Shown here piece by piece: positions 1 to 64,000 of a DNA stretch of 64,000 nucleotides. A program made the position numbers and the translations under genes. The stretch spans positions 1 through 64,000 of the forward strand of contig JACMOZ010000178.1 in NCBI GenBank assembly GCA_014377785.1, written 5' to 3'. Numbering within the stretch: position 1 is the stretch's first letter; the number at the start of each line of letters is the position of its first letter. The notes under the pieces were generated by a model that saw nothing but the letters and a program-made list of their open reading frames with translations, did not search any database and was not told where the DNA came from. The DNA comes from Aeromicrobium sp. (lineage in GTDB: Bacteria > Actinomycetota > Actinomycetes > Propionibacteriales > Nocardioidaceae).

Positions 1-16
1 CCTTGCGAAAGCAAGG
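1..16. other. Perfect 6-bp hairpin with GAAA tetraloop at window edge
   Basis: The first 16 bases read CCTTGC-GAAA-GCAAGG, a perfect 6-bp stem closed by a GNRA-type tetraloop, followed by a G-rich stretch and a short T run at 24-27. It may be the 3' end of a structured RNA or the terminator of a gene left of the window. The upstream part is cut off, so no identity can be given. Confidence 0.3.
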
Positions 17-45
17 CGGGACTTTTGGGTTTCGCAGCCCAGCGG

Positions 46-94
46 CGGTGAGTGAGCGTCCGGCGCCCTGAATGAGGTGGACGCTAACTCACCG
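46..94. repeat. 16-bp inverted repeat with 17-base loop upstream of CDF gene
   Basis: The arms 46-61 and 79-94 are complementary over 16 positions with one mismatch (g54 opposite a86), and the loop is 17 bases. The repeat ends about 90 bases before the CDF transporter promoter. It could be the terminator of an upstream gene, although only a short T run follows, or a regulator-binding site. No metalloregulator gene is visible next to it. Confidence 0.45.
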
Positions 95-195
95 GCGCTT
101 TCTGACGGTGGATGTTTGCGAATGGTTGTCAATGGCGTCCATTTGGAGAGTTTTCGGTTGGCCGGTGTGAGCGTCTAACGGCTAATCTCGTAGGC

Positions 196-1110
196 ATGGG
201 ACATGACCATAGCCACGGAAACGGTGTCCAGCACCGCTCACGGCTTGTCGTTGTCCTCGGGCTGGCGTTGACCGTCCTCGTCGTCGAGGCCGTCGCCGCC
301 TGGATCACCGGGAGTCTTGCGCTTCTTGCCGATGCCGGACACATGTTGGGCGATGCTTTCGGGGTCGCCATGGCATTGGCAGCCATCAGCGTGGCGCAAG
401 TCGGCGGCCGGCCCGGCTCGCGACGTTCGTTCGGTTATCACCGCACAGAGGTTCTCGCGGCGGCCCTCAACGGGCTGATCCTGCTGGCACTGTCCATCTG
501 GGTTGCGGTCAGCGCCGTTCAGCGTTTCGGCGCCGCTCCCAAGATCGACGGCGGCTTCATGATGGCCGCCGGCATCGTCGGTCTCGTCATCAACACGATC
601 GGAATCCGGCTGCTGCGCGCGGGTGCCAAAGAGAGCCTCAACGTGCGGGGCGCCTACCTCGAAGTGGTGGGAGACGCCCTCGGCTCGGTGGCAGTTATCG
701 CTGCCGCCATCTTGATCACAACGATGGGCTGGTATCTCGCCGACCCGATTGCTTCCCTGCTCATCGCAGCGATGATCGTTCCACGGGCCGTCTCGCTGCT
801 GCGTGATGTAGCCGAGGTATTGCTCGAATCCACTCCCAAAGACGTCGACCTCGAGGAACTTCGCGCCCATATGAGAGCCATGGACGGAGTTAAGGACGTT
901 CACGACCTCCACGTATGGACGATCACGTCAGGGATGCCGGTCATGAGCGCTCACGTCGTCGTCGAGGATTCGGTTACGCACATGGGGCAGGCCGAAGTCG
1001 TCCTCGAACGTTTACGTTGTTGTCTGGCCGATCACTTCGATGTCGAGCACAGTACTTTTCAGATTGAACCGGCCGGACACTTCGACAAGGAACAGCATCT
1101 TCACCACTGA
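196..1110 (+). CDS. Cation diffusion facilitator (CDF) family metal exporter
   Basis: This protein of about 304 residues is predicted to export divalent metal such as Zn2+ or Co2+ across the cytoplasmic membrane in exchange for protons. The N terminus is His-rich (GHDHSHG) and is followed by about six membrane segments. The signature LLADAGHML in the second helix supplies the HxxxD/DxxxD transport-site residues. A cytoplasmic C-terminal domain of about 90 residues carries the conserved HDLHVW motif. The frame is open from 112, but ATG 196 is preferred because the protein then begins with the usual His-rich leader and because TAATCT (183-188) lies 7 bases upstream, fitting a leaderless start. 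The next gene is also a metal exporter. The exact metal cannot be read from the sequence. Confidence 0.9.
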   Translation: MGHDHSHGNGVQHRSRLVVVLGLALTVLVVEAVAAWITGSLALLADAGHMLGDAFGVAMALAAISVAQVGGRPGSRRSFGYHRTEVLAAALNGLILLALSIWVAVSAVQRFGAAPKIDGGFMMAAGIVGLVINTIGIRLLRAGAKESLNVRGAYLEVVGDALGSVAVIAAAILITTMGWYLADPIASLLIAAMIVPRAVSLLRDVAEVLLESTPKDVDLEELRAHMRAMDGVKDVHDLHVWTITSGMPVMSAHVVVEDSVTHMGQAEVVLERLRCCLADHFDVEHSTFQIEPAGHFDKEQHLHH

Positions 1111-1178
1111 GCAGGTCGTGTCTGGCTGGTGTGACCGTCGTTCGCACGTGTAACCCGCGTTCGGATAGGGTTTGATCC

Positions 1179-2276
1179 GTGACCGATCGCGATGAAATCC
1201 CGCGCAGTCAACCCCCCAGCGGGTCGAGTATTCGCCGTTGGCGACGTTACCTCGCAAACGAACGCGCCGAAGCCGCTGCTTATCACGATCTCGCGAGTCG
1301 CCGGGCCGGGGAAGAGCGCGAAATTCTTCTCGCCCTCGCCGAGGCCGAGACCCGACACGAACAGCATTGGTTGTCATTGCTCGGCGACGATCCGGGCAAG
1401 CCGCGCCGCGGGGACCTGCGTACGCGGCTGATCGGCTTCCTGGCCAGGCGCTTCGGCTCGGTCTTCGTCCTGGCTCTCGCACAACGCCGTGAGTCGCTGT
1501 CGCCGTATGAATCCGATGCCGACGCAACCGACGCTATGGCCGCTGACGAGCAGATCCACGAAGAGGTCGTACGGGGACTGGCTATCCGTGGCCGTAACAG
1601 ACTCTCGGGCACGTTCCGTGCCGCTGTGTTCGGCGCCAACGACGGTCTCGTCAGCAACCTTTCCCTTGTCGTCGGCATCAGTGCGAGCGGAGTGTCCAAC
1701 CGCATCGTGTTGTTCACGGGGCTCGCCGGCCTGCTGGCCGGCGCGCTCTCGATGGGCGCCGGTGAATTCGTCTCGGTTCACTCGCAGCGCGAACTCCTGG
1801 AAGCCTCGGCCCCGGACCCCAAGACGCAGTTCATCCTGCAGCATCTCAACGTCGACGCCAACGAGCTTGCTCTCGTCTACCGAGCGCGGGGGATGACGGC
1901 AACCGAGGCTTCCGCCAAAGCCAGGGGCGTGTTGAAGTCGCTCGCACAGGGCGGGCAGACCGAAGACACTGCGGAGGAAATTGACGATCATTTTGCGATC
2001 GGGACGGGGCTGGGCGCGGCCGTGTCGAGTTTCTGTTTTTTCGCTTCTGGCGCGGTGTTGCCGATACTGCCCTTCCTGTTCGGCCTTGAAGGGACCATCG
2101 CCGTCATTGTCGCCGCCGTGATTGTGGGCTTTGCCTTGTTGGCAACCGGAACCGTTGTGGGGCTTCTCACCGGTGGTCGCCCCCTCGTTTGTGCCTTACG
2201 GCAACTGGCAATCGGTTTCGGCGCGGCTGCAGTGACCTACTTGCTCGGGCTTGCTTTCGGGACCAGCGCCATTTAG
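1179..2276 (+). CDS. MbfA-like iron/manganese exporter: ferritin-like domain fused to VIT1/CCC1 transporter
   Basis: The protein has 365 residues. Residues about 18-140 form a rubrerythrin/ferritin-like four-helix region with spaced Glu and His residues (for example EAETRHEQH near 55). Residues about 145-365 form a VIT1/CCC1 domain with roughly five membrane segments and the typical GANDGLVSNLSLV and MGAGEFVSV motifs. This order matches MbfA, where the ferritin-like part senses or delivers iron and the membrane part exports Fe2+ or Mn2+. The GTG start at 1179 has no clear ribosome-binding site, but TAGGGT lies 7 bases upstream (1166-1171), fitting leaderless transcription. It sits 68 bases after the CDF gene. 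Family assignment is firm; substrate is inferred. Confidence 0.85.
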   Translation: MTDRDEIPRSQPPSGSSIRRWRRYLANERAEAAAYHDLASRRAGEEREILLALAEAETRHEQHWLSLLGDDPGKPRRGDLRTRLIGFLARRFGSVFVLALAQRRESLSPYESDADATDAMAADEQIHEEVVRGLAIRGRNRLSGTFRAAVFGANDGLVSNLSLVVGISASGVSNRIVLFTGLAGLLAGALSMGAGEFVSVHSQRELLEASAPDPKTQFILQHLNVDANELALVYRARGMTATEASAKARGVLKSLAQGGQTEDTAEEIDDHFAIGTGLGAAVSSFCFFASGAVLPILPFLFGLEGTIAVIVAAVIVGFALLATGTVVGLLTGGRPLVCALRQLAIGFGAAAVTYLLGLAFGTSAI

Positions 2277-2637
2277 ACCCGAAGACCACTTCGGCGTGGC
2301 GCAAGGCACGTTGAGCCGATTTGTGTTTGGGTGCCGACTTCTGACACACTTATTCGGTTGCTCCGGCTCGATCGCTGGGGTGCCGCAGAAAAGCTCGTCC
2401 GGCCCGCCGTTCAAGGCATTTAGGCTGATTGCGAGGCACAGCGGTGCCGAACCTGAGATCTGGCTTGACCCGTGAAGGATGCGGGTCCAACTACCTAACT
2501 CGACAAATGTGTGAAGTTCCGTGCCTCGGCGCGAGCGCGACACGCCCGACCTCGGGGGTCGGTGAGGGGGCGGCCGTTTTCTCCTTAACCCGAGGCGAAA
2601 TCGAACAAGCGGAACGAAGAGAAGGACAAACGAGAGC
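2277..2637 (+). promoter_or_regulatory. 361-base leader/promoter region of the S10 operon
   Basis: No convincing gene is visible here. A possible sigma-A-type promoter is TTGACC (2465-2470), 17 bases, then CAACTA (2488-2493); the -10 is poor. TAGGCT at 2421-2426 is an alternative -10 without a good -35. The sequence GAAGAGAAGGA just before rpsJ supplies the ribosome-binding site. The long leader could carry autoregulation by a ribosomal protein, but no known L4-binding structure could be recognised by eye. Confidence 0.3.
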
Positions 2638-2946
2638 ATGGCGGGACAAAAGATCCGCATCAGGCTCAAGGCCTATGACCACGAGGTGATTGATTCCTCG
2701 GCGCGCAAGATCGTTGACACGGTCACGCGTACTGGTGCAAAGGTCGCCGGCCCGGTGCCACTGCCCACGGAAAAGAACGTGTTCTGCGTTATCCGTTCGC
2801 CGCACAAATACAAAGACAGCCGCGAACACTTCGAGATGCGCACCCACAAACGTCTTATCGACATCATTGATCCCACGCCAAAGACAGTTGATTCGCTTAT
2901 GCGTCTTGACCTGCCTGCCGGCGTCGATATCGAAATCAAGCTCTGA
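2638..2946 (+). CDS. rpsJ: Small-subunit ribosomal protein uS10
   Basis: This 102-residue protein is full length for S10, a component of the 30S head; in other bacteria it also pairs with NusB in transcription antitermination. The conserved core from [15 protein letters not shown] through the loop [17 protein letters not shown] to the end is intact. It is the first gene of the S10 cluster here. The str genes (rpsL, rpsG, fusA, tuf) that often precede it are absent, and a metal exporter lies upstream instead. A purine-rich ribosome-binding site precedes the ATG. Confidence 0.98.
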
Positions 2947-2961
2947 GGGGTATAGCGACCA

Positions 2962-3618
2962 ATGAGCAATATTGTTAAAGAAAACGTGCGCGGCCTCCTC
3001 GGTCGCAAGCTCGGCATGACCCAGGTGTGGGACGCCGACAACAAGATAGTTCCCGTGACCGTGATCGCTGCCGACACCAACGTCGTGACGCAGATTCGTA
3101 CCCGCGAGACCGACGGCTACTCGGCCGTGCAGATCGGTTTCGGCGACATTGCCGGCCGCAAAGTCAACAAGCCCGCCACCGGACACTTCGACAAGGCCGG
3201 CGTGACACCGCGTCGCCATATGGTCGAGATCCGCACCGAGGCCATCACCGACTACATCCTCGGCCAGGAAATCACTCCTGACATCTTTGCCGCCGGAGAC
3301 GAAGTTGATGTCACCGGCACCAGCAAGGGCAAGGGCTTCGCCGGTGTCATGAAACGCCACGGTTTCCACGGTGTCGGCGCCTCGCACGGCGCGCATCGCA
3401 ACCATCGCAAGCCCGGCTCGATTGGCGCCTGCGCCACTCCCGGCCGCGTTTTCCGCGGTATGCGGATGGCCGGCCACATGGGAACCGACCGCATCACGAC
3501 GCAGAACCTCACGGTTCACGCCGTCGACATGGACAAGGGCATCATCCTGATCAAGGGTGCTGTACCCGGGCCCAAGGGTGCGCTCATTGTCATCCGATCC
3601 GCTGAGAAGGGGGCATAA
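2962..3618 (+). CDS. rplC: Large-subunit ribosomal protein uL3
   Basis: This 218-residue protein is L3, one of the first proteins to assemble on 23S rRNA, with a loop reaching toward the peptidyl transferase centre. The family signature [17 protein letters not shown] occupies residues 119-135, followed by the [14 protein letters not shown] segment of the central loop. It starts 15 bases after rpsJ, with GAGGGG as ribosome-binding site, and ends 3 bases before rplD, so translation is likely coupled. Confidence 0.98.
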
Positions 3619-3621
3619 CCG

Positions 3622-4548
3622 ATGGCGCCGATCTCCACTAAGGGCAGTATTGACGTCGAGTTGCCCGTTGACATCTTCGATGTCCAGGTCAACATTCCGT
3701 TGATTCACCAGGTTGTTGTCGCCCAGCTCGCTGCGGCGCGCCAGGGCACGCACAGCACCAAGAACCGCGGCGAGGTTGCCGGCGGTGGCCGCAAGCCTTA
3801 TCGCCAGAAGGGCACAGGCCGGGCTCGTCAGGGCTCGATCCGTGCACCTCAGTTCAATGGCGGTGGCACGGTTCACGGACCGAAGCCGCGCGACTACTCC
3901 CAGCGAACGCCCAAAAAGATGATTGCTGCCGCTCTTCGTGGCGCGTTGTCCGATCGCGTACGCAGTGGACGTGTCCACGTTGTCGAGTTCCTCGTCGATG
4001 GCGAAAAGCCCTCGACAAAAGGCGCTCTCGCGGCACTGTCGCAGCTCACCCAGCGTCCCCGCATCCTCGTGGTCATCGACCGCGCAGACACGGTCACGCC
4101 GATGAGTTTGCGCAACATCCACGACTTGGTGTTGTTGCCGTTCGATCAGCTCAACACCTACGACGTGCTCCTCAGCGATGACGTCGTCTTCACCAAGGCT
4201 GCGTATGACGGCTTCGTCGCTGCGCGCTCTGCCGAAGGCGCCGACACCATCAAGCTGAGCAAGGCCGCCACCGAAGTAGTCGAAAAGGGTGCCGCGAGGT
4301 CCGCCGCCAAGAAGGCGCCAGCCAAGAGGGCGACTGCCAAGACAGCGGCTGCGAAGAAGGCGCCGGCCAAGACAGCGGCCGCCAAGAAGGCAGTTGTTGC
4401 TGACAAGCCCACCGCTAAAAAGGCACCTGCTGCCAAGAAGGCAACCGCTAAAAAGGCATCTGCTGCCAAGAAGGCAACGGCTAAAAAGGCTCCGGCGGCC
4501 AAAAAGGCTCCAGCCAAGAAGAGCGCGGCCAAGGAGGAGGGCAAGTGA
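3622..4548 (+). CDS. rplD: Large-subunit ribosomal protein uL4 with long Lys/Ala-rich C-terminal tail
   Basis: The protein has 308 residues, against about 200-225 for ordinary bacterial L4. Residues 1-220 are a complete L4, including the exit-tunnel loop [18 protein letters not shown] near 55-72. Residues 221-308 are an added low-complexity tail with 27 lysines, built from imperfect [10 protein letters not shown] and TAKKA units like the tails of histone H1 or actinobacterial HupB. The tail is in frame, and rplW starts inside its stop codon, so it is unlikely to be a frameshift artefact. Its role is unknown; extra rRNA or DNA binding is inferred only from its charge. In E. coli L4 autoregulates its operon. 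Confidence 0.97.
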
Positions 4549-4850
4549 GCATTATTCACAAGGACCATCGCGACGTCCTGATCGCACCCGTTGTCAGTGA
4601 GAAGAGCTACGGCTTGCTCGACGACAACAAATACACGTTCGTGGTGCACCCGGACTCCAACAAGACCGAGATCAAGATCGCCGTGGAGAAAATCTTCGGC
4701 GTCAAGGTCACTTCGGTCAACACGATCAACCGCAAGGGCAAGGTTCGCCGGACCCGTACGGGCGAAGGTAAGCGCAAAGACACCAAGCGCGCCATCGTGA
4801 GTGTTGCAGCCGGTCAGACCATCGACATCTTCTCGAGCCCGAGCGCCTGA
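4545..4850 (+). CDS. rplW: Large-subunit ribosomal protein uL23
   Basis: This 101-residue protein is L23, which sits at the exit tunnel and docks trigger factor, SRP and the translocon. The start is GTG at 4545, overlapping the rplD stop in GTGA. The N-terminal segment [17 protein letters not shown] and the following fold [17 protein letters not shown] are typical. AAGGAGGAGG inside the end of rplD is a strong ribosome-binding site. Confidence 0.98.
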
Positions 4851-4869
4851 GACGAGGACTGAATAAACT

Positions 4870-5700
<831 letters not shown>

Positions 5701-5715
5701 GAAGGGGCCTGAATA

Positions 5716-5997
5716 ATGCCACGCAGTTTGAAAAAGGGACCGTTCGTCGACGGCCATCTGGAAAAGAAGGTCGACGTACAAAACGCAGCGGAAACCCACA
5801 CCGTGATCAAGACCTGGTCCCGTCGCTCGATGATCTTGCCGTCCTTCATCGGACACACGATCGCCGTGCACGACGGACGCAAGCACGTACCGGTCTACAT
5901 CACCGACTCGATGGTCGGTCACAAGTTGGGCGAATTCGCTCCCACTCGTACCTTCCGCGGTCACGAGAAGGACGACCGAAAGGCTAAGAGACGATGA
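5716..5997 (+). CDS. rpsS: Small-subunit ribosomal protein uS19
   Basis: This 93-residue protein is S19, part of the 30S head next to S13 and the A-site tRNA. It begins with the near-universal [12 protein letters not shown] and has the conserved core [20 protein letters not shown] and [13 protein letters not shown]. Its stop codon overlaps the rplV start in ATGA, so the two are probably translationally coupled. Confidence 0.98.
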
Positions 5998-6425
5998 GTG
6001 CCCAGGAACGACAGGGCGTCAGTGCCCGCCGCGAAAGCCTCCTGGGTGATCAACCCGGAGCATTCGCCGTGGCTCGCTTTGTCCGCATTACGCCGCAGAA
6101 GGCTCGACGCGTTGTCGACCTGGTTCGCGGACTCGATGTCGACGAAGCGCTTGCGTTGCTCCAGTTCGCCCCGCAAGCGGCAGCTGAGAACGTATACAAA
6201 CTCGTTGACAGCGCCGCTGCCAACGCCGAGACGACCGAAGGCTTGGACCGCTCCACGCTGGTCATCAGCAAGGTTCAGGTTGACGAAGGCCCGACTATGA
6301 AGCGTTGGCGCCCGCGCGCCAAGGGTGCGGCCAACCGCATCCTCAAGCGCAGCAGCCACATCACTGTGGTTGTACAGCCGGCCGCCGCCGTCACCAAGAC
6401 TACGAAGAAGGGTGGGAACCGCTAG
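5994..6425 (+). CDS. rplV: Large-subunit ribosomal protein uL22
   Basis: This 143-residue protein is L22, which lines the peptide exit tunnel where macrolide-resistance mutations occur in other species. The core begins at about residue 28 ([18 protein letters not shown]), so the protein has an N-terminal extension of about 25 residues compared with E. coli. The tunnel hairpin region ([13 protein letters not shown]) is present. ATG 5994 lies in an ATGA overlap with rpsS, which favours this long start. The final G of its TAG stop is the first base of the rpsC GTG. Confidence 0.97.
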
Positions 6426-7285
6426 TGGGACAGAAAATCAACCCCCATGGGTTCCGATTGGGCATCTCCACGGATCACAAGAGCCGTTGGTATGCCGACA
6501 AGCTCTACAAGAGCTACGTCGGTGAAGACGTGCAGATCCGCAAGATGCTCACCAAGGGCATGGACCGCGCCGGCATCAGCCGCGTGGAGATCGAACGTAC
6601 GCGTGACCGCGTGCGCGTCGACATCCACACCGCTCGACCTGGCATCGTGATCGGCCGCCGTGGAGCAGAGGCAGACCGCATCCGCGGCGACCTCGAAAAG
6701 CTCACCAGCAAGCAGGTCCAGCTCAATATCCTCGAGGTCAAAAACCCCGAAGTCGACGCACAACTCGTCGCGCAGGGCGTCGCCGAGCAGCTTTCGGGCC
6801 GCGTGCAATTCCGCCGTGCGATGCGCAAGGCCATGCAGACCACGATGCGCAGCGGTGCCAAAGGCATCCGTATTCAGTGCTCGGGTCGTCTTGGTGGCGC
6901 CGAAATGTCTCGCTCGGAGTTTTACCGCGAAGGTCGTGTGCCACTTCACACGCTCCGCGCCGATGTGGATTACGGCTTCTATGAAGCCAAGACCACCTTC
7001 GGTCGCATCGGCGTGAAGGTGTGGATCTACAAGGGCGAAGTCGCTCGCACCCGTGCCGAGCGTGAAATCGAAGCCGCCAAGCGTGCAGCTGCGCCTGGTC
7101 GTGCACGTCCCGCACGCGGTGGCCGCGATGGTGCACGTCGTCCTGAGCGTCCCGCTCGTGAAGAGACGACAGCCGCTCCGGCAGCTGTGGTCGAGGCTCC
7201 TGCAACGGAAACACCGGTTGCATCAGCACCTTTGATAGAGGCACCTGTGGCAGCAGCGCCAACGAAGACTGGGGAGGACAGCTGA
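6425..7285 (+). CDS. rpsC: Small-subunit ribosomal protein uS3
   Basis: This 286-residue protein is S3, which lies at the mRNA entry channel. It starts with GTG at 6425 ([12 protein letters not shown]), sharing one base with the rplV stop; the frame is open further upstream, but those residues do not look like S3. A KH domain with IVIGRRGAE (residues 74-82) and the S3 C-terminal domain are intact. Residues 223-286 form a 64-residue tail that is first Arg/Gly/Pro-rich and then Ala/Pro/Glu-rich. Such tails are variable in actinobacterial S3. Confidence 0.97.
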
Positions 7286-7704
7286 TGCTTATCCCTCGCA
7301 GGGTCAAGCACCGTAAGCAGCACCACCCCAGGCGCCGAGGCGCCGCCAAGGGTGGCACCGATCTGGCCTTCGGCGACTTTGGCGTCCAGGCCGTTGATGG
7401 CGCTTATGTCACCAACCGTCAGATCGAGTCCGCTCGTATCGCCATGACGCGTCACATGAAGCGTGGCGGCAAGGTGTGGATTAACATCTACCCTGACCGC
7501 CCGCTGACCAAGAAGCCTGCCGAAACCCGCATGGGTTCGGGCAAGGGTTCGCCGGAGTGGTGGATTGCCAATGTCAGGCCCGGCCGTGTGATGTTCGAGC
7601 TTTCGGGCGTGACGGAGACTGTGGCGCGCGAATCGGCACGCTTGGCTATCCACAAGCTTCCGATGAAGGCACGATTCATTACTCGCGAAAATGGTGATTT
7701 CTGA
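7285..7704 (+). CDS. rplP: Large-subunit ribosomal protein uL16
   Basis: This 139-residue protein is L16, which contacts the A-site tRNA and 5S rRNA region. It begins [17 protein letters not shown] and keeps the conserved [19 protein letters not shown] segment, where Arg hydroxylation occurs in E. coli. ATG 7285 overlaps the rpsC stop (TGATG), and its own stop overlaps the rpmC start in the same way. Confidence 0.98.
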
Positions 7705-7934
7705 TGGCTACCATCACCACCGCCGCCGAATTGCGCGCACTTACTGCCGATGATTTGGCAGAGAAGTTGCGCGAAGCGAAGGAAGAGCTGTTCAACCTGC
7801 GTTTCCAGAACGCCACGGGTCAGCTCGAGAATAATGCGCGACTGCGCACGGTTCGCCGCGACATCGCCAGGATCTACACGGTCTTGCGCGAGCGCGAACT
7901 CGGCATCATCGAAGTCGAAGGTGTTGACGCATGA
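7704..7934 (+). CDS. rpmC: Large-subunit ribosomal protein uL29
   Basis: This 76-residue protein is L29, a two-helix protein near the exit tunnel. The conserved [18 protein letters not shown] and [19 protein letters not shown] segments are present. It overlaps rplP by one base and rpsQ by four (ATGA), in the standard L16-L29-S17 order. Confidence 0.97.
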
Positions 7935-8245
7935 GCAAGACGACCAAGAAGGACGAAGAAGTGACCGAACAGCCCACCGCGGCAGTGGCCGATTCCAGGT
8001 CGTCACGCAAGACCCGCGAAGGTCTCGTCGTGAGCGACAAGATGGAAAAGACCGTAGTCGTCAACGTGGAAGAACGCGTCAAGCACCCGCTCTACGGCAA
8101 GGTTCTTCGGCGCAACGTCAAGTTCAAGGCGCATGACGAAGCCAACGAGGCCGGCATCGGCGACCGGGTCCTGATCATGGAGACCCGCCCGTTGTCGGCG
8201 ACCAAGCGCTGGCGCGTCATCGAAATTCTCGAGAAAGCCAAGTAG
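7931..8245 (+). CDS. rpsQ: Small-subunit ribosomal protein uS17
   Basis: This 104-residue protein is S17, a primary 16S rRNA-binding protein with an OB fold. The core starts near residue 25 ([17 protein letters not shown]) and includes [10 protein letters not shown] and the C-terminal [13 protein letters not shown]. The first 24 residues are an acidic, Ala/Thr-containing extension. The start lies in an ATGA overlap with rpmC. Confidence 0.97.
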
Positions 8246-8255
8246 GAGATACTCG

Positions 8256-8624
8256 ATGATTCAGCAGGAGTCGCGACTCAAGGTCGCCGACAACACCGGT
8301 GCGAAGGAAATCCTTTGCATCCGCGTGCTCGGCGGATCTGGTCGACGCTACGCGGGAATCGGCGACACGATCGTCGCCACCGTGAAAGATGCCATCCCCG
8401 GCGGAAACGTCAAAAAGGGTGAAGTCGTCCGGGCTGTCGTCGTTCGAACAGTGAAGGAACGCCGTCGTCCCGACGGTTCCTACATCAAGTTCGACGAAAA
8501 CGCAGCCGTAATCCTCAAGGCCGACGGAGACCCGCGCGGAACGCGCATCTTCGGCCCGGTCGGCCGTGAACTTCGCGACAAGAAGTTCATGCGCATTATT
8601 TCGCTTGCACCGGAGGTGCTTTGA
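8256..8624 (+). CDS. rplN: Large-subunit ribosomal protein uL14
   Basis: This 122-residue protein is L14, at the subunit interface. The sequence is canonical from [18 protein letters not shown] to [12 protein letters not shown], including [17 protein letters not shown]. It opens the spc operon order L14-L24-L5-S14-S8-L6-L18-S5-L30-L15. No promoter is evident in the 10 bases before it, so it is probably co-transcribed with the S10 genes. Confidence 0.98.
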
Positions 8625-8627
8625 GAT

Positions 8628-9005
8628 ATGCCAAAAAAATCAGGCACAGTCTCGATCAAAAAAGGTGATCAGGTCCGCGTCATCGCTGGCAAGGACAAAG
8701 GCGTCGAGGGCAAGGTCATCGAAGTGGTGACCGATGCCGATCGCGTGATCGTCGAAGGTGTGAACCGCATCAAGCGTCACATCAAGGCCGGCCAGACCGG
8801 CGGCTCGAACACCGGCGGCATCATCACGAGCGAGGCGTCCATTCACGTGTCGAACGTGGCGCTCATCGTCGAGGTCAAGGGCAAGAAGGTCACGACCCGC
8901 ATCGGCTTCCGCCGTGACGAGGTCACCAAGACCCGTCCCGACGGATCAACGTACAAGGCATACCGCAGTGTGCGCATCGCAAAGAAAACCGGAGAGGAGA
9001 TCTAA
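8628..9005 (+). CDS. rplX: Large-subunit ribosomal protein uL24
   Basis: This 125-residue protein is L24, an assembly-initiating 23S rRNA-binding protein. A KOW motif lies at the N terminus ([20 protein letters not shown]), followed by [12 protein letters not shown]. It is 3 bases from rplN and overlaps rplE by one base (TAATG). Confidence 0.97.
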
Positions 9006-9571
9006 TGGCAGACACAACGACGCGTGAAGTGCCGCGCCTCAAGACGCGCTACCGCGAGGAGATCCTTCCGGCTCTGCGCGAAGAGTTCGCTTACGAAAAC
9101 GTCATGCAGGTTCCCGGCCTGACCAAGATCGTCGTCAACATGGGCGTCGGCGAGGCAGCTCGCGACGGCAAGTTGATTGAGGGCGCGCTCCGCGACCTCA
9201 CCGCGATCACGGGCCAGAAGCCGCAAGTGACCAAGGCGCGAAAGTCGATCGCACAGTTCAAGCTTCGCGAGGGTATGCCGATCGGCGCCCACGTGACGCT
9301 TCGCGGCGATCGTATGTGGGAATTCCTCGACCGGCTCCTGTCGCTCGCGCTTCCCCGCATTCGCGACTTCCGTGGATTGTCACCCAGGCAGTTCGATGGT
9401 CGTGGCAACTACACGTTCGGCCTTACCGAACAGGTGATGTTCCACGAAATCAATCAGGACGACGTCGATCGTCAGCGTGGCATGGATATCACCATCGTGA
9501 CCACGGCGACGAATGATATAGAGGGACGCGCGTTCCTCAAACAACTCGGCTTCCCGTTTAAGGAGAACTGA
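9005..9571 (+). CDS. rplE: Large-subunit ribosomal protein uL5
   Basis: This 188-residue protein is L5, a 5S rRNA-binding protein that contacts the P-site tRNA. Diagnostic segments include [16 protein letters not shown], the loop [20 protein letters not shown] and the C-terminal [12 protein letters not shown]. It ends 2 bases before rpsN. Confidence 0.98.
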
Positions 9572-9573
9572 CC

Positions 9574-9759
9574 ATGGCAAAAACTGGTCTGAAGGTCAAG
9601 GCAGCTCGTAAGCCTAAGTTCGCTGTACGCGGTTACACGCGTTGCCAGCGTTGCGGCCGGCCCAAGAGCGTCTATCGCAAGTTCGGTCTTTGCCGTATCT
9701 GCCTTCGTGAGATGGCTCACCGCGGTGAATTACCCGGCGTCACGAAAAGTTCCTGGTAA
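9574..9759 (+). CDS. rpsN: Small-subunit ribosomal protein uS14, zinc-binding type Z
   Basis: This 61-residue protein is the short S14 form. It has a zinc ribbon formed by Cys24, Cys27, Cys40 and Cys43 (C-x2-C-x12-C-x2-C). The zinc-free long paralogue used by some actinobacteria under zinc limitation is not in this window. An 82-base gap follows before rpsH, unusual in this tightly packed cluster. Confidence 0.98.
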
Positions 9760-9794
9760 CCAAGAACCTGCAACCCAACAACGCGACAGGTCGA

Positions 9795-9807
9795 CTCACG
9801 CCGTGAG
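9795..9807. other. Short palindrome in the rpsN-rpsH gap
   Basis: CTCACG-C-CGTGAG is a perfect 6-bp inverted repeat around one base, in the only sizeable gap of the spc cluster, about 35 bases before rpsH. In E. coli S8 binds its own message within the spc operon; whether this site is related is speculation. Confidence 0.2.
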
Positions 9808-9841
9808 CGCGAAACCGTCGCAGGAAAGTGCCTAAAAAACT

Positions 9842-10249
9842 ATGACAATGACTGATCCGATCGCAGACATGCTGACGCGTGTCCGCAACGGCAACCAGGC
9901 TTATCACGACAGTGTGTCGATGCCGTACTCAAAACTGAAGGCCGGCGTTGCCGTGATCCTGAAGCAAGAGGGCTACATCACGAGCTTCGACGTGGCAGAG
10001 CCGAAAGAAGGCGAAGTCAGCAAGACACTGACGATCACCTTGAAGTACGGCACGCACCGCGAACGCTCGATTGCCGGCATCCGCCGCATCAGCAAGCCCG
10101 GCCTGCGTGTCTATGCAAAGTCCAGCAACCTGCCCAAGGTGCTCGGCGGACTTGGCGTGGCGATTATTTCGACCAGCCAGGGACTCCTCACCGACCGTCA
10201 GGCCAATAACAAGGGTGTAGGCGGAGAAGTCCTCGCCTACATCTGGTAA
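9842..10249 (+). CDS. rpsH: Small-subunit ribosomal protein uS8
   Basis: This 135-residue protein is S8, a central-domain 16S rRNA binder. The core ([27 protein letters not shown] and the C-terminal [22 protein letters not shown]) is complete. The start could be ATG 9842 or the second ATG at 9848; neither has a strong ribosome-binding site, and 9842 is used here. Confidence 0.97.
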
Positions 10250-10263
10250 CGGGAGGTACGACA

Positions 10264-10806
10264 ATGTCTCGCATTGGCAAAGTCCCCGTCACCATTCCCG
10301 GCGGCGTAGAGGTCACCATCGACGGACAACACGTTCTGGTCAAGGGGCCCAAGGGCGAACTCGGCCACATGGTTGCCGAACCCATCACAGTGAAGAAGGG
10401 CGAAGACGGCGTACTCGCTGTCGAGCGTCCCAATGACGAGCGTATGAGCAAAGCTCTTCATGGTCTGTCACGCACCTTGATCAGCAACATGGTCGTCGGT
10501 GTAACCGAAGGTTATGAAAAGAAACTCGAACTCGTCGGAGTCGGCTACCGTGTTCTGGCCAAGGGCCCTTCGGCCCTCGAATTGAGCCTCGGATTCAGCC
10601 ACTCGGTGCCCGTGCAGGCACCCGATGGCATCACGTTCTCGGTCGAGTCTCCAACGAAGTTTGCCGTTCACGGGATCGACAAACAGCAGGTCGGCGAAGT
10701 TGCCGCCAATATTCGCAAACTGCGTAAGCCGGAGCCTTACAAAGGCAAGGGCGTGCGCTACGTCGGCGAACATGTCCGCCGCAAGGTCGGAAAGGCCGGT
10801 AAGTAA
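10264..10806 (+). CDS. rplF: Large-subunit ribosomal protein uL6
   Basis: This 180-residue protein is L6, at the base of the stalk near the sarcin-ricin loop. It begins [17 protein letters not shown] and contains the C-terminal signature [14 protein letters not shown]. It has a GGGAGG ribosome-binding site and is followed after 3 bases by rplR. Confidence 0.98.
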
Positions 10807-10809
10807 GCC

Positions 10810-11193
10810 ATGGGTATTTCACTGAGGCACAACAAGCACACGGCGGCTCGCACCGCATCGCGACTTCGTCGCCAGGTGCGCGGTCGCAAGAAGATCGAAG
10901 GCTCGGCTGAACGCCCCCGCCTGGTCGTGACTCGCTCGAGCAAGCACATGGTTGCTCAAGTGGTCAATGACCTCGAGGGCCGCACGCTCGTCTCGGCGTC
11001 GACGATGGAAGCGGATCTGCGCAGCCTCGACGGCGACAAGACTGCCAAGGCACGCAAGGTCGGCGAACTTCTTGCCGATCGTGCGAAGGCTGCAGGCGTC
11101 GACACCGTCGTCTTCGACCGAGCCGGCAACAAGTACGCCGGACGCGTCGCCGCCCTCGCTGAGGGCGCTCGCGAAAGCGGGTTGACGTTCTGA
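10810..11193 (+). CDS. rplR: Large-subunit ribosomal protein uL18
   Basis: This 127-residue protein is L18, which binds 5S rRNA with L5. The N-terminal basic segment and [17 protein letters not shown] are typical, as is the C-terminal [23 protein letters not shown]. Confidence 0.97.
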
Positions 11194-11236
11194 TGACGAC
11201 CAGACTGATGATGATTACCGATATGAGGAGTTCCAA

Positions 11237-11860
11237 ATGAGCGGAACCCAGCGTCGTGGTGGCGGCGGGGAGCGTCGTGGTGGCCGTGACGGAGGTCGTG
11301 GCGCGGCGGACAAGACCGCCTACGTCGAAAAGGTCGTCACGATCAACCGAGTCTCCAAGGTCGTCAAGGGTGGTCGTCGCTTCAGCTTCACCGCCCTGGT
11401 GATCGTCGGTGACGGAGATGGCCAGGTTGGCGTCGGCTACGGCAAGGCCAAAGAAGTTCCCACGGCTATTGCCAAGGGCGTAGAGGAAGCGAAAAAATCC
11501 TTCTTCCGCGTCCCCCGCATCCAGGGCACCATCCCGCACCCCGTACAGGGTGAAAAGGCTGCCGGTGTCGTCTTCCTTCGTCCTGCCGCACCCGGTACCG
11601 GTGTTATCGCCGGTGGTCCGGTGCGCGCCGTACTCGAGGCCGCCGGCATCCACGACGTGCTGAGCAAGTCGCTCGGTTCGTCCAACGCCATCAACATCGT
11701 GCACGCCACCGTCGCGGCACTCCGTTCACTGGAGTCGCCCGAAATGGTCGCGGCGCGCCGTGGCTTGACCGTGGAGGAAGTGGCTCCGGCTGCTCTCATC
11801 CGTGCGGGCAAGCTCGGCATTGCCGAGGCCGAAGCTGCGAAAGCCGGGGTGAAGGCATAA
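11237..11860 (+). CDS. rpsE: Small-subunit ribosomal protein uS5
   Basis: This 207-residue protein is S5, which contributes to decoding fidelity and mRNA unwinding. It has a Gly/Arg-rich N-terminal extension, the double-stranded-RNA-binding part ([19 protein letters not shown]) and the C-terminal domain with [19 protein letters not shown] and [21 protein letters not shown] ribosome-binding site precedes the ATG. Its stop overlaps the rpmD start. Confidence 0.98.
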
Positions 11861-12042
11861 TGGCGCAACTCCAGGTTCGTCAGACGCACTCGCCGATTGG
11901 CCGTAAGCCCAATCAGCGCCAGACCTTGCGTTCGCTCGGTCTCAAGCGCATAGGCGACGTCGTCGTCAAAGAGGACCGTCCCGAAATCCGTGGGATGATC
12001 TCGACGGTTACTCACCTTGTTGAATTCGAGGAGGTCAACTAA
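11860..12042 (+). CDS. rpmD: Large-subunit ribosomal protein uL30
   Basis: This 60-residue protein is L30, normal length for the family, with the motif [19 protein letters not shown]. It overlaps rpsE and rplO by one base each (TAATG). Confidence 0.97.
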
Positions 12043-12482
12043 TGGCGCTCAAACTGCATCACTTGCGTCCCGCACCGGGAGCCAAGACCGCCAAGACCCG
12101 CGTGGGTCGTGGTGAAGCTTCCAAGGGCAAGACCGCTGGTCGCGGTACCAAGGGCACCAAGGCCCGTTACCAGGTCCCCGTCGGTTTCGAGGGTGGCCAG
12201 GTTCCGATCCACATGCGTCTTCCCAAGCTGAAGGGCTTTAAAAACCCCTTCCGCGAGGAATTCCAGGTCGTCAACCTCGACCGTATCGAAGAGCTCTTCC
12301 CCAAGGGTGGAGCGATTGACATTGCGGCCTTGGTAGACAACGGTGCCGTCCGCAAGGGCCGTCCCGTCAAGGTCCTCGGTCAAGGCGAAATCACCGTTAA
12401 GGTGCAGATCGCGGCGAACAAGTTCTCCGGATCGGCCAAGACCAAAATCGAAGCAGCCGGCGGCAGCATCACCGAGGTTTAG
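12042..12482 (+). CDS. rplO: Large-subunit ribosomal protein uL15
   Basis: This 146-residue protein is L15, a late-assembly 50S protein. The Gly/Lys-rich N-terminal half ([20 protein letters not shown]) and the C-terminal [20 protein letters not shown] are diagnostic. It is the last ribosomal gene before secY; a strong hairpin follows 6 bases after its stop. Confidence 0.98.
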
Positions 12483-12488
12483 TTCATC

Positions 12489-12520
12489 GCCAAGGCGGGC
12501 CGCGAGCGGCCTGCCTTGGC
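12489..12520 (+). terminator. 14-bp hairpin between rplO and secY; -10-like TAGGGT at 12551
   Basis: Arms 12489-12502 and 12507-12520 pair over 14 bp with one G-U, around a CGAG loop. Only a weak T run (CACCTTTCTG) follows, so it may act as a partial terminator or attenuator that lowers secY-adk-map expression relative to ribosomal genes. A -10-like TAGGGT at 12551-12556 suggests a separate secY promoter, but no good -35 is seen. Confidence 0.55.
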
Positions 12521-12652
12521 CACCTTTCTGGGTGTCAGAGCGTCGGCTGTTAGGGTCACAGGGGCGTCAAGACGATTCCGCTGGCGGACGCCAAGCCCGC
12601 ATATCCCGGTTATCAGACATACCGCACCATAGGTGCACAGAGGAGAACGCAA

Positions 12653-13957
12653 GTGTTCAGCGCCGCCGCTAACGTGTTCAAAACGCCGGACTTGCGCCGC
12701 AAGATTTTTTTCGTCCTCTTTGTCATCGTGTTGTTCCGATTGGGCTCGACGACGCCTGCCCCCGGCATCAACGTCGCCAACGTCAAAGAGTGTCTCGCGG
12801 TCGCCTCGGCGGGTGAGAACGGCAGCCTCTTCGCGCTGATCAACGTCTTCTCCGGCGGCGCTCTTCTACAACTCACGGTTTTCGCGCTGGGCATTATGCC
12901 CTACATCACCGCGAGCATCATTTTGCAATTGCTTGTCGTCGTCATTCCTCGCCTCGAGGCCCTCAAAAAAGAGGGACAGGCCGGCCAGACGAAGATCACC
13001 CAGTACACGCGTTATCTGACGCTCGGGCTCGCAGTCCTGCAGGCGACCGGCATCGTTGGTCTGGCCCGCAGCGGCCAACTCTTCGGCAACGCCGATTGTG
13101 GCGACTTGCTTTACCGTAACGACAGTATTCCGGCGTTCCTTCTCATCGTCCTTGTGATGGTGTCGGGCACTGCGGTCATCATGTGGCTCGGCGAGCTCAT
13201 CACCGATCGTGGTGTCGGCAACGGCATGTCGATCCTCATCTTCGCCCAGGTCATCGCGACCTTCCCCGGTGCACTGTGGGCAATCAAGCAGCAAAAGGGC
13301 TTGACAGTCTTCATCATTGTGGTGATCCTCGGACTCGGTGTGGTCGCCGGCGTCATCTTCATGGAGCAGGCTCAACGTCGCATCCCCGTCCACTACGCCA
13401 AGCGCATGGTCGGCCGCAAGCAGTTCGGCGGTTCGTCCACCTACATTCCGCTCAAGGTCAACCAGGCTGGTGTCATCCCGGTCATCTTCGCCTCGAGCCT
13501 CATGTATCTCCCGGCGCTGGCGGCGCAGTTCAACCCGACTGCGCCATGGGCTGCGTGGGTCCGTGACACCCTCGTAGTCGGTGACCATCCGCTCTACATG
13601 ATCAGCTTCTTCCTGTTGATCGTGTTCTTCACCTACTTCTACGTGGCCATCACCTTCGACACAGTCGAAATTGCCGACAATATGAAGAAGTACGGCGGCT
13701 TCATACCCGGCATCCGTGCCGGTAGACCGACACAGGAGTATCTTTCCTACGTGTTGAGCCGCGTGACCGCTCCTGGCGCGCTCTACCTCGGTCTGATTTC
13801 GTTGATCCCGATGGCGGCGATCGTGCTTCTTAACGCGAATCAGAATTTCCCCTTCGGTGGTGTGACGATCTTGATTTTGGTTGGCGTCGGACTTGACACC
13901 GTCAAGCAGATCGAAAGCCAATTACAGCAACGCAATTACGAAGGGTTCCTCCGCTGA
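12653..13957 (+). CDS. secY: Preprotein translocase subunit SecY
   Basis: This 434-residue integral membrane protein forms the Sec translocation channel with SecE and SecG. About ten hydrophobic segments are visible. The plug/TM2 region (SGGALLQLTVFALGIMPYI), the cytoplasmic loop with YAKRMVGRKQFGGSSTYIPLK, and the C-terminal loop motif PGIRAGRPTQEYL are typical. The start is GTG at 12653 with AGAGGAGAA as ribosome-binding site. It overlaps adk by one base (TGATG). Confidence 0.97.
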   Translation: MFSAAANVFKTPDLRRKIFFVLFVIVLFRLGSTTPAPGINVANVKECLAVASAGENGSLFALINVFSGGALLQLTVFALGIMPYITASIILQLLVVVIPRLEALKKEGQAGQTKITQYTRYLTLGLAVLQATGIVGLARSGQLFGNADCGDLLYRNDSIPAFLLIVLVMVSGTAVIMWLGELITDRGVGNGMSILIFAQVIATFPGALWAIKQQKGLTVFIIVVILGLGVVAGVIFMEQAQRRIPVHYAKRMVGRKQFGGSSTYIPLKVNQAGVIPVIFASSLMYLPALAAQFNPTAPWAAWVRDTLVVGDHPLYMISFFLLIVFFTYFYVAITFDTVEIADNMKKYGGFIPGIRAGRPTQEYLSYVLSRVTAPGALYLGLISLIPMAAIVLLNANQNFPFGGVTILILVGVGLDTVKQIESQLQQRNYEGFLR

Positions 13958-14520
13958 TGCGATTTCTCATCATGGGCCCTCCCGGTGCAGGTAAAGGCAC
14001 TCAAGCGGTTCGGCTCGCCGAACGCGCGGGCGCTGCGCACATTTCGACTGGTGACATTTTCCGGTCGAATGTGGCCGAACAGACCGAACTCGGCAAAACG
14101 GCTCAGGGGTTCATGGATGCCGGCGAGTATGTTCCCGATGAGGTCACCAACGCCATGGTCAAGGACCGCCTTGCCCAGGACGACGCGCTCAAGGCGTTCA
14201 TCCTCGACGGCTATCCCCGCACTCTCGATCAGGTCGACAAACTCGACAGCATTCTGGAAGAGCTCGGTTCGGAGCTCAACGGCGTGCTTTCACTCGTAGT
14301 CAACAAAGAAGAACTGATTGGCCGGTTGCTCAAGCGAGCCGAAACCAGTGGTCGCGCCGACGACACCGAAGAAGTCATCCGTCATCGCCAAGATGTCTAC
14401 ACGGCCGAGACTGCGCCGCTGATCAAGGTTTATGGCGATCGCGGACTGCTCATCGAGGTCGATGGCATCGGCGATGTCGACGAAGTGTCTGAACGCATCG
14501 AAAAGGCACTCCCGCGCTGA
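13957..14520 (+). CDS. adk: Adenylate kinase, short type
   Basis: This 187-residue enzyme converts AMP and ATP to two ADP. The P-loop GPPGAGKGT is at residues 7-15, with ISTGDIFR for AMP binding and FILDGYPRTLDQ downstream. The LID region is short (KRAETSGRADDTEEV) and lacks the zinc cysteines of the long form. It lies in the common secY-adk-map order. Confidence 0.97.
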   Translation: MRFLIMGPPGAGKGTQAVRLAERAGAAHISTGDIFRSNVAEQTELGKTAQGFMDAGEYVPDEVTNAMVKDRLAQDDALKAFILDGYPRTLDQVDKLDSILEELGSELNGVLSLVVNKEELIGRLLKRAETSGRADDTEEVIRHRQDVYTAETAPLIKVYGDRGLLIEVDGIGDVDEVSERIEKALPR

Positions 14521-14535
14521 TGTTGGGCAGCACTG

Positions 14536-15348
14536 ATGTTTGAGCGCGGGATTGAGATCAAGACTCCTGCGCAAATCGAGATCATGCGCCGAGCGGGACT
14601 CGTGGTGGGTAAAACCCTCGAGTTGTTGCGCCACAGCGCGGCAGCGGGCATGACTACCGGCGAACTCGATGCGATCGCGCACGACAACATTCGATCGCTG
14701 GGCGCGACGTCCAACTTTTTGGGTTACCACGGCTTCACGGGTGTTATTTGCACGTCGGTCAATGACGAAGTTGTCCACGGCATACCGGGTGCCCGCGTCC
14801 TCAATGACGGGGACATCATCTCGATCGACTGCGGCGCCATTGTCGATGGTTGGCACGGTGACGCGGCGATTACGGTCGCGATCGGCGAAGTGCCCGCCGA
14901 AGTCACCGAACTCATGCGCGTGACCGAAGAGTCGATGTGGCGCGGCATTGCCGCCGCCTCCCTCGGTGGGCGTGTCTCCGACATCAGCCATGCGATCGAG
15001 ACATACATCGAAGGTGAAGGCGATTACGGCATCGTCGAGGGCTACACCGGTCATGGCATCGGCACCGCGATGCACCAACCGCCCAATGTCCCCAATTACG
15101 GGCGACCGGGCCGCGGACCGAAACTCGTCAAGGGACTCGCCCTGGCGGTCGAGCCGATGGTGAGCCTCGGTACTGCCGATTCACGCACTCTTGCCGATGA
15201 CTGGACAGTCGTCACGGCCGACGGCACGTGGGCTGCGCATTTCGAGCATTCGTTCACACTCACCGACCAAGGCACCTGGATCCTCACGGCGCTCGACGGC
15301 GGCGAAGCCAAGCTCGAGGAGCTGGGCATCCCCTTCGGTGGACGTTAG
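14536..15348 (+). CDS. map: Methionine aminopeptidase, type I
   Basis: This 270-residue enzyme removes the initiator methionine from new proteins. All five metal ligands are present: Asp98, Asp109, His173, Glu206 and Glu237. The substrate-site His81 lies in NDEVVHGIP. It follows adk by 15 bases. Unlike many genomes, infA does not follow directly; a divergent pair of unrelated genes intervenes. Confidence 0.96.
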   Translation: MFERGIEIKTPAQIEIMRRAGLVVGKTLELLRHSAAAGMTTGELDAIAHDNIRSLGATSNFLGYHGFTGVICTSVNDEVVHGIPGARVLNDGDIISIDCGAIVDGWHGDAAITVAIGEVPAEVTELMRVTEESMWRGIAAASLGGRVSDISHAIETYIEGEGDYGIVEGYTGHGIGTAMHQPPNVPNYGRPGRGPKLVKGLALAVEPMVSLGTADSRTLADDWTVVTADGTWAAHFEHSFTLTDQGTWILTALDGGEAKLEELGIPFGGR

Positions 15349-15474
15349 GCAAAGTACCGGCGACGCAGGACGGAAGCACGGGTAGCGGACGAGGCGGATG
15401 TTGAAGGATCCCGCCGACAACAGTGATCTTGATAGCCGGCAGCATTAACTCGCAGCTTGGCACGGGTCGAGGAC

Positions 15475-15648
15475 ATGAGGACGACCAGGACGAAGCTGCT
15501 TGCCACCATCAGCGGGCTCGTTGTCGTCGCCGTCGCGGCGGCAATCGGCCTGAACATGGGATCGGGGCAACAGGGCAGGCCCGCACACAGCAGCCTAAAC
15601 GTGAAGTTCCAGCGTGCAGCATTTGACGCTGCCGCCGGCCTTGAGTAA
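15475..15648 (+). CDS. Possible 57-residue single-pass membrane or secreted peptide
   Basis: From ATG 15475 (GAGGAC just upstream) a short frame encodes a basic N terminus (MRTTRTK), a hydrophobic helix (LLATISGLVVVAVAAAIGL) and a polar tail. This looks like a signal peptide or membrane anchor with almost no mature domain. The last 54 bases overlap the 3' end of the convergent DDAH-like gene. It may be a real small protein or the stub of a deleted exported protein. No family is recognised. Confidence 0.25.
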   Translation: MRTTRTKLLATISGLVVVAVAAAIGLNMGSGQQGRPAHSSLNVKFQRAAFDAAAGLE

Positions 15649-16452
15649 TTCGCCGAGGTTGACCGGAACCGGGTTGTAGCCCCGGCCGCGCAGTTGCTCA
15701 CCGAGACCGATCGCAGCAGTAGGCAGGACCACGTGGTGCCCGTCGCTGACGGCGTTGAGGCCGAATGCGAGCGCATCGGCTTCGCTGCAGATGACGGCAT
15801 TCGGGAACAAGTCACGAAGAGTCCGCTGGCTGTGCGGGCTGAACGCGGCCGGATAATAGGCGATGTCTGCGGGTGCTGCTCCGTTGCCATCGTCGAGAAC
15901 AGCGAGACAGGTGTCGAGATGATAAAAGCGCGGATCGACGAGTTCGAGGGAGACCACGGGGCGGTCGATCGCTGCCGCCGCTTCGATGTGGGCAGAGATG
16001 TTGGTGCGGAATCCGCTGCCTGCGAGAATCATGGCGCCAAGCGTCAGAAAGTCGCCTTCGCCCTCATTGGTCTCGATCGGATCGACCGCATGGATCTCGG
16101 CGGCTTTGAGCCAATTGCGGTAGGCCTGACTCTCCCCCTGGCGTTGTTCATAACGGAACTTCGCGCTGTAGGCACGACCGCCGACAACAAGTCCACCGTT
16201 GGCGGCAAAAACCATGTCTGGCAGTCCGGGTTCGGGATCGATCAGATCGACGGTGTGTCCCAGGCTCAGGTAGGTGTGGCGCAAGACGTCCCACTGGATT
16301 TCTGCAAGATCATGGTTGACCGGGATATCTGGGTTCATCCAGGGGTTGATCGCATAGGTGACGGAAAAGTGGGTCGGCGGACACATCAGATAGTGGCGCA
16401 GTCGTGATTTGCGTGCCGTGCGATCGACAGCGACGGTGTCCAGAACAGTCAT
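15595..16452 (-). CDS. Dimethylarginine dimethylaminohydrolase-like amidinohydrolase
   Basis: This 285-residue protein belongs to the guanidino-group-modifying (DDAH/arginine deiminase) fold. DDAH enzymes hydrolyse methylarginines to citrulline, and related proteins act on other guanidines. Family landmarks are the substrate loop GLPDMVFAANGGLVV, EGEGDFL near 131, the active-site His178 in FYHLDT, and a catalytic-type cysteine near the C terminus (Cys278/279 in GSVKCCTLE). The start at 16452 is chosen for its AGAGGG ribosome-binding site; the frame is open slightly further upstream. A promoter TTGGTT (16531-16526), 18 bases, TAGCAT (16507-16502) fits. It diverges from an Lrp-type regulator, a common pairing in actinobacterial arginine/ornithine metabolism. 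Confidence 0.8.
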   Translation of the reverse strand: MTVLDTVAVDRTARKSRLRHYLMCPPTHFSVTYAINPWMNPDIPVNHDLAEIQWDVLRHTYLSLGHTVDLIDPEPGLPDMVFAANGGLVVGGRAYSAKFRYEQRQGESQAYRNWLKAAEIHAVDPIETNEGEGDFLTLGAMILAGSGFRTNISAHIEAAAAIDRPVVSLELVDPRFYHLDTCLAVLDDGNGAAPADIAYYPAAFSPHSQRTLRDLFPNAVICSEADALAFGLNAVSDGHHVVLPTAAIGLGEQLRGRGYNPVPVNLGELLKAGGSVKCCTLELHV

Positions 16453-16543
16453 TTTCCCTCTTCGCTCGTGCCGCCCCTTCAAGCAAGGGTGCAACTATTC
16501 AATGCTAGGTGGCAGGAAGAGCCACAACCAAATTCGAAACCGG

Positions 16544-16555
16544 CCGTATATACGG
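16544..16555. promoter_or_regulatory. Candidate Lrp operator between ddaH-like and lrp genes
   Basis: CCGTATATACGG is a perfect 12-bp palindrome in the 157-base divergent intergenic region, 13 bases upstream of the -35 proposed for the DDAH-like gene. A related half-site, GCGTATATTGG, lies downstream at 16566-16576. Lrp/AsnC proteins typically bind AT-centred palindromes in such positions and control the neighbouring gene. Confidence 0.4.
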
Positions 16556-16609
16556 AGGTTTCTTGCGTATATTGGAGATTGACAGACTATTCTTGCAAGG
16601 ACGGCGGAA

Positions 16610-17086
16610 ATGGACGATCTGGACCGCAAGCTCATAGGTTGCGTGCTCGATGACGGGCGTGCCAGTTTTGCGACAATCGGCGAAGCGATCGGCTTGTCGG
16701 CACCAGCGGTGAAGAGGCGTATGGACCGGCTCCTCCACACCGGGGTCATCCGCGGTTTCACCGCCGTCATCGATCCCGACCACGTTGGCTGGTCAACCGA
16801 GGCGTACGTGGAGTTGCACTGCAAGGGCACGGTGTCGCCCGAAGAGCTGCGGCGATGCCTCATCCAGATCCCCGAGGTTCACGCGGCGGCGACGGTGTCG
16901 GGCGCAGCCGACGCGATTCTGCAGATCGTCGCCTCGGACGTGCAGCATCTCGAGCGTGCTCTTGAACGTGTGCGGGTCGAAACGACGAACGTCGACCATA
17001 CCGAGACAGCCATCGTGCTGTCCCGATTGATCGACAGGTATGGTCCTGAGCACAGGCAACTCGAGTTGAACCCCGAGGAAAGCTGA
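16610..17086 (+). CDS. Lrp/AsnC family transcriptional regulator
   Basis: This 158-residue protein has an N-terminal winged helix-turn-helix (residues 1-55, DDLDRKLIGCVLDDGRASF and IGLSAPAVKRRMDRL) and a C-terminal RAM ligand-binding domain (residues about 65-145). Members respond to amino acids and commonly regulate a divergent amino-acid gene, here the DDAH-like hydrolase. A TATTCT -10 candidate lies at 16588-16593. Confidence 0.9.
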   Translation: MDDLDRKLIGCVLDDGRASFATIGEAIGLSAPAVKRRMDRLLHTGVIRGFTAVIDPDHVGWSTEAYVELHCKGTVSPEELRRCLIQIPEVHAAATVSGAADAILQIVASDVQHLERALERVRVETTNVDHTETAIVLSRLIDRYGPEHRQLELNPEES

Positions 17087-17110
17087 AGTCTGGCCAGTCT
17101 GTCGGCCGAT

Positions 17111-17140
17111 TTGAGTCTGACGGCGCTGTAGGCGTAAACT
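17111..17140 (+). promoter_or_regulatory. Promoter for infA and the alpha operon
   Basis: TTGAGT (17111-17116), an 18-base spacer and TAAACT (17135-17140) fit a housekeeping sigma factor. Transcription would start about 110 bases before infA. Confidence 0.45.
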
Positions 17141-17257
17141 TTCCTGTCGGCCTAATTAGGTTTCGTATTTTTATGCCCTGCGGCTGCCGCGCGAGCGGAC
17201 TGGGTGTGACTCACGCGAATCGGTCGATGTAACACCCCTGCGATAGAAGTTGAGGTT

Positions 17258-17479
17258 ATGGCGAAAAAAGAAGGCGTCATCGAAATGGAAGGCGCCGTCG
17301 TTGAAGCCTTGCCCAATGCGATGTTTCGCGTTGAGTTGGCAAACGGGCACAAAGTTTTGGCCCATATCAGCGGCAAAATGCGCCAGCACTACATCCGCAT
17401 CCTCCCTGAGGACCGGGTCGTCGTTGAGCTTTCGCCCTACGACCTCTCGCGTGGACGCATCGTCTATCGCTACAAATAA
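17258..17479 (+). CDS. infA: Translation initiation factor IF-1
   Basis: This 73-residue protein is a complete IF-1 with an S1/OB fold. It blocks the A site during initiation. The sequence [20 protein letters not shown] and the C-terminal [13 protein letters not shown] are canonical. It is followed after 40 bases by rpmJ. Confidence 0.97.
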
Positions 17480-17519
17480 CAGCCACAGGATCGCCCAACC
17501 CAACAAATGAGAGAGCTCG

Positions 17520-17633
17520 ATGAAGGTCAACCCGAGCGTTAAGAAGATCTGTGACAAATGCAAGGTGATTCGTCGCCACGGTGTTGTCATGGTGATTTGC
17601 GAAAACCCGCGCCACAAACAGCGCCAAGGTTAA
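17520..17633 (+). CDS. rpmJ: Large-subunit ribosomal protein bL36, zinc-binding form
   Basis: A 37-residue frame from ATG 17520 to TAA 17633 encodes [19 protein letters not shown] and ends NPRHKQRQG. The zinc ligands Cys11, Cys14, Cys27 and His32 are all present, giving the zinc-containing form. The infA-rpmJ-rpsM order is standard. Confidence 0.95.
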
Positions 17634-17674
17634 GCAGAGCCTCTTAACAAGTTAGCGAAAAACATCTGATCGCT

Positions 17675-17719
17675 CACCTTGTGAAATGCAAGGTGTTTCC
17701 CCCGGAGCAATGGCCGGGG
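17675..17719 (+). promoter_or_regulatory. Two consecutive hairpins in the rpsM leader
   Basis: CACCTTG (17675-17681) pairs with CAAGGTG (17689-17695) around 7 bases and is followed by TTTCCC. Directly after it CCCCGG (17700-17705) pairs with CCGGGG (17714-17719) around 8 bases. The 172-base rpmJ-rpsM gap is the longest in this operon. In E. coli S4 represses translation by binding a structured rpsM leader, so a similar site here is plausible. Attenuation is the alternative. Confidence 0.4.
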
Positions 17720-17805
17720 CCCGGCAGAGATTCCCCAGTGTTTCTCGAGGCAGCCAGGATGCATCAGGTGACGATACCGTTGCCGAACGAAAGGAATTGC
17801 CTCAG

Positions 17806-18174
17806 ATGGCACGCCTCATGGGTGTGGATCTCCCGCGCGATAAGCGCATCGAGGTCGCACTGACATATGTATTCGGAATCGGCCGCACCCGCGCCGAAGC
17901 CACTCTCGCCGCTACCGGCATCAGCCCGGACAAGCGCGTATTCGATCTGGTTGACGATGAGCTTGTCTTGCTCCGGGACCACATCGAAGCGAATTATCAG
18001 GTCGAGGGTGACCTTCGCCGTAATGTGACCGCCGACATCCGCCGCAAGATGGAAATCGGCAGCTACCAGGGTCGTCGCCACCGCGCAGGTCTTCCTGTCC
18101 GCGGTCAGCGCACCAAAACCAACGCCCGTACCCGCAAGGGTCCGAAGCGCACCGTTGCCGGAAAGAAGAAGTGA
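17806..18174 (+). CDS. rpsM: Small-subunit ribosomal protein uS13
   Basis: This 122-residue protein is S13, in the 30S head, bridging to the 50S and contacting P-site tRNA. The ATG at 17806 is chosen because S13 begins [14 protein letters not shown] there and AAGGAA lies 10 bases upstream; the frame is open for 40 further codons that do not resemble S13. The C-terminal basic tail ([18 protein letters not shown]) is intact. Confidence 0.97.
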
Positions 18175-18180
18175 TAGCGG

Positions 18181-18579
18181 ATGCCTCCTAAGACCTCCGG
18201 CACCAAGAAGGTGCGTCGTAAAGAGAAGAAGAACGTTGTTCAGGGCGAAGCCCACATCAAGAGCACGTTCAACAACACACACGTCACGATCACGGATCCC
18301 GCGGGCGCCGTCATCGCGTGGGCTTCCGGCGGAACCGTCGGATTCAAGGGCTCGCGTAAATCCACACCCTTCGCAGCAGGTATGGCGGCCGAGTCCGCTG
18401 GCCGTCAGGCGATGGAGCATGGGATGAAAAAGGTCGATGTTTTCGTGAAGGGCCCGGGTTCGGGCCGCGAAACTGCCATCCGCTCACTCGGCGGAGTCGG
18501 CCTTGAAGTCGGAACTATTTCCGACGTGACCCCCAGCCCCCACAACGGATGCCGGCCGCCCAAGCGCCGTCGCGTCTGA
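18181..18579 (+). CDS. rpsK: Small-subunit ribosomal protein uS11
   Basis: This 132-residue protein is S11, on the 30S platform beside the mRNA exit. Diagnostic segments are [30 protein letters not shown] and the C-terminal [16 protein letters not shown]. It is 6 bases after rpsM. Confidence 0.98.
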
Positions 18580-18588
18580 TCGTCCCCC

Positions 18589-18604
18589 CTGCTGTTAGCA
18601 GCAG
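18589..18604 (+). other. 6-bp hairpin in the rpsK-rpsD spacer
   Basis: CTGCTG-TTAG-CAGCAG is a perfect stem with a 4-base loop, about 20 bases before rpsD. There is no T tract. It could tune rpsD translation or be an RNA-processing site. Confidence 0.25.
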
Positions 18605-18626
18605 AGTGCTTTAAGGAGCAAGACTC

Positions 18627-19235
18627 ATGGCCCGTTATACCGGTCCTCTTACCAAGAAGTCGCGCCGTCTTGGCGTCGACCTCGTTGGTGGTGACGCTGC
18701 ATTTGAAAAGCGTCCCTACCCCCCAGGAATGCACGGTCGCGGTCGTGTCAAAGAGAGCGAATACCGCAACCAGTTGATCGAAAAGCAGAAGGCGCGCTAT
18801 ACCTATGGTGTGCTGGAGAAGCAGTTCCGCAAATATTACGAACTCGCTTCGCGTCGTCCGGGCAAAACCGGTACGAACCTGCTCCAGATCCTCGAGTGCC
18901 GCCTCGACAATGTCGTCTACCGTGCAGGCTTCGCCCGTACGCGTCGTCAAGCACGTCAATTGGTCTCGCACGGACACTTTGTCGTCAACGGCATCAAGAC
19001 CGACATCCCGTCGTTCCAGGTGTCCAAGCACGACATCATTGACGTCCGTCCGAAGTCGCTCGAGACGACTCCTTTCATCGTGGCTCGCGAAGTCCACGAT
19101 AGGGACCTCGTTCCCGCATGGCTCGACACGTCACCCGAGCGTGGCCGCATCCTGGTTCACCAGCCCCCCGTACGCGAGCAGATCGTTGTTCCTATCCAGG
19201 AACAGCTCATCGTGGAGTACTACTCCAAGATCTGA
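18627..19235 (+). CDS. rpsD: Small-subunit ribosomal protein uS4
   Basis: This 202-residue protein is S4, a primary 16S rRNA binder. It contains the S4 RNA-binding domain (RLDNVVYRAGFARTRRQARQ, then GHFVVNGIKTDIPS). The N-terminal region lacks the zinc cysteine cluster, so this is the zinc-free form. AAGGAG precedes the start. Confidence 0.98.
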   Translation: MARYTGPLTKKSRRLGVDLVGGDAAFEKRPYPPGMHGRGRVKESEYRNQLIEKQKARYTYGVLEKQFRKYYELASRRPGKTGTNLLQILECRLDNVVYRAGFARTRRQARQLVSHGHFVVNGIKTDIPSFQVSKHDIIDVRPKSLETTPFIVAREVHDRDLVPAWLDTSPERGRILVHQPPVREQIVVPIQEQLIVEYYSKI

Positions 19236-19284
19236 TCGTCCCAAAGAGGCCTTCATATAGAGGTCGGCCTGAAAGGAACAACCT

Positions 19285-20295
19285 GTGTTAATCGCTCAAC
19301 GCCCCACCCTGTCCGAAGAGGTCATCGACGACTACCGTTCGCGGTTCGTCATCGAGCCCCTGGAGCCCGGCTTCGGCTACACCCTCGGCAACTCGCTGCG
19401 TCGCACGCTGCTGTCGTCGATCCCCGGTGCAGCCGTCACGTCGATCAAGATCGACGGCGTGCTTCATGAATTCTCGACGATCCCGGGAGTGACAGAAGAC
19501 GTCACCGAGATCATCCTGAACCTGAAGTACCTCGTGGTTTCCTCGGAAAACGATGAGCCTGTCGTTATGTACCTGCGCAAAGACGGCGCCGGTGCGGTCA
19601 CCGCAGCCGACATCCAGCCCCCGGCTGGTGTCGAGGTCCACAACCCGGACATGCACATCGCGACCCTCAACTCCAAGGGCAAGTTCGAACTCGAACTCGT
19701 TGTCGAGCGTGGCCGTGGCTACGTTTCAGCAGTCCAGAACAAGTCCGGCGACGAAGAGATCGGCCGTATGCCGGTCGACTCGATCTACTCGCCCGTGCTC
19801 AAGGTGACCTACAAGGTCGAGGCCACTCGTGTCGAGCAGCGTACCGACTTCGACAAGCTCGTCATTGACGTCGAGACCAAGAGGTCGATCTTGCCCCGTG
19901 ATGCGATCGCATCTGCGGGCAGCACGCTGGTTGAACTGTTCGGACTTGCACGCGAACTCAATGTCGAAGCCGAAGGCATCGACATCGGACCGTCGCCAGT
20001 GGACGAGCAGCTTGCCGCTGATCTCGCTCTTCCGGTCGAGGATCTGGCATTCACAGTGCGTTCCTACAACTGCCTCAAGCGCGAGGGCATCCACACCGTG
20101 GGTGAACTCATCACGCGCAGCGAGCAGGATCTGCTTGATATCCGTAACTTCGGCTCGAAGTCGATCGACGAAGTCAAGGCCAAGCTGGCCGAGATGGGTC
20201 TTGCGCTCAAGGACAGCCCGGCCGGTTTCGACCCGTCGACAGTCATTGACGCTTATGACGACGACGCGAGCTTCGCTGAGGACGAGCAGTACTAA
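19285..20295 (+). CDS. rpoA: DNA-directed RNA polymerase alpha subunit
   Basis: This 336-residue protein is the alpha subunit. The N-terminal domain (residues 1-230) dimerises and scaffolds beta and beta'; [18 protein letters not shown] is diagnostic. The C-terminal domain (about 255-315) binds UP elements and activators and contains [13 protein letters not shown] and [14 protein letters not shown]. The GTG start at 19285 has AAAGGA upstream. Confidence 0.98.
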
Positions 20296-20333
20296 GCCTG
20301 CCCGCTTTCTTTGTATGAATCTGGAGATAAGAA

Positions 20334-20915
20334 ATGCCTACCCCCACTAAGGGCCCACGCCTCGGCGGCAGCCCAGCGCACCAACGGCTGATCCTGGCCA
20401 ACCTCGCACAAAACTTGTTCGAACACCGTCGGATCACCACGACGGAAGCCAAGGCCCGTCGGCTGCGGCCGTACGCCGAATCCCTCATCACCAAGGCCAA
20501 GATCGACTCGGTGGCCAACCGCCGCCTCGTCGTCAAGGTCATCCGTGACCAGGGCATTCTGCACACGCTGTTCACCGAGATCGGCCCCGCCATGGCAAGT
20601 CGTCCCGGTGGTTACACACGCATCACCAAGATCGCGCCCCGCAAGGGCGACAACGCCCCCATGGCCGTGATCGAGATCGTGGAAGCCAAGGAATTCGCCA
20701 CACAGGGCGCAGCAGCCTCGCCAGCGGATGCGGAGCAAAAGGCCGTCAAGCCTGCAGCCGTCGAAGCTCCAGTGGAGACCGATGTCATCCCCGGCATGCC
20801 AGCCGACGACGCCGAAGCCGAGCCGACCACGTCCGCCGACGTGGAGGCCGCGGCCGAAACGTTGGACGAGGCAGTCGAGGAGACTCCCGAGGCACCTGCC
20901 AAGGAAGTCAAGTAG
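20334..20915 (+). CDS. rplQ: Large-subunit ribosomal protein bL17 with acidic tail
   Basis: The first 120 residues are a complete L17 ([18 protein letters not shown] and [20 protein letters not shown]). Residues about 123-193 form an Ala/Glu/Pro-rich acidic tail of about 70 residues. Such tails are common in actinobacterial L17 and contrast with the basic tail on L4 in the same cluster. It is the last gene of the alpha operon. Confidence 0.96.
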
Positions 20916-20946
20916 CTCCTTCGGCTCACGTCGAAATGCTTCAACT

Positions 20947-20984
20947 GAAACGCCCGTTCCCCTCACCGGGGGAGCGGGCGTTTC
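20947..20984 (+). terminator. Strong terminator after rplQ
   Basis: Arms 20947-20962 and 20969-20984 pair over 16 bp with one G-U and a 6-base loop, ending in GTTTCGCCTTTCCC. It closes the rpsM-rplQ operon and, because the next genes are on the opposite strand, could work in both directions. Confidence 0.8.
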
Positions 20985-21025
20985 GCCTTTCCCGAATGTG
21001 CCGCCCGAACGTGCCGCGAAGGACG

Positions 21026-21628
21026 TCAGGCTCTGCTGGGTGACGTGACCACAAGAACCCGGAATCCCTTTTCGCTGATCTGACGTTCGGTTGGCCAACC
21101 CTGCTCGATCAGCCACGCCTGCAATGAGTCCGAACCAAGATTCTTGCCGACGACGAGTCGCGCAACTCCGCCCGGTTTGAGCCTTGGGAGCCAGCGCAAC
21201 AGGAGTTCATGCAGGGCCTGCTTGCCAATACGTATCGGCGGGTTGGTCCAGATCTCGTCGAATGCCAGATGGGCTGGCACCTCGTCGGGAAAGGCGACAT
21301 GGACGTCGGCATTGAGTCGATGCGCGTTTGCCCGCGTCAGGTCCAGTGCGCGCTCGTTGGTGTCAGTGGCCCAGACAGTGGCCATCGGGTTTTCTGAGGC
21401 CAATGCGCAGGCGATGGGCCCCCAACCACAACCGAGGTCGAGCAGGGTCAAACCTCCGGTCGGGGGCGCGCTGTTGCCCAGAAGTACGTCGGTGGCCTTG
21501 TCGAGACCTTCGCGGGCGAAGACGCCGCTCGCCGTCGACATGACGTAGTTGTGGTCCCAAATCTTTACTGATACGTCGCGGCGCTTGTCGGCGACCTTGG
21601 GTTCGCCGCTGAAATAGTGGTCGTTCAC
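21026..21628 (-). CDS. RsmC-like class I SAM-dependent methyltransferase
   Basis: This 200-residue, single-domain methyltransferase is of the MTS type. The SAM-binding motif LLDLGCGWGPIACALA lies near residue 62, and the catalytic-type motif is NPPIR near 127 (usually NPP-aromatic). Related proteins methylate guanines in rRNA (RsmC family; the single-domain form resembles B. subtilis YbxB). The start is GTG 21628. It follows truA in the same direction by 53 bases. Confidence 0.8.
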   Translation of the reverse strand: MNDHYFSGEPKVADKRRDVSVKIWDHNYVMSTASGVFAREGLDKATDVLLGNSAPPTGGLTLLDLGCGWGPIACALASENPMATVWATDTNERALDLTRANAHRLNADVHVAFPDEVPAHLAFDEIWTNPPIRIGKQALHELLLRWLPRLKPGGVARLVVGKNLGSDSLQAWLIEQGWPTERQISEKGFRVLVVTSPSRA

Positions 21629-21681
21629 GGCCGCCGCGTCCCGTTCGAAGTCATGGTGTTCATTGTCGCAGGGGAGCCCGT

Positions 21682-22479
21682 TTAGATCGTACGGACGGTA
21701 CGCGACACCTGGGCCCGCGCGGCCAGCTCTGCATCCGGCGGGTAGAGCACACTTTCGAGGGTCAATCCGTGCGCCGGCATGACTTCCAGATCGGGCCGGC
21801 GGATCTGGGCTTCGAGGACGGAGGCCGCCCAGCGCGGCTCATACTTCGCGGCGCCGATGACCATAATCACTCCCATCAGCGAACGCACCATGGTGTGGCA
21901 AAACGCGTCGGCGACCACCGTCGTCTCGATAATCCCGTCGTCTCGGCGGACGCTGGAAAGGTTGAGGAGCGTGCGTATGGTCGTCGCGCCGACCCGCGGC
22001 CTGCAGAAAGCGGCGAAATTGTGTTGGCCGAGGAGATGCTGACTCGCATAGTTCATGGCGGTGACATCGAGTCGGCGAAAATGGTGCAGGACAAACCCGC
22101 GTGACAATGGGTCGGGGCCGACAGGTTCATCGCAGATCCGGTAGATGTAGTGCCGTTCCAAGGCCGAGAAGCGGGCGTCGAAGCCTTCGGCAGCAGGCTG
22201 CACGTCGCGGATCTGGATGTCCTTGGACAGTAGATTGCGCAGTCTCCGACATAAATAACTGGCATCGATGTCATCTGCAAGATCGACGTGGGCGACCTGG
22301 CCGCGTGCGTGTACGCCGGTGTCGGTGCGGCCGGCAACGGTAAGGCGCGAAGGCTCCTTGAGTCGCAGGATCGTGCAGAGGGCGTTCTCGATCTCGCCCT
22401 GGACGGTGCGCAATTGCGGCTGGACGCCCCAACCGCTGAAGTCGGTGCCGTCATAGGAAATGTCGAGTCGGAAACGCAC
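21682..22479 (-). CDS. truA: tRNA pseudouridine(38-40) synthase
   Basis: This 265-residue enzyme makes pseudouridine at positions 38-40 of the tRNA anticodon stem. The catalytic Asp is in AGRTDTGVHARGQVAH near residue 57, and C-terminal segments FCHTMVRSLMGVIM and the GLTLESVLYP end are typical. The GTG start at 22479 has TACCGT (22491-22486) 6 bases upstream, consistent with a leaderless mRNA. In many actinobacteria truA follows rplQ directly; here it is inverted. Confidence 0.95.
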   Translation of the reverse strand: MRFRLDISYDGTDFSGWGVQPQLRTVQGEIENALCTILRLKEPSRLTVAGRTDTGVHARGQVAHVDLADDIDASYLCRRLRNLLSKDIQIRDVQPAAEGFDARFSALERHYIYRICDEPVGPDPLSRGFVLHHFRRLDVTAMNYASQHLLGQHNFAAFCRPRVGATTIRTLLNLSSVRRDDGIIETTVVADAFCHTMVRSLMGVIMVIGAAKYEPRWAASVLEAQIRRPDLEVMPAHGLTLESVLYPPDAELAARAQVSRTVRTI

Positions 22480-22544
22480 GCATCAACGGTAAGGCCAGCA
22501 CAGGCTCGGCCACACAGTGGTCACCAGAAATTGACCTCAGCCCA

Positions 22545-22573
22545 TTGATGTGGCGCACGTCTCGTTGTACTGT
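22545..22573 (+). promoter_or_regulatory. Promoter of the symporter operon
   Basis: TTGATG (22545-22550), a 17-base spacer and TACTGT (22568-22573) form a good sigma-A promoter. The start of transcription would fall at about 22580, immediately before the ATTGAC-N6-GTCAAT operator, where a bound repressor would block initiation. Confidence 0.5.
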
Positions 22574-22584
22574 GACCTATTGGC

Positions 22585-22602
22585 ATTGACGTCAATGTCA
22601 AT
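22585..22602. promoter_or_regulatory. Candidate TetR operator at the symporter promoter
   Basis: ATTGAC-GTCAAT-GTCAAT: the outer halves (22585-22590 and 22597-22602) form ATTGAC-N6-GTCAAT, and 22584-22597 is also a perfect 14-bp palindrome. The same 18-base pattern occurs at 29206-29223 beside the tetR gene, 6.6 kb away. Confidence 0.55.
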
Positions 22603-22619
22603 ACAAGAAGGAGTCACCC

Positions 22620-22820
22620 ATGCCCCAACAACGAATGCCCCGGTCGGAGGTGGCGATCCTCGTCGGGATCGCTGTCTACGCATTCGTCATATTTCTGCCC
22701 TGGACGCATGACGTCATGGTCGCGAACGTAAGCCTTTTCGCCTGGCTGATGTTTGCGCTGATGGTCCTTGCGCCCGCAACCGGTCTGGTCGTCGCGCTCA
22801 AGTCAGATGTGGAGGACTGA
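22620..22820 (+). CDS. Small two-TM protein paired with sodium:solute symporter
   Basis: This 66-residue protein has two hydrophobic segments (about 12-29 and 38-58) and an acidic C terminus. It starts with ATG after AGAAGGAG and ends 3 bases before the symporter gene. Small membrane proteins of this kind (for example the DUF3311 family) are often encoded directly upstream of solute:sodium symporters and are thought to be accessory subunits. The family is inferred from size and context rather than a clear motif. Confidence 0.7.
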   Translation: MPQQRMPRSEVAILVGIAVYAFVIFLPWTHDVMVANVSLFAWLMFALMVLAPATGLVVALKSDVED

Positions 22821-22823
22821 CCC

Positions 22824-24245
22824 ATGGCAATGGCAATTGTCCTTCTCTACTTCGCCGTCCTCGTCGTGGTCGGCATCATGGCCAGACGCAGAGTCAAGGG
22901 GTCGACCGACGAGTTCTTCGTCGCCGGACGTACCCTCGGTACGTTTGCCAACTCCTGGGCGTTCCTCGCGTCGCTGGCCAGCGGCGGCTCGGTCCTCGCC
23001 ACGGTGGGAACGGGACTGGCGCTCGGGTGGCCCTACGGTTCGGCGCTCCTCGCCGGCGCGCCGGTCGGTTTCGTTGTCGCTTCGATCTTCGTCGCACGTC
23101 CGCTTCGCCAACTGGGTCGCTACACCGTGACCGATTATTTCCGCGGACGGTTCGACAGCCGTCTGATGGCCTGGGCGGTGCCGGCTCTCATCGTCATCGC
23201 CAGCTCTGCCTACATCGTTGCCCAGCTCAAGGGCGCGAGCATCGTGGCGTCCTATGTCCTCGACGTGGACTACAAGGTGGGCTTGTGGGGAGCCGGCATC
23301 GTTTTCGTCACCTATGTGGCGATCGGCGGCTTCCTCTCTGTGACATGGAATGACATCTTCCAGGGCATCCTTATGTTCGCCGCCGTCGTGGGCTTCGCGG
23401 TCGCTGCATTCTCTGCACTCGATGGTTATGGCACGGCGTTTTCCCAGGCGACTGACAACTTTCCGGCGTTGGGAACCTTCTCGGCTTTGCCCATCACGTC
23501 CTACATCGGCGGATTCGTCACATGGGTTGCCGCGATATCAGTTCTGCCCCACGTCATCATGCGGGTCTACTCGGCTCGCAGCGTTCGCTCGGCCCGTATC
23601 TCGCTCAACGTGGCGATGCTGATCTTCGCTGCGATGATGCTGTTGATCGCTTTCGTACTCACCCCGGCGGCGGCAGTTCTACTGACCGACGTCGATCTGA
23701 CGAACCCCGACGCCATCTTCTTCGCGCTGGCCGAAACCGTCCTGAACCCGTTGATGCAGGGTGTCGTCGCGGCCGCGGTTCTTGCGGCGATCATGTCGAC
23801 GACGGCGGGTCTTCTCATGGCCTGCAACTCAGCGATCGCGCATGACATCTACTCCACTTTGCTGCGTCCGGATGCGTCGGAGAAGCAGGTCGTTCGGGTG
23901 GCAGGCATCGCGACGTGGGTGATCGGTCTGGTTTGTACGACTCTTGCCATGAACCCGCCAGAACTCCTCATCGTTCTGTACACCGCTGCAGTGGGCCTGC
24001 TCGCCGCCTCATGCTTCGCACCCATGGTGCTCGGCATCTGGTGGCCACGAACGACGTCGGCGGGAGCCAGCAGCGGGCTGGTCGCGGGTGCCGGGTCCTT
24101 CGCGATTGGGTTTCAGATGTTCGACATGCCGGTGTCGTCCGAGGTGCTGGTCGGCCTGCCGGTGTCGATTCTCACCACCGTGATCGTCAGCCTGCTCACG
24201 CAGGTGGAGACGCATCAGGAGTCCGTGCGAAGCGCGGCTTCCTGA
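22824..24245 (+). CDS. Sodium:solute symporter family transporter
   Basis: This 473-residue protein has about 13 membrane segments. It begins in the first helix and keeps the SSF landmarks STDEFFVAGRTLG after TM1, the SLASGGSVLATVGTG helix and the AAAVLAAIMSTTAGLLMACNS segment forming the sodium site region. SSF proteins import carboxylates, amino acids or vitamins with Na+ (PutP, ActP, PanF). The linked acyl-CoA ligase and carboxylase suggest a carboxylic acid as substrate, by inference. It is the second gene of a two-gene operon that carries a TetR-type operator. Confidence 0.9.
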   Translation: MAMAIVLLYFAVLVVVGIMARRRVKGSTDEFFVAGRTLGTFANSWAFLASLASGGSVLATVGTGLALGWPYGSALLAGAPVGFVVASIFVARPLRQLGRYTVTDYFRGRFDSRLMAWAVPALIVIASSAYIVAQLKGASIVASYVLDVDYKVGLWGAGIVFVTYVAIGGFLSVTWNDIFQGILMFAAVVGFAVAAFSALDGYGTAFSQATDNFPALGTFSALPITSYIGGFVTWVAAISVLPHVIMRVYSARSVRSARISLNVAMLIFAAMMLLIAFVLTPAAAVLLTDVDLTNPDAIFFALAETVLNPLMQGVVAAAVLAAIMSTTAGLLMACNSAIAHDIYSTLLRPDASEKQVVRVAGIATWVIGLVCTTLAMNPPELLIVLYTAAVGLLAASCFAPMVLGIWWPRTTSAGASSGLVAGAGSFAIGFQMFDMPVSSEVLVGLPVSILTTVIVSLLTQVETHQESVRSAAS

Positions 24246-24254
24246 CCAACCCCA

Positions 24255-24288
24255 AAGGGCCCCCGACCAGGCATGGTCGGGGGCCCTT
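24255..24288. terminator. Bidirectional terminator between symporter and acyl-CoA ligase
   Basis: Arms 24255-24269 and 24274-24288 form a perfect 15-bp G+C-rich stem around GGCA. It sits 9 bases after the symporter stop and 12 bases before the end of the convergent ligase gene, so it probably serves both. Confidence 0.8.
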
Positions 24289-24300
24289 CGCTCCTGCTGA

Positions 24301-25935
24301 CTACCGTCCGGCCGCAAGGTCGTTGGCGGCCGACGCCAGCTCATGCTTGCGAACCTTGCCGGTGTCGGTCATCGGAAATGCGTCGACGACCGAGACCCGG
24401 GGGACCTTGTAGATCGCCATGTTGTCTCGCGCCCACGCCTCGAGCTCAGCGGACTCGAGATCGCCGTTGTTCTTGGCGATAACGAAGGCGACAGGCATCT
24501 GGCCACGTTCGGCGTCATCGGCGGGAACGACGGCAACGGAACTGACCTTAGGGTGCTGGCTCAGCAGCATCTCGATCTCGGCTGGGAACACGCTCATGCC
24601 CTTCACCTTGATCATCTCTTTCTCCCGGCCCAAGTAGTGCAGACAGCCCAGTTCGTCGATTCGGCCGTTGTCACCGGTGTGGATCCAACCGTCACGCAGT
24701 TGCGCATCGGTCGCGCTCTGATTGCGCCAGTAGCCGGTGGTCACCGAAGGACTCCTGACGATGATCTCGCCAACCTCGCCGAGCGGCAGAGGCTCACCGG
24801 ACTCGAACGACACGACCGCGACATCGGTCCCGGGAACAGGTAGCCCGCAGAAGACTGGTTCGGCCAGGAGGTCGTGATCTCCCTGTGCGAAGCCGTAGGG
24901 CACGCAATCCATGGTGTGCGTCTCGGTCATGCCGTAGGCCGACTCGCGCAACTGTGGGCCGGGCGCGACTTCGGACCACTGGCGGCGAACCTCCGGGGTC
25001 ATCTTGCGGACGAACGACACGGCCTGAGGATCGGTGAGCGAACTCAAGTCACGCGATGCCACGCCGGGCAGCTCCATCAATTCGAGGTAGTTCTCGACCG
25101 TGCCGACCATCAACGTGACTCGGTGTTGCTCGATCGCATCGATGACGAGCGGGGCGTTCCAGCGCGGCATCAGGACGGTGGTGCCGCCGAGGACCAGCGG
25201 GAACAGGATGCCCAAGTCCTCGCCGGCGATCCAGAAGATTGGCAGGTAGCACAGACCCACGAAGTGTCCATCCGGTTCGATCGCGCTGGCTCCCGTCGAG
25301 CTCGCCACGGTGTAGAGCATGTGCCGTTGAGAGTGACAGCAGCCCTTCGGCAGTCCGGTCGTGCCGCCGGTGTAGTTGAGCGCAGCAAGGGCATCGAGGT
25401 CGTCGGCGCAGTCGACGTACGCGTCATGGGACAGCGCTGTTGCCCATTCATCGGAGCCGATGATCAACCGGGCAACAGGGCCGAAGTGATCGGCGGCATT
25501 GTCGAGGATCCCAGCCAGCGAATCCGAGGTGATGATGAGGCTGGGTTCGGCATCGGTGATCTCATGGGCCAGCTCCGCGGCCTGGAACATCGGATTGACC
25601 GGCACATGGACGGCCCCGACCCGCAGGATCGCGAGGAAGGCGACGACGAACTCGATGGAGTTCGACAGGTGGACGGCAACGCGGTCGCCGGATTCCACGC
25701 CTTGGGCGGAGAGCCAACCGGCGAGGCGTCGATGTTGCTGATCCAGCTCGGCGTACGTGACCGTCCGGTCCTCGAAGACGATCGCCTTTCGCTCGGGGTT
25801 GGTGGCGGCCCAGTGCTCCACGTGGCGCGGAATCGTGATCTCGCCGAGCGGGTAGGTGACCTCCGAAGGTGTGCCGGCAGGTCGTGAACGGTTCTGCAGC
25901 TCTCGAAGCTGGTCGGCGTACGTCGTCAAGTCCAT
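24301..25935 (-). CDS. Acyl-CoA synthetase (AMP-binding enzyme family)
   Basis: This 544-residue ANL enzyme activates a carboxylic acid with ATP and CoA. The phosphate-binding loop YTGGTTGLPKG is at residues 188-198. YGMTETHTMD, the WIHTGDNG motif and the C-terminal lysine motif TGKVRKHEL follow in order. The substrate cannot be read; the pocket resembles the CaiC/crotonobetaine or short/medium-chain acyl-CoA ligase type. The ATG has AAGGAGAATTC as ribosome-binding site. It lies 37 bases downstream of the carboxylase on the same strand, so both are likely in one operon: the ligase would supply the acyl-CoA and the carboxylase modify it. Confidence 0.9.
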   Translation of the reverse strand: MDLTTYADQLRELQNRSRPAGTPSEVTYPLGEITIPRHVEHWAATNPERKAIVFEDRTVTYAELDQQHRRLAGWLSAQGVESGDRVAVHLSNSIEFVVAFLAILRVGAVHVPVNPMFQAAELAHEITDAEPSLIITSDSLAGILDNAADHFGPVARLIIGSDEWATALSHDAYVDCADDLDALAALNYTGGTTGLPKGCCHSQRHMLYTVASSTGASAIEPDGHFVGLCYLPIFWIAGEDLGILFPLVLGGTTVLMPRWNAPLVIDAIEQHRVTLMVGTVENYLELMELPGVASRDLSSLTDPQAVSFVRKMTPEVRRQWSEVAPGPQLRESAYGMTETHTMDCVPYGFAQGDHDLLAEPVFCGLPVPGTDVAVVSFESGEPLPLGEVGEIIVRSPSVTTGYWRNQSATDAQLRDGWIHTGDNGRIDELGCLHYLGREKEMIKVKGMSVFPAEIEMLLSQHPKVSSVAVVPADDAERGQMPVAFVIAKNNGDLESAELEAWARDNMAIYKVPRVSVVDAFPMTDTGKVRKHELASAANDLAAGR

Positions 25936-25972
25936 GAATTCTCCTTGATGCAGTTCGGCTGGTGGGTCGGAC

Positions 25973-28900
25973 TCACCAGGTGTCTATGTAGTTGTGAACC
26001 GGTGCCTCGGGAGTACGGGGGCTGCTCATCGTGGTCGTGATCCAGGTGCGGGTCTCGGCGGGGTCGATGACGTCGTCGAGCTCGAATGTCATGGCGGCGT
26101 TGATGGCCTTGCCGGACTCGTAGTGCTGCGCAACGAGTTCGTTGAAGCGCATCGTACGTTCGGCGTCGTCGGCAATCGCTGCAAGCTCCTTGGCATAGCC
26201 AAGTGTCACGGCGCCCTCGAGACCCATCGGTCCGATCTCGCCGGTCGGCCACGCAATCGTCGCGATGGTCTCCCGAAAGCCACCGGCCGCCATGGCTTGT
26301 GCCCCGAGTCCGTAGCCCTTGCGCAGCACGACGGTGATCATCGGGACGGAGAGGTGGGCGCCGATCACGAAGAGTCGGCTGAAGTGACGGACTGTCGCCG
26401 ACTTCTCGGCATCGGGCCCGACCATGAATCCCGGCGTGTCGCACAAGGAAATGACAGGGAGGCCATGGGCGTTGCACAGCTGGAGGAAGCGAGCCATCTT
26501 GTCGGCCGCATCGGTATCGATCGCCCCGCCGAGGTGTGCCGGGTTGTTCGCCACGACGCCCATGGCGCGCCCTTCGATCCTGACCAGCGCCGTGATCGCG
26601 CCGGCGGCGAAGTCCTTGCGAAGCTCCATCACGGAGTTATCATCTGCGAGCTTTTCGATGACGACTCGGATGTCATAGACCCGCAATCGGTTCTCGGGAA
26701 TGACGTGGCGAAGATGGCGCTGATCATCGGCCGTCCAGGTCGGCTGAGTGCCCTGGAAGTACGAGAGGTACTTCTTGGCGGCTTGTACGGCCTCCTCATC
26801 GGATTCCACGAGAATGTCCACGACGCCATTGGGCGCCTGCACCGACATCGGGCCAACCTCTTCGGGGGTGTAGGAGCCAAGCCCGCCGCCTTCGATCATG
26901 GCCGGGCCCGCCATTCCCAAGGTCGAATCACGGGTTCCGATGATGACGTCACAGCAACCGAGGAGGGCGGCATTGCCGGCGAAACACCGGCCGGTCAGGA
27001 CGCCGACGGTCGGGACGAGGCCGCTCAGAGCACCCATGATGCCGAAGGTGGGCGTGTCCAGGGCGGCGGCAATCAGATCGGAGGTGTCGCTGTCGCCGGG
27101 GCGCCCTCCGCCGCCTTCGGCAAAGAACAAGACGGGGACCTTCTTCTTCGCGGCGAGGCGCAGCATGCGATCGGTCTTCTTGTGATTGAAGTAGCCCTGT
27201 GTTCCTGCCAACACCATGTAGTCGTAGGCAAGGACGACGCACTCGCTCTGATCAGGGTGATCGTCGCCGTTGACGCGTGCGAGTCCGGTGACGATTCCGT
27301 CGGCAGGCGTGTTCGCCAGGAGATCGTCGATGCCACGCCTGCTGCGTTGAGCCGCGACTGGCAGGGCCCCATACTCGATGAAGGAGCCGGCATCGCACAG
27401 ATCGTCGAGATTCTCTCGCGCAGTTCGATGACCCGAGGCGTGGCGCTTCGCGACCGCATGGGGCCGCGCCTTGTCGAGGGTCTTGTCATGGCGATCGATC
27501 ATGTCGGCGAGATCGGCACGCATGTGGTCGAGGTCGGTGCTCTCGACGATCTCGGCGGACGCATCTTCTCCGGTCGGGCTCATGTGGATCAGGGTCTGGC
27601 CCTCGCCGACGGTGTCGCCGAGGGCGACGTCGACCCGGTCGACGACGCCGGGCACGCGCGCGGAAATCGTGTGCTCCATCTTCATCGCCTCGATCACGAG
27701 GAGGGTCGATCGTGCCGGCACGGTGTCACCGGCAGCGCACTCGACGCTGACCACGGTTCCGGCGAGTGGTGAGGAGAGGACCTCCGACATCTCGGTGCGG
27801 GGGTTGTCGACCGTCCCGATGAGGGCGTCGAGATTGTCGGTCAGGAAGGTTGTCGTGACCTCGCCGGATATGAATTCGGGTCGTGCCAGCACGCTGCGGA
27901 CGAGGTCGACCGACGTCTTCACTCCCTCGATCTCGAAGCCGGCCAATGCGGTATCGGCTGCCTGGGCTGCCTCTGCGAAGGTCGGGGCCGTGGTGATGAC
28001 CTTGGCCAGCAGGGAGTCGAAGCTCCCATCGACGACCATGCCGGTGCGGCCGTGGGTTTCCACACGAACGCCAGGGCCCGTGGGTGCGGCAAAGGCCGTC
28101 AGGGATCCCGACGTCGAATAGGCGATCCCCTCGGGGCCGACCGTTTCGGTATTGACCCGGCACTGGATCGAGAACGAATCGGGCGTTCCGATGGTTGCTT
28201 GGGTGAGGCCGAGATCGTCGAAGGTGGCTCCGGCGGCGATCTCGAGCTGCCGACTGGCGAGGTCGATGCCGAAGGTCTGCTCCGTCACAGTGTGCTCGAC
28301 CTGGATACGCGGGTTGACCTCGATGAAGACGTAGTCGAGCTCGGGTCGGGTCAGACTATCGGCGTTGACGAGGAACTCAACGGTCGCCAGTCCGGAATAG
28401 CCGATGGACTGCGTGAGCCGCACGGCAGACTCGGTCAGGACCTGGCGCTGGGCATCGTCGAGCACGGGGCTGGGCGCCCATTCGATCAGCTTCTGGTTCT
28501 GTCGCTGGATGCTGCACTCGCGCTCGCCGACGTGGACGACTTGCCCCGTGCCGTCGCCGATGATTTGCACTTCGACGTGCTTTGCCCGGGGCATCAACGC
28601 CTCAAGAAACACCTCATCGCGGCCGAAGGCTCGCAACGCCTCGGAACGGCAACGCTGGTAGGCATTGTCGAGTTCGAGCGGATCGGTCACCGCCCGCATG
28701 CCCCGGCCACCGCCGCCGGACACAGCCTTGACCATGACCCCGGACCGGCTGCGGGCGAAGAACTCACGTGCTGCTTCGAGCGAGGTCGGTGCGATGGTCG
28801 CGTCCAGGACCGGGACGCCGCACTCGCGTGCCCAGGTATGGGCCCGGTACTTGTCGCCGAAGAGCTCGAGAACCGACGGCGAAGGCCCCACGAAGATGAG

Positions 28901-29188
28901 CCCGGCATCGGCGCAGGCCTGGGCGAAATCAGGGTTCTCGCTGAGGAATCCATATCCGGGATGCACGAGATCGCTGGCCGATTCGCGTGCGATCCGGATC
29001 ATGGCCTCGATGTCGAGATAGCCCTGAACACCCGAGCCCGGGAGGAGAAAGTCTTCATCGCAGGCCTCGATGTGCGCCGAGCCGGCATCCTGCTCGACGT
29101 AGACCGCAACCGTCTCCCAGCCCAGGGAGGCTGCGGCGCGATGGACGCGCAGGGCGATTTCTCCGCGGTTGGCGATGAGCAGCTTCAT
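25973..29188 (-). CDS. Single-chain acyl-CoA carboxylase: biotin carboxylase, biotin carrier and carboxyltransferase fused
   Basis: This 1071-residue protein contains a whole biotin-dependent carboxylase in one chain. Residues 1-445 are biotin carboxylase (LLIANRGEIALR, the ATP-grasp loop KAVSGGGGRGMR, FIEVNPRIQVEHTVTEQ). Residues about 465-540 are the biotin carrier with EAMKM, biotin on Lys503. Residues about 560-1071 are a carboxyltransferase with both N and C halves (GYFNHKKTDRM, FAEGGGGRPGD, then VVANNPAHLGGAID and CDTPGFMVGPDAE). The layout matches long-chain or broad acyl-CoA carboxylases of the LCC type rather than split AccA/AccD systems. Promoter TTGACA-N16-TACGCT and a TetR-type operator lie just upstream; GGAGG precedes the ATG. 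Carboxylation of a CoA thioester made by the adjacent ligase is inferred. Confidence 0.93.
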   Translation of the reverse strand: MKLLIANRGEIALRVHRAAASLGWETVAVYVEQDAGSAHIEACDEDFLLPGSGVQGYLDIEAMIRIARESASDLVHPGYGFLSENPDFAQACADAGLIFVGPSPSVLELFGDKYRAHTWARECGVPVLDATIAPTSLEAAREFFARSRSGVMVKAVSGGGGRGMRAVTDPLELDNAYQRCRSEALRAFGRDEVFLEALMPRAKHVEVQIIGDGTGQVVHVGERECSIQRQNQKLIEWAPSPVLDDAQRQVLTESAVRLTQSIGYSGLATVEFLVNADSLTRPELDYVFIEVNPRIQVEHTVTEQTFGIDLASRQLEIAAGATFDDLGLTQATIGTPDSFSIQCRVNTETVGPEGIAYSTSGSLTAFAAPTGPGVRVETHGRTGMVVDGSFDSLLAKVITTAPTFAEAAQAADTALAGFEIEGVKTSVDLVRSVLARPEFISGEVTTTFLTDNLDALIGTVDNPRTEMSEVLSSPLAGTVVSVECAAGDTVPARSTLLVIEAMKMEHTISARVPGVVDRVDVALGDTVGEGQTLIHMSPTGEDASAEIVESTDLDHMRADLADMIDRHDKTLDKARPHAVAKRHASGHRTARENLDDLCDAGSFIEYGALPVAAQRSRRGIDDLLANTPADGIVTGLARVNGDDHPDQSECVVLAYDYMVLAGTQGYFNHKKTDRMLRLAAKKKVPVLFFAEGGGGRPGDSDTSDLIAAALDTPTFGIMGALSGLVPTVGVLTGRCFAGNAALLGCCDVIIGTRDSTLGMAGPAMIEGGGLGSYTPEEVGPMSVQAPNGVVDILVESDEEAVQAAKKYLSYFQGTQPTWTADDQRHLRHVIPENRLRVYDIRVVIEKLADDNSVMELRKDFAAGAITALVRIEGRAMGVVANNPAHLGGAIDTDAADKMARFLQLCNAHGLPVISLCDTPGFMVGPDAEKSATVRHFSRLFVIGAHLSVPMITVVLRKGYGLGAQAMAAGGFRETIATIAWPTGEIGPMGLEGAVTLGYAKELAAIADDAERTMRFNELVAQHYESGKAINAAMTFELDDVIDPAETRTWITTTMSSPRTPEAPVHNYIDTW

Positions 29189-29205
29189 GAGGCCTCCAGG
29201 CGGGC

Positions 29206-29223
29206 ATTGACAGTGGCGTCAAT
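29206..29223. promoter_or_regulatory. Candidate TetR operator, carboxylase-proximal
   Basis: ATTGAC-AGTGGC-GTCAAT is an inverted repeat with 6-bp arms and 6-base spacer, directly abutting the -10 (29229-29224) of the carboxylase promoter on its downstream side. It has the same arm sequence and spacing as the site at 22585-22602. Confidence 0.55.
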
Positions 29224-29251
29224 AGCGTACACGCGTTGGCACGAGTGTCAA
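29224..29251 (-). promoter_or_regulatory. Promoter of the carboxylase-ligase operon
   Basis: Reading the minus strand, TTGACA (29251-29246), 16 bases, then TACGCT (29229-29224). The -35 lies inside the degenerate operator 29235-29252 and the -10 touches the perfect operator 29206-29223, so a repressor would cover the whole promoter. Confidence 0.5.
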
Positions 29252-29252
29252 T
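29235..29252. promoter_or_regulatory. Degenerate TetR operator, tetR-proximal
   Basis: GTTGGC-ACGAGT-GTCAAT matches the ATTGAC-N6-GTCAAT pattern in 10 of 12 arm positions. It lies 29 bases from the perfect site (start to start) and 3 bases upstream of the -10 (TATGCT, 29256-29261) of the tetR gene, which fits autoregulation. Confidence 0.4.
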
Positions 29253-29267
29253 CACTATGCTGGGGGC

Positions 29268-29885
29268 ATGGAGACCAAGGGATGGGCCGTACGCGAGACC
29301 GTCGATCGCGCCGACACGGAGCGTCGCCGGCAATTGCTCGTCGCCGCCAGAACAGTGTTCGAGCGCAAGGGCTTCGGTACCGCAACGATCAGCGAAATTA
29401 CGCGCGAGGCAGACGTCAGTCGGGCCACCTTCTACGTCTATTTCGCTTCGAAGACCCAGGTGTTCGCCGTCTTGGCCGAACAGGTGCGCGTCGACTATCT
29501 CCGGGCCCAGGAGCTCGGCGATATCGATGATGATGCCGTCTTGGAGGTGCTGCGGGCAACGATCGGCGCGACCTTGGACGTGACGGTCAACAACCTTGCC
29601 CTCATGACGGTCCTCGACCATCAGGCGATCGCCGACAAGGACATCAATCAGCTGTGGCGAGGCATACGTCGCCAGACCGTCCTGAGAACCGCGCGTTACC
29701 TCGAGCGCTGTGCCGATCGAGGACTTGCCAGCCTGGATGCGTCGGCCGAGACGGTCGCCATGATGGGTGCCGGGATGAACGACAGGTTCGCCCCTCATGT
29801 CGCTGAGGGTGTCGTTGAGCGTGACTATGCCGTCGAGCAGATGCTCAAGGTCTTTCTCCAGGTTATTGGGCGGACCGCCGACTGA
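29268..29885 (+). CDS. TetR/AcrR family transcriptional regulator
   Basis: This 205-residue protein has an N-terminal TetR helix-turn-helix (residues about 20-66: RQLLVAARTVFERKGFG, ISEITREADVSRATFYVYF) and an all-helical ligand-binding domain. It is divergent from the carboxylase-ligase operon. Three copies of ATTGAC-N6-GTCAAT (one degenerate) lie at its own, the carboxylase and the symporter promoters, making it the probable local repressor, with an acyl-CoA or the imported acid as likely effector. TATGCT lies 6 bases before the ATG, so its own mRNA may be leaderless. Confidence 0.92.
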   Translation: METKGWAVRETVDRADTERRRQLLVAARTVFERKGFGTATISEITREADVSRATFYVYFASKTQVFAVLAEQVRVDYLRAQELGDIDDDAVLEVLRATIGATLDVTVNNLALMTVLDHQAIADKDINQLWRGIRRQTVLRTARYLERCADRGLASLDASAETVAMMGAGMNDRFAPHVAEGVVERDYAVEQMLKVFLQVIGRTAD

Positions 29886-30042
29886 TCGACGGCGACATCA
29901 GTTTCTCGTCGCGCAGCCGGGGCCAGTGTCGCGCTGGGGGAGCACGATGAGGGCCATGAAAACAAGCGGGTCGGCGAAGTCCTGTAGTAGTTCACGATCA
30001 CCAAGAATTTCGCCGGCCTCAAGACCGTCGTCGACTGACTAC

Positions 30043-31341
30043 TTACTTCCAGCGCTCGGAAGCCGGCACGAAGGTGAGTTGACGGTCGCCGGTGTAGATC
30101 TGCTTCGGGCGAGCGATCTTCTGGTCCTTGTCGTCAACGAGTTCGCGCCACTGTGCAAGCCAACCGGCCGTGCGAGGAATCGCGAACAACACGGTAAACA
30201 TCTCCGGCGGAAACTTCAGCGCTTCATAGATGAGGCCCGAATAGAAGTCGACGTTGGGATAGAGCTTGCGGGAAATGAAGTAATCGTCTGCGAGCGCGAT
30301 CGCTTCGAGTTCCTGGGCGATCTCGAGCAGCGGGCTCACACCCGTGACCTCGAAGACGTCGTCGCAGGCCTTCTTGATGATCGTGGCGCGCGGGTCGAAG
30401 TTCTTGTAGACCCGGTGGCCGAAGCCCATGAGCTTCTCGTTGCCGGCCTTGACGCCTTCGATGAACGCCGGGATCTTGTCCTTGGTGCCAATGCGCCTCA
30501 GCATTTTGAGTACGGCTTCGTTGGCGCCGCCGTGGAGCGGGCCATACAAGGCGGCGATGCCGGCGCTGACCGAGGAATAGGGATCGACCTGGCTCGAACC
30601 GACCGATCGCACTGCGTTGGTGGAGCAATTCTGCTCATGATCGGCATGCAAAATGAACAGCACCTCGAGGGCCTTGACCAGTCGCGGATCGGCGTTGTAC
30701 TTCTGCTCACTCATCTTGAACAGCATCGAGAGGAAGTTCTCGGTATAGGACAGTTCGTTGTCCGGATAGACATAGGGCTTGCCTTGCCCATGCCGGAACG
30801 CCCATGCTCCGAGCGTCGGCATCTTGGCGATCATGCGCACGATCTGGTCGTGCCGGATGTCCTCATCGGCAATGTTGCGCGCCTCGGGATAAAACGTCGA
30901 CAACGCACCCACGGATGACATGAGCATGCCCATCGGATGCGCGTCGTAACGGAAGCCCTGCATAAGTGACCGGAGGTTTTCATGCACGAAGGTGTGGAAG
31001 GTGATCTCGTGGACCCACTTCTCGTGCTGCTCCTCGGTGGGCAGTTCGCCGTAGATCAGGAGGTAAGCGACCTCGAGGAATGTTGAGTTCTCCGCAAGCT
31101 GTTCGATCGGGTATCCCCGGTATTCTAGGATGCCCTTGTCGCCGTCGATGAAGGTGACTGCGCTGCGGCACGAAGCGGTATTGGTGAAACCGGGGTCGTA
31201 AACTGCGACGCCGGGATTCTCCTCGCCGGTGCCGATCCTCGAGAGGTCTTTGGCACTGATGGTGCCGTCGGTGATGGGGAGTTCGTACTCTTCGCCGGTC
31301 CGATTGTCACGAACTGTGAGAGTTTCTTGTGAATTAGTCAC
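30043..31341 (-). CDS. gltA: Citrate synthase, type II-like
   Basis: This 432-residue enzyme condenses oxaloacetate and acetyl-CoA, the entry step of the TCA cycle. The catalytic residues are His270 (PLHGGAN), His309 (FGHRVYK) and Asp365 (YPNVDFYSG), matching the E. coli triad. The N-terminal extension of about 45 residues is that of the hexameric type II form. AGGAGAAAC is the ribosome-binding site. It lies next to, but not inside, the carboxylase operon, and is divergent from rplM. Confidence 0.95.
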   Translation of the reverse strand: MTNSQETLTVRDNRTGEEYELPITDGTISAKDLSRIGTGEENPGVAVYDPGFTNTASCRSAVTFIDGDKGILEYRGYPIEQLAENSTFLEVAYLLIYGELPTEEQHEKWVHEITFHTFVHENLRSLMQGFRYDAHPMGMLMSSVGALSTFYPEARNIADEDIRHDQIVRMIAKMPTLGAWAFRHGQGKPYVYPDNELSYTENFLSMLFKMSEQKYNADPRLVKALEVLFILHADHEQNCSTNAVRSVGSSQVDPYSSVSAGIAALYGPLHGGANEAVLKMLRRIGTKDKIPAFIEGVKAGNEKLMGFGHRVYKNFDPRATIIKKACDDVFEVTGVSPLLEIAQELEAIALADDYFISRKLYPNVDFYSGLIYEALKFPPEMFTVLFAIPRTAGWLAQWRELVDDKDQKIARPKQIYTGDRQLTFVPASERWK

Positions 31342-31449
31342 GCTGTTTCTCCTGTGACGAGCTGAGGGTCTCGCGGGTTGCGCGGGGGCTTACAACGGTA
31401 GGTGCTGTGGTGATATCTCGCACAACTGGGTCAGGGAACCCTTCTCGTT

Positions 31450-31479
31450 TTGACCCGGGAAGGCCTTGGCGGTTATCGT
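31450..31479 (+). promoter_or_regulatory. Promoter for rplM-rpsI
   Basis: TTGACC (31450-31455), an 18-base spacer and TATCGT (31474-31479) predict a start near 31486, giving an rplM leader of about 72 bases. Confidence 0.45.
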
Positions 31480-31558
31480 TATGAGTCGTTGTGCCCCTGC
31501 GAAATGCGAGCGCCGACGACAAGCAAGAAGCCCACAGACAAAGCGAGAAGGTTACGCC

Positions 31559-32002
31559 GTGCGCACGTACAGCCCGAAGCCTGCTGATATCAACCATCAG
31601 TGGCACATCATCGACGCGGAAGACGTCGTACTTGGACGCCTGGCCGTCCAGGTTGCGACGTTGCTTCGCGGCAAGCACAAGGCAACTTTCGCGCCGCATA
31701 TGGACGGTGGCGACTTCGTCATCGTCGTCAACGCCGAAAAGGTGGCACTGTCGGGCAATAAGCGCACCGACAAGCTCGCCTATCGCCACAGCGGTTACCC
31801 GGGCGGACTGAAGTCGATCGCCATGGGCGATCTGCTTGAGAAGGATGCCCGCAAGGCCATCGAGAAGGCTGTCTGGGGCATGATCCCCAAGAACCGCCTT
31901 GGCCGACAGATGATCAAGAAGCTCAAGGTCTATTCAGGCCCTGCGCATCCGCACGCAGCACAGATGCCCCAGCCGTTCGAGATCACGCAGATCTCCCAGT
32001 AA
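31559..32002 (+). CDS. rplM: Large-subunit ribosomal protein uL13
   Basis: This 147-residue protein is L13, an early-assembly 50S protein. The GTG at 31559 is used because L13 begins [18 protein letters not shown] and GAGAAGG lies upstream; the frame is open for 31 more codons without L13 similarity. Conserved segments [10 protein letters not shown] and [19 protein letters not shown] are present. Confidence 0.97.
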
Positions 32003-32021
32003 GAAGAGAAGCAGGATTATC

Positions 32022-32519
32022 GTGGCTGAGCCCACCACCGACAATGTCGAATTCGAAACCAACGCCGAAGGCGTCGCCTACAGCTCGGAGAGCTCGCCCT
32101 CGGCTGACGCTCCGCTGAAGGCCGCGACGATCATTCCCGCGGCAGCCACCGGCCGCCGCAAGGAAGCCATCGCCCGCGTGCGCATCTTTCCTGGCACTGG
32201 CCTCTGGACCGTCAACGGCAAGCCGCTTGAGGAATACCTCCCCAACAAGTTGCATCAGCAGATCGCCAAAGAGGCCTTCGTCAATGTCGGACTTGATGGC
32301 CGTTTTGATGTCATTGCACGCGTCACCGGTGGCGGTATGACCGGTCAGGCCGGTGCCTTGCGCCTTGGTGTTGCTCGCTCGCTCAACGAGATTGACGAAG
32401 AAGCCAACCGGCCTTCGCTGAAGAAGGCCGGACTCCTGACGCGCGATTCGCGCATCAAGGAGCGTAAGAAGGCTGGACTCAAGAAGGCCCGTAAGGCTCC
32501 GCAGTACAGCAAGCGCTGA
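32022..32519 (+). CDS. rpsI: Small-subunit ribosomal protein uS9
   Basis: This 165-residue protein is S9, whose C-terminal tail reaches the P-site tRNA. The core starts at about residue 43 ([18 protein letters not shown]), so residues 1-40 are an acidic/Ala-rich extension often seen in actinobacteria. The C terminus [12 protein letters not shown] ends with the conserved Lys-Arg. The start is GTG at 32022. Confidence 0.97.
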
Positions 32520-32526
32520 TCACCTC

Positions 32527-33873
32527 GTGGGCCGAATTTTTGGCACCGATGGCGTTCGCGGACTCGCGAACCGCGATCTGACCGCCGAACTCGCTGTCGA
32601 TCTGGCAGTGGCGGCGGCCCACATCCTCGGTGAAGCGGGAGCTTTCGCCGATCGGCGTCCCACAGCAGTAGTAGCCCGCGATCCCCGCGCTTCAGGAGAA
32701 TTCCTGGAGGCAGCGGTGGTCGCGGGTCTTGCATCTGCGGGGGTCGACGTGCACCTGCTCGGCGTCATCCCCACGCCCGGCGCCGCCTACCTCACCTCTT
32801 TCCTCGCCGCCGATATGGGCGTCATGATCTCGGCAAGCCACAATGCAATGCCCGACAACGGCATCAAGTTCCTTGCTCGCGGCGGACTCAAACTCGACGA
32901 CGACATCGAACGGGCGATAGAAAATCGGCTCGAAGAACCCTGGCAACGCCCGACCGGCGCCGGCGTCGGTCGCATCGGGGACAGCAGTTCCGGTGTTGGA
33001 AGTTACGTCAAGCATCTCGTCGGCACCGCGCCCGTCCGACTTGACGGGCTCACCATCGTTCTGGACTGTGCCAACGGCGCTGCCTTCCGGGTCGGACCCG
33101 AAGTCTTCGCAGCCCTTGGCGCCAATGTCGTGGCAATTCATGCCGAGCCCGATGGGCTCAACATCAACGAGAACTGCGGTTCGACTCATCTCGAAGACCT
33201 GCAGAAGGCTGTCGTCGAACATGGCGCCGTGGCCGGTTTCGCCTTCGACGGCGATGCCGATCGCTGCCTTGCGGTCGATGCTCAAGGCAATGTCGTCGAC
33301 GGCGACCACATACTGGCCATTCTCGCCCTCGCCGCGCGCGACGAAGGCCGCCTGCACAACAACACGGTCGTAGCCACCGTCATGAGCAACCTTGGTTTCG
33401 TCCTGGCACTGGAAAAGGCCGGCATCACCGTCGTGCAGACTGCCGTCGGCGACCGCTATGTCCTCGAGGCGATGCGAGCCGGTGCCTTCACGTTGGGTGG
33501 CGAACAATCCGGCCACGTCATCATGAGCGACTTTGCGACGACCGGCGACGGGGTCCTCACGGCGGTGCACCTTGCAGCCCGTCTGGCGTCATCGGGCAAG
33601 TCCCTCGCCGAACTTGCGACCGTCATGTCACGCCTGCCGCAAGTCCTGATCAATGTCCCCGATGTCGACAAGTCCCGCGCAGACACCGATCCTGTGCTTC
33701 AGGGCGAAGTCTCCGCGGCTGCGGTGCGACTCGGTGCCACCGGTCGTGTGCTGTTGCGCCAATCGGGCACCGAGCCCCTCGTCCGGGTCATGGTCGAAGC
33801 ACAATCGCACGACGACGCCCAGTCGGTCGCCGAACATCTCGCCGGTGTCGTGCGAAAGACGCTAGCCCTCTAG
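32527..33873 (+). CDS. glmM: Phosphoglucosamine mutase
   Basis: This 448-residue enzyme interconverts glucosamine-6-phosphate and glucosamine-1-phosphate for UDP-GlcNAc synthesis. The active-site phosphoserine is Ser104 in [14 protein letters not shown]. The metal loop DGDADR lies near residue 244, and the phosphate-binding loop [12 protein letters not shown] is near the C terminus. The GTG start lies 7 bases after rpsI, an rplM-rpsI-glmM order typical of Actinobacteria and Firmicutes. GlmS, the preceding enzyme, is encoded 4 kb downstream. Confidence 0.96.
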
Positions 33874-33934
33874 CCCTCTCAGGCCCACGGTGGACTTTGA
33901 TGGCCTGGAGCCGGCTCGATCGTAGAGTGGTCCC

Positions 33935-34909
33935 GTGACCACCATCGAACGACTTGATCCGACTGACGATGCGCAGTTCGCCGACTATTACGAGGCCTAT
34001 CGCGCTGCGCATGATCGCGAGTGGGACAGGCCGTACAGCGCGATCGAGAAGCGTGTCGGGCTGCTCGAATCGGGTGTCTATCAGGACAGCATAGGAGTGA
34101 TTGCCCGTGACGCGTCCGGGCACGCAGTGGGAATCGGCCTCGCTGAAATACCGCTCAAAGACAACCTCCTGACCGGCTTTGTGGGCTTGCGCGTGCTCCT
34201 GGCGCATCGTCGGCGTGGCCACGGTTCGGCGTTGCTCGACGCCTTGCTCGACGTTTGCCGCTCTGCGGGCCGCGAAAAGGTAATGGGGGTGACGCACTGG
34301 ACGCCGGGAGAGTCCAACGTGCCAGGGCGTGCTTTTGCTGATTCTCATGGCTTCGTCCTCGATCAGGTGGATGCGCATCGGGTGCTCGATCTGCCCGCGT
34401 CATTGCCTGCGGCGCCAGCCCTGCACGGTTATGTCCTGCAGAGCTGGCGGGGCCCGTGCCCCGAACGTTGGGTCGACGACTATGCGACGTTGCGATCGCT
34501 GCTTACGCAAGAGGCGCCCAGCGGAGATCTGGCGCTCGAGGCAGAGTTCTTCGATGCCGAGCGCATCAGGGTCGAAGAAGCGAGTCTGGAAAAGCAGGGA
34601 CGCATCATGGCGGCGGCAGTCGCGCTCGATCCCACCGGGAAGCCGGTAGGTCATACGCAGCTCGTGTTTCCCGGGTCCGATCCTGAGGACGTCTATCAGT
34701 GGGACACACTTGTCTTGAGCCCACATCGCGGTCATGGTCTCGGGCTGTCGCTCAAGGTGCATGCCATGGACTCTGCGCGAGATCTGCTCGTGGGACGAAA
34801 ACACGTCCACACCTACAACGCTGCCAGCAACGGCCCGATGATCGCCGTGAACGAGCGTATGGGCTTTCGCCTCGTCGCCTACAACGGAGAATTCCTTCGC
34901 ACTATCTGA
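33935..34909 (+). CDS. Tandem GNAT acetyltransferase
   Basis: This 324-residue protein has two GNAT domains (about 1-160 and 165-324). The acetyl-CoA loops are HRRRGHGSALLDALL in the first half and PHRGHGLGLSLKVHAM in the second; the second half also has AASNGPMIAVNERMGFRLV. Two-domain GNATs are frequent in Actinobacteria (mycothiol synthase is one), but this sequence is not assignable to a substrate. The GTG start has TAGAGT 6 bases upstream, fitting a leaderless message. Confidence 0.85.
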   Translation: MTTIERLDPTDDAQFADYYEAYRAAHDREWDRPYSAIEKRVGLLESGVYQDSIGVIARDASGHAVGIGLAEIPLKDNLLTGFVGLRVLLAHRRRGHGSALLDALLDVCRSAGREKVMGVTHWTPGESNVPGRAFADSHGFVLDQVDAHRVLDLPASLPAAPALHGYVLQSWRGPCPERWVDDYATLRSLLTQEAPSGDLALEAEFFDAERIRVEEASLEKQGRIMAAAVALDPTGKPVGHTQLVFPGSDPEDVYQWDTLVLSPHRGHGLGLSLKVHAMDSARDLLVGRKHVHTYNAASNGPMIAVNERMGFRLVAYNGEFLRTI

Positions 34910-34924
34910 TTCAGTACGACGCGA

Positions 34925-35356
34925 TCAATCGAGCGGATTGAGGGTGCGGAGGCCCTCGAATCGCCTGAAACCGCGGTCGAGTGTCACGAACGTCGCGCCC
35001 TGTTCCAAGGCAATCGAGGCAAGGTAGGCATCGGGAATGTCGTTTCCGCGGAGTCGATGAGTGGTGACGAGTTCGCGAAATATCGACCAGTGTCGTGGCC
35101 CGGGACGGACGACCTGGACGGTTGGCGTGGCGAGAAGTGCGTCGGCGAACTCCATACACTCCTGCGGTGTTGCGGGGTCGGTGTAGAGCCGGCCCTGAGT
35201 CACGATGCGGGTCATCGACGCAAGGACGGCCTCACTGATCCCGACGCTTTCTCTGCCACCGAGAGCATCGAGAAACCAGTTGCGGACGGCTACCCCGTCG
35301 GGCGCCACGCGTGGCCGAATCGCATGCACGAGGATGTTGGCATCGCTAAAAAGCAT
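34925..35356 (-). CDS. vapC: VapC-type PIN-domain toxin
   Basis: This 143-residue PIN-domain protein is predicted to be a Mg2+-dependent endoribonuclease that cleaves tRNA or rRNA when free of its antitoxin. The acidic active-site residues are in place: Asp5 (FSDANILVH), Glu42, Asp106/Asp109 (GNDIPDAYLA) and Asp127 (TLDRGF). It overlaps the antitoxin gene by 11 bases, so the two are translated together. The rRNA or tRNA target is unknown. Confidence 0.88.
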   Translation of the reverse strand: MLFSDANILVHAIRPRVAPDGVAVRNWFLDALGGRESVGISEAVLASMTRIVTQGRLYTDPATPQECMEFADALLATPTVQVVRPGPRHWSIFRELVTTHRLRGNDIPDAYLASIALEQGATFVTLDRGFRRFEGLRTLNPLD

Positions 35357-35600
35357 GGTGTTTGCCGTCGTCCATCAGCTCCTCGATCTGGTCTCTGTCG
35401 TAGATATCGACACCGGGCATAAGGCCGCCACGTGAAAAGTCCGGCAGCGTATACGGTTTGTCGCTCGGGCGGGACGTTTGTTCGTCGATCAGTTTGCGCA
35501 AACCATCCTCCAGGACCGAGCCGATGGTCCGGTGGGTGCGGGCGGCAATCAGTTTGGCTTCGGCGAGAAGATGCTCATCAATATTGACAGTAGTACGCAT
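35346..35600 (-). CDS. vapB: VapB-type antitoxin
   Basis: This 84-residue protein starts with a ribbon-helix-helix-like DNA-binding segment (RTTVNIDEHLLAEAKLIAAR) and ends with an acidic tail (YDRDQIEELMDDG) that would bind and block the VapC active site. The start at 35600 has no ribosome-binding site; TATGAT ends 7 bases upstream, so the transcript is probably leaderless. Direct repeats just upstream are candidate autoregulatory sites. Confidence 0.85.
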   Translation of the reverse strand: MRTTVNIDEHLLAEAKLIAARTHRTIGSVLEDGLRKLIDEQTSRPSDKPYTLPDFSRGGLMPGVDIYDRDQIEELMDDGKHHAF

Positions 35601-35607
35601 GAATGCA

Positions 35608-35632
35608 TCATAACATCATGCCAATAACATCA
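35608..35632 (-). promoter_or_regulatory. vapBC promoter with two 9-bp direct repeats
   Basis: ATAACATCA occurs at 35610-35618 and 35624-35632, 14 bases apart (given on the + strand). The -10 TATGAT (35613-35608, minus strand) overlaps the first copy. Binding of the VapBC complex here would shut off the promoter. Confidence 0.4.
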
Positions 35633-35692
35633 AGATGCTTCGCGGTTTACCTTCGTCGTCGGCACGTCAGTCGTATGCATTACGTTGGTTCT

Positions 35693-36238
35693 ATGCAGGT
35701 GATTTGGTACACCGCCATGTCGATGGATGGTCGCTTGGCCGGTCCAGGTGGTGACCTGAGTTTTCTCCAGTCGATCGATGCCGGACACGAGGATGAGTTC
35801 GAAGAGTTCCTGGCTGACATCGATGCCGTTATCGTTGGGGCAAGCACGGTTCGCTGGCTCGAACGCGAAGGACACGGGTCGATGCCGACCGAGGGCAAGC
35901 CCGTATGGATCCTCACCCACGACGAAGAACTGGCCGGCCGTATGGCCGAAGGGCCTGATCGGGTTATCCGGCGCGAAGGCGACGTCGGCCCGGTGCTCGA
36001 TGAGATCGAAATTGCGGGTCATGGACGCGTATGGATTTGCGGTGGCGGCGACGTTGCCGGACAGATCCTGGCTCTCGACCGGGTCGATGAGGTAGTCCTC
36101 ACGGTGGCTCCAACAGCATTGGGAAGTGGCCCGGCCATGTTCGATTACGCAGGACCGGCCTCGGCGGTGTTCAGCCTCGAGGAGTTGAGTCGATATGGCA
36201 CCAATGCTGTGCGCATCCGGTGGGTGCGCAAACGCTGA
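35693..36238 (+). CDS. RibD C-terminal domain / dihydrofolate reductase-like protein
   Basis: This 181-residue protein has the Rossmann-like fold of the RibD reductase domain and bacterial DHFR-like enzymes. It starts MQVIWYTAMSMDGRLAGPGG, with VIVGASTVRW and the NADPH-loop region VWICGGGDVAGQIL. The frame is open 30 codons upstream, but ATG 35693 fits the family start and has TACGTT 6 bases upstream, a leaderless signal. Substrate unknown; it is too short to be bifunctional RibD. Confidence 0.85.
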   Translation: MQVIWYTAMSMDGRLAGPGGDLSFLQSIDAGHEDEFEEFLADIDAVIVGASTVRWLEREGHGSMPTEGKPVWILTHDEELAGRMAEGPDRVIRREGDVGPVLDEIEIAGHGRVWICGGGDVAGQILALDRVDEVVLTVAPTALGSGPAMFDYAGPASAVFSLEELSRYGTNAVRIRWVRKR

Positions 36239-36242
36239 GCAA

Positions 36243-36611
36243 TCACGCCTCAGACCACACACCGAGTTCGTTGCCGCTGGGATCGAGGAAATGGAATCGG
36301 CGACCACCGGGGAACTCATAGGGCCCGTCGATCACCTGGCCGCCGGCATCGTTCAAGGCAGCAATGGATTGTTCGAGGTCTTCGGAGAACAGCAACACCA
36401 GCGGTCCGCCGGTGCGAGCGTCGGCGTCGACGCGCAGTCCGCCGATTTCGGGCACAGACGGGCCTTGGGCGCTCTGGATGCCCGCATACCCGGCGCCGTA
36501 ATCGTTGAAGTTCCAGTGGAAGGCGGCGGTATAAAAGCGTTTGGCCTCATCGAGGTCGGACACTGTAAATTCCAGATAGTCGATGGCGTGGTGGCGATGT
36601 GTCTCGGTCAT
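36243..36611 (-). CDS. VOC/glyoxalase family protein
   Basis: This protein of about 122 residues has one vicinal-oxygen-chelate domain: DYLEFTVSDLDEAKRFYTAAF at the start (split here: a beta strand then the AKRFY helix) and GGRRFHFLDPSGNELGVW at the end. VOC proteins act as dioxygenases, lyases or resistance proteins; none is indicated. ATG 36611 is chosen over 36620 because a CACAAT -10-like box lies 7 bases upstream. It is convergent with the RibD-like gene and lies 20 bases after coaA. Confidence 0.8.
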   Translation of the reverse strand: MTETHRHHAIDYLEFTVSDLDEAKRFYTAAFHWNFNDYGAGYAGIQSAQGPSVPEIGGLRVDADARTGGPLVLLFSEDLEQSIAALNDAGGQVIDGPYEFPGGRRFHFLDPSGNELGVWSEA

Positions 36612-36631
36612 ACCTGTCATTGTGGCGTAGC

Positions 36632-37573
36632 TCAGAGTTTTCGCAGGCGCACCCAGGTGACCGAATGATCGGGGCTTTTGCGCAACACAAGGGAGGCCCG
36701 CCCGCGGGTTGATTGAATGTTGTCCTTGAGGTTGGGCCAGTTGATCTCGTCCCACAGTTCCTCGGCGCGAGCTGTGGCTTCCTCGTTGCTGAGTTCGCTG
36801 TATCGGCGGAAATAGGACGCGGGATTGCGAAAGGCGGTCTTCCGCAGGCTGAGGAAGCGTTCGATGTACCAGCGGCGGATGTCCTTGCTCGAGGCGTCGA
36901 CATAGATCGAGAAGTCGAAGAAGTCGCTGATTGCGAGTCCGGGGCTGCCATCGCCGCGACTTCGGGCCGGCGCCAGGACGTTGAGCCCCTCGACGATCAC
37001 GATGTCGGGCTGTTCGACGGTGACGACCTCGTCGGTGATGTCATACGTGAGGTGAGAGTAAACAGGGGCGGTCATGACGTCGACGCCGGACTTCACGTCG
37101 ATGATGAAACGCAGGAGGGCTTTGCGGTCGTAGGACTCGGGGAAACCCTTGCGCTCGAGCAGCCCGCGACGTTTGAGCTCGGCGTTGGGAAGCAGGAACC
37201 CGTCCGTCGTGACGAGGGCGACCCGCGGGTGGGCCGGCGAGTGGGAGAGCAGTTCACGCAGCAAGCGTGCCGTCGTGGATTTGCCGACCGCGACCGACCC
37301 GGCGATGCCGATGACAAATGGCGTGCGCTTCGGTTGGGGCTTGCCGAGGAAGTGATCGGTCGCCCGGTACATGTCACCGGCGAAGAGGACGCGCATGCTT
37401 ATGAGTTCGGTCATCGGCAAGTAGACCTGACGGACTTCTTCGAGGTCGAGCTCGTCGCCGAGCCCGCGGACACGCTCGATTTCCTCGGTGCTCAACGGTT
37501 GGGGAGCGTCCCCGGCGAGTTCGGCCCAGGCGGCCCGTTCCAACTCGACGTACGGCGACTCGTCGCGACTCAT
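36632..37573 (-). CDS. coaA: Pantothenate kinase, type I
   Basis: This 313-residue enzyme catalyses the first and rate-limiting step of CoA synthesis. The P-loop GSVAVGKST is at residues 92-100, followed by [12 protein letters not shown] and [10 protein letters not shown]. Length matches E. coli CoaA (316). ATG 37573 is preferred over an upstream TTG because the family begins near [14 protein letters not shown]. CoaA is feedback-inhibited by CoA in other bacteria. Confidence 0.95.
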
Positions 37574-37743
37574 TGCACCATTGTCCCGGTAGCGGCGCGT
37601 CAAGGTGCAACTCGGTACCCTCGCAAGCTCGGGGCAAGCTCAATCGACTCGGCCAGAAACGTGTGCACTCCGAGAGAGGAGAGGGTTGCGCGCCGTAGCA
37701 CGCGCTCGTGGCTCTCGCCTCAATCGCTTGTACCCTGAACCCT

Positions 37744-39588
37744 ATGTGTGGAATCGTGGGATACGTCGGAGAGCGGTCAGCGTTGGACGTCGTCATGGGC
37801 GGTTTGCGACGACTCGAATACCGCGGTTATGACTCCGGTGGCGTGGCGCTCATCAATGACGGCAAGATCACGTCGGCCAAGAAGGCCGGCAAGTTGGTCA
37901 ATCTCGACAAGGAACTCCAAGCCCATCCGCTGCCCCTGTCGCACACCGGCATCGGTCATACACGGTGGGCAACGCACGGCGCCCCCAACGATCGCAATGC
38001 CCACCCGCACCTCGACGCCGACGGCCGCATCGCCGTCGTCCACAACGGCATCATCGAGAACTTCGCCGAACTGCGTGCCAAACTCGAAGCCGCAGGACAT
38101 GAAATGTTGTCCGACACCGACACCGAGACAGTCGCTCATCTGTTGCACGACGAATTGCTGCACACCCCCGACCTGTCCGACGCCGTGCGTGCCGTCTGTC
38201 TTCAGCTCGAAGGCGCCTTCACCCTCGTCATCGCCGACGCCAACCATCCCGACGTGGTCGTCGGCGCACGCCGCAACTCGCCGCTCGTGGTCGGTCGCGG
38301 CAAAGGCGAGAATTTTCTCGGCTCCGATGTCTCGGCGTTCATTGACTACACGCGGGACGCGATCGAACTCGGTCAGGACCAGGTCGTCACGATCACGCCC
38401 GAAGACATCGTCGTGACCGATTTCCACGGCAATCAAGTCGAAACCAGGGACTATCACGTCGACTGGGATGTCTCGGCTGCCGAAAAGGGCGGTTACGACT
38501 GGTTCATGCTCAAGGAGATCGCCGAGCAACCCCAGGCCGTCGCCGACACGCTGCTCGGCCGCTATTCAGCCGAGGGATCACTCCAACTCGATGAGATGCG
38601 TCTATCCGATGAAGAGCTTCGCGAAGTCGACAAGATCATAGTTATCGCCTGCGGTACGGCGATGTATGCCGGCCTCGTCGCGAAGTACGCCATCGAGCAC
38701 TGGACCCGCATCCCGTGCGAAGTCGAGTTGGCTTCGGAGTTCCGCTACCGCGATCCGATCATCGACCGGTCGACGCTCGTGGTCGCCATCAGTCAGTCCG
38801 GCGAAACCATGGACACCCTGATGGCTGTCCGTTATGCCCGCGAACAGCATGCCCGGGTGTTGTCGATCTGCAACACCAATGGCTCGACGATCCCCCGTGA
38901 ATCTGATGCCGTCATATACACGCACGCCGGTCCCGAAGTCGCGGTCGCGTCGACCAAGGGATTTCTGAGCCAGATCGTCGCTTGTTATCTCCTCGGGCTC
39001 TACCTTGCGCAGGTTCGCGGCATGAAGTACGGCGACGAAATCGCCCGCATCATGACCCAGCTCGAACAACTTCCCGAAGCGATTCAGCGGATGCTCGACG
39101 AGGGAGAACACGTGCGCGAGCTCGCCCGTGAGCTTTCCGCATCTAAGTCGATCCTGTTCCTTGGCCGCCACGCCGGCTATCCGGTGGCGCTGGAAGGCGC
39201 ACTCAAACTCAAGGAGCTCGCCTACATCCATGCCGAAGGATTCGCCGCCGGTGAGCTCAAACATGGCCCGATCGCTTTGATCGAGGATGGCCTTCCCGTG
39301 TTCGTGGTCGTGCCGCCCAAAGGCCGGGATCAGCTCCGCGACAAGGTCGTCAGCAACATTCAGGAAGTCCGGGCGCGCGGAGCCCTGACGATCGTCCTTG
39401 CCGAGGACGACGATGAGGAAGTCGCGAAGTACGCTGACCGCCTCATCCGACTGCCGAAGGTTCCGACGCTGTTTCAACCGTTGGTCGCCACCGTCCCGCT
39501 ACAAATATTCGCTTGCGAATTCGCCGCCGAACTCGGACATGATGTGGACCAACCGAGAAACCTCGCCAAGTCGGTCACGGTCGAATGA
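37744..39588 (+). CDS. glmS: Glutamine-fructose-6-phosphate aminotransferase (isomerizing)
   Basis: This 614-residue enzyme makes glucosamine-6-phosphate. ATG 37744 is fixed by the catalytic Cys2 (MCGIVGYVGE), which must be N-terminal after Met removal. The glutaminase domain covers about 1-225 and two SIS sugar-isomerase domains follow (SQSGETMDTL, ASTKGFLSQ). The C terminus DVDQPRNLAKSVTVE is canonical. TACCCT lies 7 bases upstream, suggesting a leaderless message; no glmS ribozyme is present. It overlaps acpS by 4 bases. Confidence 0.97.
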   Translation: MCGIVGYVGERSALDVVMGGLRRLEYRGYDSGGVALINDGKITSAKKAGKLVNLDKELQAHPLPLSHTGIGHTRWATHGAPNDRNAHPHLDADGRIAVVHNGIIENFAELRAKLEAAGHEMLSDTDTETVAHLLHDELLHTPDLSDAVRAVCLQLEGAFTLVIADANHPDVVVGARRNSPLVVGRGKGENFLGSDVSAFIDYTRDAIELGQDQVVTITPEDIVVTDFHGNQVETRDYHVDWDVSAAEKGGYDWFMLKEIAEQPQAVADTLLGRYSAEGSLQLDEMRLSDEELREVDKIIVIACGTAMYAGLVAKYAIEHWTRIPCEVELASEFRYRDPIIDRSTLVVAISQSGETMDTLMAVRYAREQHARVLSICNTNGSTIPRESDAVIYTHAGPEVAVASTKGFLSQIVACYLLGLYLAQVRGMKYGDEIARIMTQLEQLPEAIQRMLDEGEHVRELARELSASKSILFLGRHAGYPVALEGALKLKELAYIHAEGFAAGELKHGPIALIEDGLPVFVVVPPKGRDQLRDKVVSNIQEVRARGALTIVLAEDDDEEVAKYADRLIRLPKVPTLFQPLVATVPLQIFACEFAAELGHDVDQPRNLAKSVTVE

Positions 39589-39947
39589 CTACCCCGATGA
39601 TCAGCGGCGTCGGGGTCGACGTCGTCGACATCCAGCGATTCGGTGAGTCACTCGAACGCACACCGACTCTTCGCGAGCGGTTGTTCACGACCGCCGAGGG
39701 CGAACTCCCGCTCGAGTCGCTCGCCGTCAGATTTGCCGCGAAGGAAGCCTTCGTCAAAGCATTGAAGGGTCCGGCCGGTATGTCGTGGCAAGACATAGAG
39801 GTCGTCACCATGTCGAACGGCGCACCGGAATTCTTGTTGCACGGTGCTGCTGCGGCACGGGCGAAGGACCTTGGGATCACCACCATCCACGTGTCGCTGT
39901 CTCATGACGGCGGCATGGCGACGGCCTTCGTGGTGGCCGAATGCTGA
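39585..39947 (+). CDS. acpS: Holo-[acyl-carrier-protein] synthase
   Basis: This 120-residue enzyme transfers 4'-phosphopantetheine from CoA to acyl carrier protein. The motif GVGVDVVDIQRF (metal-binding Asp near residue 12) and RFAAKEAFVKAL are diagnostic, with VSLSHDGGMATAFVV at the end. It overlaps glmS (ATGA) and the following nnr gene (7 bases), so translation is coupled. Confidence 0.95.
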   Translation: MTTPMISGVGVDVVDIQRFGESLERTPTLRERLFTTAEGELPLESLAVRFAAKEAFVKALKGPAGMSWQDIEVVTMSNGAPEFLLHGAAAARAKDLGITTIHVSLSHDGGMATAFVVAEC

Positions 39948-41374
39948 AGGCACATTCAGTCAGTCAGATCCGCGCGGCCGAAGAGGCCCTCGCGGCGACG
40001 CTGCCCCGGGGTTCGCTCATGGCGCTTGCCGCCAAGGGGCTTGCCGGCGCCCTCGACTTCATTCCCGCCGGCGAGGTCGTACTGCTGCTGATCGGTCCGG
40101 GCAACAACGGGGGCGATGCGCTGTTCTGCGCTGTGCACCTCCGTGATCGCGGAGTGCGGGTGGACTTGTGCCTCCTCGACCCCGGCACCGTGCATATCGA
40201 AGGGCTTGCCGCTGCCCGCGGAGCCGGTGCGCTGGTCATCGACGGCCCCACGTCTCATCGCTTCGTGGTCGATGCGCTGTTCGGCATCGGTACCCGGCCC
40301 GGACTCGAAGGTCGCGCGGCCGAATGGGCACGCTGGATCGATACAACCCGTCCCATTGTCGTTTCGGTCGACGTGCCCTCCGGCGTCGATGTCGACGGGG
40401 GAACCCTGCCGGCCAGCCACGTGCGGGCCGACACCACAATCACGTTCGGCACCTACAAGGCGGCGCTGCTCGTCAGCCCGGCGGCAACGGCCGCGTCTTC
40501 GGTCGCCTTGGTCGACATCGGCCTGGGCGACCACCTCGGGCCTGCCCTTATCGAGGCCATCCAACCCGAAGACGGTCACCTGATTGCCGAATTGTTGCGG
40601 CCCATGCTCGACCCGACGGCTTCGGTCCACAAATACACGCGAGGCGTCGTCGGTGTCGCCGCAGGTTCCGATGAGTATGCCGGCGCCGCGCATTTGTGTG
40701 TGGCCGGCGCCCAGGCGGGAATCGCCGGAATGGTGCGTTTTCGTGGATCGCCCGCGCTGAGCACGCGCGTTGTCGACCGCGCCCCCGAAGTCGTTGCCGC
40801 TCCCGGCCGGGTCCAGGCCTGGGTAGTTGGTCCAGGCGGCGGAGACGGCGCCCGCGAACAGTTGGCCCTCGCCCTCAATGACGGCGTCCCGATGGTCGTG
40901 GATGCCGATGCGCTGAGATTCATTCCCGACCGCTTCGACACCCCGGTGCTGCTGACGCCCCATGCCGGCGAACTTGCCGCGATGATGGGCTCAAGCCGCG
41001 AAGCCGTCGAAGCCGATCCGCTCGGTCATGTGACCGCCGCCGCCGCTCGGTGGAACGCCACGGTGCTGCTCAAAGGTGCCCGTACGCTCATCGCGCAGGT
41101 GAGCAGTCCGACCCGCGTCAATCTGAGCGGTTCGCCCTGGCTGGCAACGGCAGGTGCCGGAGATGTCCTCGCCGGTCTGGCCGGTTCGTTCCTCGCTGCC
41201 GGCGCCGATCCGCGCGACGCCGGATCATTGGCGGCCTTTCTCCACGGTGCCGCAAGCGTGCGGGCCAATCGCAGCGGACCCGTCACGGCCTCGATGGTAG
41301 CGGCGGCGCTGCCACAAACAATCGCCGACTTCCAGCACTGGCAACTCGAAGAACTCCGCGAGTGGTGGGACTGA
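39941..41374 (+). CDS. nnr: Bifunctional NAD(P)H-hydrate epimerase / ADP-dependent NAD(P)H-hydrate dehydratase
   Basis: This 477-residue protein repairs hydrated NAD(P)H. Residues 1-200 are the epimerase (YjeF N) domain, with GPGNNGGDALFCAVHL and VSVDVPSGVDVDGG. Residues about 205-477 are the ribokinase-like dehydratase (YjeF C) domain, with VDADALRFI, LTPHAGELAAMMG and TAGAGDVLAGLAGSFLA. The acpS-nnr-alr order is common in Actinobacteria. Confidence 0.95.
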   Translation: MLKAHSVSQIRAAEEALAATLPRGSLMALAAKGLAGALDFIPAGEVVLLLIGPGNNGGDALFCAVHLRDRGVRVDLCLLDPGTVHIEGLAAARGAGALVIDGPTSHRFVVDALFGIGTRPGLEGRAAEWARWIDTTRPIVVSVDVPSGVDVDGGTLPASHVRADTTITFGTYKAALLVSPAATAASSVALVDIGLGDHLGPALIEAIQPEDGHLIAELLRPMLDPTASVHKYTRGVVGVAAGSDEYAGAAHLCVAGAQAGIAGMVRFRGSPALSTRVVDRAPEVVAAPGRVQAWVVGPGGGDGAREQLALALNDGVPMVVDADALRFIPDRFDTPVLLTPHAGELAAMMGSSREAVEADPLGHVTAAAARWNATVLLKGARTLIAQVSSPTRVNLSGSPWLATAGAGDVLAGLAGSFLAAGADPRDAGSLAAFLHGAASVRANRSGPVTASMVAAALPQTIADFQHWQLEELREWWD

Positions 41375-41375
41375 C

Positions 41376-42494
41376 ATGGCCGGACCTCAGGCCGAGGCCG
41401 TCATCGACCTCGACGCTTATCGGCAGAACCTGCACAACCTCGCTGCCTGCGCCCCCGACGCTCAACTCATGGCCGTCGTCAAAGCCAACGCCTACGGCCA
41501 CGGTATGGCCGCCTGCGCCCGTGCGGCCCGCGAAGCCGGCGCCGACTGGTTGGGGGTGGCGACGATCGCCGAAGCCCGTGCGTTACGCGAAGCCGGCGAC
41601 ACCGGCGATGTCTTGTGCTGGCTCGGGAGCCCGGGCGCCGATTTCGCCGGAGCGATCGACCATGGCATCCAGGTCACGGCCTCCGGTGTTGCCCAGCTCG
41701 ACGAAATCGTCGCCGCTTCGTCAGCCAAGGCCAAAGTCCAGCTCAAGGTCGACACCGGCCTCTCGCGCAATGGCGCTTATGGGCAGGAGTGGCCCCGACT
41801 GCCCGATGCCGCCGTTGCCGCCCAAGCCGCCGGCAAGATCGCCGTGACGGGTGTCTGGTCGCATCTTGCCTGCGCCGACGAACCCGATAGCCCCGCCAAC
41901 GAAATGCAAGAGCGCGCATTTCGCGATGCGGTTTCTGCCATGGAGGCTGCCGGCCTGGAACCGGGGCTCCGGCACTTGGCCAATTCGGCCGCGACCCTCA
42001 CCCGGCACAGTTCGCATTTTGACCTGGTCAGGGTCGGCATCGCGTCCTACGGCATCAATCCCGATCCGGCGCTGCGCTACAAAACTGAGTTGACACCCGT
42101 CATGACGTTGCGCGGACGCCTTGCAGCGGTCAAACGGGTGGCGGCCGGTTCCGGCGTTTCCTACGGCCATACCTATTTCACCGAGCGCGAAACGACTCTT
42201 GGGCTCGTGCCGATGGGCTACGGAGACGGCATCGCCCGCACCGCGTCCGACAAAGCCCAGGTTGCCGTCGCGGGCCGTCGGGTGCCGGTCGCGGGCATCA
42301 TCTGCATGGACCAGTTTGTTATCGATTTCGGTGACGCCGAGGCCAAGGCCGGCGATGTGGCGACGCTTTTCGGTCCAGGCGCCGATGGAGAACCGTCGGC
42401 CGCCGACTGGGCCGAGTCAGCCGGGACGATCGGCTACGAGATCGTTACTAGGCTGGGCGGACGGATCGAGCGCACCTACCGAGGAGTCCGATGA
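41376..42494 (+). CDS. alr: Alanine racemase
   Basis: This 372-residue PLP enzyme makes D-alanine for peptidoglycan. The PLP lysine is Lys36 in VVKANAYGHG. The opposite catalytic tyrosine lies in VSYGHTYFTE, and the C-terminal domain has the CMDQFVIDFGD segment. It starts one base after nnr ends (TGACATG) and overlaps the next gene by four bases. Confidence 0.96.
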   Translation: MAGPQAEAVIDLDAYRQNLHNLAACAPDAQLMAVVKANAYGHGMAACARAAREAGADWLGVATIAEARALREAGDTGDVLCWLGSPGADFAGAIDHGIQVTASGVAQLDEIVAASSAKAKVQLKVDTGLSRNGAYGQEWPRLPDAAVAAQAAGKIAVTGVWSHLACADEPDSPANEMQERAFRDAVSAMEAAGLEPGLRHLANSAATLTRHSSHFDLVRVGIASYGINPDPALRYKTELTPVMTLRGRLAAVKRVAAGSGVSYGHTYFTERETTLGLVPMGYGDGIARTASDKAQVAVAGRRVPVAGIICMDQFVIDFGDAEAKAGDVATLFGPGADGEPSAADWAESAGTIGYEIVTRLGGRIERTYRGVR

Positions 42495-43465
42495 GAAGGA
42501 CAATGAAACTCGCAACCACGGCCGGAGCCTTTGTGGTCACCGGGATCGCGGCCCAGGCGCTCAACTCCCGTCAGCGCACCCAACGCAAAAGACGTCGGGG
42601 TGAGGACGTCGAGTTCGGCTCTGTGCATTCGCCCGCACAGGTCGCCCACGCGTCTGACGGCCTGGCAATCCATGTTGAGGTCGACGACGGCCCCACCGGA
42701 CCAACCGTGGTTTTTGTCCACGGCTGGGTGTGCACGCTCGACAGCTGGCATTACCAACGACTCGCTTTACGGGGCGAAGCCCGCATGGTGTTCATGGACC
42801 AGCGTTCACATGGCAAGTCCGCCCGCTCCTATGATCACAACTCGTCGATCCGCCAACTCGCCGACGACCTGCTGGTTGTTCTCAACGAATTTGCACCGAC
42901 CGGAGACATCATTCTTGTCGGTCATTCGATGGGCGGCATGACGGTCATGGGCCTCGCCGACGCCCACCCCGAGCTCTTCGGCACCCGGGTCAAGGGTGTC
43001 GTGCTCGTGGCGACGAGCGCCGGCAACCTGATGAAGGGCAGCCCGGCGATGCGTTATCTCCGTCCGCTCATCACCCGTACGTCCTTGCTGCTGGACCGTG
43101 GCCGTTCTTTCAACAGTTTTTCGATAGTGCGGCGCTGGGCAGTGGGTCCGCACGCGCAGGAACGCCATATCGACATGACCAACGAGATGATCCTGTCGAC
43201 GCCGACATACGTGATCATCGACTTTTATCAAAACTTCGTGGCACTCGATCTGTACCGATCGCTCGAAGCGATCGGCAAGGCCAAGACCGTCGTCATCGGT
43301 GGGACAAAAGACCTCCTGACGCCGTTCCGGCACAGTCGGCGCCTTGCCGCCGACATCCCCGGGGCGACGCTTGTCGGGCTCGAGGATGCCGGTCACATGG
43401 TCATTTTCGAACAGCATGACAAGGTCACCGAGGTGATCACGGACATGTATGAGAGTCTCGCGTGA
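42491..43465 (+). CDS. Alpha/beta hydrolase with N-terminal signal anchor
   Basis: This 324-residue protein begins with a hydrophobic segment (residues 6-24) after a basic start, followed by a very basic stretch (RQRTQRKRRRG), so it is probably anchored or exported. The hydrolase domain has the oxyanion motif FVHGWVC, nucleophile Ser146 in VGHSMGG, and a late catalytic His in DAGHMVIFEQ. Similar genes sit between alr and tsaE in many Actinobacteria. Substrate unknown. Confidence 0.85.
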   Translation: MRRTMKLATTAGAFVVTGIAAQALNSRQRTQRKRRRGEDVEFGSVHSPAQVAHASDGLAIHVEVDDGPTGPTVVFVHGWVCTLDSWHYQRLALRGEARMVFMDQRSHGKSARSYDHNSSIRQLADDLLVVLNEFAPTGDIILVGHSMGGMTVMGLADAHPELFGTRVKGVVLVATSAGNLMKGSPAMRYLRPLITRTSLLLDRGRSFNSFSIVRRWAVGPHAQERHIDMTNEMILSTPTYVIIDFYQNFVALDLYRSLEAIGKAKTVVIGGTKDLLTPFRHSRRLAADIPGATLVGLEDAGHMVIFEQHDKVTEVITDMYESLA

Positions 43466-44421
43466 CCGCGCTCAATGTGATCGATGCCAAGCCTGAGGAT
43501 GCGGCTGCCATCGTGGGAGTCATTCACCGGTCCTTCGGTGCAAGAGAGGAGCTGGACCCGCCGTCGACGGCGCTCGACGAGACCGAGGAAAGCATTGCCG
43601 AGGTGCTTTCGACGGCCGGCGGGCTGCTGGTCCAGCGTCGCGATTTGCCGATGGCTGCACTCCTCTTCGACGAATCCCGTCCTGGTCTCCTCGGCTTGCG
43701 GCGAGTCAGTGTCGATCCCGATATCCAGTCCCGCGGTGTTGCCTCAGCCATGGTCGGCGTCGCCGAGGACACTGCCGAGGAGCGCGGCAAGGACGGTATC
43801 TGGCTCCATGTGCGTATCGAACTTCCGGCCACCATCCAGTTCTGGACTCGCCGGTTCTACTACCCGGTGTCCCAACAGGGGTCGACGATCGAACTCGGCA
43901 AGACGTTGTGGCTGGCCCGCGAACTTCATACGGCCGAGAAAACCCAGGCGTTCGCCGGCCGCCTGGCGACACTGCTGCGGGCCGGTGACGTGGTGGTGCT
44001 GACCGGTGGACTCGGTGCGGGCAAGACGACATTCACTCAGGGGCTCGGTGAGGCGCTCGGGATCCGTGGGCCGGTGACGTCGCCAACCTTCGTCGTCGCG
44101 CGGACTCATCCGTCGCTTGTCCAGGGGCCGCCGCTGGTTCATGTTGACGCCTACCGGCTCGGTGCCGCGGCCGAGATCGATGACATCGACCTCGATGCCA
44201 CGGTCGAAGAATCGGTGACCGTCGTCGAATGGGGCGAAGGCATGGCCGAACAACTCAGCGACAGTTGGCTTGAGATCCGCATCGAGAACCGCCTCGCCAA
44301 GTCCACCGACCCGCTCGGCACCGCGGTCGAAGGGTCCGGGGACGAGACGCGCGTTGTCACGGTCAAGCCGCACGGGCCGCGCTGGGTAGGCGTCCCGCTC
44401 CGCTCGACGCTGCTCACCTGA
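43462..44421 (+). CDS. tsaE: GNAT domain fused to tRNA t6A synthesis ATPase TsaE
   Basis: This 319-residue protein has two parts. Residues 1-150 form a GNAT fold (VSVDPDIQSRGVASAMV as acetyl-CoA loop). Residues about 155-319 are TsaE, with P-loop GGLGAGKTTFTQGLG near 180-194, TSPTFVVAR, and VHVDAYRLG for the Walker B region. TsaE drives turnover of the TsaB-TsaD complex that adds threonylcarbamoyl to A37 of ANN-decoding tRNAs. TsaE alone is usually about 150 residues. The fusion is intact and in one frame. It overlaps the hydrolase by 4 bases. Confidence 0.9.
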   Translation: MTALNVIDAKPEDAAAIVGVIHRSFGAREELDPPSTALDETEESIAEVLSTAGGLLVQRRDLPMAALLFDESRPGLLGLRRVSVDPDIQSRGVASAMVGVAEDTAEERGKDGIWLHVRIELPATIQFWTRRFYYPVSQQGSTIELGKTLWLARELHTAEKTQAFAGRLATLLRAGDVVVLTGGLGAGKTTFTQGLGEALGIRGPVTSPTFVVARTHPSLVQGPPLVHVDAYRLGAAAEIDDIDLDATVEESVTVVEWGEGMAEQLSDSWLEIRIENRLAKSTDPLGTAVEGSGDETRVVTVKPHGPRWVGVPLRSTLLT

Positions 44422-44436
44422 CCCTCCGACCCCGTC

Positions 44437-44520
44437 GGCGGTGACTTACGCACCACGCCAGCCTCGCGGCGGTGACTTACGCACCACCCGCCGCGATCCC
44501 GTGGTGCCTATGTCACCGCC
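44437..44520. repeat. Three copies of a 20-base repeat, two direct and one inverted
   Basis: GGCGGTGACTTACGCACCAC is at 44437-44456 and again, identical, at 44468-44487. Its reverse complement recurs at 44501-44520 with 2 mismatches, so copy 2 and copy 3 can fold into a 20-bp hairpin with a 13-base loop. It fills the 133-base tsaE-tsaB gap, just before the tsaB promoter. It may be a small dispersed repeat or part of a transcription terminator. Confidence 0.75.
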
Positions 44521-44554
44521 TAACACGTTGGGGCGGGGCGCGTAGTCTTTTGCC

Positions 44555-45190
44555 GTGCTTCTGCTCGCTTTCGACACCGCCACCCCGGCTATCACTGTTG
44601 CTCTCCACGATGGTGAACGCGTCCTCGCCTCGGTTGCCGGCGAGGGGTCGATGGCCCACGGAGAGTGGCTCGTTCCCTTTATCGCGAAAGCGGTCGACGA
44701 GGCCGGTGTGACGATGGCCGATCTCACCGACATTGCCGTCGGCGTGGGCCCGGGTCCGTTCACCGGACTGCGGGTCGGTGTGGTCACTGCCCTGACGCTT
44801 GGCTCCACACTTGGCCTCAAGACCCACGGTGTGTGCTCGCTCGACATCATCGCTTCGCAAGTGGACAGCGAGGTCGGTTTCCTCGTGGCCACCGACGCGC
44901 GGCGCAAAGAGGTCTATTGGGCCCGCTATCACGCTGACGGCCGTCGCGTCGAGGGACCGGCCGTGCTTAAACCAGCCGATCTCGCCCTCATCCACCCGTC
45001 GACGCCCGCGTATGGGCGCGGGGCGACCCAGTATGCCGAAATTCTTGCCGTTGTCGACGGCCCTCAGGATCCCGATGCGGCCGCCCTCGCAGCGGCGGTG
45101 ATTGCGGGGATTGTCGAAGAGGTTCCGCTCGAACCACTCTATTTGCGCCGCCCCGACGCCGTGCCGCAAGTCCAGCTCAAACGGGCATGA
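44555..45190 (+). CDS. tsaB: tRNA threonylcarbamoyladenosine biosynthesis protein TsaB
   Basis: This 211-residue protein is the ASKHA-fold partner of TsaD in t6A synthesis. The N-terminal LLAFDTATPAITVAL and VGPGPFTGLRVGVVTALTLG are diagnostic. The GTG start has TAGTCT 6 bases upstream, suggesting an independent leaderless promoter after the repeat cluster. It overlaps rimI by 4 bases (ATGA). Confidence 0.95.
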   Translation: MLLLAFDTATPAITVALHDGERVLASVAGEGSMAHGEWLVPFIAKAVDEAGVTMADLTDIAVGVGPGPFTGLRVGVVTALTLGSTLGLKTHGVCSLDIIASQVDSEVGFLVATDARRKEVYWARYHADGRRVEGPAVLKPADLALIHPSTPAYGRGATQYAEILAVVDGPQDPDAAALAAAVIAGIVEEVPLEPLYLRRPDAVPQVQLKRA

Positions 45191-45630
45191 TCCGCGCGGC
45201 GACGCTCACCGATCTTGCGGTGCTAACCGAAATCGAGGCGGCGTGTTTCGGCGATGATGCCTGGACCTCGTCTCTGGTCGAGGCCGAACTGAGCGTCGCC
45301 ACAAGAAGTGTTCTGCTCTCTTGCGATGACGCCGCTGTCGTCGGTTACGGCTCGATCATGGTGGTCGACAATGTGGCCGACCTGCAGCGAATCGCCGTCC
45401 TTCCCGAAGCGCGCCGACGCTGTTTGGGCCGTGATCTGCTCGAAAGCCTGCTTTCGACCGCCATCGAACGGGGAGCGGCGCGCATACTTCTTGACGTTGC
45501 GGCGTCGAATGAGGCGGCGATGGGTCTTTACGCGGGTTTCGGGTTCACGACCATCGCCCGGAGGCGCGGCTATTATGCCAACGGGTCCAGCGCGCTCGTG
45601 ATGGAAAAGTCTTTGGAGAAAAAGTCATGA
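45187..45630 (+). CDS. rimI: Ribosomal protein S18 alanine N-acetyltransferase, RimI
   Basis: This 147-residue GNAT enzyme acetylates protein N termini, classically S18. It has the RimI pattern LQRIAVLPEARRRCLGRDLLESLL and the C-terminal NEAAMGLYAGFGF and RRRGYYANG. The tsaB-rimI-tsaD order is typical, though here several genes separate rimI from tsaD. Its stop overlaps the start of a short Rid-like remnant. Confidence 0.9.
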   Translation: MIRAATLTDLAVLTEIEAACFGDDAWTSSLVEAELSVATRSVLLSCDDAAVVGYGSIMVVDNVADLQRIAVLPEARRRCLGRDLLESLLSTAIERGAARILLDVAASNEAAMGLYAGFGFTTIARRRGYYANGSSALVMEKSLEKKS

Positions 45631-45752
45631 TCAGTGGGAAAAGGATCAGGTCAGGCGCGCCGTGGGAGGACCGCTTTGGATATTCGCGGGCGGGCTTCGT
45701 GCATCCGGATCATCTGTTGGAAGTCGAAATCGACGCGTACAGTCGCACCTGA
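45627..45752 (+). pseudogene. Internally deleted Rid (RidA/YjgF) family gene
   Basis: A 41-codon frame starts at ATG 45627 (ATGA overlap with rimI). Its first 22 residues (RIRSGAPWEDRFGYSRA) match the N terminus of RidA-family proteins, and its last 19 (GFVHPDHLLEVEIDAYSRT) match the C-terminal strand and tail. The roughly 85-residue middle, including the substrate loop and catalytic region, is missing, and the join is in frame. This is most simply an internal deletion. An intact ancestor would have been the third gene of a tsaB-rimI-rid unit. The match is from recall of family patterns and needs an alignment. Confidence 0.55.
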
Positions 45753-45777
45753 CAGCACTCCATGGCACAGTGGTGTC

Positions 45778-46194
45778 ATGACGAACATGAGCGACGAAGT
45801 CCCCGAGGGTTCCGAGCAGTTCGACCAGCTCCAACCCGATGAAACGCTGAACTATCGTGGCGTCGAAGACGTCCTTGACGAGGGTTATTCGCCCCCCGAG
45901 GCGTGGTCTGCCGCCGAGAGCTTCGGCAGCACGGCCGAGGAGCAGCGGACCGGCGAATCCCTTGACCGGCGCCTCGCCCAGGAAGTGCCCGAGCGTGATC
46001 CCTACAGCGACGAGGGCGACGACGACATCGACGACGGTGAAGTGGGCACTCGTCGGTCCGGCCGGCTGGTCGAACCCAACAGCGGTTCGGGCGAAGACGC
46101 CGAGTCCGAACTGCACGGCACCGATGTGGGCATCGACGGTGCCGCCTCGAGCGCCGAGGAAGCTGCTGTCCACGTCATCGACGAAGAAGACTGA
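45778..46194 (+). CDS. DUF5709 family protein
   Basis: This 138-residue, very acidic protein has the repeated short motifs of DUF5709: DETLNYRGVEDVLDEGYSPPE, split as DETL and VLDEGYSPPE, then GESLDRRLAQEVPE and DEGDDDIDDGEVG-RSGRLV. The family is confined to Actinobacteria and its function is unknown; the protein is probably largely unfolded and cytosolic. ATG 45778 is chosen at the start of the family similarity; the frame is open further upstream, but that DNA is the Rid remnant in another frame. Confidence 0.85.
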   Translation: MTNMSDEVPEGSEQFDQLQPDETLNYRGVEDVLDEGYSPPEAWSAAESFGSTAEEQRTGESLDRRLAQEVPERDPYSDEGDDDIDDGEVGTRRSGRLVEPNSGSGEDAESELHGTDVGIDGAASSAEEAAVHVIDEED

Positions 46195-46206
46195 CGGCCA
46201 TCACTG

Positions 46207-46971
46207 ATGCGCGACATCACCTATCCCTCGGTCATTCTGACGGCAAAATCGCTGTTCAAAGCCTTGGGCATCAAATTCATGACTTCTGGTACGGAGCACA
46301 TTCCGAAGACCGGAGGCGCCATTCTCGCGGCGAATCACATCGGCTATGTCGACTTCATCTTCGACGGTTTTGCTGCCCAGCCAAGCAACCGGCTGGTGCG
46401 TTTCATGGCCAAGAAGGAAGCCTTTGACAACTCGGTCAGCGGCCCGATCATGCGATCGCTCCACCACATCGCGGTTGACCGATCCGCCGGCGAAGCGTCC
46501 TACAACGAGGCTGTCGAGTATGCCCGTGCCGGCGAAATCGTGGGTATTTTCCCGGAGGCGACGATCAGCCGCTCCTTCGAGATCAAAGAACTCAAGACCG
46601 GTGCCGTGCGGATGGCCGCCGAAGCCGGTGTGCCGCTGATTCCGATGGTCACGTGGGGCACCCAGTTGCTCAAGACCAAGGACCACGAATCCGACCTGAG
46701 GGGTCGCGGCAAGACGATTGCCCTGTATGTCGGCAAGCCGCTTGAGGTCACCGGCGAAGATCCGATCGCCGAAACTGAAAAGTTGCATGCCGCCATGGCA
46801 CTCCTGCTCGATCGGGCGATTACCGACTATCCAATCTCACCCGAGGGCCAATGGTGGGCACCGGCCCGCCTCGGCGGCACCGCGCCGACCCCCAAGCAAG
46901 CCAGGAAACTCGACGACGAAGAAAAGGTCGCACGCGCGGCACACAAAGAAGGTCGAAAGGACACACAATGA
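46207..46971 (+). CDS. 1-acyl-sn-glycerol-3-phosphate acyltransferase (PlsC family)
   Basis: This 254-residue protein is predicted to acylate lysophosphatidic acid in membrane lipid synthesis. The catalytic H-x4-D motif is NHIGYVD near residue 43, the phosphate-binding motif is FPEATISRS near 118, and the PLIPMVTWG motif follows. A C-terminal basic tail of about 40 residues is extra. It overlaps the DUF427 gene by four bases. Confidence 0.9.
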   Translation: MRDITYPSVILTAKSLFKALGIKFMTSGTEHIPKTGGAILAANHIGYVDFIFDGFAAQPSNRLVRFMAKKEAFDNSVSGPIMRSLHHIAVDRSAGEASYNEAVEYARAGEIVGIFPEATISRSFEIKELKTGAVRMAAEAGVPLIPMVTWGTQLLKTKDHESDLRGRGKTIALYVGKPLEVTGEDPIAETEKLHAAMALLLDRAITDYPISPEGQWWAPARLGGTAPTPKQARKLDDEEKVARAAHKEGRKDTQ

Positions 46972-47270
46972 AGGCAGTTCTGGGCGACGTCGTCGTCGCC
47001 GATTCACCACAGGAAGACCTCGTCAAGATCGAGGGCAACTGGTATTTCCCGCCGGCAAGCGTCAAGGGCGAACTCCTCGAAAAGAGCGATACTCCTTATC
47101 ACTGTCCCTGGAAGGGCGACTGCCAGTATTTTAATGTCCGCTCCGACACGGGTCTGATCGACGACCTTGCGTGGTCGTATCCAAAGCCGATCCCGGCTTC
47201 TTTCGAACGTGTCGGTCACGACTTCACCGACTATGTCGCTTTCGGCAAGGACATCAAGTTCGTCGACTAG
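46968..47270 (+). CDS. DUF427 family protein
   Basis: This 100-residue protein covers one DUF427 domain (KIEGNWYFPPASV, YHCPWKGDCQYFNV, LAWSYPKPIP). The family is widespread in Actinobacteria and of unknown function; a compact beta fold with a conserved cysteine/tryptophan site is known for it. ATG 46968 is used because of the ATGA overlap with plsC and because similarity begins there. Confidence 0.88.
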   Translation: MKAVLGDVVVADSPQEDLVKIEGNWYFPPASVKGELLEKSDTPYHCPWKGDCQYFNVRSDTGLIDDLAWSYPKPIPASFERVGHDFTDYVAFGKDIKFVD

Positions 47271-47275
47271 GGTGC

Positions 47276-47776
47276 TTAGTCGCCAGCGGTCCCATCGGCC
47301 ATTTCCCGCAACAAGTCGAGATGGCCGTTGTGTCGGGCGGTTTCCTCGATCAGGTGAAGGACCACCCAGCGCACATTGGGGTGAAAATCGGGGAACGGCT
47401 TGGCGGTCTTCTGCTCGAGGTCGAGTGTCTCGATGACTGCATCGGAATCGTTGATCTGCGCACTGTAGGCGGCGATGACCTCGGACAGAGACATCGTGAG
47501 GGCTTCGGTCATCTCGCCGTCGGGATCTTCCTCGGTCCACGGCGCATCGATGTCCTCGCCCAGAACTTTTCGGTGGAGCCAGTCGTGTTCGACCCACCGC
47601 AGGTGGTTGAGCAACGTCACAGGCGTCGTCAGTGGCGACGTCAGGATCGGCGCAGCATGGGCGTCGACATCGCTGAGGCCACGGACCTTGAACAGCGCGG
47701 TTTCGCGCACGTACGTCAACATGCTGAGAAGCGTTGAGCGTTCATCAGGGGCGGATGGCGTATCGGTTCGACTCAT
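47276..47776 (-). CDS. DinB/DUF664 family putative metal-dependent protein
   Basis: This 166-residue protein has the four-helix DinB fold: LNHLRWVEHDWLHRKV with the first metal His, and the C-terminal LIEETARHNGHLDLLREM with paired histidines. Actinobacterial members of this DUF664 type are thought to use mycothiol or similar thiols. The start at 47776 follows the family pattern MSRTDTPSAPDERSTLL; the frame runs much further upstream only because it crosses tsaD. A 16-bp tandem duplication abuts the start codon. Confidence 0.85.
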   Translation of the reverse strand: MSRTDTPSAPDERSTLLSMLTYVRETALFKVRGLSDVDAHAAPILTSPLTTPVTLLNHLRWVEHDWLHRKVLGEDIDAPWTEEDPDGEMTEALTMSLSEVIAAYSAQINDSDAVIETLDLEQKTAKPFPDFHPNVRWVVLHLIEETARHNGHLDLLREMADGTAGD

Positions 47777-47806
47777 ACCAGCACCCTGACATACCAGCAC
47801 CCTGAC
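47775..47806. repeat. Tandem duplication of 16 bp at the dinB/tsaD divergent start
   Basis: ATACCAGCACCCTGAC is repeated exactly at 47775-47790 and 47791-47806. It fills almost the whole 41-base space between the two divergent start codons and duplicates the region just upstream of the DinB-like start, including an out-of-frame second ATG on the minus strand. Confidence 0.8.
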
Positions 47807-47817
47807 ACAATAGAGGC

Positions 47818-48864
47818 GTGACTGAACCCCTGATCCTCGGCATCGAGTCGTCGTGCGACGAAACCGGCGTCGGCATCGTGCGCGGCGCCGAGATGCTAGC
47901 CAACGCCGTGGCGTCGAGTGTCGAAGAACACGTGCGTTTCGGCGGTGTTGTCCCCGAAGTCGCCAGCCGCGCTCACCTCGAAGCCATGGTCCCGACGCTG
48001 GAGCAGGCGTATGAAGAGGCTGGCATCCGGGTCCAGGACGTCGACGCGATCGCGGTGACTTGCGGCCCCGGACTGACGGGCGCACTGCTGGTCGGGATTG
48101 CAGCGGCCAAGGCTCTTGCCCTCGCCCACAACAAGCCGCTTTATGGCATCAACCACCTGGTTGCCCATGTCGCGGTCGACCAACTCGAGCACGGCCGTTT
48201 CACCGAACCGGTCGCAGCGCTGTTGGTCAGCGGCGGTCATACGTCCCTGCTCATGGTCAACGACATCACCGATGATGTGCGCCTCATTGGAGAGACCATC
48301 GACGACGCGGCCGGCGAGGCGTTCGACAAGGTCGCCCGACTGCTCGGGCTGCCTTATCCGGGCGGACCGCACATCGATCGCATCGCCCACGACGGCGACC
48401 CCAAAGCCATTGCCTTCCCGCGCGCACTGACCGGCGGCCGCGACATGGACAAGCACCGTTATGACTTCTCATTCTCCGGGCTCAAGAGTGCTGTTGCGCG
48501 TCACGTCCAGCACGAAGACCGGATGAAACGCGAGATTTCCGTGGCCGATGTCGCCGCGTCGTTTCAGGACGCCGTTTGCGATGTTCTGACCAAAAAGACG
48601 ATGGCCGCCTGCAATGCCGAGGGTGCCAAGACCCTCATCATCGGCGGGGGAGTCGCGGCCAACGGTCGGCTGCGCCACTTCGTCGAGACCGAGGCGCTCA
48701 GGCACGGCATCACCGTACGAGTTCCGCGGCCTGGCCTGTGCACCGACAACGGCGCGATGGTCGCCGCGTTGGGCGCCGAACTCGTACGCCGGGGTCGCAA
48801 ACCGTCAGCGCTTGACCTGCCGGCCGACTCCAGCATGCCCGTGACCCAAGTCTACGCCGCCTGA
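47818..48864 (+). CDS. tsaD: tRNA N6-threonylcarbamoyladenosine synthase subunit TsaD
   Basis: This 348-residue ASKHA protein transfers the threonylcarbamoyl group to tRNA A37. [14 protein letters not shown] is at the N terminus, the metal-binding histidines are in [11 protein letters not shown], and [11 protein letters not shown] is near the C terminus. The start is GTG 47818 with CACAAT 6 bases upstream. With TsaB and TsaE in this window, only TsaC/Sua5 is missing from the t6A set. Confidence 0.97.
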
Positions 48865-48866
48865 CG

Positions 48867-48883
48867 ACCCGCCAGTCGCGGGT
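48867..48883. terminator. Short hairpin between convergent tsaD and membrane-protein genes
   Basis: ACCCGC (48867-48872) pairs with GCGGGT (48878-48883) around CAGTC, 3 bases after the tsaD stop. There is no T tract, so terminator activity is uncertain. Confidence 0.35.
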
Positions 48884-48889
48884 GAGGGG

Positions 48890-49609
48890 TCAGGAGCTCG
48901 GGCCAAGCAACTTGTCGAGGGCTTCGCTCACCAGTTGTGCCTTGCTCACTCCGCGCTCGCTCGCTGCGGCGGCGATGCGGGCATCGAGGGTTGCTTTCAC
49001 TTCGTCATCAGGGTTGGGGCCATCAGGGTGGGGGCTTTCGGCTTTGGGCTGAATGGGGACAAATTTTTGCAATGCTGCGACTGTCACCGTGCCAAGGGTG
49101 TCGAGGATGGCGACAACGCCGAAGATGCGCCAATAGCCGTCACTCATGCCGTTCTGTGTGGCCAGCGAAATGATGATCAGCACGGCGACGACGCCAATGA
49201 TCGAAAGGGTCGCGAGCAACAGCTGTCGGACGATTGGCGGGGAATCGTAGGCGAGGGCGAGCAGGAGTGAAGCTTGGGCGAGCGAAACTGCAACCGTGAT
49301 GCCGATGCCGAAGATGCGCCAGAGGTGGTCGCTGTAGCTGTCGTCCCACGTCATCCAGAGCGCGAGGGCGAACGGGACGAGGGACACGGCCCCGCCGACC
49401 ACTCCGACCAATTGGAACGGTTTATCGGCGGTGGAGAGATAACACAACGCGGCAATGCTGGTGACACCCACGGCGACTGTCGTGAGCAGTATGCGACCTT
49501 CGGTATTGCCGAAGGATCCACCGGCAAGGAGGGCGATGATGCCCAAGAGGGCAGCGATCGAGAACGAGCCGATGACGAGCTTGACGACGAGACTGCGCAA
49601 TTCCTTCAT
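48890..49609 (-). CDS. Unrecognised membrane protein with six helices and a short soluble C-terminal segment
   Basis: This 239-residue protein has about six hydrophobic segments in three pairs. The motif HLWRIFGIGITVAVSL recurs later as GYWRIFGVVAILDTLGTV, suggesting an internal duplication of a two-helix unit. The last 40 residues are soluble and amphipathic (DARIAAAASERGVSKAQLV), resembling the helix-turn-helix part of a ribbon-helix-helix or coiled-coil tail. No family is recognised. ATG 49609 is chosen where the first helix begins; the frame extends upstream into the methyltransferase. Confidence 0.65.
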   Translation of the reverse strand: MKELRSLVVKLVIGSFSIAALLGIIALLAGGSFGNTEGRILLTTVAVGVTSIAALCYLSTADKPFQLVGVVGGAVSLVPFALALWMTWDDSYSDHLWRIFGIGITVAVSLAQASLLLALAYDSPPIVRQLLLATLSIIGVVAVLIIISLATQNGMSDGYWRIFGVVAILDTLGTVTVAALQKFVPIQPKAESPHPDGPNPDDEVKATLDARIAAAASERGVSKAQLVSEALDKLLGPSS

Positions 49610-49754
49610 GGCCTGATCGTCGCGGAGCCCGGACCCCGGTGCAATGGGGCGCGCAGCATCCCGACCCCAAAGTTTGGCCGCTGAGGCACCTGGCACAGAG
49701 GGATTCGGCCGATTACAGGTGCAAAATCGGCCAAATCTCGGTGAGGAGGTGCGG

Positions 49755-50924
49755 TTAGAGGGGATTGACGAGGTAAGCACGGCCCTCGTCCTGAACCCTT
49801 GTCATCACCACGGTCGCGGTCACCGTCCCCTTGAGCTTGAGTTTTTTGATCAACACTTCAGGTATGACGTCGACCCCCCGCTTTTTTATAGTCAGGGTGC
49901 CGATGTCGTGGGCGACGAGTGCCGCTTTCAACGGTTTTTCGCGGAACGGCAATTCGTCGATGACCCGGAATGCGCGGGCGAATGGCGTCGGTACGTGGGC
50001 GGCGCTGCTGACCCAGGCGATCTTCGGATCGATAAGCCAGCCGTCGACCTTCGCCGCGACTGCGGTGACAAGCCCAGCGCGTATGGCGGCGTCATCGGGC
50101 TCATACAAATATGCCCCTGGCGCCTCGACCAAAGAACACTCGTCATCATCGGAAGTCAATGTCGCGCCGGACGGCAGCATCGTTGCTCGCCTCCGCACTG
50201 AGGCAAAGGCCACCCCCCACAAACAGGCCTCGACCAGGTTGCCGTCGACGCTGATCCATTCGGCTTCAACGCCGGCGGGTATGAGCCTGTGGTCGATACC
50301 GGGCATGGTCTTGGAGACGCCGCGGCCACCCAACAAAGACGTGACGAAGTCCCACGACGGTACGCAGTTGGTGGGGTCAAAGATCCGTCCTTTGCCGTCT
50401 CGCCGGGCCGGATCGACGAATGTCGCCTCGTCCGAAGCGATGGCAACAGTCGTGGCGTCTTCGCAGGAAACGGTCCCGGAAAAGCCGAGTGCGGTCAGGT
50501 TGGCCCGTGCGATTGCAGCCCGCACCGGATCGAGTTCGACTCCACGGACCCGCATACCCAGGCGGGCAAAAGCTATAAGGTCCCCGCCGATCCCACAACC
50601 GAGGTCGACGACCGCGGAAGCTCCCGACGAGGAAAGCCGTGCCGCCCGGTGTTCGCTCACAGCGGCGCGCGTCGACTGTTCGAGGGCTTCGGGGGTGAAA
50701 TACATCCGCGCGGCACCGTCGCCGAATTTCGACCTGGCCTTCCCACGCAGATGATTCTGGGTGACGGCCGCGGCGACAAACTCGATGTCGTAGCCCTTGC
50801 GCAACCGGGTGCCGGGGGCAAGGTCGGACTCGATCCCGGCCCGCGAAGCGATCTCGGTGAGCAACGACTGTCCCGCGGGGGAGAGCAATCGCTCAAAGGT
50901 CGCGAGATCCATAGGAGTGACCAT
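49755..50924 (-). CDS. Class I SAM-dependent methyltransferase with THUMP-like C-terminal domain
   Basis: This 389-residue protein belongs to an actinobacterial family of putative nucleic-acid methyltransferases. The SAM motif VVDLGCGIGGDLIAFA is near residue 106, and FVDPARRDGKGRIF near 168 is the catalytic-loop region. The C-terminal third (IGTLTIKKRGVDVIPEVLIK) is the THUMP-like domain. Start could be ATG 50924 or ATG 50912; the upstream one lies inside a 32-base direct repeat. Target unknown, RNA likely. Confidence 0.85.
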   Translation of the reverse strand: MVTPMDLATFERLLSPAGQSLLTEIASRAGIESDLAPGTRLRKGYDIEFVAAAVTQNHLRGKARSKFGDGAARMYFTPEALEQSTRAAVSEHRAARLSSSGASAVVDLGCGIGGDLIAFARLGMRVRGVELDPVRAAIARANLTALGFSGTVSCEDATTVAIASDEATFVDPARRDGKGRIFDPTNCVPSWDFVTSLLGGRGVSKTMPGIDHRLIPAGVEAEWISVDGNLVEACLWGVAFASVRRRATMLPSGATLTSDDDECSLVEAPGAYLYEPDDAAIRAGLVTAVAAKVDGWLIDPKIAWVSSAAHVPTPFARAFRVIDELPFREKPLKAALVAHDIGTLTIKKRGVDVIPEVLIKKLKLKGTVTATVVMTRVQDEGRAYLVNPL

Positions 50925-51004
50925 AGCGAGGAGCGAAGCGACGAGAGCACGCCCGACCCAGGTTTTGTGGTGGTGACCATAGCGAGGAGCGAAGCGACGA
51001 GAGC
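50917..51004. repeat. Two identical 32-base direct repeats at the methyltransferase start
   Basis: The 32-base sequence beginning GTGACCATAGCGAGGAGCG occurs at 50917-50948 and at 50973-51004. Imperfect shorter copies of AGCGAAGCGA and GCGAGCG follow to about 51060. Each long copy includes CCAT, an ATG on the minus strand, so the duplication also duplicates a potential start codon of the methyltransferase gene. Confidence 0.8.
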
Positions 51005-51066
51005 CGGCCGCGTGCGAGCGCCAGCGAGCAAGCGGAGTGAGTCCGAAGCGAAGCGAGGACGCCCGG

Positions 51067-51093
51067 CTAGCACTCTGTTGGGTCGAGTGCCAG
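51067..51093. promoter_or_regulatory. CIRCE-like HrcA operator 1
   Basis: CTAGCACTC-N9-GAGTGCCAG matches the CIRCE consensus TTAGCACTC-N9-GAGTGCTAA in 15 of 18 arm positions. It overlaps the -35 of the groES promoter (TTGGGT 51078-51083, 17 bases, TAGATT 51101-51106). HrcA would repress groESL until heat or misfolded protein titrates GroEL. Confidence 0.8.
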
Positions 51094-51110
51094 AGCGTGC
51101 TAGATTCTGA

Positions 51111-51137
51111 TTAGCACTCTCACCATGAGTCTGCTAA
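51111..51137. promoter_or_regulatory. CIRCE-like HrcA operator 2
   Basis: TTAGCACTC (perfect left arm) -N9- GTCTGCTAA (7 of 9 in the right arm). It covers the predicted transcription start of groES. A further inverted repeat, GTGTGTATG (51140-51148) with CATACACAC (51162-51170), can form a 9-bp hairpin in the leader. Confidence 0.7.
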
Positions 51138-51243
51138 TTGTGTGTATGACCCCCGCGACGGCATACACACCGAAACGTCCAACTTTCATCACTGTGCTTT
51201 GTGAAAACTGCATGGTGAAAACCGTGAAAGGGGAGGTCGACAC

Positions 51244-51537
51244 GTGTCGGTCACCATTACGCCGCTCGAAGATCGAATTGTCATCAAGGCAGTCGAGGCC
51301 GAGCAGACCACCGCATCCGGTCTGGTAATTCCAGACACCGCCAAAGAAAAGCCACAAGAGGGCATCGTCACTGCAGTTGGACCGGGTCGTGTAGACGACA
51401 ACGGCAACCGCGTTCCCCTCGATGTTGCTGTCGGTGACAAGGTCATCTTCAGCAAATACGGCGGCACCGAAGTCAAGTATGACGGCGAGGATCTTCTGAT
51501 CCTTTCCGCACGCGACATCCTCGCTGTCGTTTCCTGA
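51244..51537 (+). CDS. groES: Co-chaperonin GroES
   Basis: This 97-residue protein is the heptameric lid of the chaperonin. It begins [20 protein letters not shown] and has the mobile-loop region [16 protein letters not shown] and the C-terminal [18 protein letters not shown] start with AGGGGAGG as ribosome-binding site. Controlled by two CIRCE-like operators. Confidence 0.97.
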
Positions 51538-51544
51538 TCTGTCT

Positions 51545-51574
51545 CCTGGGCCCGGCCAATTCGCGGGGCCCAGG
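51545..51574 (+). other. Hairpin between groES and groEL
   Basis: CCTGGGCCC (51545-51553) pairs perfectly with GGGCCCAGG (51566-51574) around 12 bases. Lying 8 bases after groES without a T tract, it may stabilise the groES message or partly attenuate readthrough into groEL. Confidence 0.5.
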
Positions 51575-51607
51575 GACACAGTTCCCCATTGTTCCTGCGC
51601 CTTTTGA

Positions 51608-53245
<1,638 letters not shown>

Positions 53246-53276
53246 TAAAGCGGCAACTGATTGAGCTGTAAGCCTG

Positions 53277-53313
53277 AAAATCCCGTCTCTGCCTTGCGCT
53301 GAGGCGGGATTTT
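53277..53313 (+). terminator. Terminator after groEL
   Basis: AAAATCCCGTCTC (53277-53289) pairs with GAGGCGGGATTTT (53301-53313), 13 bp with one G-U and an 11-base loop. The stem ends in TTTT followed by CTGTTG, a good intrinsic terminator for groESL. Confidence 0.8.
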
Positions 53314-53352
53314 CTGTTGCCCGGAGGCGGTGGCGGGGCGTAGCGTCGCTCT

Positions 53353-53394
53353 ATGAAATTCGAGCTCGTCGAGAGCCCGGAGGCGCACGTCTGA
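53353..53394 (+). CDS. 13-codon leaderless-type ORF upstream of guaB
   Basis: ATG 53353 is preceded by TAGCGT 6 bases upstream (53341-53346), the same spacing as at guaB and many other starts here. It encodes MKFELVESPEAHV and stops at 53392-53394, 30 bases before guaB. It may be a leader peptide or the stub of a deleted gene. Very short ORFs arise by chance, so confidence is low. Confidence 0.2.
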   Translation: MKFELVESPEAHV

Positions 53395-53415
53395 CGACGG
53401 TGCCCAGACCGGTAA

Positions 53416-54942
<1,527 letters not shown>

Positions 54943-54965
54943 CTCCGGGCCCTTAGCCTCGTGGG

Positions 54966-55832
54966 GTGACCATCCGCAATGTCGCCGTCTTCATCGACGC
55001 CGAGAACCTGTTTAAGGGCTACGGCAAGCTTGAGATCCCGGAAATGTCGATGGCGGACATTCTCCAACAACTCGAGGATGCGGTGTCCCGTGAGGCCGGG
55101 GCCGGCAGTATCGCTGTCTCGCGCGCGTTTGCCGATTGGAACACGCTTGGGCTCGAGGACTATCGCAGGGACGTCGAGCGTAGCGGCGTGGAGACCGTGC
55201 AGGTCTTCTCGGCCGGCATTGCCCCCAAGAACGCCGCCGACATCGTGCTTGTCGTCGACTGCCTGAGGTCTGCGAGCGACCTCGAGCAACTCGAAGTCTT
55301 CATCATCGTGTCCGGTGACGGCGACTTCGTCCCCCTCGTTCGGCGGCTGCACGAGCTCAACAAGTACGTCGTGGGGGCGATGCTTGCCGATCGCGGAGTC
55401 AACTCGTTGCTGGAGCATGAGGTGGACCAGTATGTGGAGCTCAAGGTGGCTTCGATGCCACCGCTGGCGGCACTCCGCCCCGTCTTCTCTGCCGGCGGCC
55501 AGTCGGGGCCTCTCAAGGCCAAAAGCACTGCCAAGAAGGCGACGAAGAAGGTTGCGAAGAGAGCGACGAAAAGCCAGGAGCCGGCAACCAAGAAGGCACC
55601 AGCCGCTGCGCCTCAGCTGAGCAAGTCGTCCGGCCAGCCGAACTGGCACGCGATGGCCAAGGGCATTTCTGTCCTACACGCTGGTCCGGCGACGTCGCCA
55701 GCCGATTACAAGGCCGTCATCAAAGCTGTGCTCGCAGATCGCAAGGCCCGCAGCTTCTGCGACCAGTTGGCAATCACGGAGGTACGCTCCCCATCCTGGC
55801 GATGGCGATCAAAGCTGCGGCCCCGCGGTTGA
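54966..55832 (+). CDS. NYN-domain (PIN-like) putative RNase, C terminus disrupted
   Basis: Residues 1-165 are an NYN/LabA-type PIN-like nuclease domain: VAVFIDAENLF with the first Asp, AADIVLVVDCL, and VSGDGDFVPLVRRLHE with the third and fourth acidic residues. A Lys/Ala-rich linker (about 178-215) resembling the L4 tail follows, then the start of a helical domain (NWHAMAKGISVLHAG) that looks like an OST-HTH/LOTUS RNA-binding domain. The frame leaves this domain near 55780 and stops at 55832, while the domain continues in other frames to 56015. The GTG start has TAGCCT 6 bases upstream. Confidence 0.8.
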   Translation: MTIRNVAVFIDAENLFKGYGKLEIPEMSMADILQQLEDAVSREAGAGSIAVSRAFADWNTLGLEDYRRDVERSGVETVQVFSAGIAPKNAADIVLVVDCLRSASDLEQLEVFIIVSGDGDFVPLVRRLHELNKYVVGAMLADRGVNSLLEHEVDQYVELKVASMPPLAALRPVFSAGGQSGPLKAKSTAKKATKKVAKRATKSQEPATKKAPAAAPQLSKSSGQPNWHAMAKGISVLHAGPATSPADYKAVIKAVLADRKARSFCDQLAITEVRSPSWRWRSKLRPRG

Positions 55833-56015
55833 GCCCCTCCGATGCGCGTGTGAGCACGCTGTCGCGGGCGCTCAGGTTTGCCCTGGCAGGCACGCAGTAC
55901 GGCCCTGGCCCGGGAGAGCGACGACGCCCAGCCCGTGCTCGTCCGTCGTAGGGGCGATCCGTCAGGCATCCTGCCCGATCTCTCACTCGACGACATCGAA
56001 CGAGGCGTCCAGTAA
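55781..56015 (+). pseudogene. Frame-shifted remainder of the NYN protein's C-terminal domain
   Basis: From about 55781 the domain continues in the +2 frame (GTLPILAMAIKAAAPRLSPS, then VSTLSRALRFALAGTQYG) to about 55900, and then returns to the original frame (ARESDDAQPVLVRRRGDP ... DLSLDDIERGVQ), ending at TAA 56013-56015. Two compensating indels would restore a 349-codon gene ending 27 bases before guaB3. This is either decay or two sequencing errors. Confidence 0.55.
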
Positions 56016-56042
56016 GTCCGACAGCCCCACTAGACTGTTGCC

Positions 56043-57146
56043 ATGGATATCGAGATCGGTATGGCCAAACGCGGCCGTCGCGCCTACTCTTTCGACGACA
56101 TTGCGATCGTTCCGAGTCGTCGCACCCGCGATCCCGAGGAAGTTTCAGTCGCCTGGCAGATTGACGCTTATCGCTTTGAGCTCCCCATCATCGCCGCCCC
56201 GATGGACTCGGTCATGAGTCCCGAGACCGCGATCGCCCTCGGCAAACACGGTGGGCTCGGCGTGCTCGACCTCGAGGGCCTCTGGACGCGTTACGAAAAT
56301 CCCGAAAAGCTGCTCGACGAGGTGTCCTTCATCGACGGGGCAGTGGCGACCAATCGGCTCCAGGAAATCTACGCCGAGCCGATCAAGGCCGAACTTATAA
56401 CCGAACGACTCAAGCAGATCCGTGATGCCGGCGTGACCGTTGCCGGTGCATTGTCGCCCCAACGCACCAAGCAATTCGCTCACGCAGTCGTGGATGCCGG
56501 TGTTGACCTGTTCGTCATCCGCGGCACGACAGTGTCGGCCGAACACGTCTCGGGACAGACCGAACCGCTCAACCTCAAAGAGTTCATCTACGAACTCGAT
56601 GTGCCGGTCATTGTCGGCGGTTGCGCCACTCATCAGGCGGCGCTGCATCTGATGCGCACGGGTGCGGCCGGCGTCCTCGTTGGCTTCGGCGGCGGGGCTG
56701 CTCATACGACCCGCTCCGTGCTCGGTGTCGCGGTGCCGATGGCTTCGGCCGTCGCCGACGTCGCCGCAGCCCGTCGCGATTACCTCGACGAATCCGGCGG
56801 ACGTTATGTCCATGTCATCGCCGACGGTTCGATCGGCCGCAGCGGCGACATCGCCAAGGCTGTTGCCTGTGGCGCCGACGCCGTCATGATCGGTTCGCCG
56901 TTCGCCCGCGCCGCCGAGGCCCCCGGCCGCGGTTTTCACTGGGGCGCTGAGGCCTGGCACCCCGACCTCCCGCGTGGAGAACGCGTCAACATGGGCACCG
57001 TCGGCAACCTCGAATCAGTGTTGTTCGGGCCGTCGACGGTTCCCGACGGCACCATGAACCTCATCGGTGCATTGCGTCGGGCCATGGCCACGACCGGCTA
57101 CACCGACCTCAAGGAATTCCAGCGCGTCGAGGTCGTCGTCGGTTGA
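56043..57146 (+). CDS. guaB3: GuaB3 family IMP dehydrogenase-like protein (GMP reductase-like)
   Basis: This 367-residue protein has the IMPDH/GMPR barrel without CBS domains. The nucleotide loop reads GVLVGFGGGAAHTTRSVLG, so the catalytic Cys of IMPDH is absent at the usual position. It belongs to the GuaB3 clade found in Actinobacteria and Cyanobacteria, for which GMP reductase activity has been reported in at least one member; the activity here is inferred. TAGACT 6 bases before the ATG indicates a leaderless mRNA. The guaB-guaB3 neighbourhood is conserved in mycobacteria. Confidence 0.93.
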   Translation: MDIEIGMAKRGRRAYSFDDIAIVPSRRTRDPEEVSVAWQIDAYRFELPIIAAPMDSVMSPETAIALGKHGGLGVLDLEGLWTRYENPEKLLDEVSFIDGAVATNRLQEIYAEPIKAELITERLKQIRDAGVTVAGALSPQRTKQFAHAVVDAGVDLFVIRGTTVSAEHVSGQTEPLNLKEFIYELDVPVIVGGCATHQAALHLMRTGAAGVLVGFGGGAAHTTRSVLGVAVPMASAVADVAAARRDYLDESGGRYVHVIADGSIGRSGDIAKAVACGADAVMIGSPFARAAEAPGRGFHWGAEAWHPDLPRGERVNMGTVGNLESVLFGPSTVPDGTMNLIGALRRAMATTGYTDLKEFQRVEVVVG

Positions 57147-57164
57147 CGGTTCACCACGAGGCCT

Positions 57165-57218
57165 CGGCAAACAGCCATGGCACGCGGGAAACTTCCCGCG
57201 GTATGTGGCAGTTTGCCG
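57165..57218. terminator. Two-tier hairpin after guaB3
   Basis: An outer stem pairs 57165-57176 with 57207-57218 (12 bp, one mismatch) and encloses an inner stem CGCGGGAA (57183-57190) / TTCCCGCG (57193-57200). There is no T tract. It may be a factor-dependent terminator or a cruciform repeat. It lies 18 bases after the guaB3 stop and 15 before the GNAT gene. Confidence 0.45.
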
Positions 57219-57232
57219 CGGTGAGTTGAGCA

Positions 57233-57691
57233 ATGAGGTTGATCGGAGTGGCGTTGGACCACCCCGATGCTGTCGTCCTGCGTGACGCGATGGTCGCCGA
57301 AGTGGCAGCGCTCTATTCGAGCGATCGCAGTCTCGCGCCGCGTGATGGCAACTCGGGCCTCGATCCGGCGACGATCGTCGTCACCGGCCTCGTCTACGAG
57401 GGCGAGACACCGATCGCTCATGTCGCGCTGCGCCGGCTCGGCGAGGATCTCGAGATCAAGCGCATGTTCGTGGCCGTCGAGTGTCGAGGCCGCGGGCTGT
57501 CGAAGTATTTGCTCGAGGAAATGGAGCGGGTTGCCCGCGAGGAGGGTGCCAGCCGGATCATTCTGCACACTGGCAATCGGCAAGTCGCCGCCATCGCGTT
57601 GTATGAGGCCAATGGCTATACCGAGATCGAGATCTACGAGCCGTACGTCGGCCTGCCGGACTCGCTCTGCTTCGAAAAGGCACTCAGCTGA
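57233..57691 (+). CDS. GNAT family N-acetyltransferase
   Basis: This 152-residue protein is a single GNAT domain. The acetyl-CoA pyrophosphate loop is KRMFVAVECRGRGLSKYLLE, and the C-terminal part has HTGNRQVAAIALYEANGYTE. It resembles small-molecule or peptide acetyltransferases; the substrate is unknown. Its stop overlaps the MOSC pseudogene start (TGATG). Confidence 0.85.
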   Translation: MRLIGVALDHPDAVVLRDAMVAEVAALYSSDRSLAPRDGNSGLDPATIVVTGLVYEGETPIAHVALRRLGEDLEIKRMFVAVECRGRGLSKYLLEEMERVAREEGASRIILHTGNRQVAAIALYEANGYTEIEIYEPYVGLPDSLCFEKALS

Positions 57692-58503
57692 TGCGCGTCG
57701 AGGCGATCAACCTCTACCCGGTCAAGGCCACGAAGGGCGTGCCGGTCAGCCAGGCGCAGGTCGAATTGTCCGGACTTCGCCACGATCGGCGCTGGGCCGT
57801 CGTAGACCTCTACGGAAAGAGACTCAACGCCACACACCATGACAGCCTGCTGGCGGTCACGGCAACGCCGGACGAAGCCGGCAACCTAATGCTTTTTGCG
57901 GAAGGTCGCGAGCCGCAGCCGGTGCCGGTGCCGGTGAGCGGGCAGATGATCCCGATCAATGTGTCGAGGCTTTCGCACGCTGTCGATGCCGGTGACGGCG
58001 CCGCCGCATGGTTCAGCGAATAACTCGGAACAGGCGTGCGACTCGTGTGGCAGGCCGACACCGCCGGACGTTCGATGTCGACGAGCCACGGCGGGACCGG
58101 CTCGGAGCCGTTGAACCTCGCCGACACCGGCCCGTTGCTGCTGACGAGCTCGGCGTCGCTCGCGCAGCTCAACGCATGGGTCGGCGACGGCGATCTGGTC
58201 ATGCAGCGGTTCAGGCCCAATGTCGTGCTCGACGGAGTCGATGAGCCTTTCGCCGAGGATCGCTGGCGGCAGATACGCATAGGCAACGTGGACTACCGCT
58301 TCGCCGAGCGCTGCGATCGCTGCGTGGTCACCACCATTGACCCCCATACGCTCAAGCACGGTAGGGAGCCGATCCGCACTCTTGCTCGCTACCGCAAGTG
58401 GGACGGCAAGACCTGGTTCGGCATCCGCATCGTTCCGCTCTCAGTGGGCGGGCTCGCCCTCGGTGACGCGGTCGATTCAGGCTTAAGCAACACGTCGATG
58501 TAG
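57691..58503 (+). pseudogene. MOSC-domain protein interrupted by an in-frame stop
   Basis: The frame encodes an N-terminal MOSC beta-barrel (INLYPVKATKGVPVS, LRHDRRWAVVDLYG) up to TAA at 58021-58023, and continues in the same frame to 58503 with the MOSC domain proper (RFRPNVVLDGVDEPFAED and the cysteine motif ERCDRCVVTTIDPHT). Without the stop it would be a 270-residue YcbX/mARC-like protein that binds molybdenum cofactor. A single base change at codon 111, possibly from TAC or TAT, would account for it. GTG 58036 could restart the second half. Real nonsense mutation, readthrough and sequencing error are all possible. Confidence 0.75.
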
Positions 58504-58645
58504 TACTCGCCGACCAAATTTTATGACCATTGCGGATTTTCCCGAATCTTTGGCTCAGGTCGGCTTTTTCGTAAATTCAGCGCCATTGAACGGGACGCGC
58601 AGTAGTTTTCTGCACCGCAGGCATACTCGCGGTACGCTTCTCGCT

Positions 58646-60220
58646 ATGCCGATTGCCGTTGAAAGCCCCACGATTGCCGTTGTGCCGGTCTCCGCCGCGC
58701 GTATTGCGGAGCTGACGAGTCAGATCCGCACGACCATCCGCGAGTCGCGCACCACTATCTCCCCGTTGAACGGGAAGCCTGTCGCCGATATCCCGGTGTC
58801 GAGCGTCGCCGATGTCCAAAGCGCCTTCGACGCCGCGCGCAATGCCCAGATCGCGTGGGCCAGGACGCCGCTGCGTGAACGCAAGAATGCCTTACTCAAA
58901 CTCCACGACCTCGTGCTCGAGCATCAGGACGAGCTGATGGATCTGATTCAGATCGAGTCTGGCAAGACCCGCGCCCACGCCTTCGACGAGATTGCCCATG
59001 TCGCGCTGACTGCCCGTTTTTATGCGCGCCGCCTGCGCAAGCAGATCAAATCCAAGAGTCGTTCGGGAGTCCTGCCCGGCCTCACCCGGGTGCGAGTCAA
59101 CGTCGTACCCAAGGGCGTCGTGGGCATCATTTCGCCCTGGAACTACCCGTTGACGATGGCCATCTCGGACGGCATCCCCGCCATCGCGGCAGGCAACGCG
59201 GTCGTCCACAAACCCGACAGCCAGAGTCCGCTCATCGCCCTCGCCGGCGTCGAACTCCTGCGCAAGGCGGGCATTCCCGCCGATCTCTGGCAAGTCGTCA
59301 GCGGTGCGGGCTCGGTCATCGGAACGGCGATCGTCGAACGCGCCGACTACGTCTGTTTCACCGGATCGACGGCAACCGGCAAGATCATCGCCAAGCAGGC
59401 GGCCGAACGTCTCATCAGTTGCTCGCTCGAACTCGGCGGCAAAAACCCCATGATCGTCCTCGATAGTGCCCACATCGACAAGGCCGCACAAGGCGCCGTC
59501 AACGCCTGCTTTTCCTCGGCCGGCCAACTGTGCGTCTCGATCGAGCGTATGTATGTCGCCGGCGCGATCTACGACGAGTCCAAGGCCGCCTTCGTCAGAC
59601 GCGTCAAGTCGATGAAGCTGGGCGCGACCCTCGAATGGGGTACTGACATGGGTTCGCTCGTGTCGCAGAGCCAGCTTGAAACGATAGAGAAGCACGTCGC
59701 CGACGCCGAAGCCAACGGCGCCACAATCCTCACCGGTGGCAAGGCCCGTCCCGACCTCGGGCCCTTCTTCTTCGAGCCGACAGTGCTCGAAGGAGTCACT
59801 CCGGCGGCCGAATGTTTCGCCGAAGAGACCTTCGGACCGCTCGTCTCGCTCTACCGGTTTCAGAGCGAGGACGAGGCCGTCGCACTGGCCAATCAGGGCG
59901 AATACGGACTCAACGCAAGCATCTTCGGACATGCAGGACGGGCCCGCGAACTCGCCGGCCGCATCAAGGCCGGCACGGTCAACATCAATGAAGGCTTTGC
60001 CGCGACGTTCGGCAGCCTCGACGCGCCGATGGGCGGCATGCGCCAATCGGGTCTGGGCCGCCGCCACGGCGCCGAAGGCATCCTGCGCTACACCGAACCT
60101 CAGTCGGTCGCGAGCCAAAGCCTCATACCGGTCTCCGGTCCAACCTTCCTGTCGGCCAAAAGATATGCGGCCATCATGACTTTCGCACTTCGTTTCCTGA
60201 GGAGGACACCCCGCGCATGA
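58646..60220 (+). CDS. gabD2: Aldehyde dehydrogenase, GabD2-like succinate-semialdehyde dehydrogenase
   Basis: This 524-residue enzyme oxidises an aldehyde to an acid with NAD(P)+; closest by eye is mycobacterial GabD2. Motifs are SPWNYPLTMAISDGIPA, the catalytic Glu in LELGGKNPM, and the nucleophilic Cys in FSSAGQLCVSIERMYV. The C-terminal MGGMRQSGLGRRHGAEG is typical. The frame is open from 58523, but ATG 58646 fits the family and has TACGCT 7 bases upstream. It overlaps the GMC oxidase by four bases, so the two may act in the same pathway. Confidence 0.88.
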   Translation: MPIAVESPTIAVVPVSAARIAELTSQIRTTIRESRTTISPLNGKPVADIPVSSVADVQSAFDAARNAQIAWARTPLRERKNALLKLHDLVLEHQDELMDLIQIESGKTRAHAFDEIAHVALTARFYARRLRKQIKSKSRSGVLPGLTRVRVNVVPKGVVGIISPWNYPLTMAISDGIPAIAAGNAVVHKPDSQSPLIALAGVELLRKAGIPADLWQVVSGAGSVIGTAIVERADYVCFTGSTATGKIIAKQAAERLISCSLELGGKNPMIVLDSAHIDKAAQGAVNACFSSAGQLCVSIERMYVAGAIYDESKAAFVRRVKSMKLGATLEWGTDMGSLVSQSQLETIEKHVADAEANGATILTGGKARPDLGPFFFEPTVLEGVTPAAECFAEETFGPLVSLYRFQSEDEAVALANQGEYGLNASIFGHAGRARELAGRIKAGTVNINEGFAATFGSLDAPMGGMRQSGLGRRHGAEGILRYTEPQSVASQSLIPVSGPTFLSAKRYAAIMTFALRFLRRTPRA

Positions 60221-61905
60221 GTTACGACTACGACGTACTGGTGATTGGTTCGGGCTTCGGCGGCAGCGTTTCGGCGCTTCGCCTGACCGAAAAGGGTTAC
60301 AAGGTCGGCGTCTTCGAGGCCGGCAAACGGTTTGAGGACAAGGACTTCGCCAAAAACTCCTGGCGACTCCGCAAATTCCTCTGGATGCCGCAGATCGGTT
60401 GTTATGGCATTCAGCGCATCGACAAACTCAAGGACGTCCTGATCTTGTCGGGAGCGGGTGTCGGCGGCGGTTCCCTCGTCTATGCCAATACCTTGTATGA
60501 ACCCCTCGACCCGTTCTACCGGGATCCGTCCTGGGGTCACATCACTGATTGGAAGAGTGAACTCGCTCCCTTTTACGACCAGGCCAAGCGCATGCTCGGC
60601 GTCAGCATTTATCCTCAGGTCACCGAAGCGGACCGCGTCATGCGCGAGGTTGCCGAGGAGATGGGTGTCGGCGGCACGTTCCACCACACTCCGGTCGGGG
60701 TTTTCTTCGGCGAACCCGGTGACAAGGTCGCCGATCCCTACTTCGGTGGTGCCGGGCCCGAACGCAACGGCTGTCTCAATTGCGGCGAATGCATGACCGG
60801 TTGCCGTCACAACGCCAAGAACACCCTCGTCAAGAACTACCTCTACCTCGCCGAAAAGGGCGGCGCCGAGGTTCGAGCACTCACCACGGTGACGTCGGTC
60901 AAGCCGTTGCCCGGCGGCGGTTATGAGATCCGAGCCCGACGCACCAACAAGCGGTTCCGCCCGCATCTGCGCTTCACCGCCGAGCAGGTGGTGTTCTCCG
61001 CCAGCACGATGGGCACGCAAAAACTGCTGCACAAGATGCGCGACACCCAGAGCCTTCCCGATGTGTCCATGCGGCTCGGACTGCTGACGCGCACGAACTC
61101 CGAGGCGCTCCTGGGCGCCATCGCAGACGGCAAAGACATCGATTACAGCAAAGGTGTGGCGATCACCTCGTCGTTCCACCCGGACGAGCACACCCACATC
61201 GAACCCTGTCGCTACGGCAAGGGATCCAATGCGATGTCCCTCATGCAGACCGTCCTCACCGACGGCAGCAGCGACACTCCGCGTTGGCGTGTATGGCTCA
61301 AGGAGATCTGGAAGCAGAAGTCCAAACTTTTCAAGCTTTATGACCTGCGGCACTGGTCGGAGCGCACCGTCATCGCCCTGGTCATGCAGACCCACGACAA
61401 CTCGATCACGACCTACACCAAACGCGGCATCAGCGGTCGACGCAAACTGACCTCGAAACAGGGTCATGGTGCCCCCAACCCGTCGTTCATCCCGCCCGCG
61501 CACGAAGCGGTGCAGCGGATGGCGAAGATCATGGGCGGCACGGCTGGAGGCACCATCGGCGAACCGTTCAATGTGCCGTTGACGGCCCACTTCATGGGGG
61601 GTTGCGCGATCGGCGACAGCGCAGAGACCGGCGTCATCGACCCCTATCAGCGGTTGTATGGCTATGAGGGTCTGCATGTCGTCGACGGTTCGGCGATCAG
61701 CGCCAACCTGGGTGTGAACCCTTCGTTGACGATCACGGCTCAGGCCGAACGGGCGATGTCGTTGTGGCCCAATAAGGGTGAGGTCGATCCACGGCCGGCG
61801 CTCGGTTCGTCATACTCGCAGATCGTGCCGACGATGCCGAAGTCGCCGATGGTTCCCGCCGACGCCTCGGCAGCGCTTCAGTTGCCGATCGTGGACGTGT
61901 CCTAG
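60217..61905 (+). CDS. GMC-family FAD oxidoreductase, ChoD-like
   Basis: This 562-residue flavoprotein has the FAD-binding motif VIGSGFGGSVSALRL at residues 9-23. A cysteine-rich stretch, CLNCGECMTGCRHNAKNT, lies near residue 188, and the C-terminal substrate/FAD segment includes HFMGGCAIGDS and LGVNPSLTITAQAERA. It matches the mycobacterial ChoD group, named cholesterol oxidase but with uncertain substrate. In mycobacteria choD also follows guaB3. AGGAGG precedes the ATG. Confidence 0.85.
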   Translation: MSYDYDVLVIGSGFGGSVSALRLTEKGYKVGVFEAGKRFEDKDFAKNSWRLRKFLWMPQIGCYGIQRIDKLKDVLILSGAGVGGGSLVYANTLYEPLDPFYRDPSWGHITDWKSELAPFYDQAKRMLGVSIYPQVTEADRVMREVAEEMGVGGTFHHTPVGVFFGEPGDKVADPYFGGAGPERNGCLNCGECMTGCRHNAKNTLVKNYLYLAEKGGAEVRALTTVTSVKPLPGGGYEIRARRTNKRFRPHLRFTAEQVVFSASTMGTQKLLHKMRDTQSLPDVSMRLGLLTRTNSEALLGAIADGKDIDYSKGVAITSSFHPDEHTHIEPCRYGKGSNAMSLMQTVLTDGSSDTPRWRVWLKEIWKQKSKLFKLYDLRHWSERTVIALVMQTHDNSITTYTKRGISGRRKLTSKQGHGAPNPSFIPPAHEAVQRMAKIMGGTAGGTIGEPFNVPLTAHFMGGCAIGDSAETGVIDPYQRLYGYEGLHVVDGSAISANLGVNPSLTITAQAERAMSLWPNKGEVDPRPALGSSYSQIVPTMPKSPMVPADASAALQLPIVDVS

Positions 61906-61948
61906 GCGCTCACTCGCGGGGATCGCTCGGCCTCCGAAAAATCGCGCA

Positions 61949-61983
61949 GGGCCCGACCGGGAGGGAACTCACGGGTCAGGCCC
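61949..61983. terminator. Imperfect hairpin after the GMC oxidase gene
   Basis: GGGCCCGACC (61949-61958) pairs with GGTCAGGCCC (61974-61983), 10 bp with one mismatch and a 15-base loop. No T tract follows. Probably ends the dehydrogenase-oxidase transcript. Confidence 0.4.
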
Positions 61984-62009
61984 TGTCGTGCCACGAGGAG
62001 CGGGCACTC

Positions 62010-62038
62010 GAACTAACTGGAGGGAGTTTAGTTAGTTC
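62010..62038. promoter_or_regulatory. 9-bp inverted repeat upstream of guaA
   Basis: GAACTAACT (62010-62018) and AGTTAGTTC (62030-62038) are perfect complements around 11 bases, 84 bases before guaA. The AT-rich arms look like a regulator-binding site rather than a terminator. Confidence 0.4.
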
Positions 62039-62121
62039 CATAGATTGAACGATCGCCAGAGGCTCGGGTTACGCCACGTCACGGGAAATTGAAAAAATTT
62101 CTGCACCGATAGACTCAGGCC

Positions 62122-63696
62122 GTGGCTGACACCAAACTACAAGACCATGACCTCGTCCTCGTCGTCGACTTCGGGGCGCAATATGCCCAGCTGATCGCGC
62201 GGCGGGTGCGCGAGGCAAAGGTCTATTCAGAAATCGTTCCGCATCACCTGACCGTTGCCGAGATGATGGCCAAAAAACCGGCCGCGATAATCCTGTCCGG
62301 CGGCCCCCAATCGGTCTATGCCGAAGGCGCTCCGCAGGTCGACAGCCTGCTTTTCGACCAGAACATACCGGTCTTCGGCATCTGTTACGGCTTTCAGGCG
62401 ATGGCCCTCGCGCTCGGTGGCGACGTCGAACGGACAGGCTTGTCCGAGTTCGGTCGGACGGTTGTCGAAATTGATGACGCCGGAACCCTTTTTGCTGACA
62501 TACCCGCTGGTCACCGTGTGTGGATGAGCCATGGCGATGCGGTGTCCAAGCAGCCCGAGGGCTTCTCGGCTCTCGCTCACAGCGCGGGTGCAGCCGTTGC
62601 CGCTTTCGAAGACACCGAGCGGCATTTTGCCGGCGTCCAATGGCACCCCGAAGTGCTCCACAGCGAACACGGCCAGGAAGTCCTCACTCGCTTCCTCGTC
62701 GACATCGCCGGTTGCCGCCAGACTTGGACCAGCGCCAACATCGTCGATGAACAAGTGGCGCTGATCCGTGCCGCCGTCGGTGACAAACGCGCCATCTGCG
62801 GACTGTCGGGCGGGGTGGACTCTGCCGTCGCCGCGGCCCTCGTCCAAAAAGCCATCGGCGACCAATTGACCTGCGTCTTCGTCGACCACGGTTTGCTCCG
62901 CAAGGGTGAGGCCGAACAGGTCGAGCGCGATTATGTTGCCGCAACCGGCGTCGATCTCAAGGTGGTGGAAGCCAGCGATCAGTTCCTTGGTTTCCTCAAG
63001 AATGTCATCGACCCCGAAGAAAAGCGCAAAATTATCGGCCGTGAGTTCATTCGTGTGTTCGAGGCCGCCGAACGCGAAGTCGTCGCCGCGTCCGAAGGCG
63101 GACGGGTCGAATTTCTCGTGCAGGGGACGTTGTATCCCGACGTCGTCGAATCCGGCGGCGGCGAAGGGGCCGCCAACATCAAAAGCCACCACAATGTGGG
63201 CGGCCTCCCCGACGACTTGAAGTTCAAACTCATCGAGCCGCTGCGAACGTTGTTCAAGGACGAAGTCCGCCACGTTGGCGAAGAACTCGGTCTGCCCGCC
63301 GAAATCGTTTGGCGACATCCGTTTCCCGGCCCGGGACTGGCGATCCGCATTGTCGGCGCGATCGACGCCGAACGCCTGCGTATCCTCCGCGATGCCGACG
63401 CGATCGCGCGCGAAGAACTCACCAAGGCTGGCCTCGACCGCGAAATCTGGCAATTCCCGGTGGTGCTGCTTGCCGATGTCCGTTCGGTGGGTGTTCAGGG
63501 CGATGCCCGTACTTATGGCCATCCGATAGTGCTCCGCCCCGTCACCAGCGAAGACGCGATGACGGCCGACTGGGGCCGACTGCCCTATGACGTCATGGAG
63601 ACCATCTCGACGCGCATCACCAACGAGGTGCCCGAGGTAAATCGCGTGGTCGTCGACATCACCAGCAAACCGCCGGGAACAATCGAGTGGGAATGA
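62122..63696 (+). CDS. guaA: GMP synthase (glutamine-hydrolysing)
   Basis: This 524-residue enzyme aminates XMP to GMP. The class I glutaminase domain (about 1-200) has its nucleophile in [11 protein letters not shown] and the His/Glu pair in [11 protein letters not shown]. The ATP pyrophosphatase P-loop is [15 protein letters not shown] near 228. The dimerisation domain ends [17 protein letters not shown]. The GTG start has TAGACT 6 bases upstream, the same hexamer and spacing as at guaB3, suggesting leaderless translation of both. Confidence 0.97.
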
Positions 63697-63721
63697 CAGC
63701 CCCCACATACGCATGAATTGG

Positions 63722-63735
63722 CGCGACCGGTCGCG
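63722..63735. terminator. 14-bp palindrome after guaA
   Basis: CGCGACCGGTCGCG is a perfect palindrome followed by ATTGTTTCTG. As RNA it would form only a 5-bp stem with a CCGG loop, so it is at best a weak terminator. Confidence 0.3.
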
Positions 63736-63779
63736 ATTGTTTCTGCTCGTGTCATTCCAATCGAGCGGATAGGTGCTTT

Positions 63780-64000
63780 GTGAGTAACCGCACTGGCGTG
63801 CGTGTGCCGTCAAAAGGCTGGCTCATCGCTTTGTTGGCTCTTGTCGTGGTGGCGCTTATCCCACGATCATGCTCAAGACCGCCACGGCGAAGTCGAAGAC
63901 CACGATCTGCGGCAAGAATTCCTCCGGCGAGGACAACTACACGGTGACCCGGCCCAACGCTGGCGCCACGGTCGACATGGTTGCCGACTACGACCCGGGC
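63780..64000 (+). pseudogene. Partial gene for a secreted or membrane-anchored protein with apparent frameshift
   Basis: GTG 63780 opens a frame with a signal-peptide-like start (SNRTGVRVPSKGWLIALLAL, then VVVALIP). After about 63860 this frame turns Arg/Pro-rich and stops, whereas another frame encodes a plausible mature region (MLKTATAKSKTTICGKNSS, then EDNYTVTRPNAGATV) that stays open to the window edge. One indel near 63860 would join them. No family recognised; the 3' end is outside the window. The bases 63697-63779 hold only the palindrome above. Confidence 0.35.

Follow-up and report, generated by a model that had tools for sequence, protein, structure and literature searches.

The DNA analysed here (the window, the whole stretch of 64,000 nucleotides) carries a locus in which a small open reading frame (ORF) and a symporter gene face rightwards, the genes for an acyl-CoA ligase and an acyl-CoA carboxylase are read leftwards as one operon, and a tetR gene, divergent from the carboxylase, is again read rightwards. 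The genes, the candidate operators and three putative promoters, the latter read directly from the letters, are arranged as follows.

22545–22573, plus strand: putative symporter-operon promoter, TTGATG-N17-TACTGT, with its -10 at 22568–22573
22579–22602, plus strand: nested 24-bp operator at the symporter promoter, ATTGGC-ATTGAC-GTCAAT-GTCAAT
22585–22602: operator (site 1), exact match, ATTGACGTCAATGTCAAT
22620–22820, plus strand: 66-aa ORF resembling a membrane protein, which opens the symporter operon
22824–24245, plus strand: sodium:solute symporter (SSF), 473 aa, Pfam PF00474 at 2e-59, starting 3 bp after the small ORF
24301–25935, minus strand: AMP-binding acyl-CoA ligase of 544 aa, encoded distally in the carboxylase operon, PF00501 at 1e-83 and PF13193
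25973–29188, minus strand: single-chain biotin-dependent acyl-CoA carboxylase (BC-BCCP-CT) of the LCC type, 1071 aa
29206–29223, no strand assigned: operator 2, exact match, ATTGACAGTGGCGTCAAT, abutting the carboxylase -10
29224–29251, minus strand: putative carboxylase-operon promoter, TTGACA (29251–29246)-N16-TACGCT (29229–29224)
29235–29252, no strand assigned: operator 3, 10 of 12 arm bases (2 mismatches), GTTGGCACGAGTGTCAAT, covering the carboxylase -35
29256–29261, plus strand: putative tetR -10, TATGCT
29268–29885, plus strand: TetR-family regulator, 205 aa, Pfam TetR_N at 9e-14, proposed repressor of all three transcription units

A Pfam search gave no family for the 66-aa ORF, and an ORF 47–58% identical to it precedes the symporter in four related loci (L039, L041, L069 and L074). 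The symporter is distantly matched by carriers of sugars, choline and monocarboxylates, and its family imports many solutes. The carboxylase translation contains EAMKMEH and has its Pfam domains in the order BC (2–450), biotinyl (471–535) and CT (582–1053); it is collinear over residues 2–1052 with MapLCC (4rcn, 1127 bits), the single-chain BC-BCCP-CT enzyme of M. avium subsp. paratuberculosis. Orthologs of the acyl-CoA ligase are present in most of the loci that hold an ortholog of the regulator.

The N-terminal helix-turn-helix of the regulator matches PF00440 at 51.4 bits, against a cut-off of 24, and its AlphaFold2 model (pLDDT 89.5) is all-helical, with ten helices in two domains, the C-terminal one being the ligand/dimer domain. 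The best PDB matches of the model were to EthR of M. tuberculosis, the closest solved fold (TM 0.71–0.76), with FadR and FasR also among the matches. Sequence likeness to EthR is weak, EthR_C being matched at 7e-6, just below cut-off, and as identity is about 20%, orthology is not suggested; EthR also has another target gene and another operator. The modelled likeness to the acyl-CoA-binding proteins FadR and FasR is compatible with an acyl-CoA ligand, without proving one.

An earlier, sequence-only reading of this DNA had claimed that three sites share the same arms around a 6-base spacer, and all three are present at the positions given above. The window holds two exact copies of ATTGAC-N6-GTCAAT, whereas dinucleotide shuffles predict 0.01. 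That reading had also named a random genome-wide frequency as the outcome that would speak against it; in the whole 5.02-Mb genome we found just two exact copies, 22585–22602 and 29206–29223, both at this locus, and facing ATTGAC/GTCAAT pairs at any spacing from 0 to 30 bases occur in just ten places. The genome is a bin with 97.7% completeness, and because it is split into 519 contigs and 7% contaminated, a distant regulon member may have been missed. When the window was scanned with a weight matrix derived solely from foreign-genome sites, exactly four positions stood out, at 31.9 bits (22585–22602), 26.3 bits (22579–22596), 25.7 bits and 20.1 bits (operator 3), the best non-site scoring 9.7 bits. 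The second of these positions reflects the larger, 24-bp extent of the symporter site, which was revealed by comparing orthologs: this element consists of two 18-bp operators that interleave at a 6-bp offset, one with a single mismatch (22579–22596) and one exact (22585–22602). A reverse-pattern control for the genome search (175 vs 31) was set aside, reversed hexamers differing in codon usage, and a variable gap, permuted arms and a search assuming no motif were used in its place.

Near-consensus matches elsewhere in the same genome were considered as further regulon members. Those on C57, C152 and C237 were rejected, falling inside coding sequence, as was C88:9796, which is located at the start of a MerR-like gene. 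The sole intergenic near-consensus matches beside acyl-CoA-type genes outside the window are C517:4901 and 5071, and these may belong to a paralogous TetR on C517.

The promoter geometry claimed by the sequence-only reading proved correct, with TTGATG-N17-TACTGT before site 1, TTGACA-N16-TACGCT abutting site 2 and the tetR -10 beside site 3. At the putative symporter-operon promoter, the nested operator starts 6 bases past the end of the -10, placing the predicted start site at its left edge, and the identical order of -35, -10 and operator was seen in L039 and L041. At the putative carboxylase promoter, the -35 falls within site 3 and the -10 directly abuts site 2 (29223–29206). Only 3 bases lie between the end of site 3 and the putative tetR -10, and because this hexamer begins 12 bases before the start codon, tetR is probably leaderless; a comparable TANNNT is found directly ahead of the tetR start in relatives. 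A generic promoter scan of the window listed none of these hexamers, so the promoters rest on our reading of the letters together with the comparison with relatives.

These operator positions are consistent with a blocking of RNA polymerase. TetR proteins are also able to activate, FasR being an example, and the regulator could bind these sites mainly as an activator or dual regulator like mycobacterial FasR, with a ligand switching the regulon on; FasR is indeed the best of many weak NCBIfam helix-turn-helix matches, besides its place among the structural matches. However, the operators lie over a -35, a -10 edge and a start site, which suits a blocking of polymerase and not its recruitment from upstream of the -35, and divergent, autoregulated TetR genes usually encode repressors, BkaR being one example (PMC3920632), making activation an unlikely alternative to repression.

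Comparison with other genomes links the sites to the regulator. Among 150 same-family genomes searched, eight hold a clear TetR ortholog (47–58% identity), and all eight have a site near tetR, often as a pair, mostly between tetR and the carboxylase gene and, where the carboxylase has moved, upstream of tetR alone. The exact consensus RTTGACRYNNRYGTCAAY occurs in 9/9 ortholog genomes (the window's included) vs 4/141 others (Fisher p = 9e-12), a test that is slightly circular because the consensus was refined on sites including these genomes; the permuted-arm and no-motif tests are independent of it. All 16 consensus matches in the nine ortholog genomes fall within about 8.5 kb of tetR.

We then extended the comparison with a scan of a collection of species genomes with the TetR alignment, which yielded 60 named loci, a few of them overlapping the same-family set, with orthologs from Aeromicrobium, Rhodococcus, Streptomyces, Amycolatopsis, Nocardiopsis, Pseudonocardia, Brevibacterium and others. 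RTTGACN6GTCAAY, with at most one mismatch, lies within 320 bp upstream of tetR in 41 of the 55 loci with a usable TetR position, a count that includes related species and hence loci not independent of one another. Seven further loci (L049, L075, L081, L086, L089, L090 and L095) have the motif at the carboxylase or ligase promoter, and the loci lacking it at both places are weak homologs or lie on short contigs. A search that presupposed no motif ranked TTGAC-N6-GTCAA first among all 5-bp arms with gaps of 0–20, with occurrences in 36/47 upstream regions. The ortholog loci were gathered with peptide patterns that included the recognition-helix region (RATFYVYF), so the uniformity of this helix is partly a selection effect and was not counted as evidence. 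A site equivalent to operator 2 is found in the tetR/carboxylase intergenic region of orthologs. The nested 24-bp form, absent at sites 2 and 3, was found at 15 other places in ortholog loci (16 with the window); many loci have a single 18-bp site, and the nested pair is therefore not obligatory. Conservation upstream of orthologous genes, which the sequence-only reading had set as a check, was thus found in dozens of actinobacterial loci, rearranged ones included.

The resemblance of TTGAC to a -35 hexamer raises the question of whether the matches arose by chance or from promoter sequence, and one arm of site 3 does coincide with the carboxylase -35. Yet a -35 is not expected past a -10, which is where both site 2 and the symporter site are located; the 6-bp spacing is fixed, conservation extends to both arms, and arms permuted at constant composition reached a maximum of 1/55 loci. 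Contradicted as well by the genome-wide counts, the family comparison and the no-motif search, a chance origin is hardly credible.

Rearranged loci, in which genes have moved away from tetR together with an operator, separate the components of the cassette. Five genomes of one genus (g19, which takes in Aeromicrobium) have the ligase away from the carboxylase, with a separate operator pair for the ligase (L035, L036, L037, L038 and L040), and in one of the five (L038) the carboxylase has moved too, with a third pair. A detached symporter with its own site was seen in L039 and L041, and in L051 an ABC-transporter operon and a cyclase each have their own site. In Aeromicrobium RYN_200, operators precede a periplasmic-binding/ABC operon and a PF04199 cyclase instead, and in Rhodococcus opacus the ligase is followed by a cyclase and an MFS carrier. 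A close ortholog of the symporter (64–78%) is found in only 4/44 other ortholog genomes, always at the tetR locus. Two of these, G056 and G106, have the layout of the window, including an operator of the symporter cassette's own just after its -10; in two Prauserella, the symporter follows closely after tetR in the same orientation and lacks a site of its own. A search of 395 genomes of the class at E 1e-100 gave no further symporter ortholog. Across the ortholog loci, activation and carboxylation therefore form the common core, and the uptake system seems to vary between genera.

Such loci also bear on whether the sites could serve another regulator, a TetR paralog or a member of another family, with the adjoining TetR as a bystander. 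In G099, a closely similar intergenic site stands beside a different TetR (28–34% identical), so the motif also occurs outside this ortholog group, and C517, with its two near-consensus sites, also holds a TetR paralog of 31–34% identity. Against this, presence of the site tracks the TetR ortholog through genomes and rearrangements, and in L064 a site stands by tetR where no carboxylase or ligase was found nearby. We regard a bystander role as very unlikely.

By gene content, the nearest described system is that of BkaR (Rv2506/MSMEG_4718), a TetR repressor beside and divergent from acyl-CoA carboxylase genes that is autoregulated, has two 16-bp-core palindromes in its shared promoter region and whose intergenic partner in M. 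tuberculosis is a fadD gene, fadD35 (PMC3920632). However, the BkaR operator reads GTTA(N)T(N4)A(N)TAAC (PMC3920632), unlike those here and in orthologs, which follow RTTGAC-N6-GTCAAY, and the carboxylase of that system is the two-subunit AccA1/AccD1, accompanied by branched-chain catabolism genes and no symporter, whereas the enzyme here is a single chain of the LCC type. The other operator and the other carboxylase type rule out BkaR as the identity of the TetR in the window. PccD of Mycolicibacterium is similarly a TetR repressor of acyl-CoA carboxylase genes with palindromic sites, but one that controls propionyl-CoA carboxylase genes (PMC11596240); its site is likened there to the BkaR and AccR sites, and AccR of S. 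avermitilis is named there as another such repressor with palindromic sites. Pairs of dimers on overlapping palindromes are described for QacR, CgmR and others (PMC6018408), and the nested 24-bp element, with overlapping palindromes 6 bp apart that would suit two dimers on opposite DNA faces, suggests by analogy a QacR-like dimer pair. In the literature searched, where subscription journals were little covered, we found no description of a TTGAC-N6-GTCAA operator, as letters or as a gapped consensus, and no regulator of LCC.

The significance of the sites and their conservation with genes of these protein families strongly support a predicted TetR-controlled regulon of symporter, acyl-CoA ligase, LCC and tetR, upholding the small regulon of symporter, acyl-CoA carboxylase operon and tetR that the sequence-only reading had claimed. 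We infer binding and repression from these data and consider it likely, with a probability of roughly 85%, that the TetR at 29268–29885 is an autoregulated, ligand-released repressor with the operator RTTGAC-RYNNRY-GTCAAY. The repressor would bind 29206–29223 and 29235–29252 over the divergent carboxylase and tetR promoters, as well as the nested double site 22579–22602, which covers the predicted start of small-ORF/symporter transcription and where two dimers, offset by half a turn, probably sit in a QacR-like manner. In the absence of substrate, uptake, activation, carboxylation and tetR itself would be shut off. An imported acid would be converted to its CoA ester, and this ester or its product would occupy the C-terminal pocket, upon which the ligand-bound TetR would leave the DNA and the cassette would be expressed; that the ligand is an acyl-CoA we infer from gene content.

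On a wider scale, we give about even odds to a previously undescribed regulon that is widespread in Actinomycetota, in which an orthologous TetR repressor, acting through RTTGAC-RYNNRY-GTCAAY, controls LCC, the ligase and an interchangeable importer of symporter, ABC or MFS type, with nested four-half-site elements loading two dimers. The operator is sharp enough to serve regulon annotation in many actinobacteria, and is a possible biosensor part. For LCC-type single-chain carboxylases, the structure has been solved and the role is not settled; the proposed regulon would connect these enzymes with a single acyl-CoA ligase, a dedicated importer and a single repressor that responds to a ligand, and so makes this role testable. 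Whichever acid or CoA ester frees the 18-bp site of TetR should be a pointer to the substrate of LCC and, if the proposal is true, LCC enzymes would act in the catabolism of a specific acid that the cell imports.

The distance within operator pairs was 40 bp in Streptomyces (three loci, listed here), 31-34 bp in Aeromicrobium and 29 bp in the window, and comparison of these pairs revealed no helix phasing in their spacing.

L062:9911-9968, Streptomyces operator pair, exactly 40 bp apart
L068:9905-9962, Streptomyces operator pair, exactly 40 bp apart
L073:9911-9968, Streptomyces operator pair, exactly 40 bp apart

Other genes were also found downstream of the operator, or of a near-consensus site, within Aeromicrobium. 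At one locus of Aeromicrobium RYN_200 (L051), an operator lies 5' of a PF04199 cyclase gene (2554-2571) and a nested operator lies 5' of a periplasmic-binding/ABC transporter operon (12337-12360), so that here the same operator is placed before an importer of another kind. Additionally, near-consensus sites in two Aeromicrobium genomes (L044:13978-13995 and L046:14003-14020) precede a second carboxyltransferase gene, which is followed by another acyl-CoA ligase.

In the window's own genome, contig C517 (identical in coordinates to L043) carries two intergenic near-consensus sites, 4901-4918 and 5071-5088, upstream of an ADP-forming acyl-CoA-synthetase-like gene, with which genes for an ABC solute-binding protein and an enoyl-CoA hydratase are grouped. 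At a distance of 4 kb from these sites is the gene of a TetR paralog (31-34% identity); the sites may mark a distant regulon member or else be operators of that paralog. In the same genome, GTTGACACTAGTGTCACC was detected where a MerR-like gene begins (L110:2997-3014, equivalent to 9796-9813 of contig C88), and is probably a palindrome belonging to the MerR-like regulator itself.

Finally, one genome of the same family (G099) has no ortholog of the window TetR and contains GTTGACGTCAATGTCAAT, which separates a different TetR gene from a divergent gene (L114:8784-8801), with a further near-site at 4864. This operator type may be common to related TetR subfamilies.
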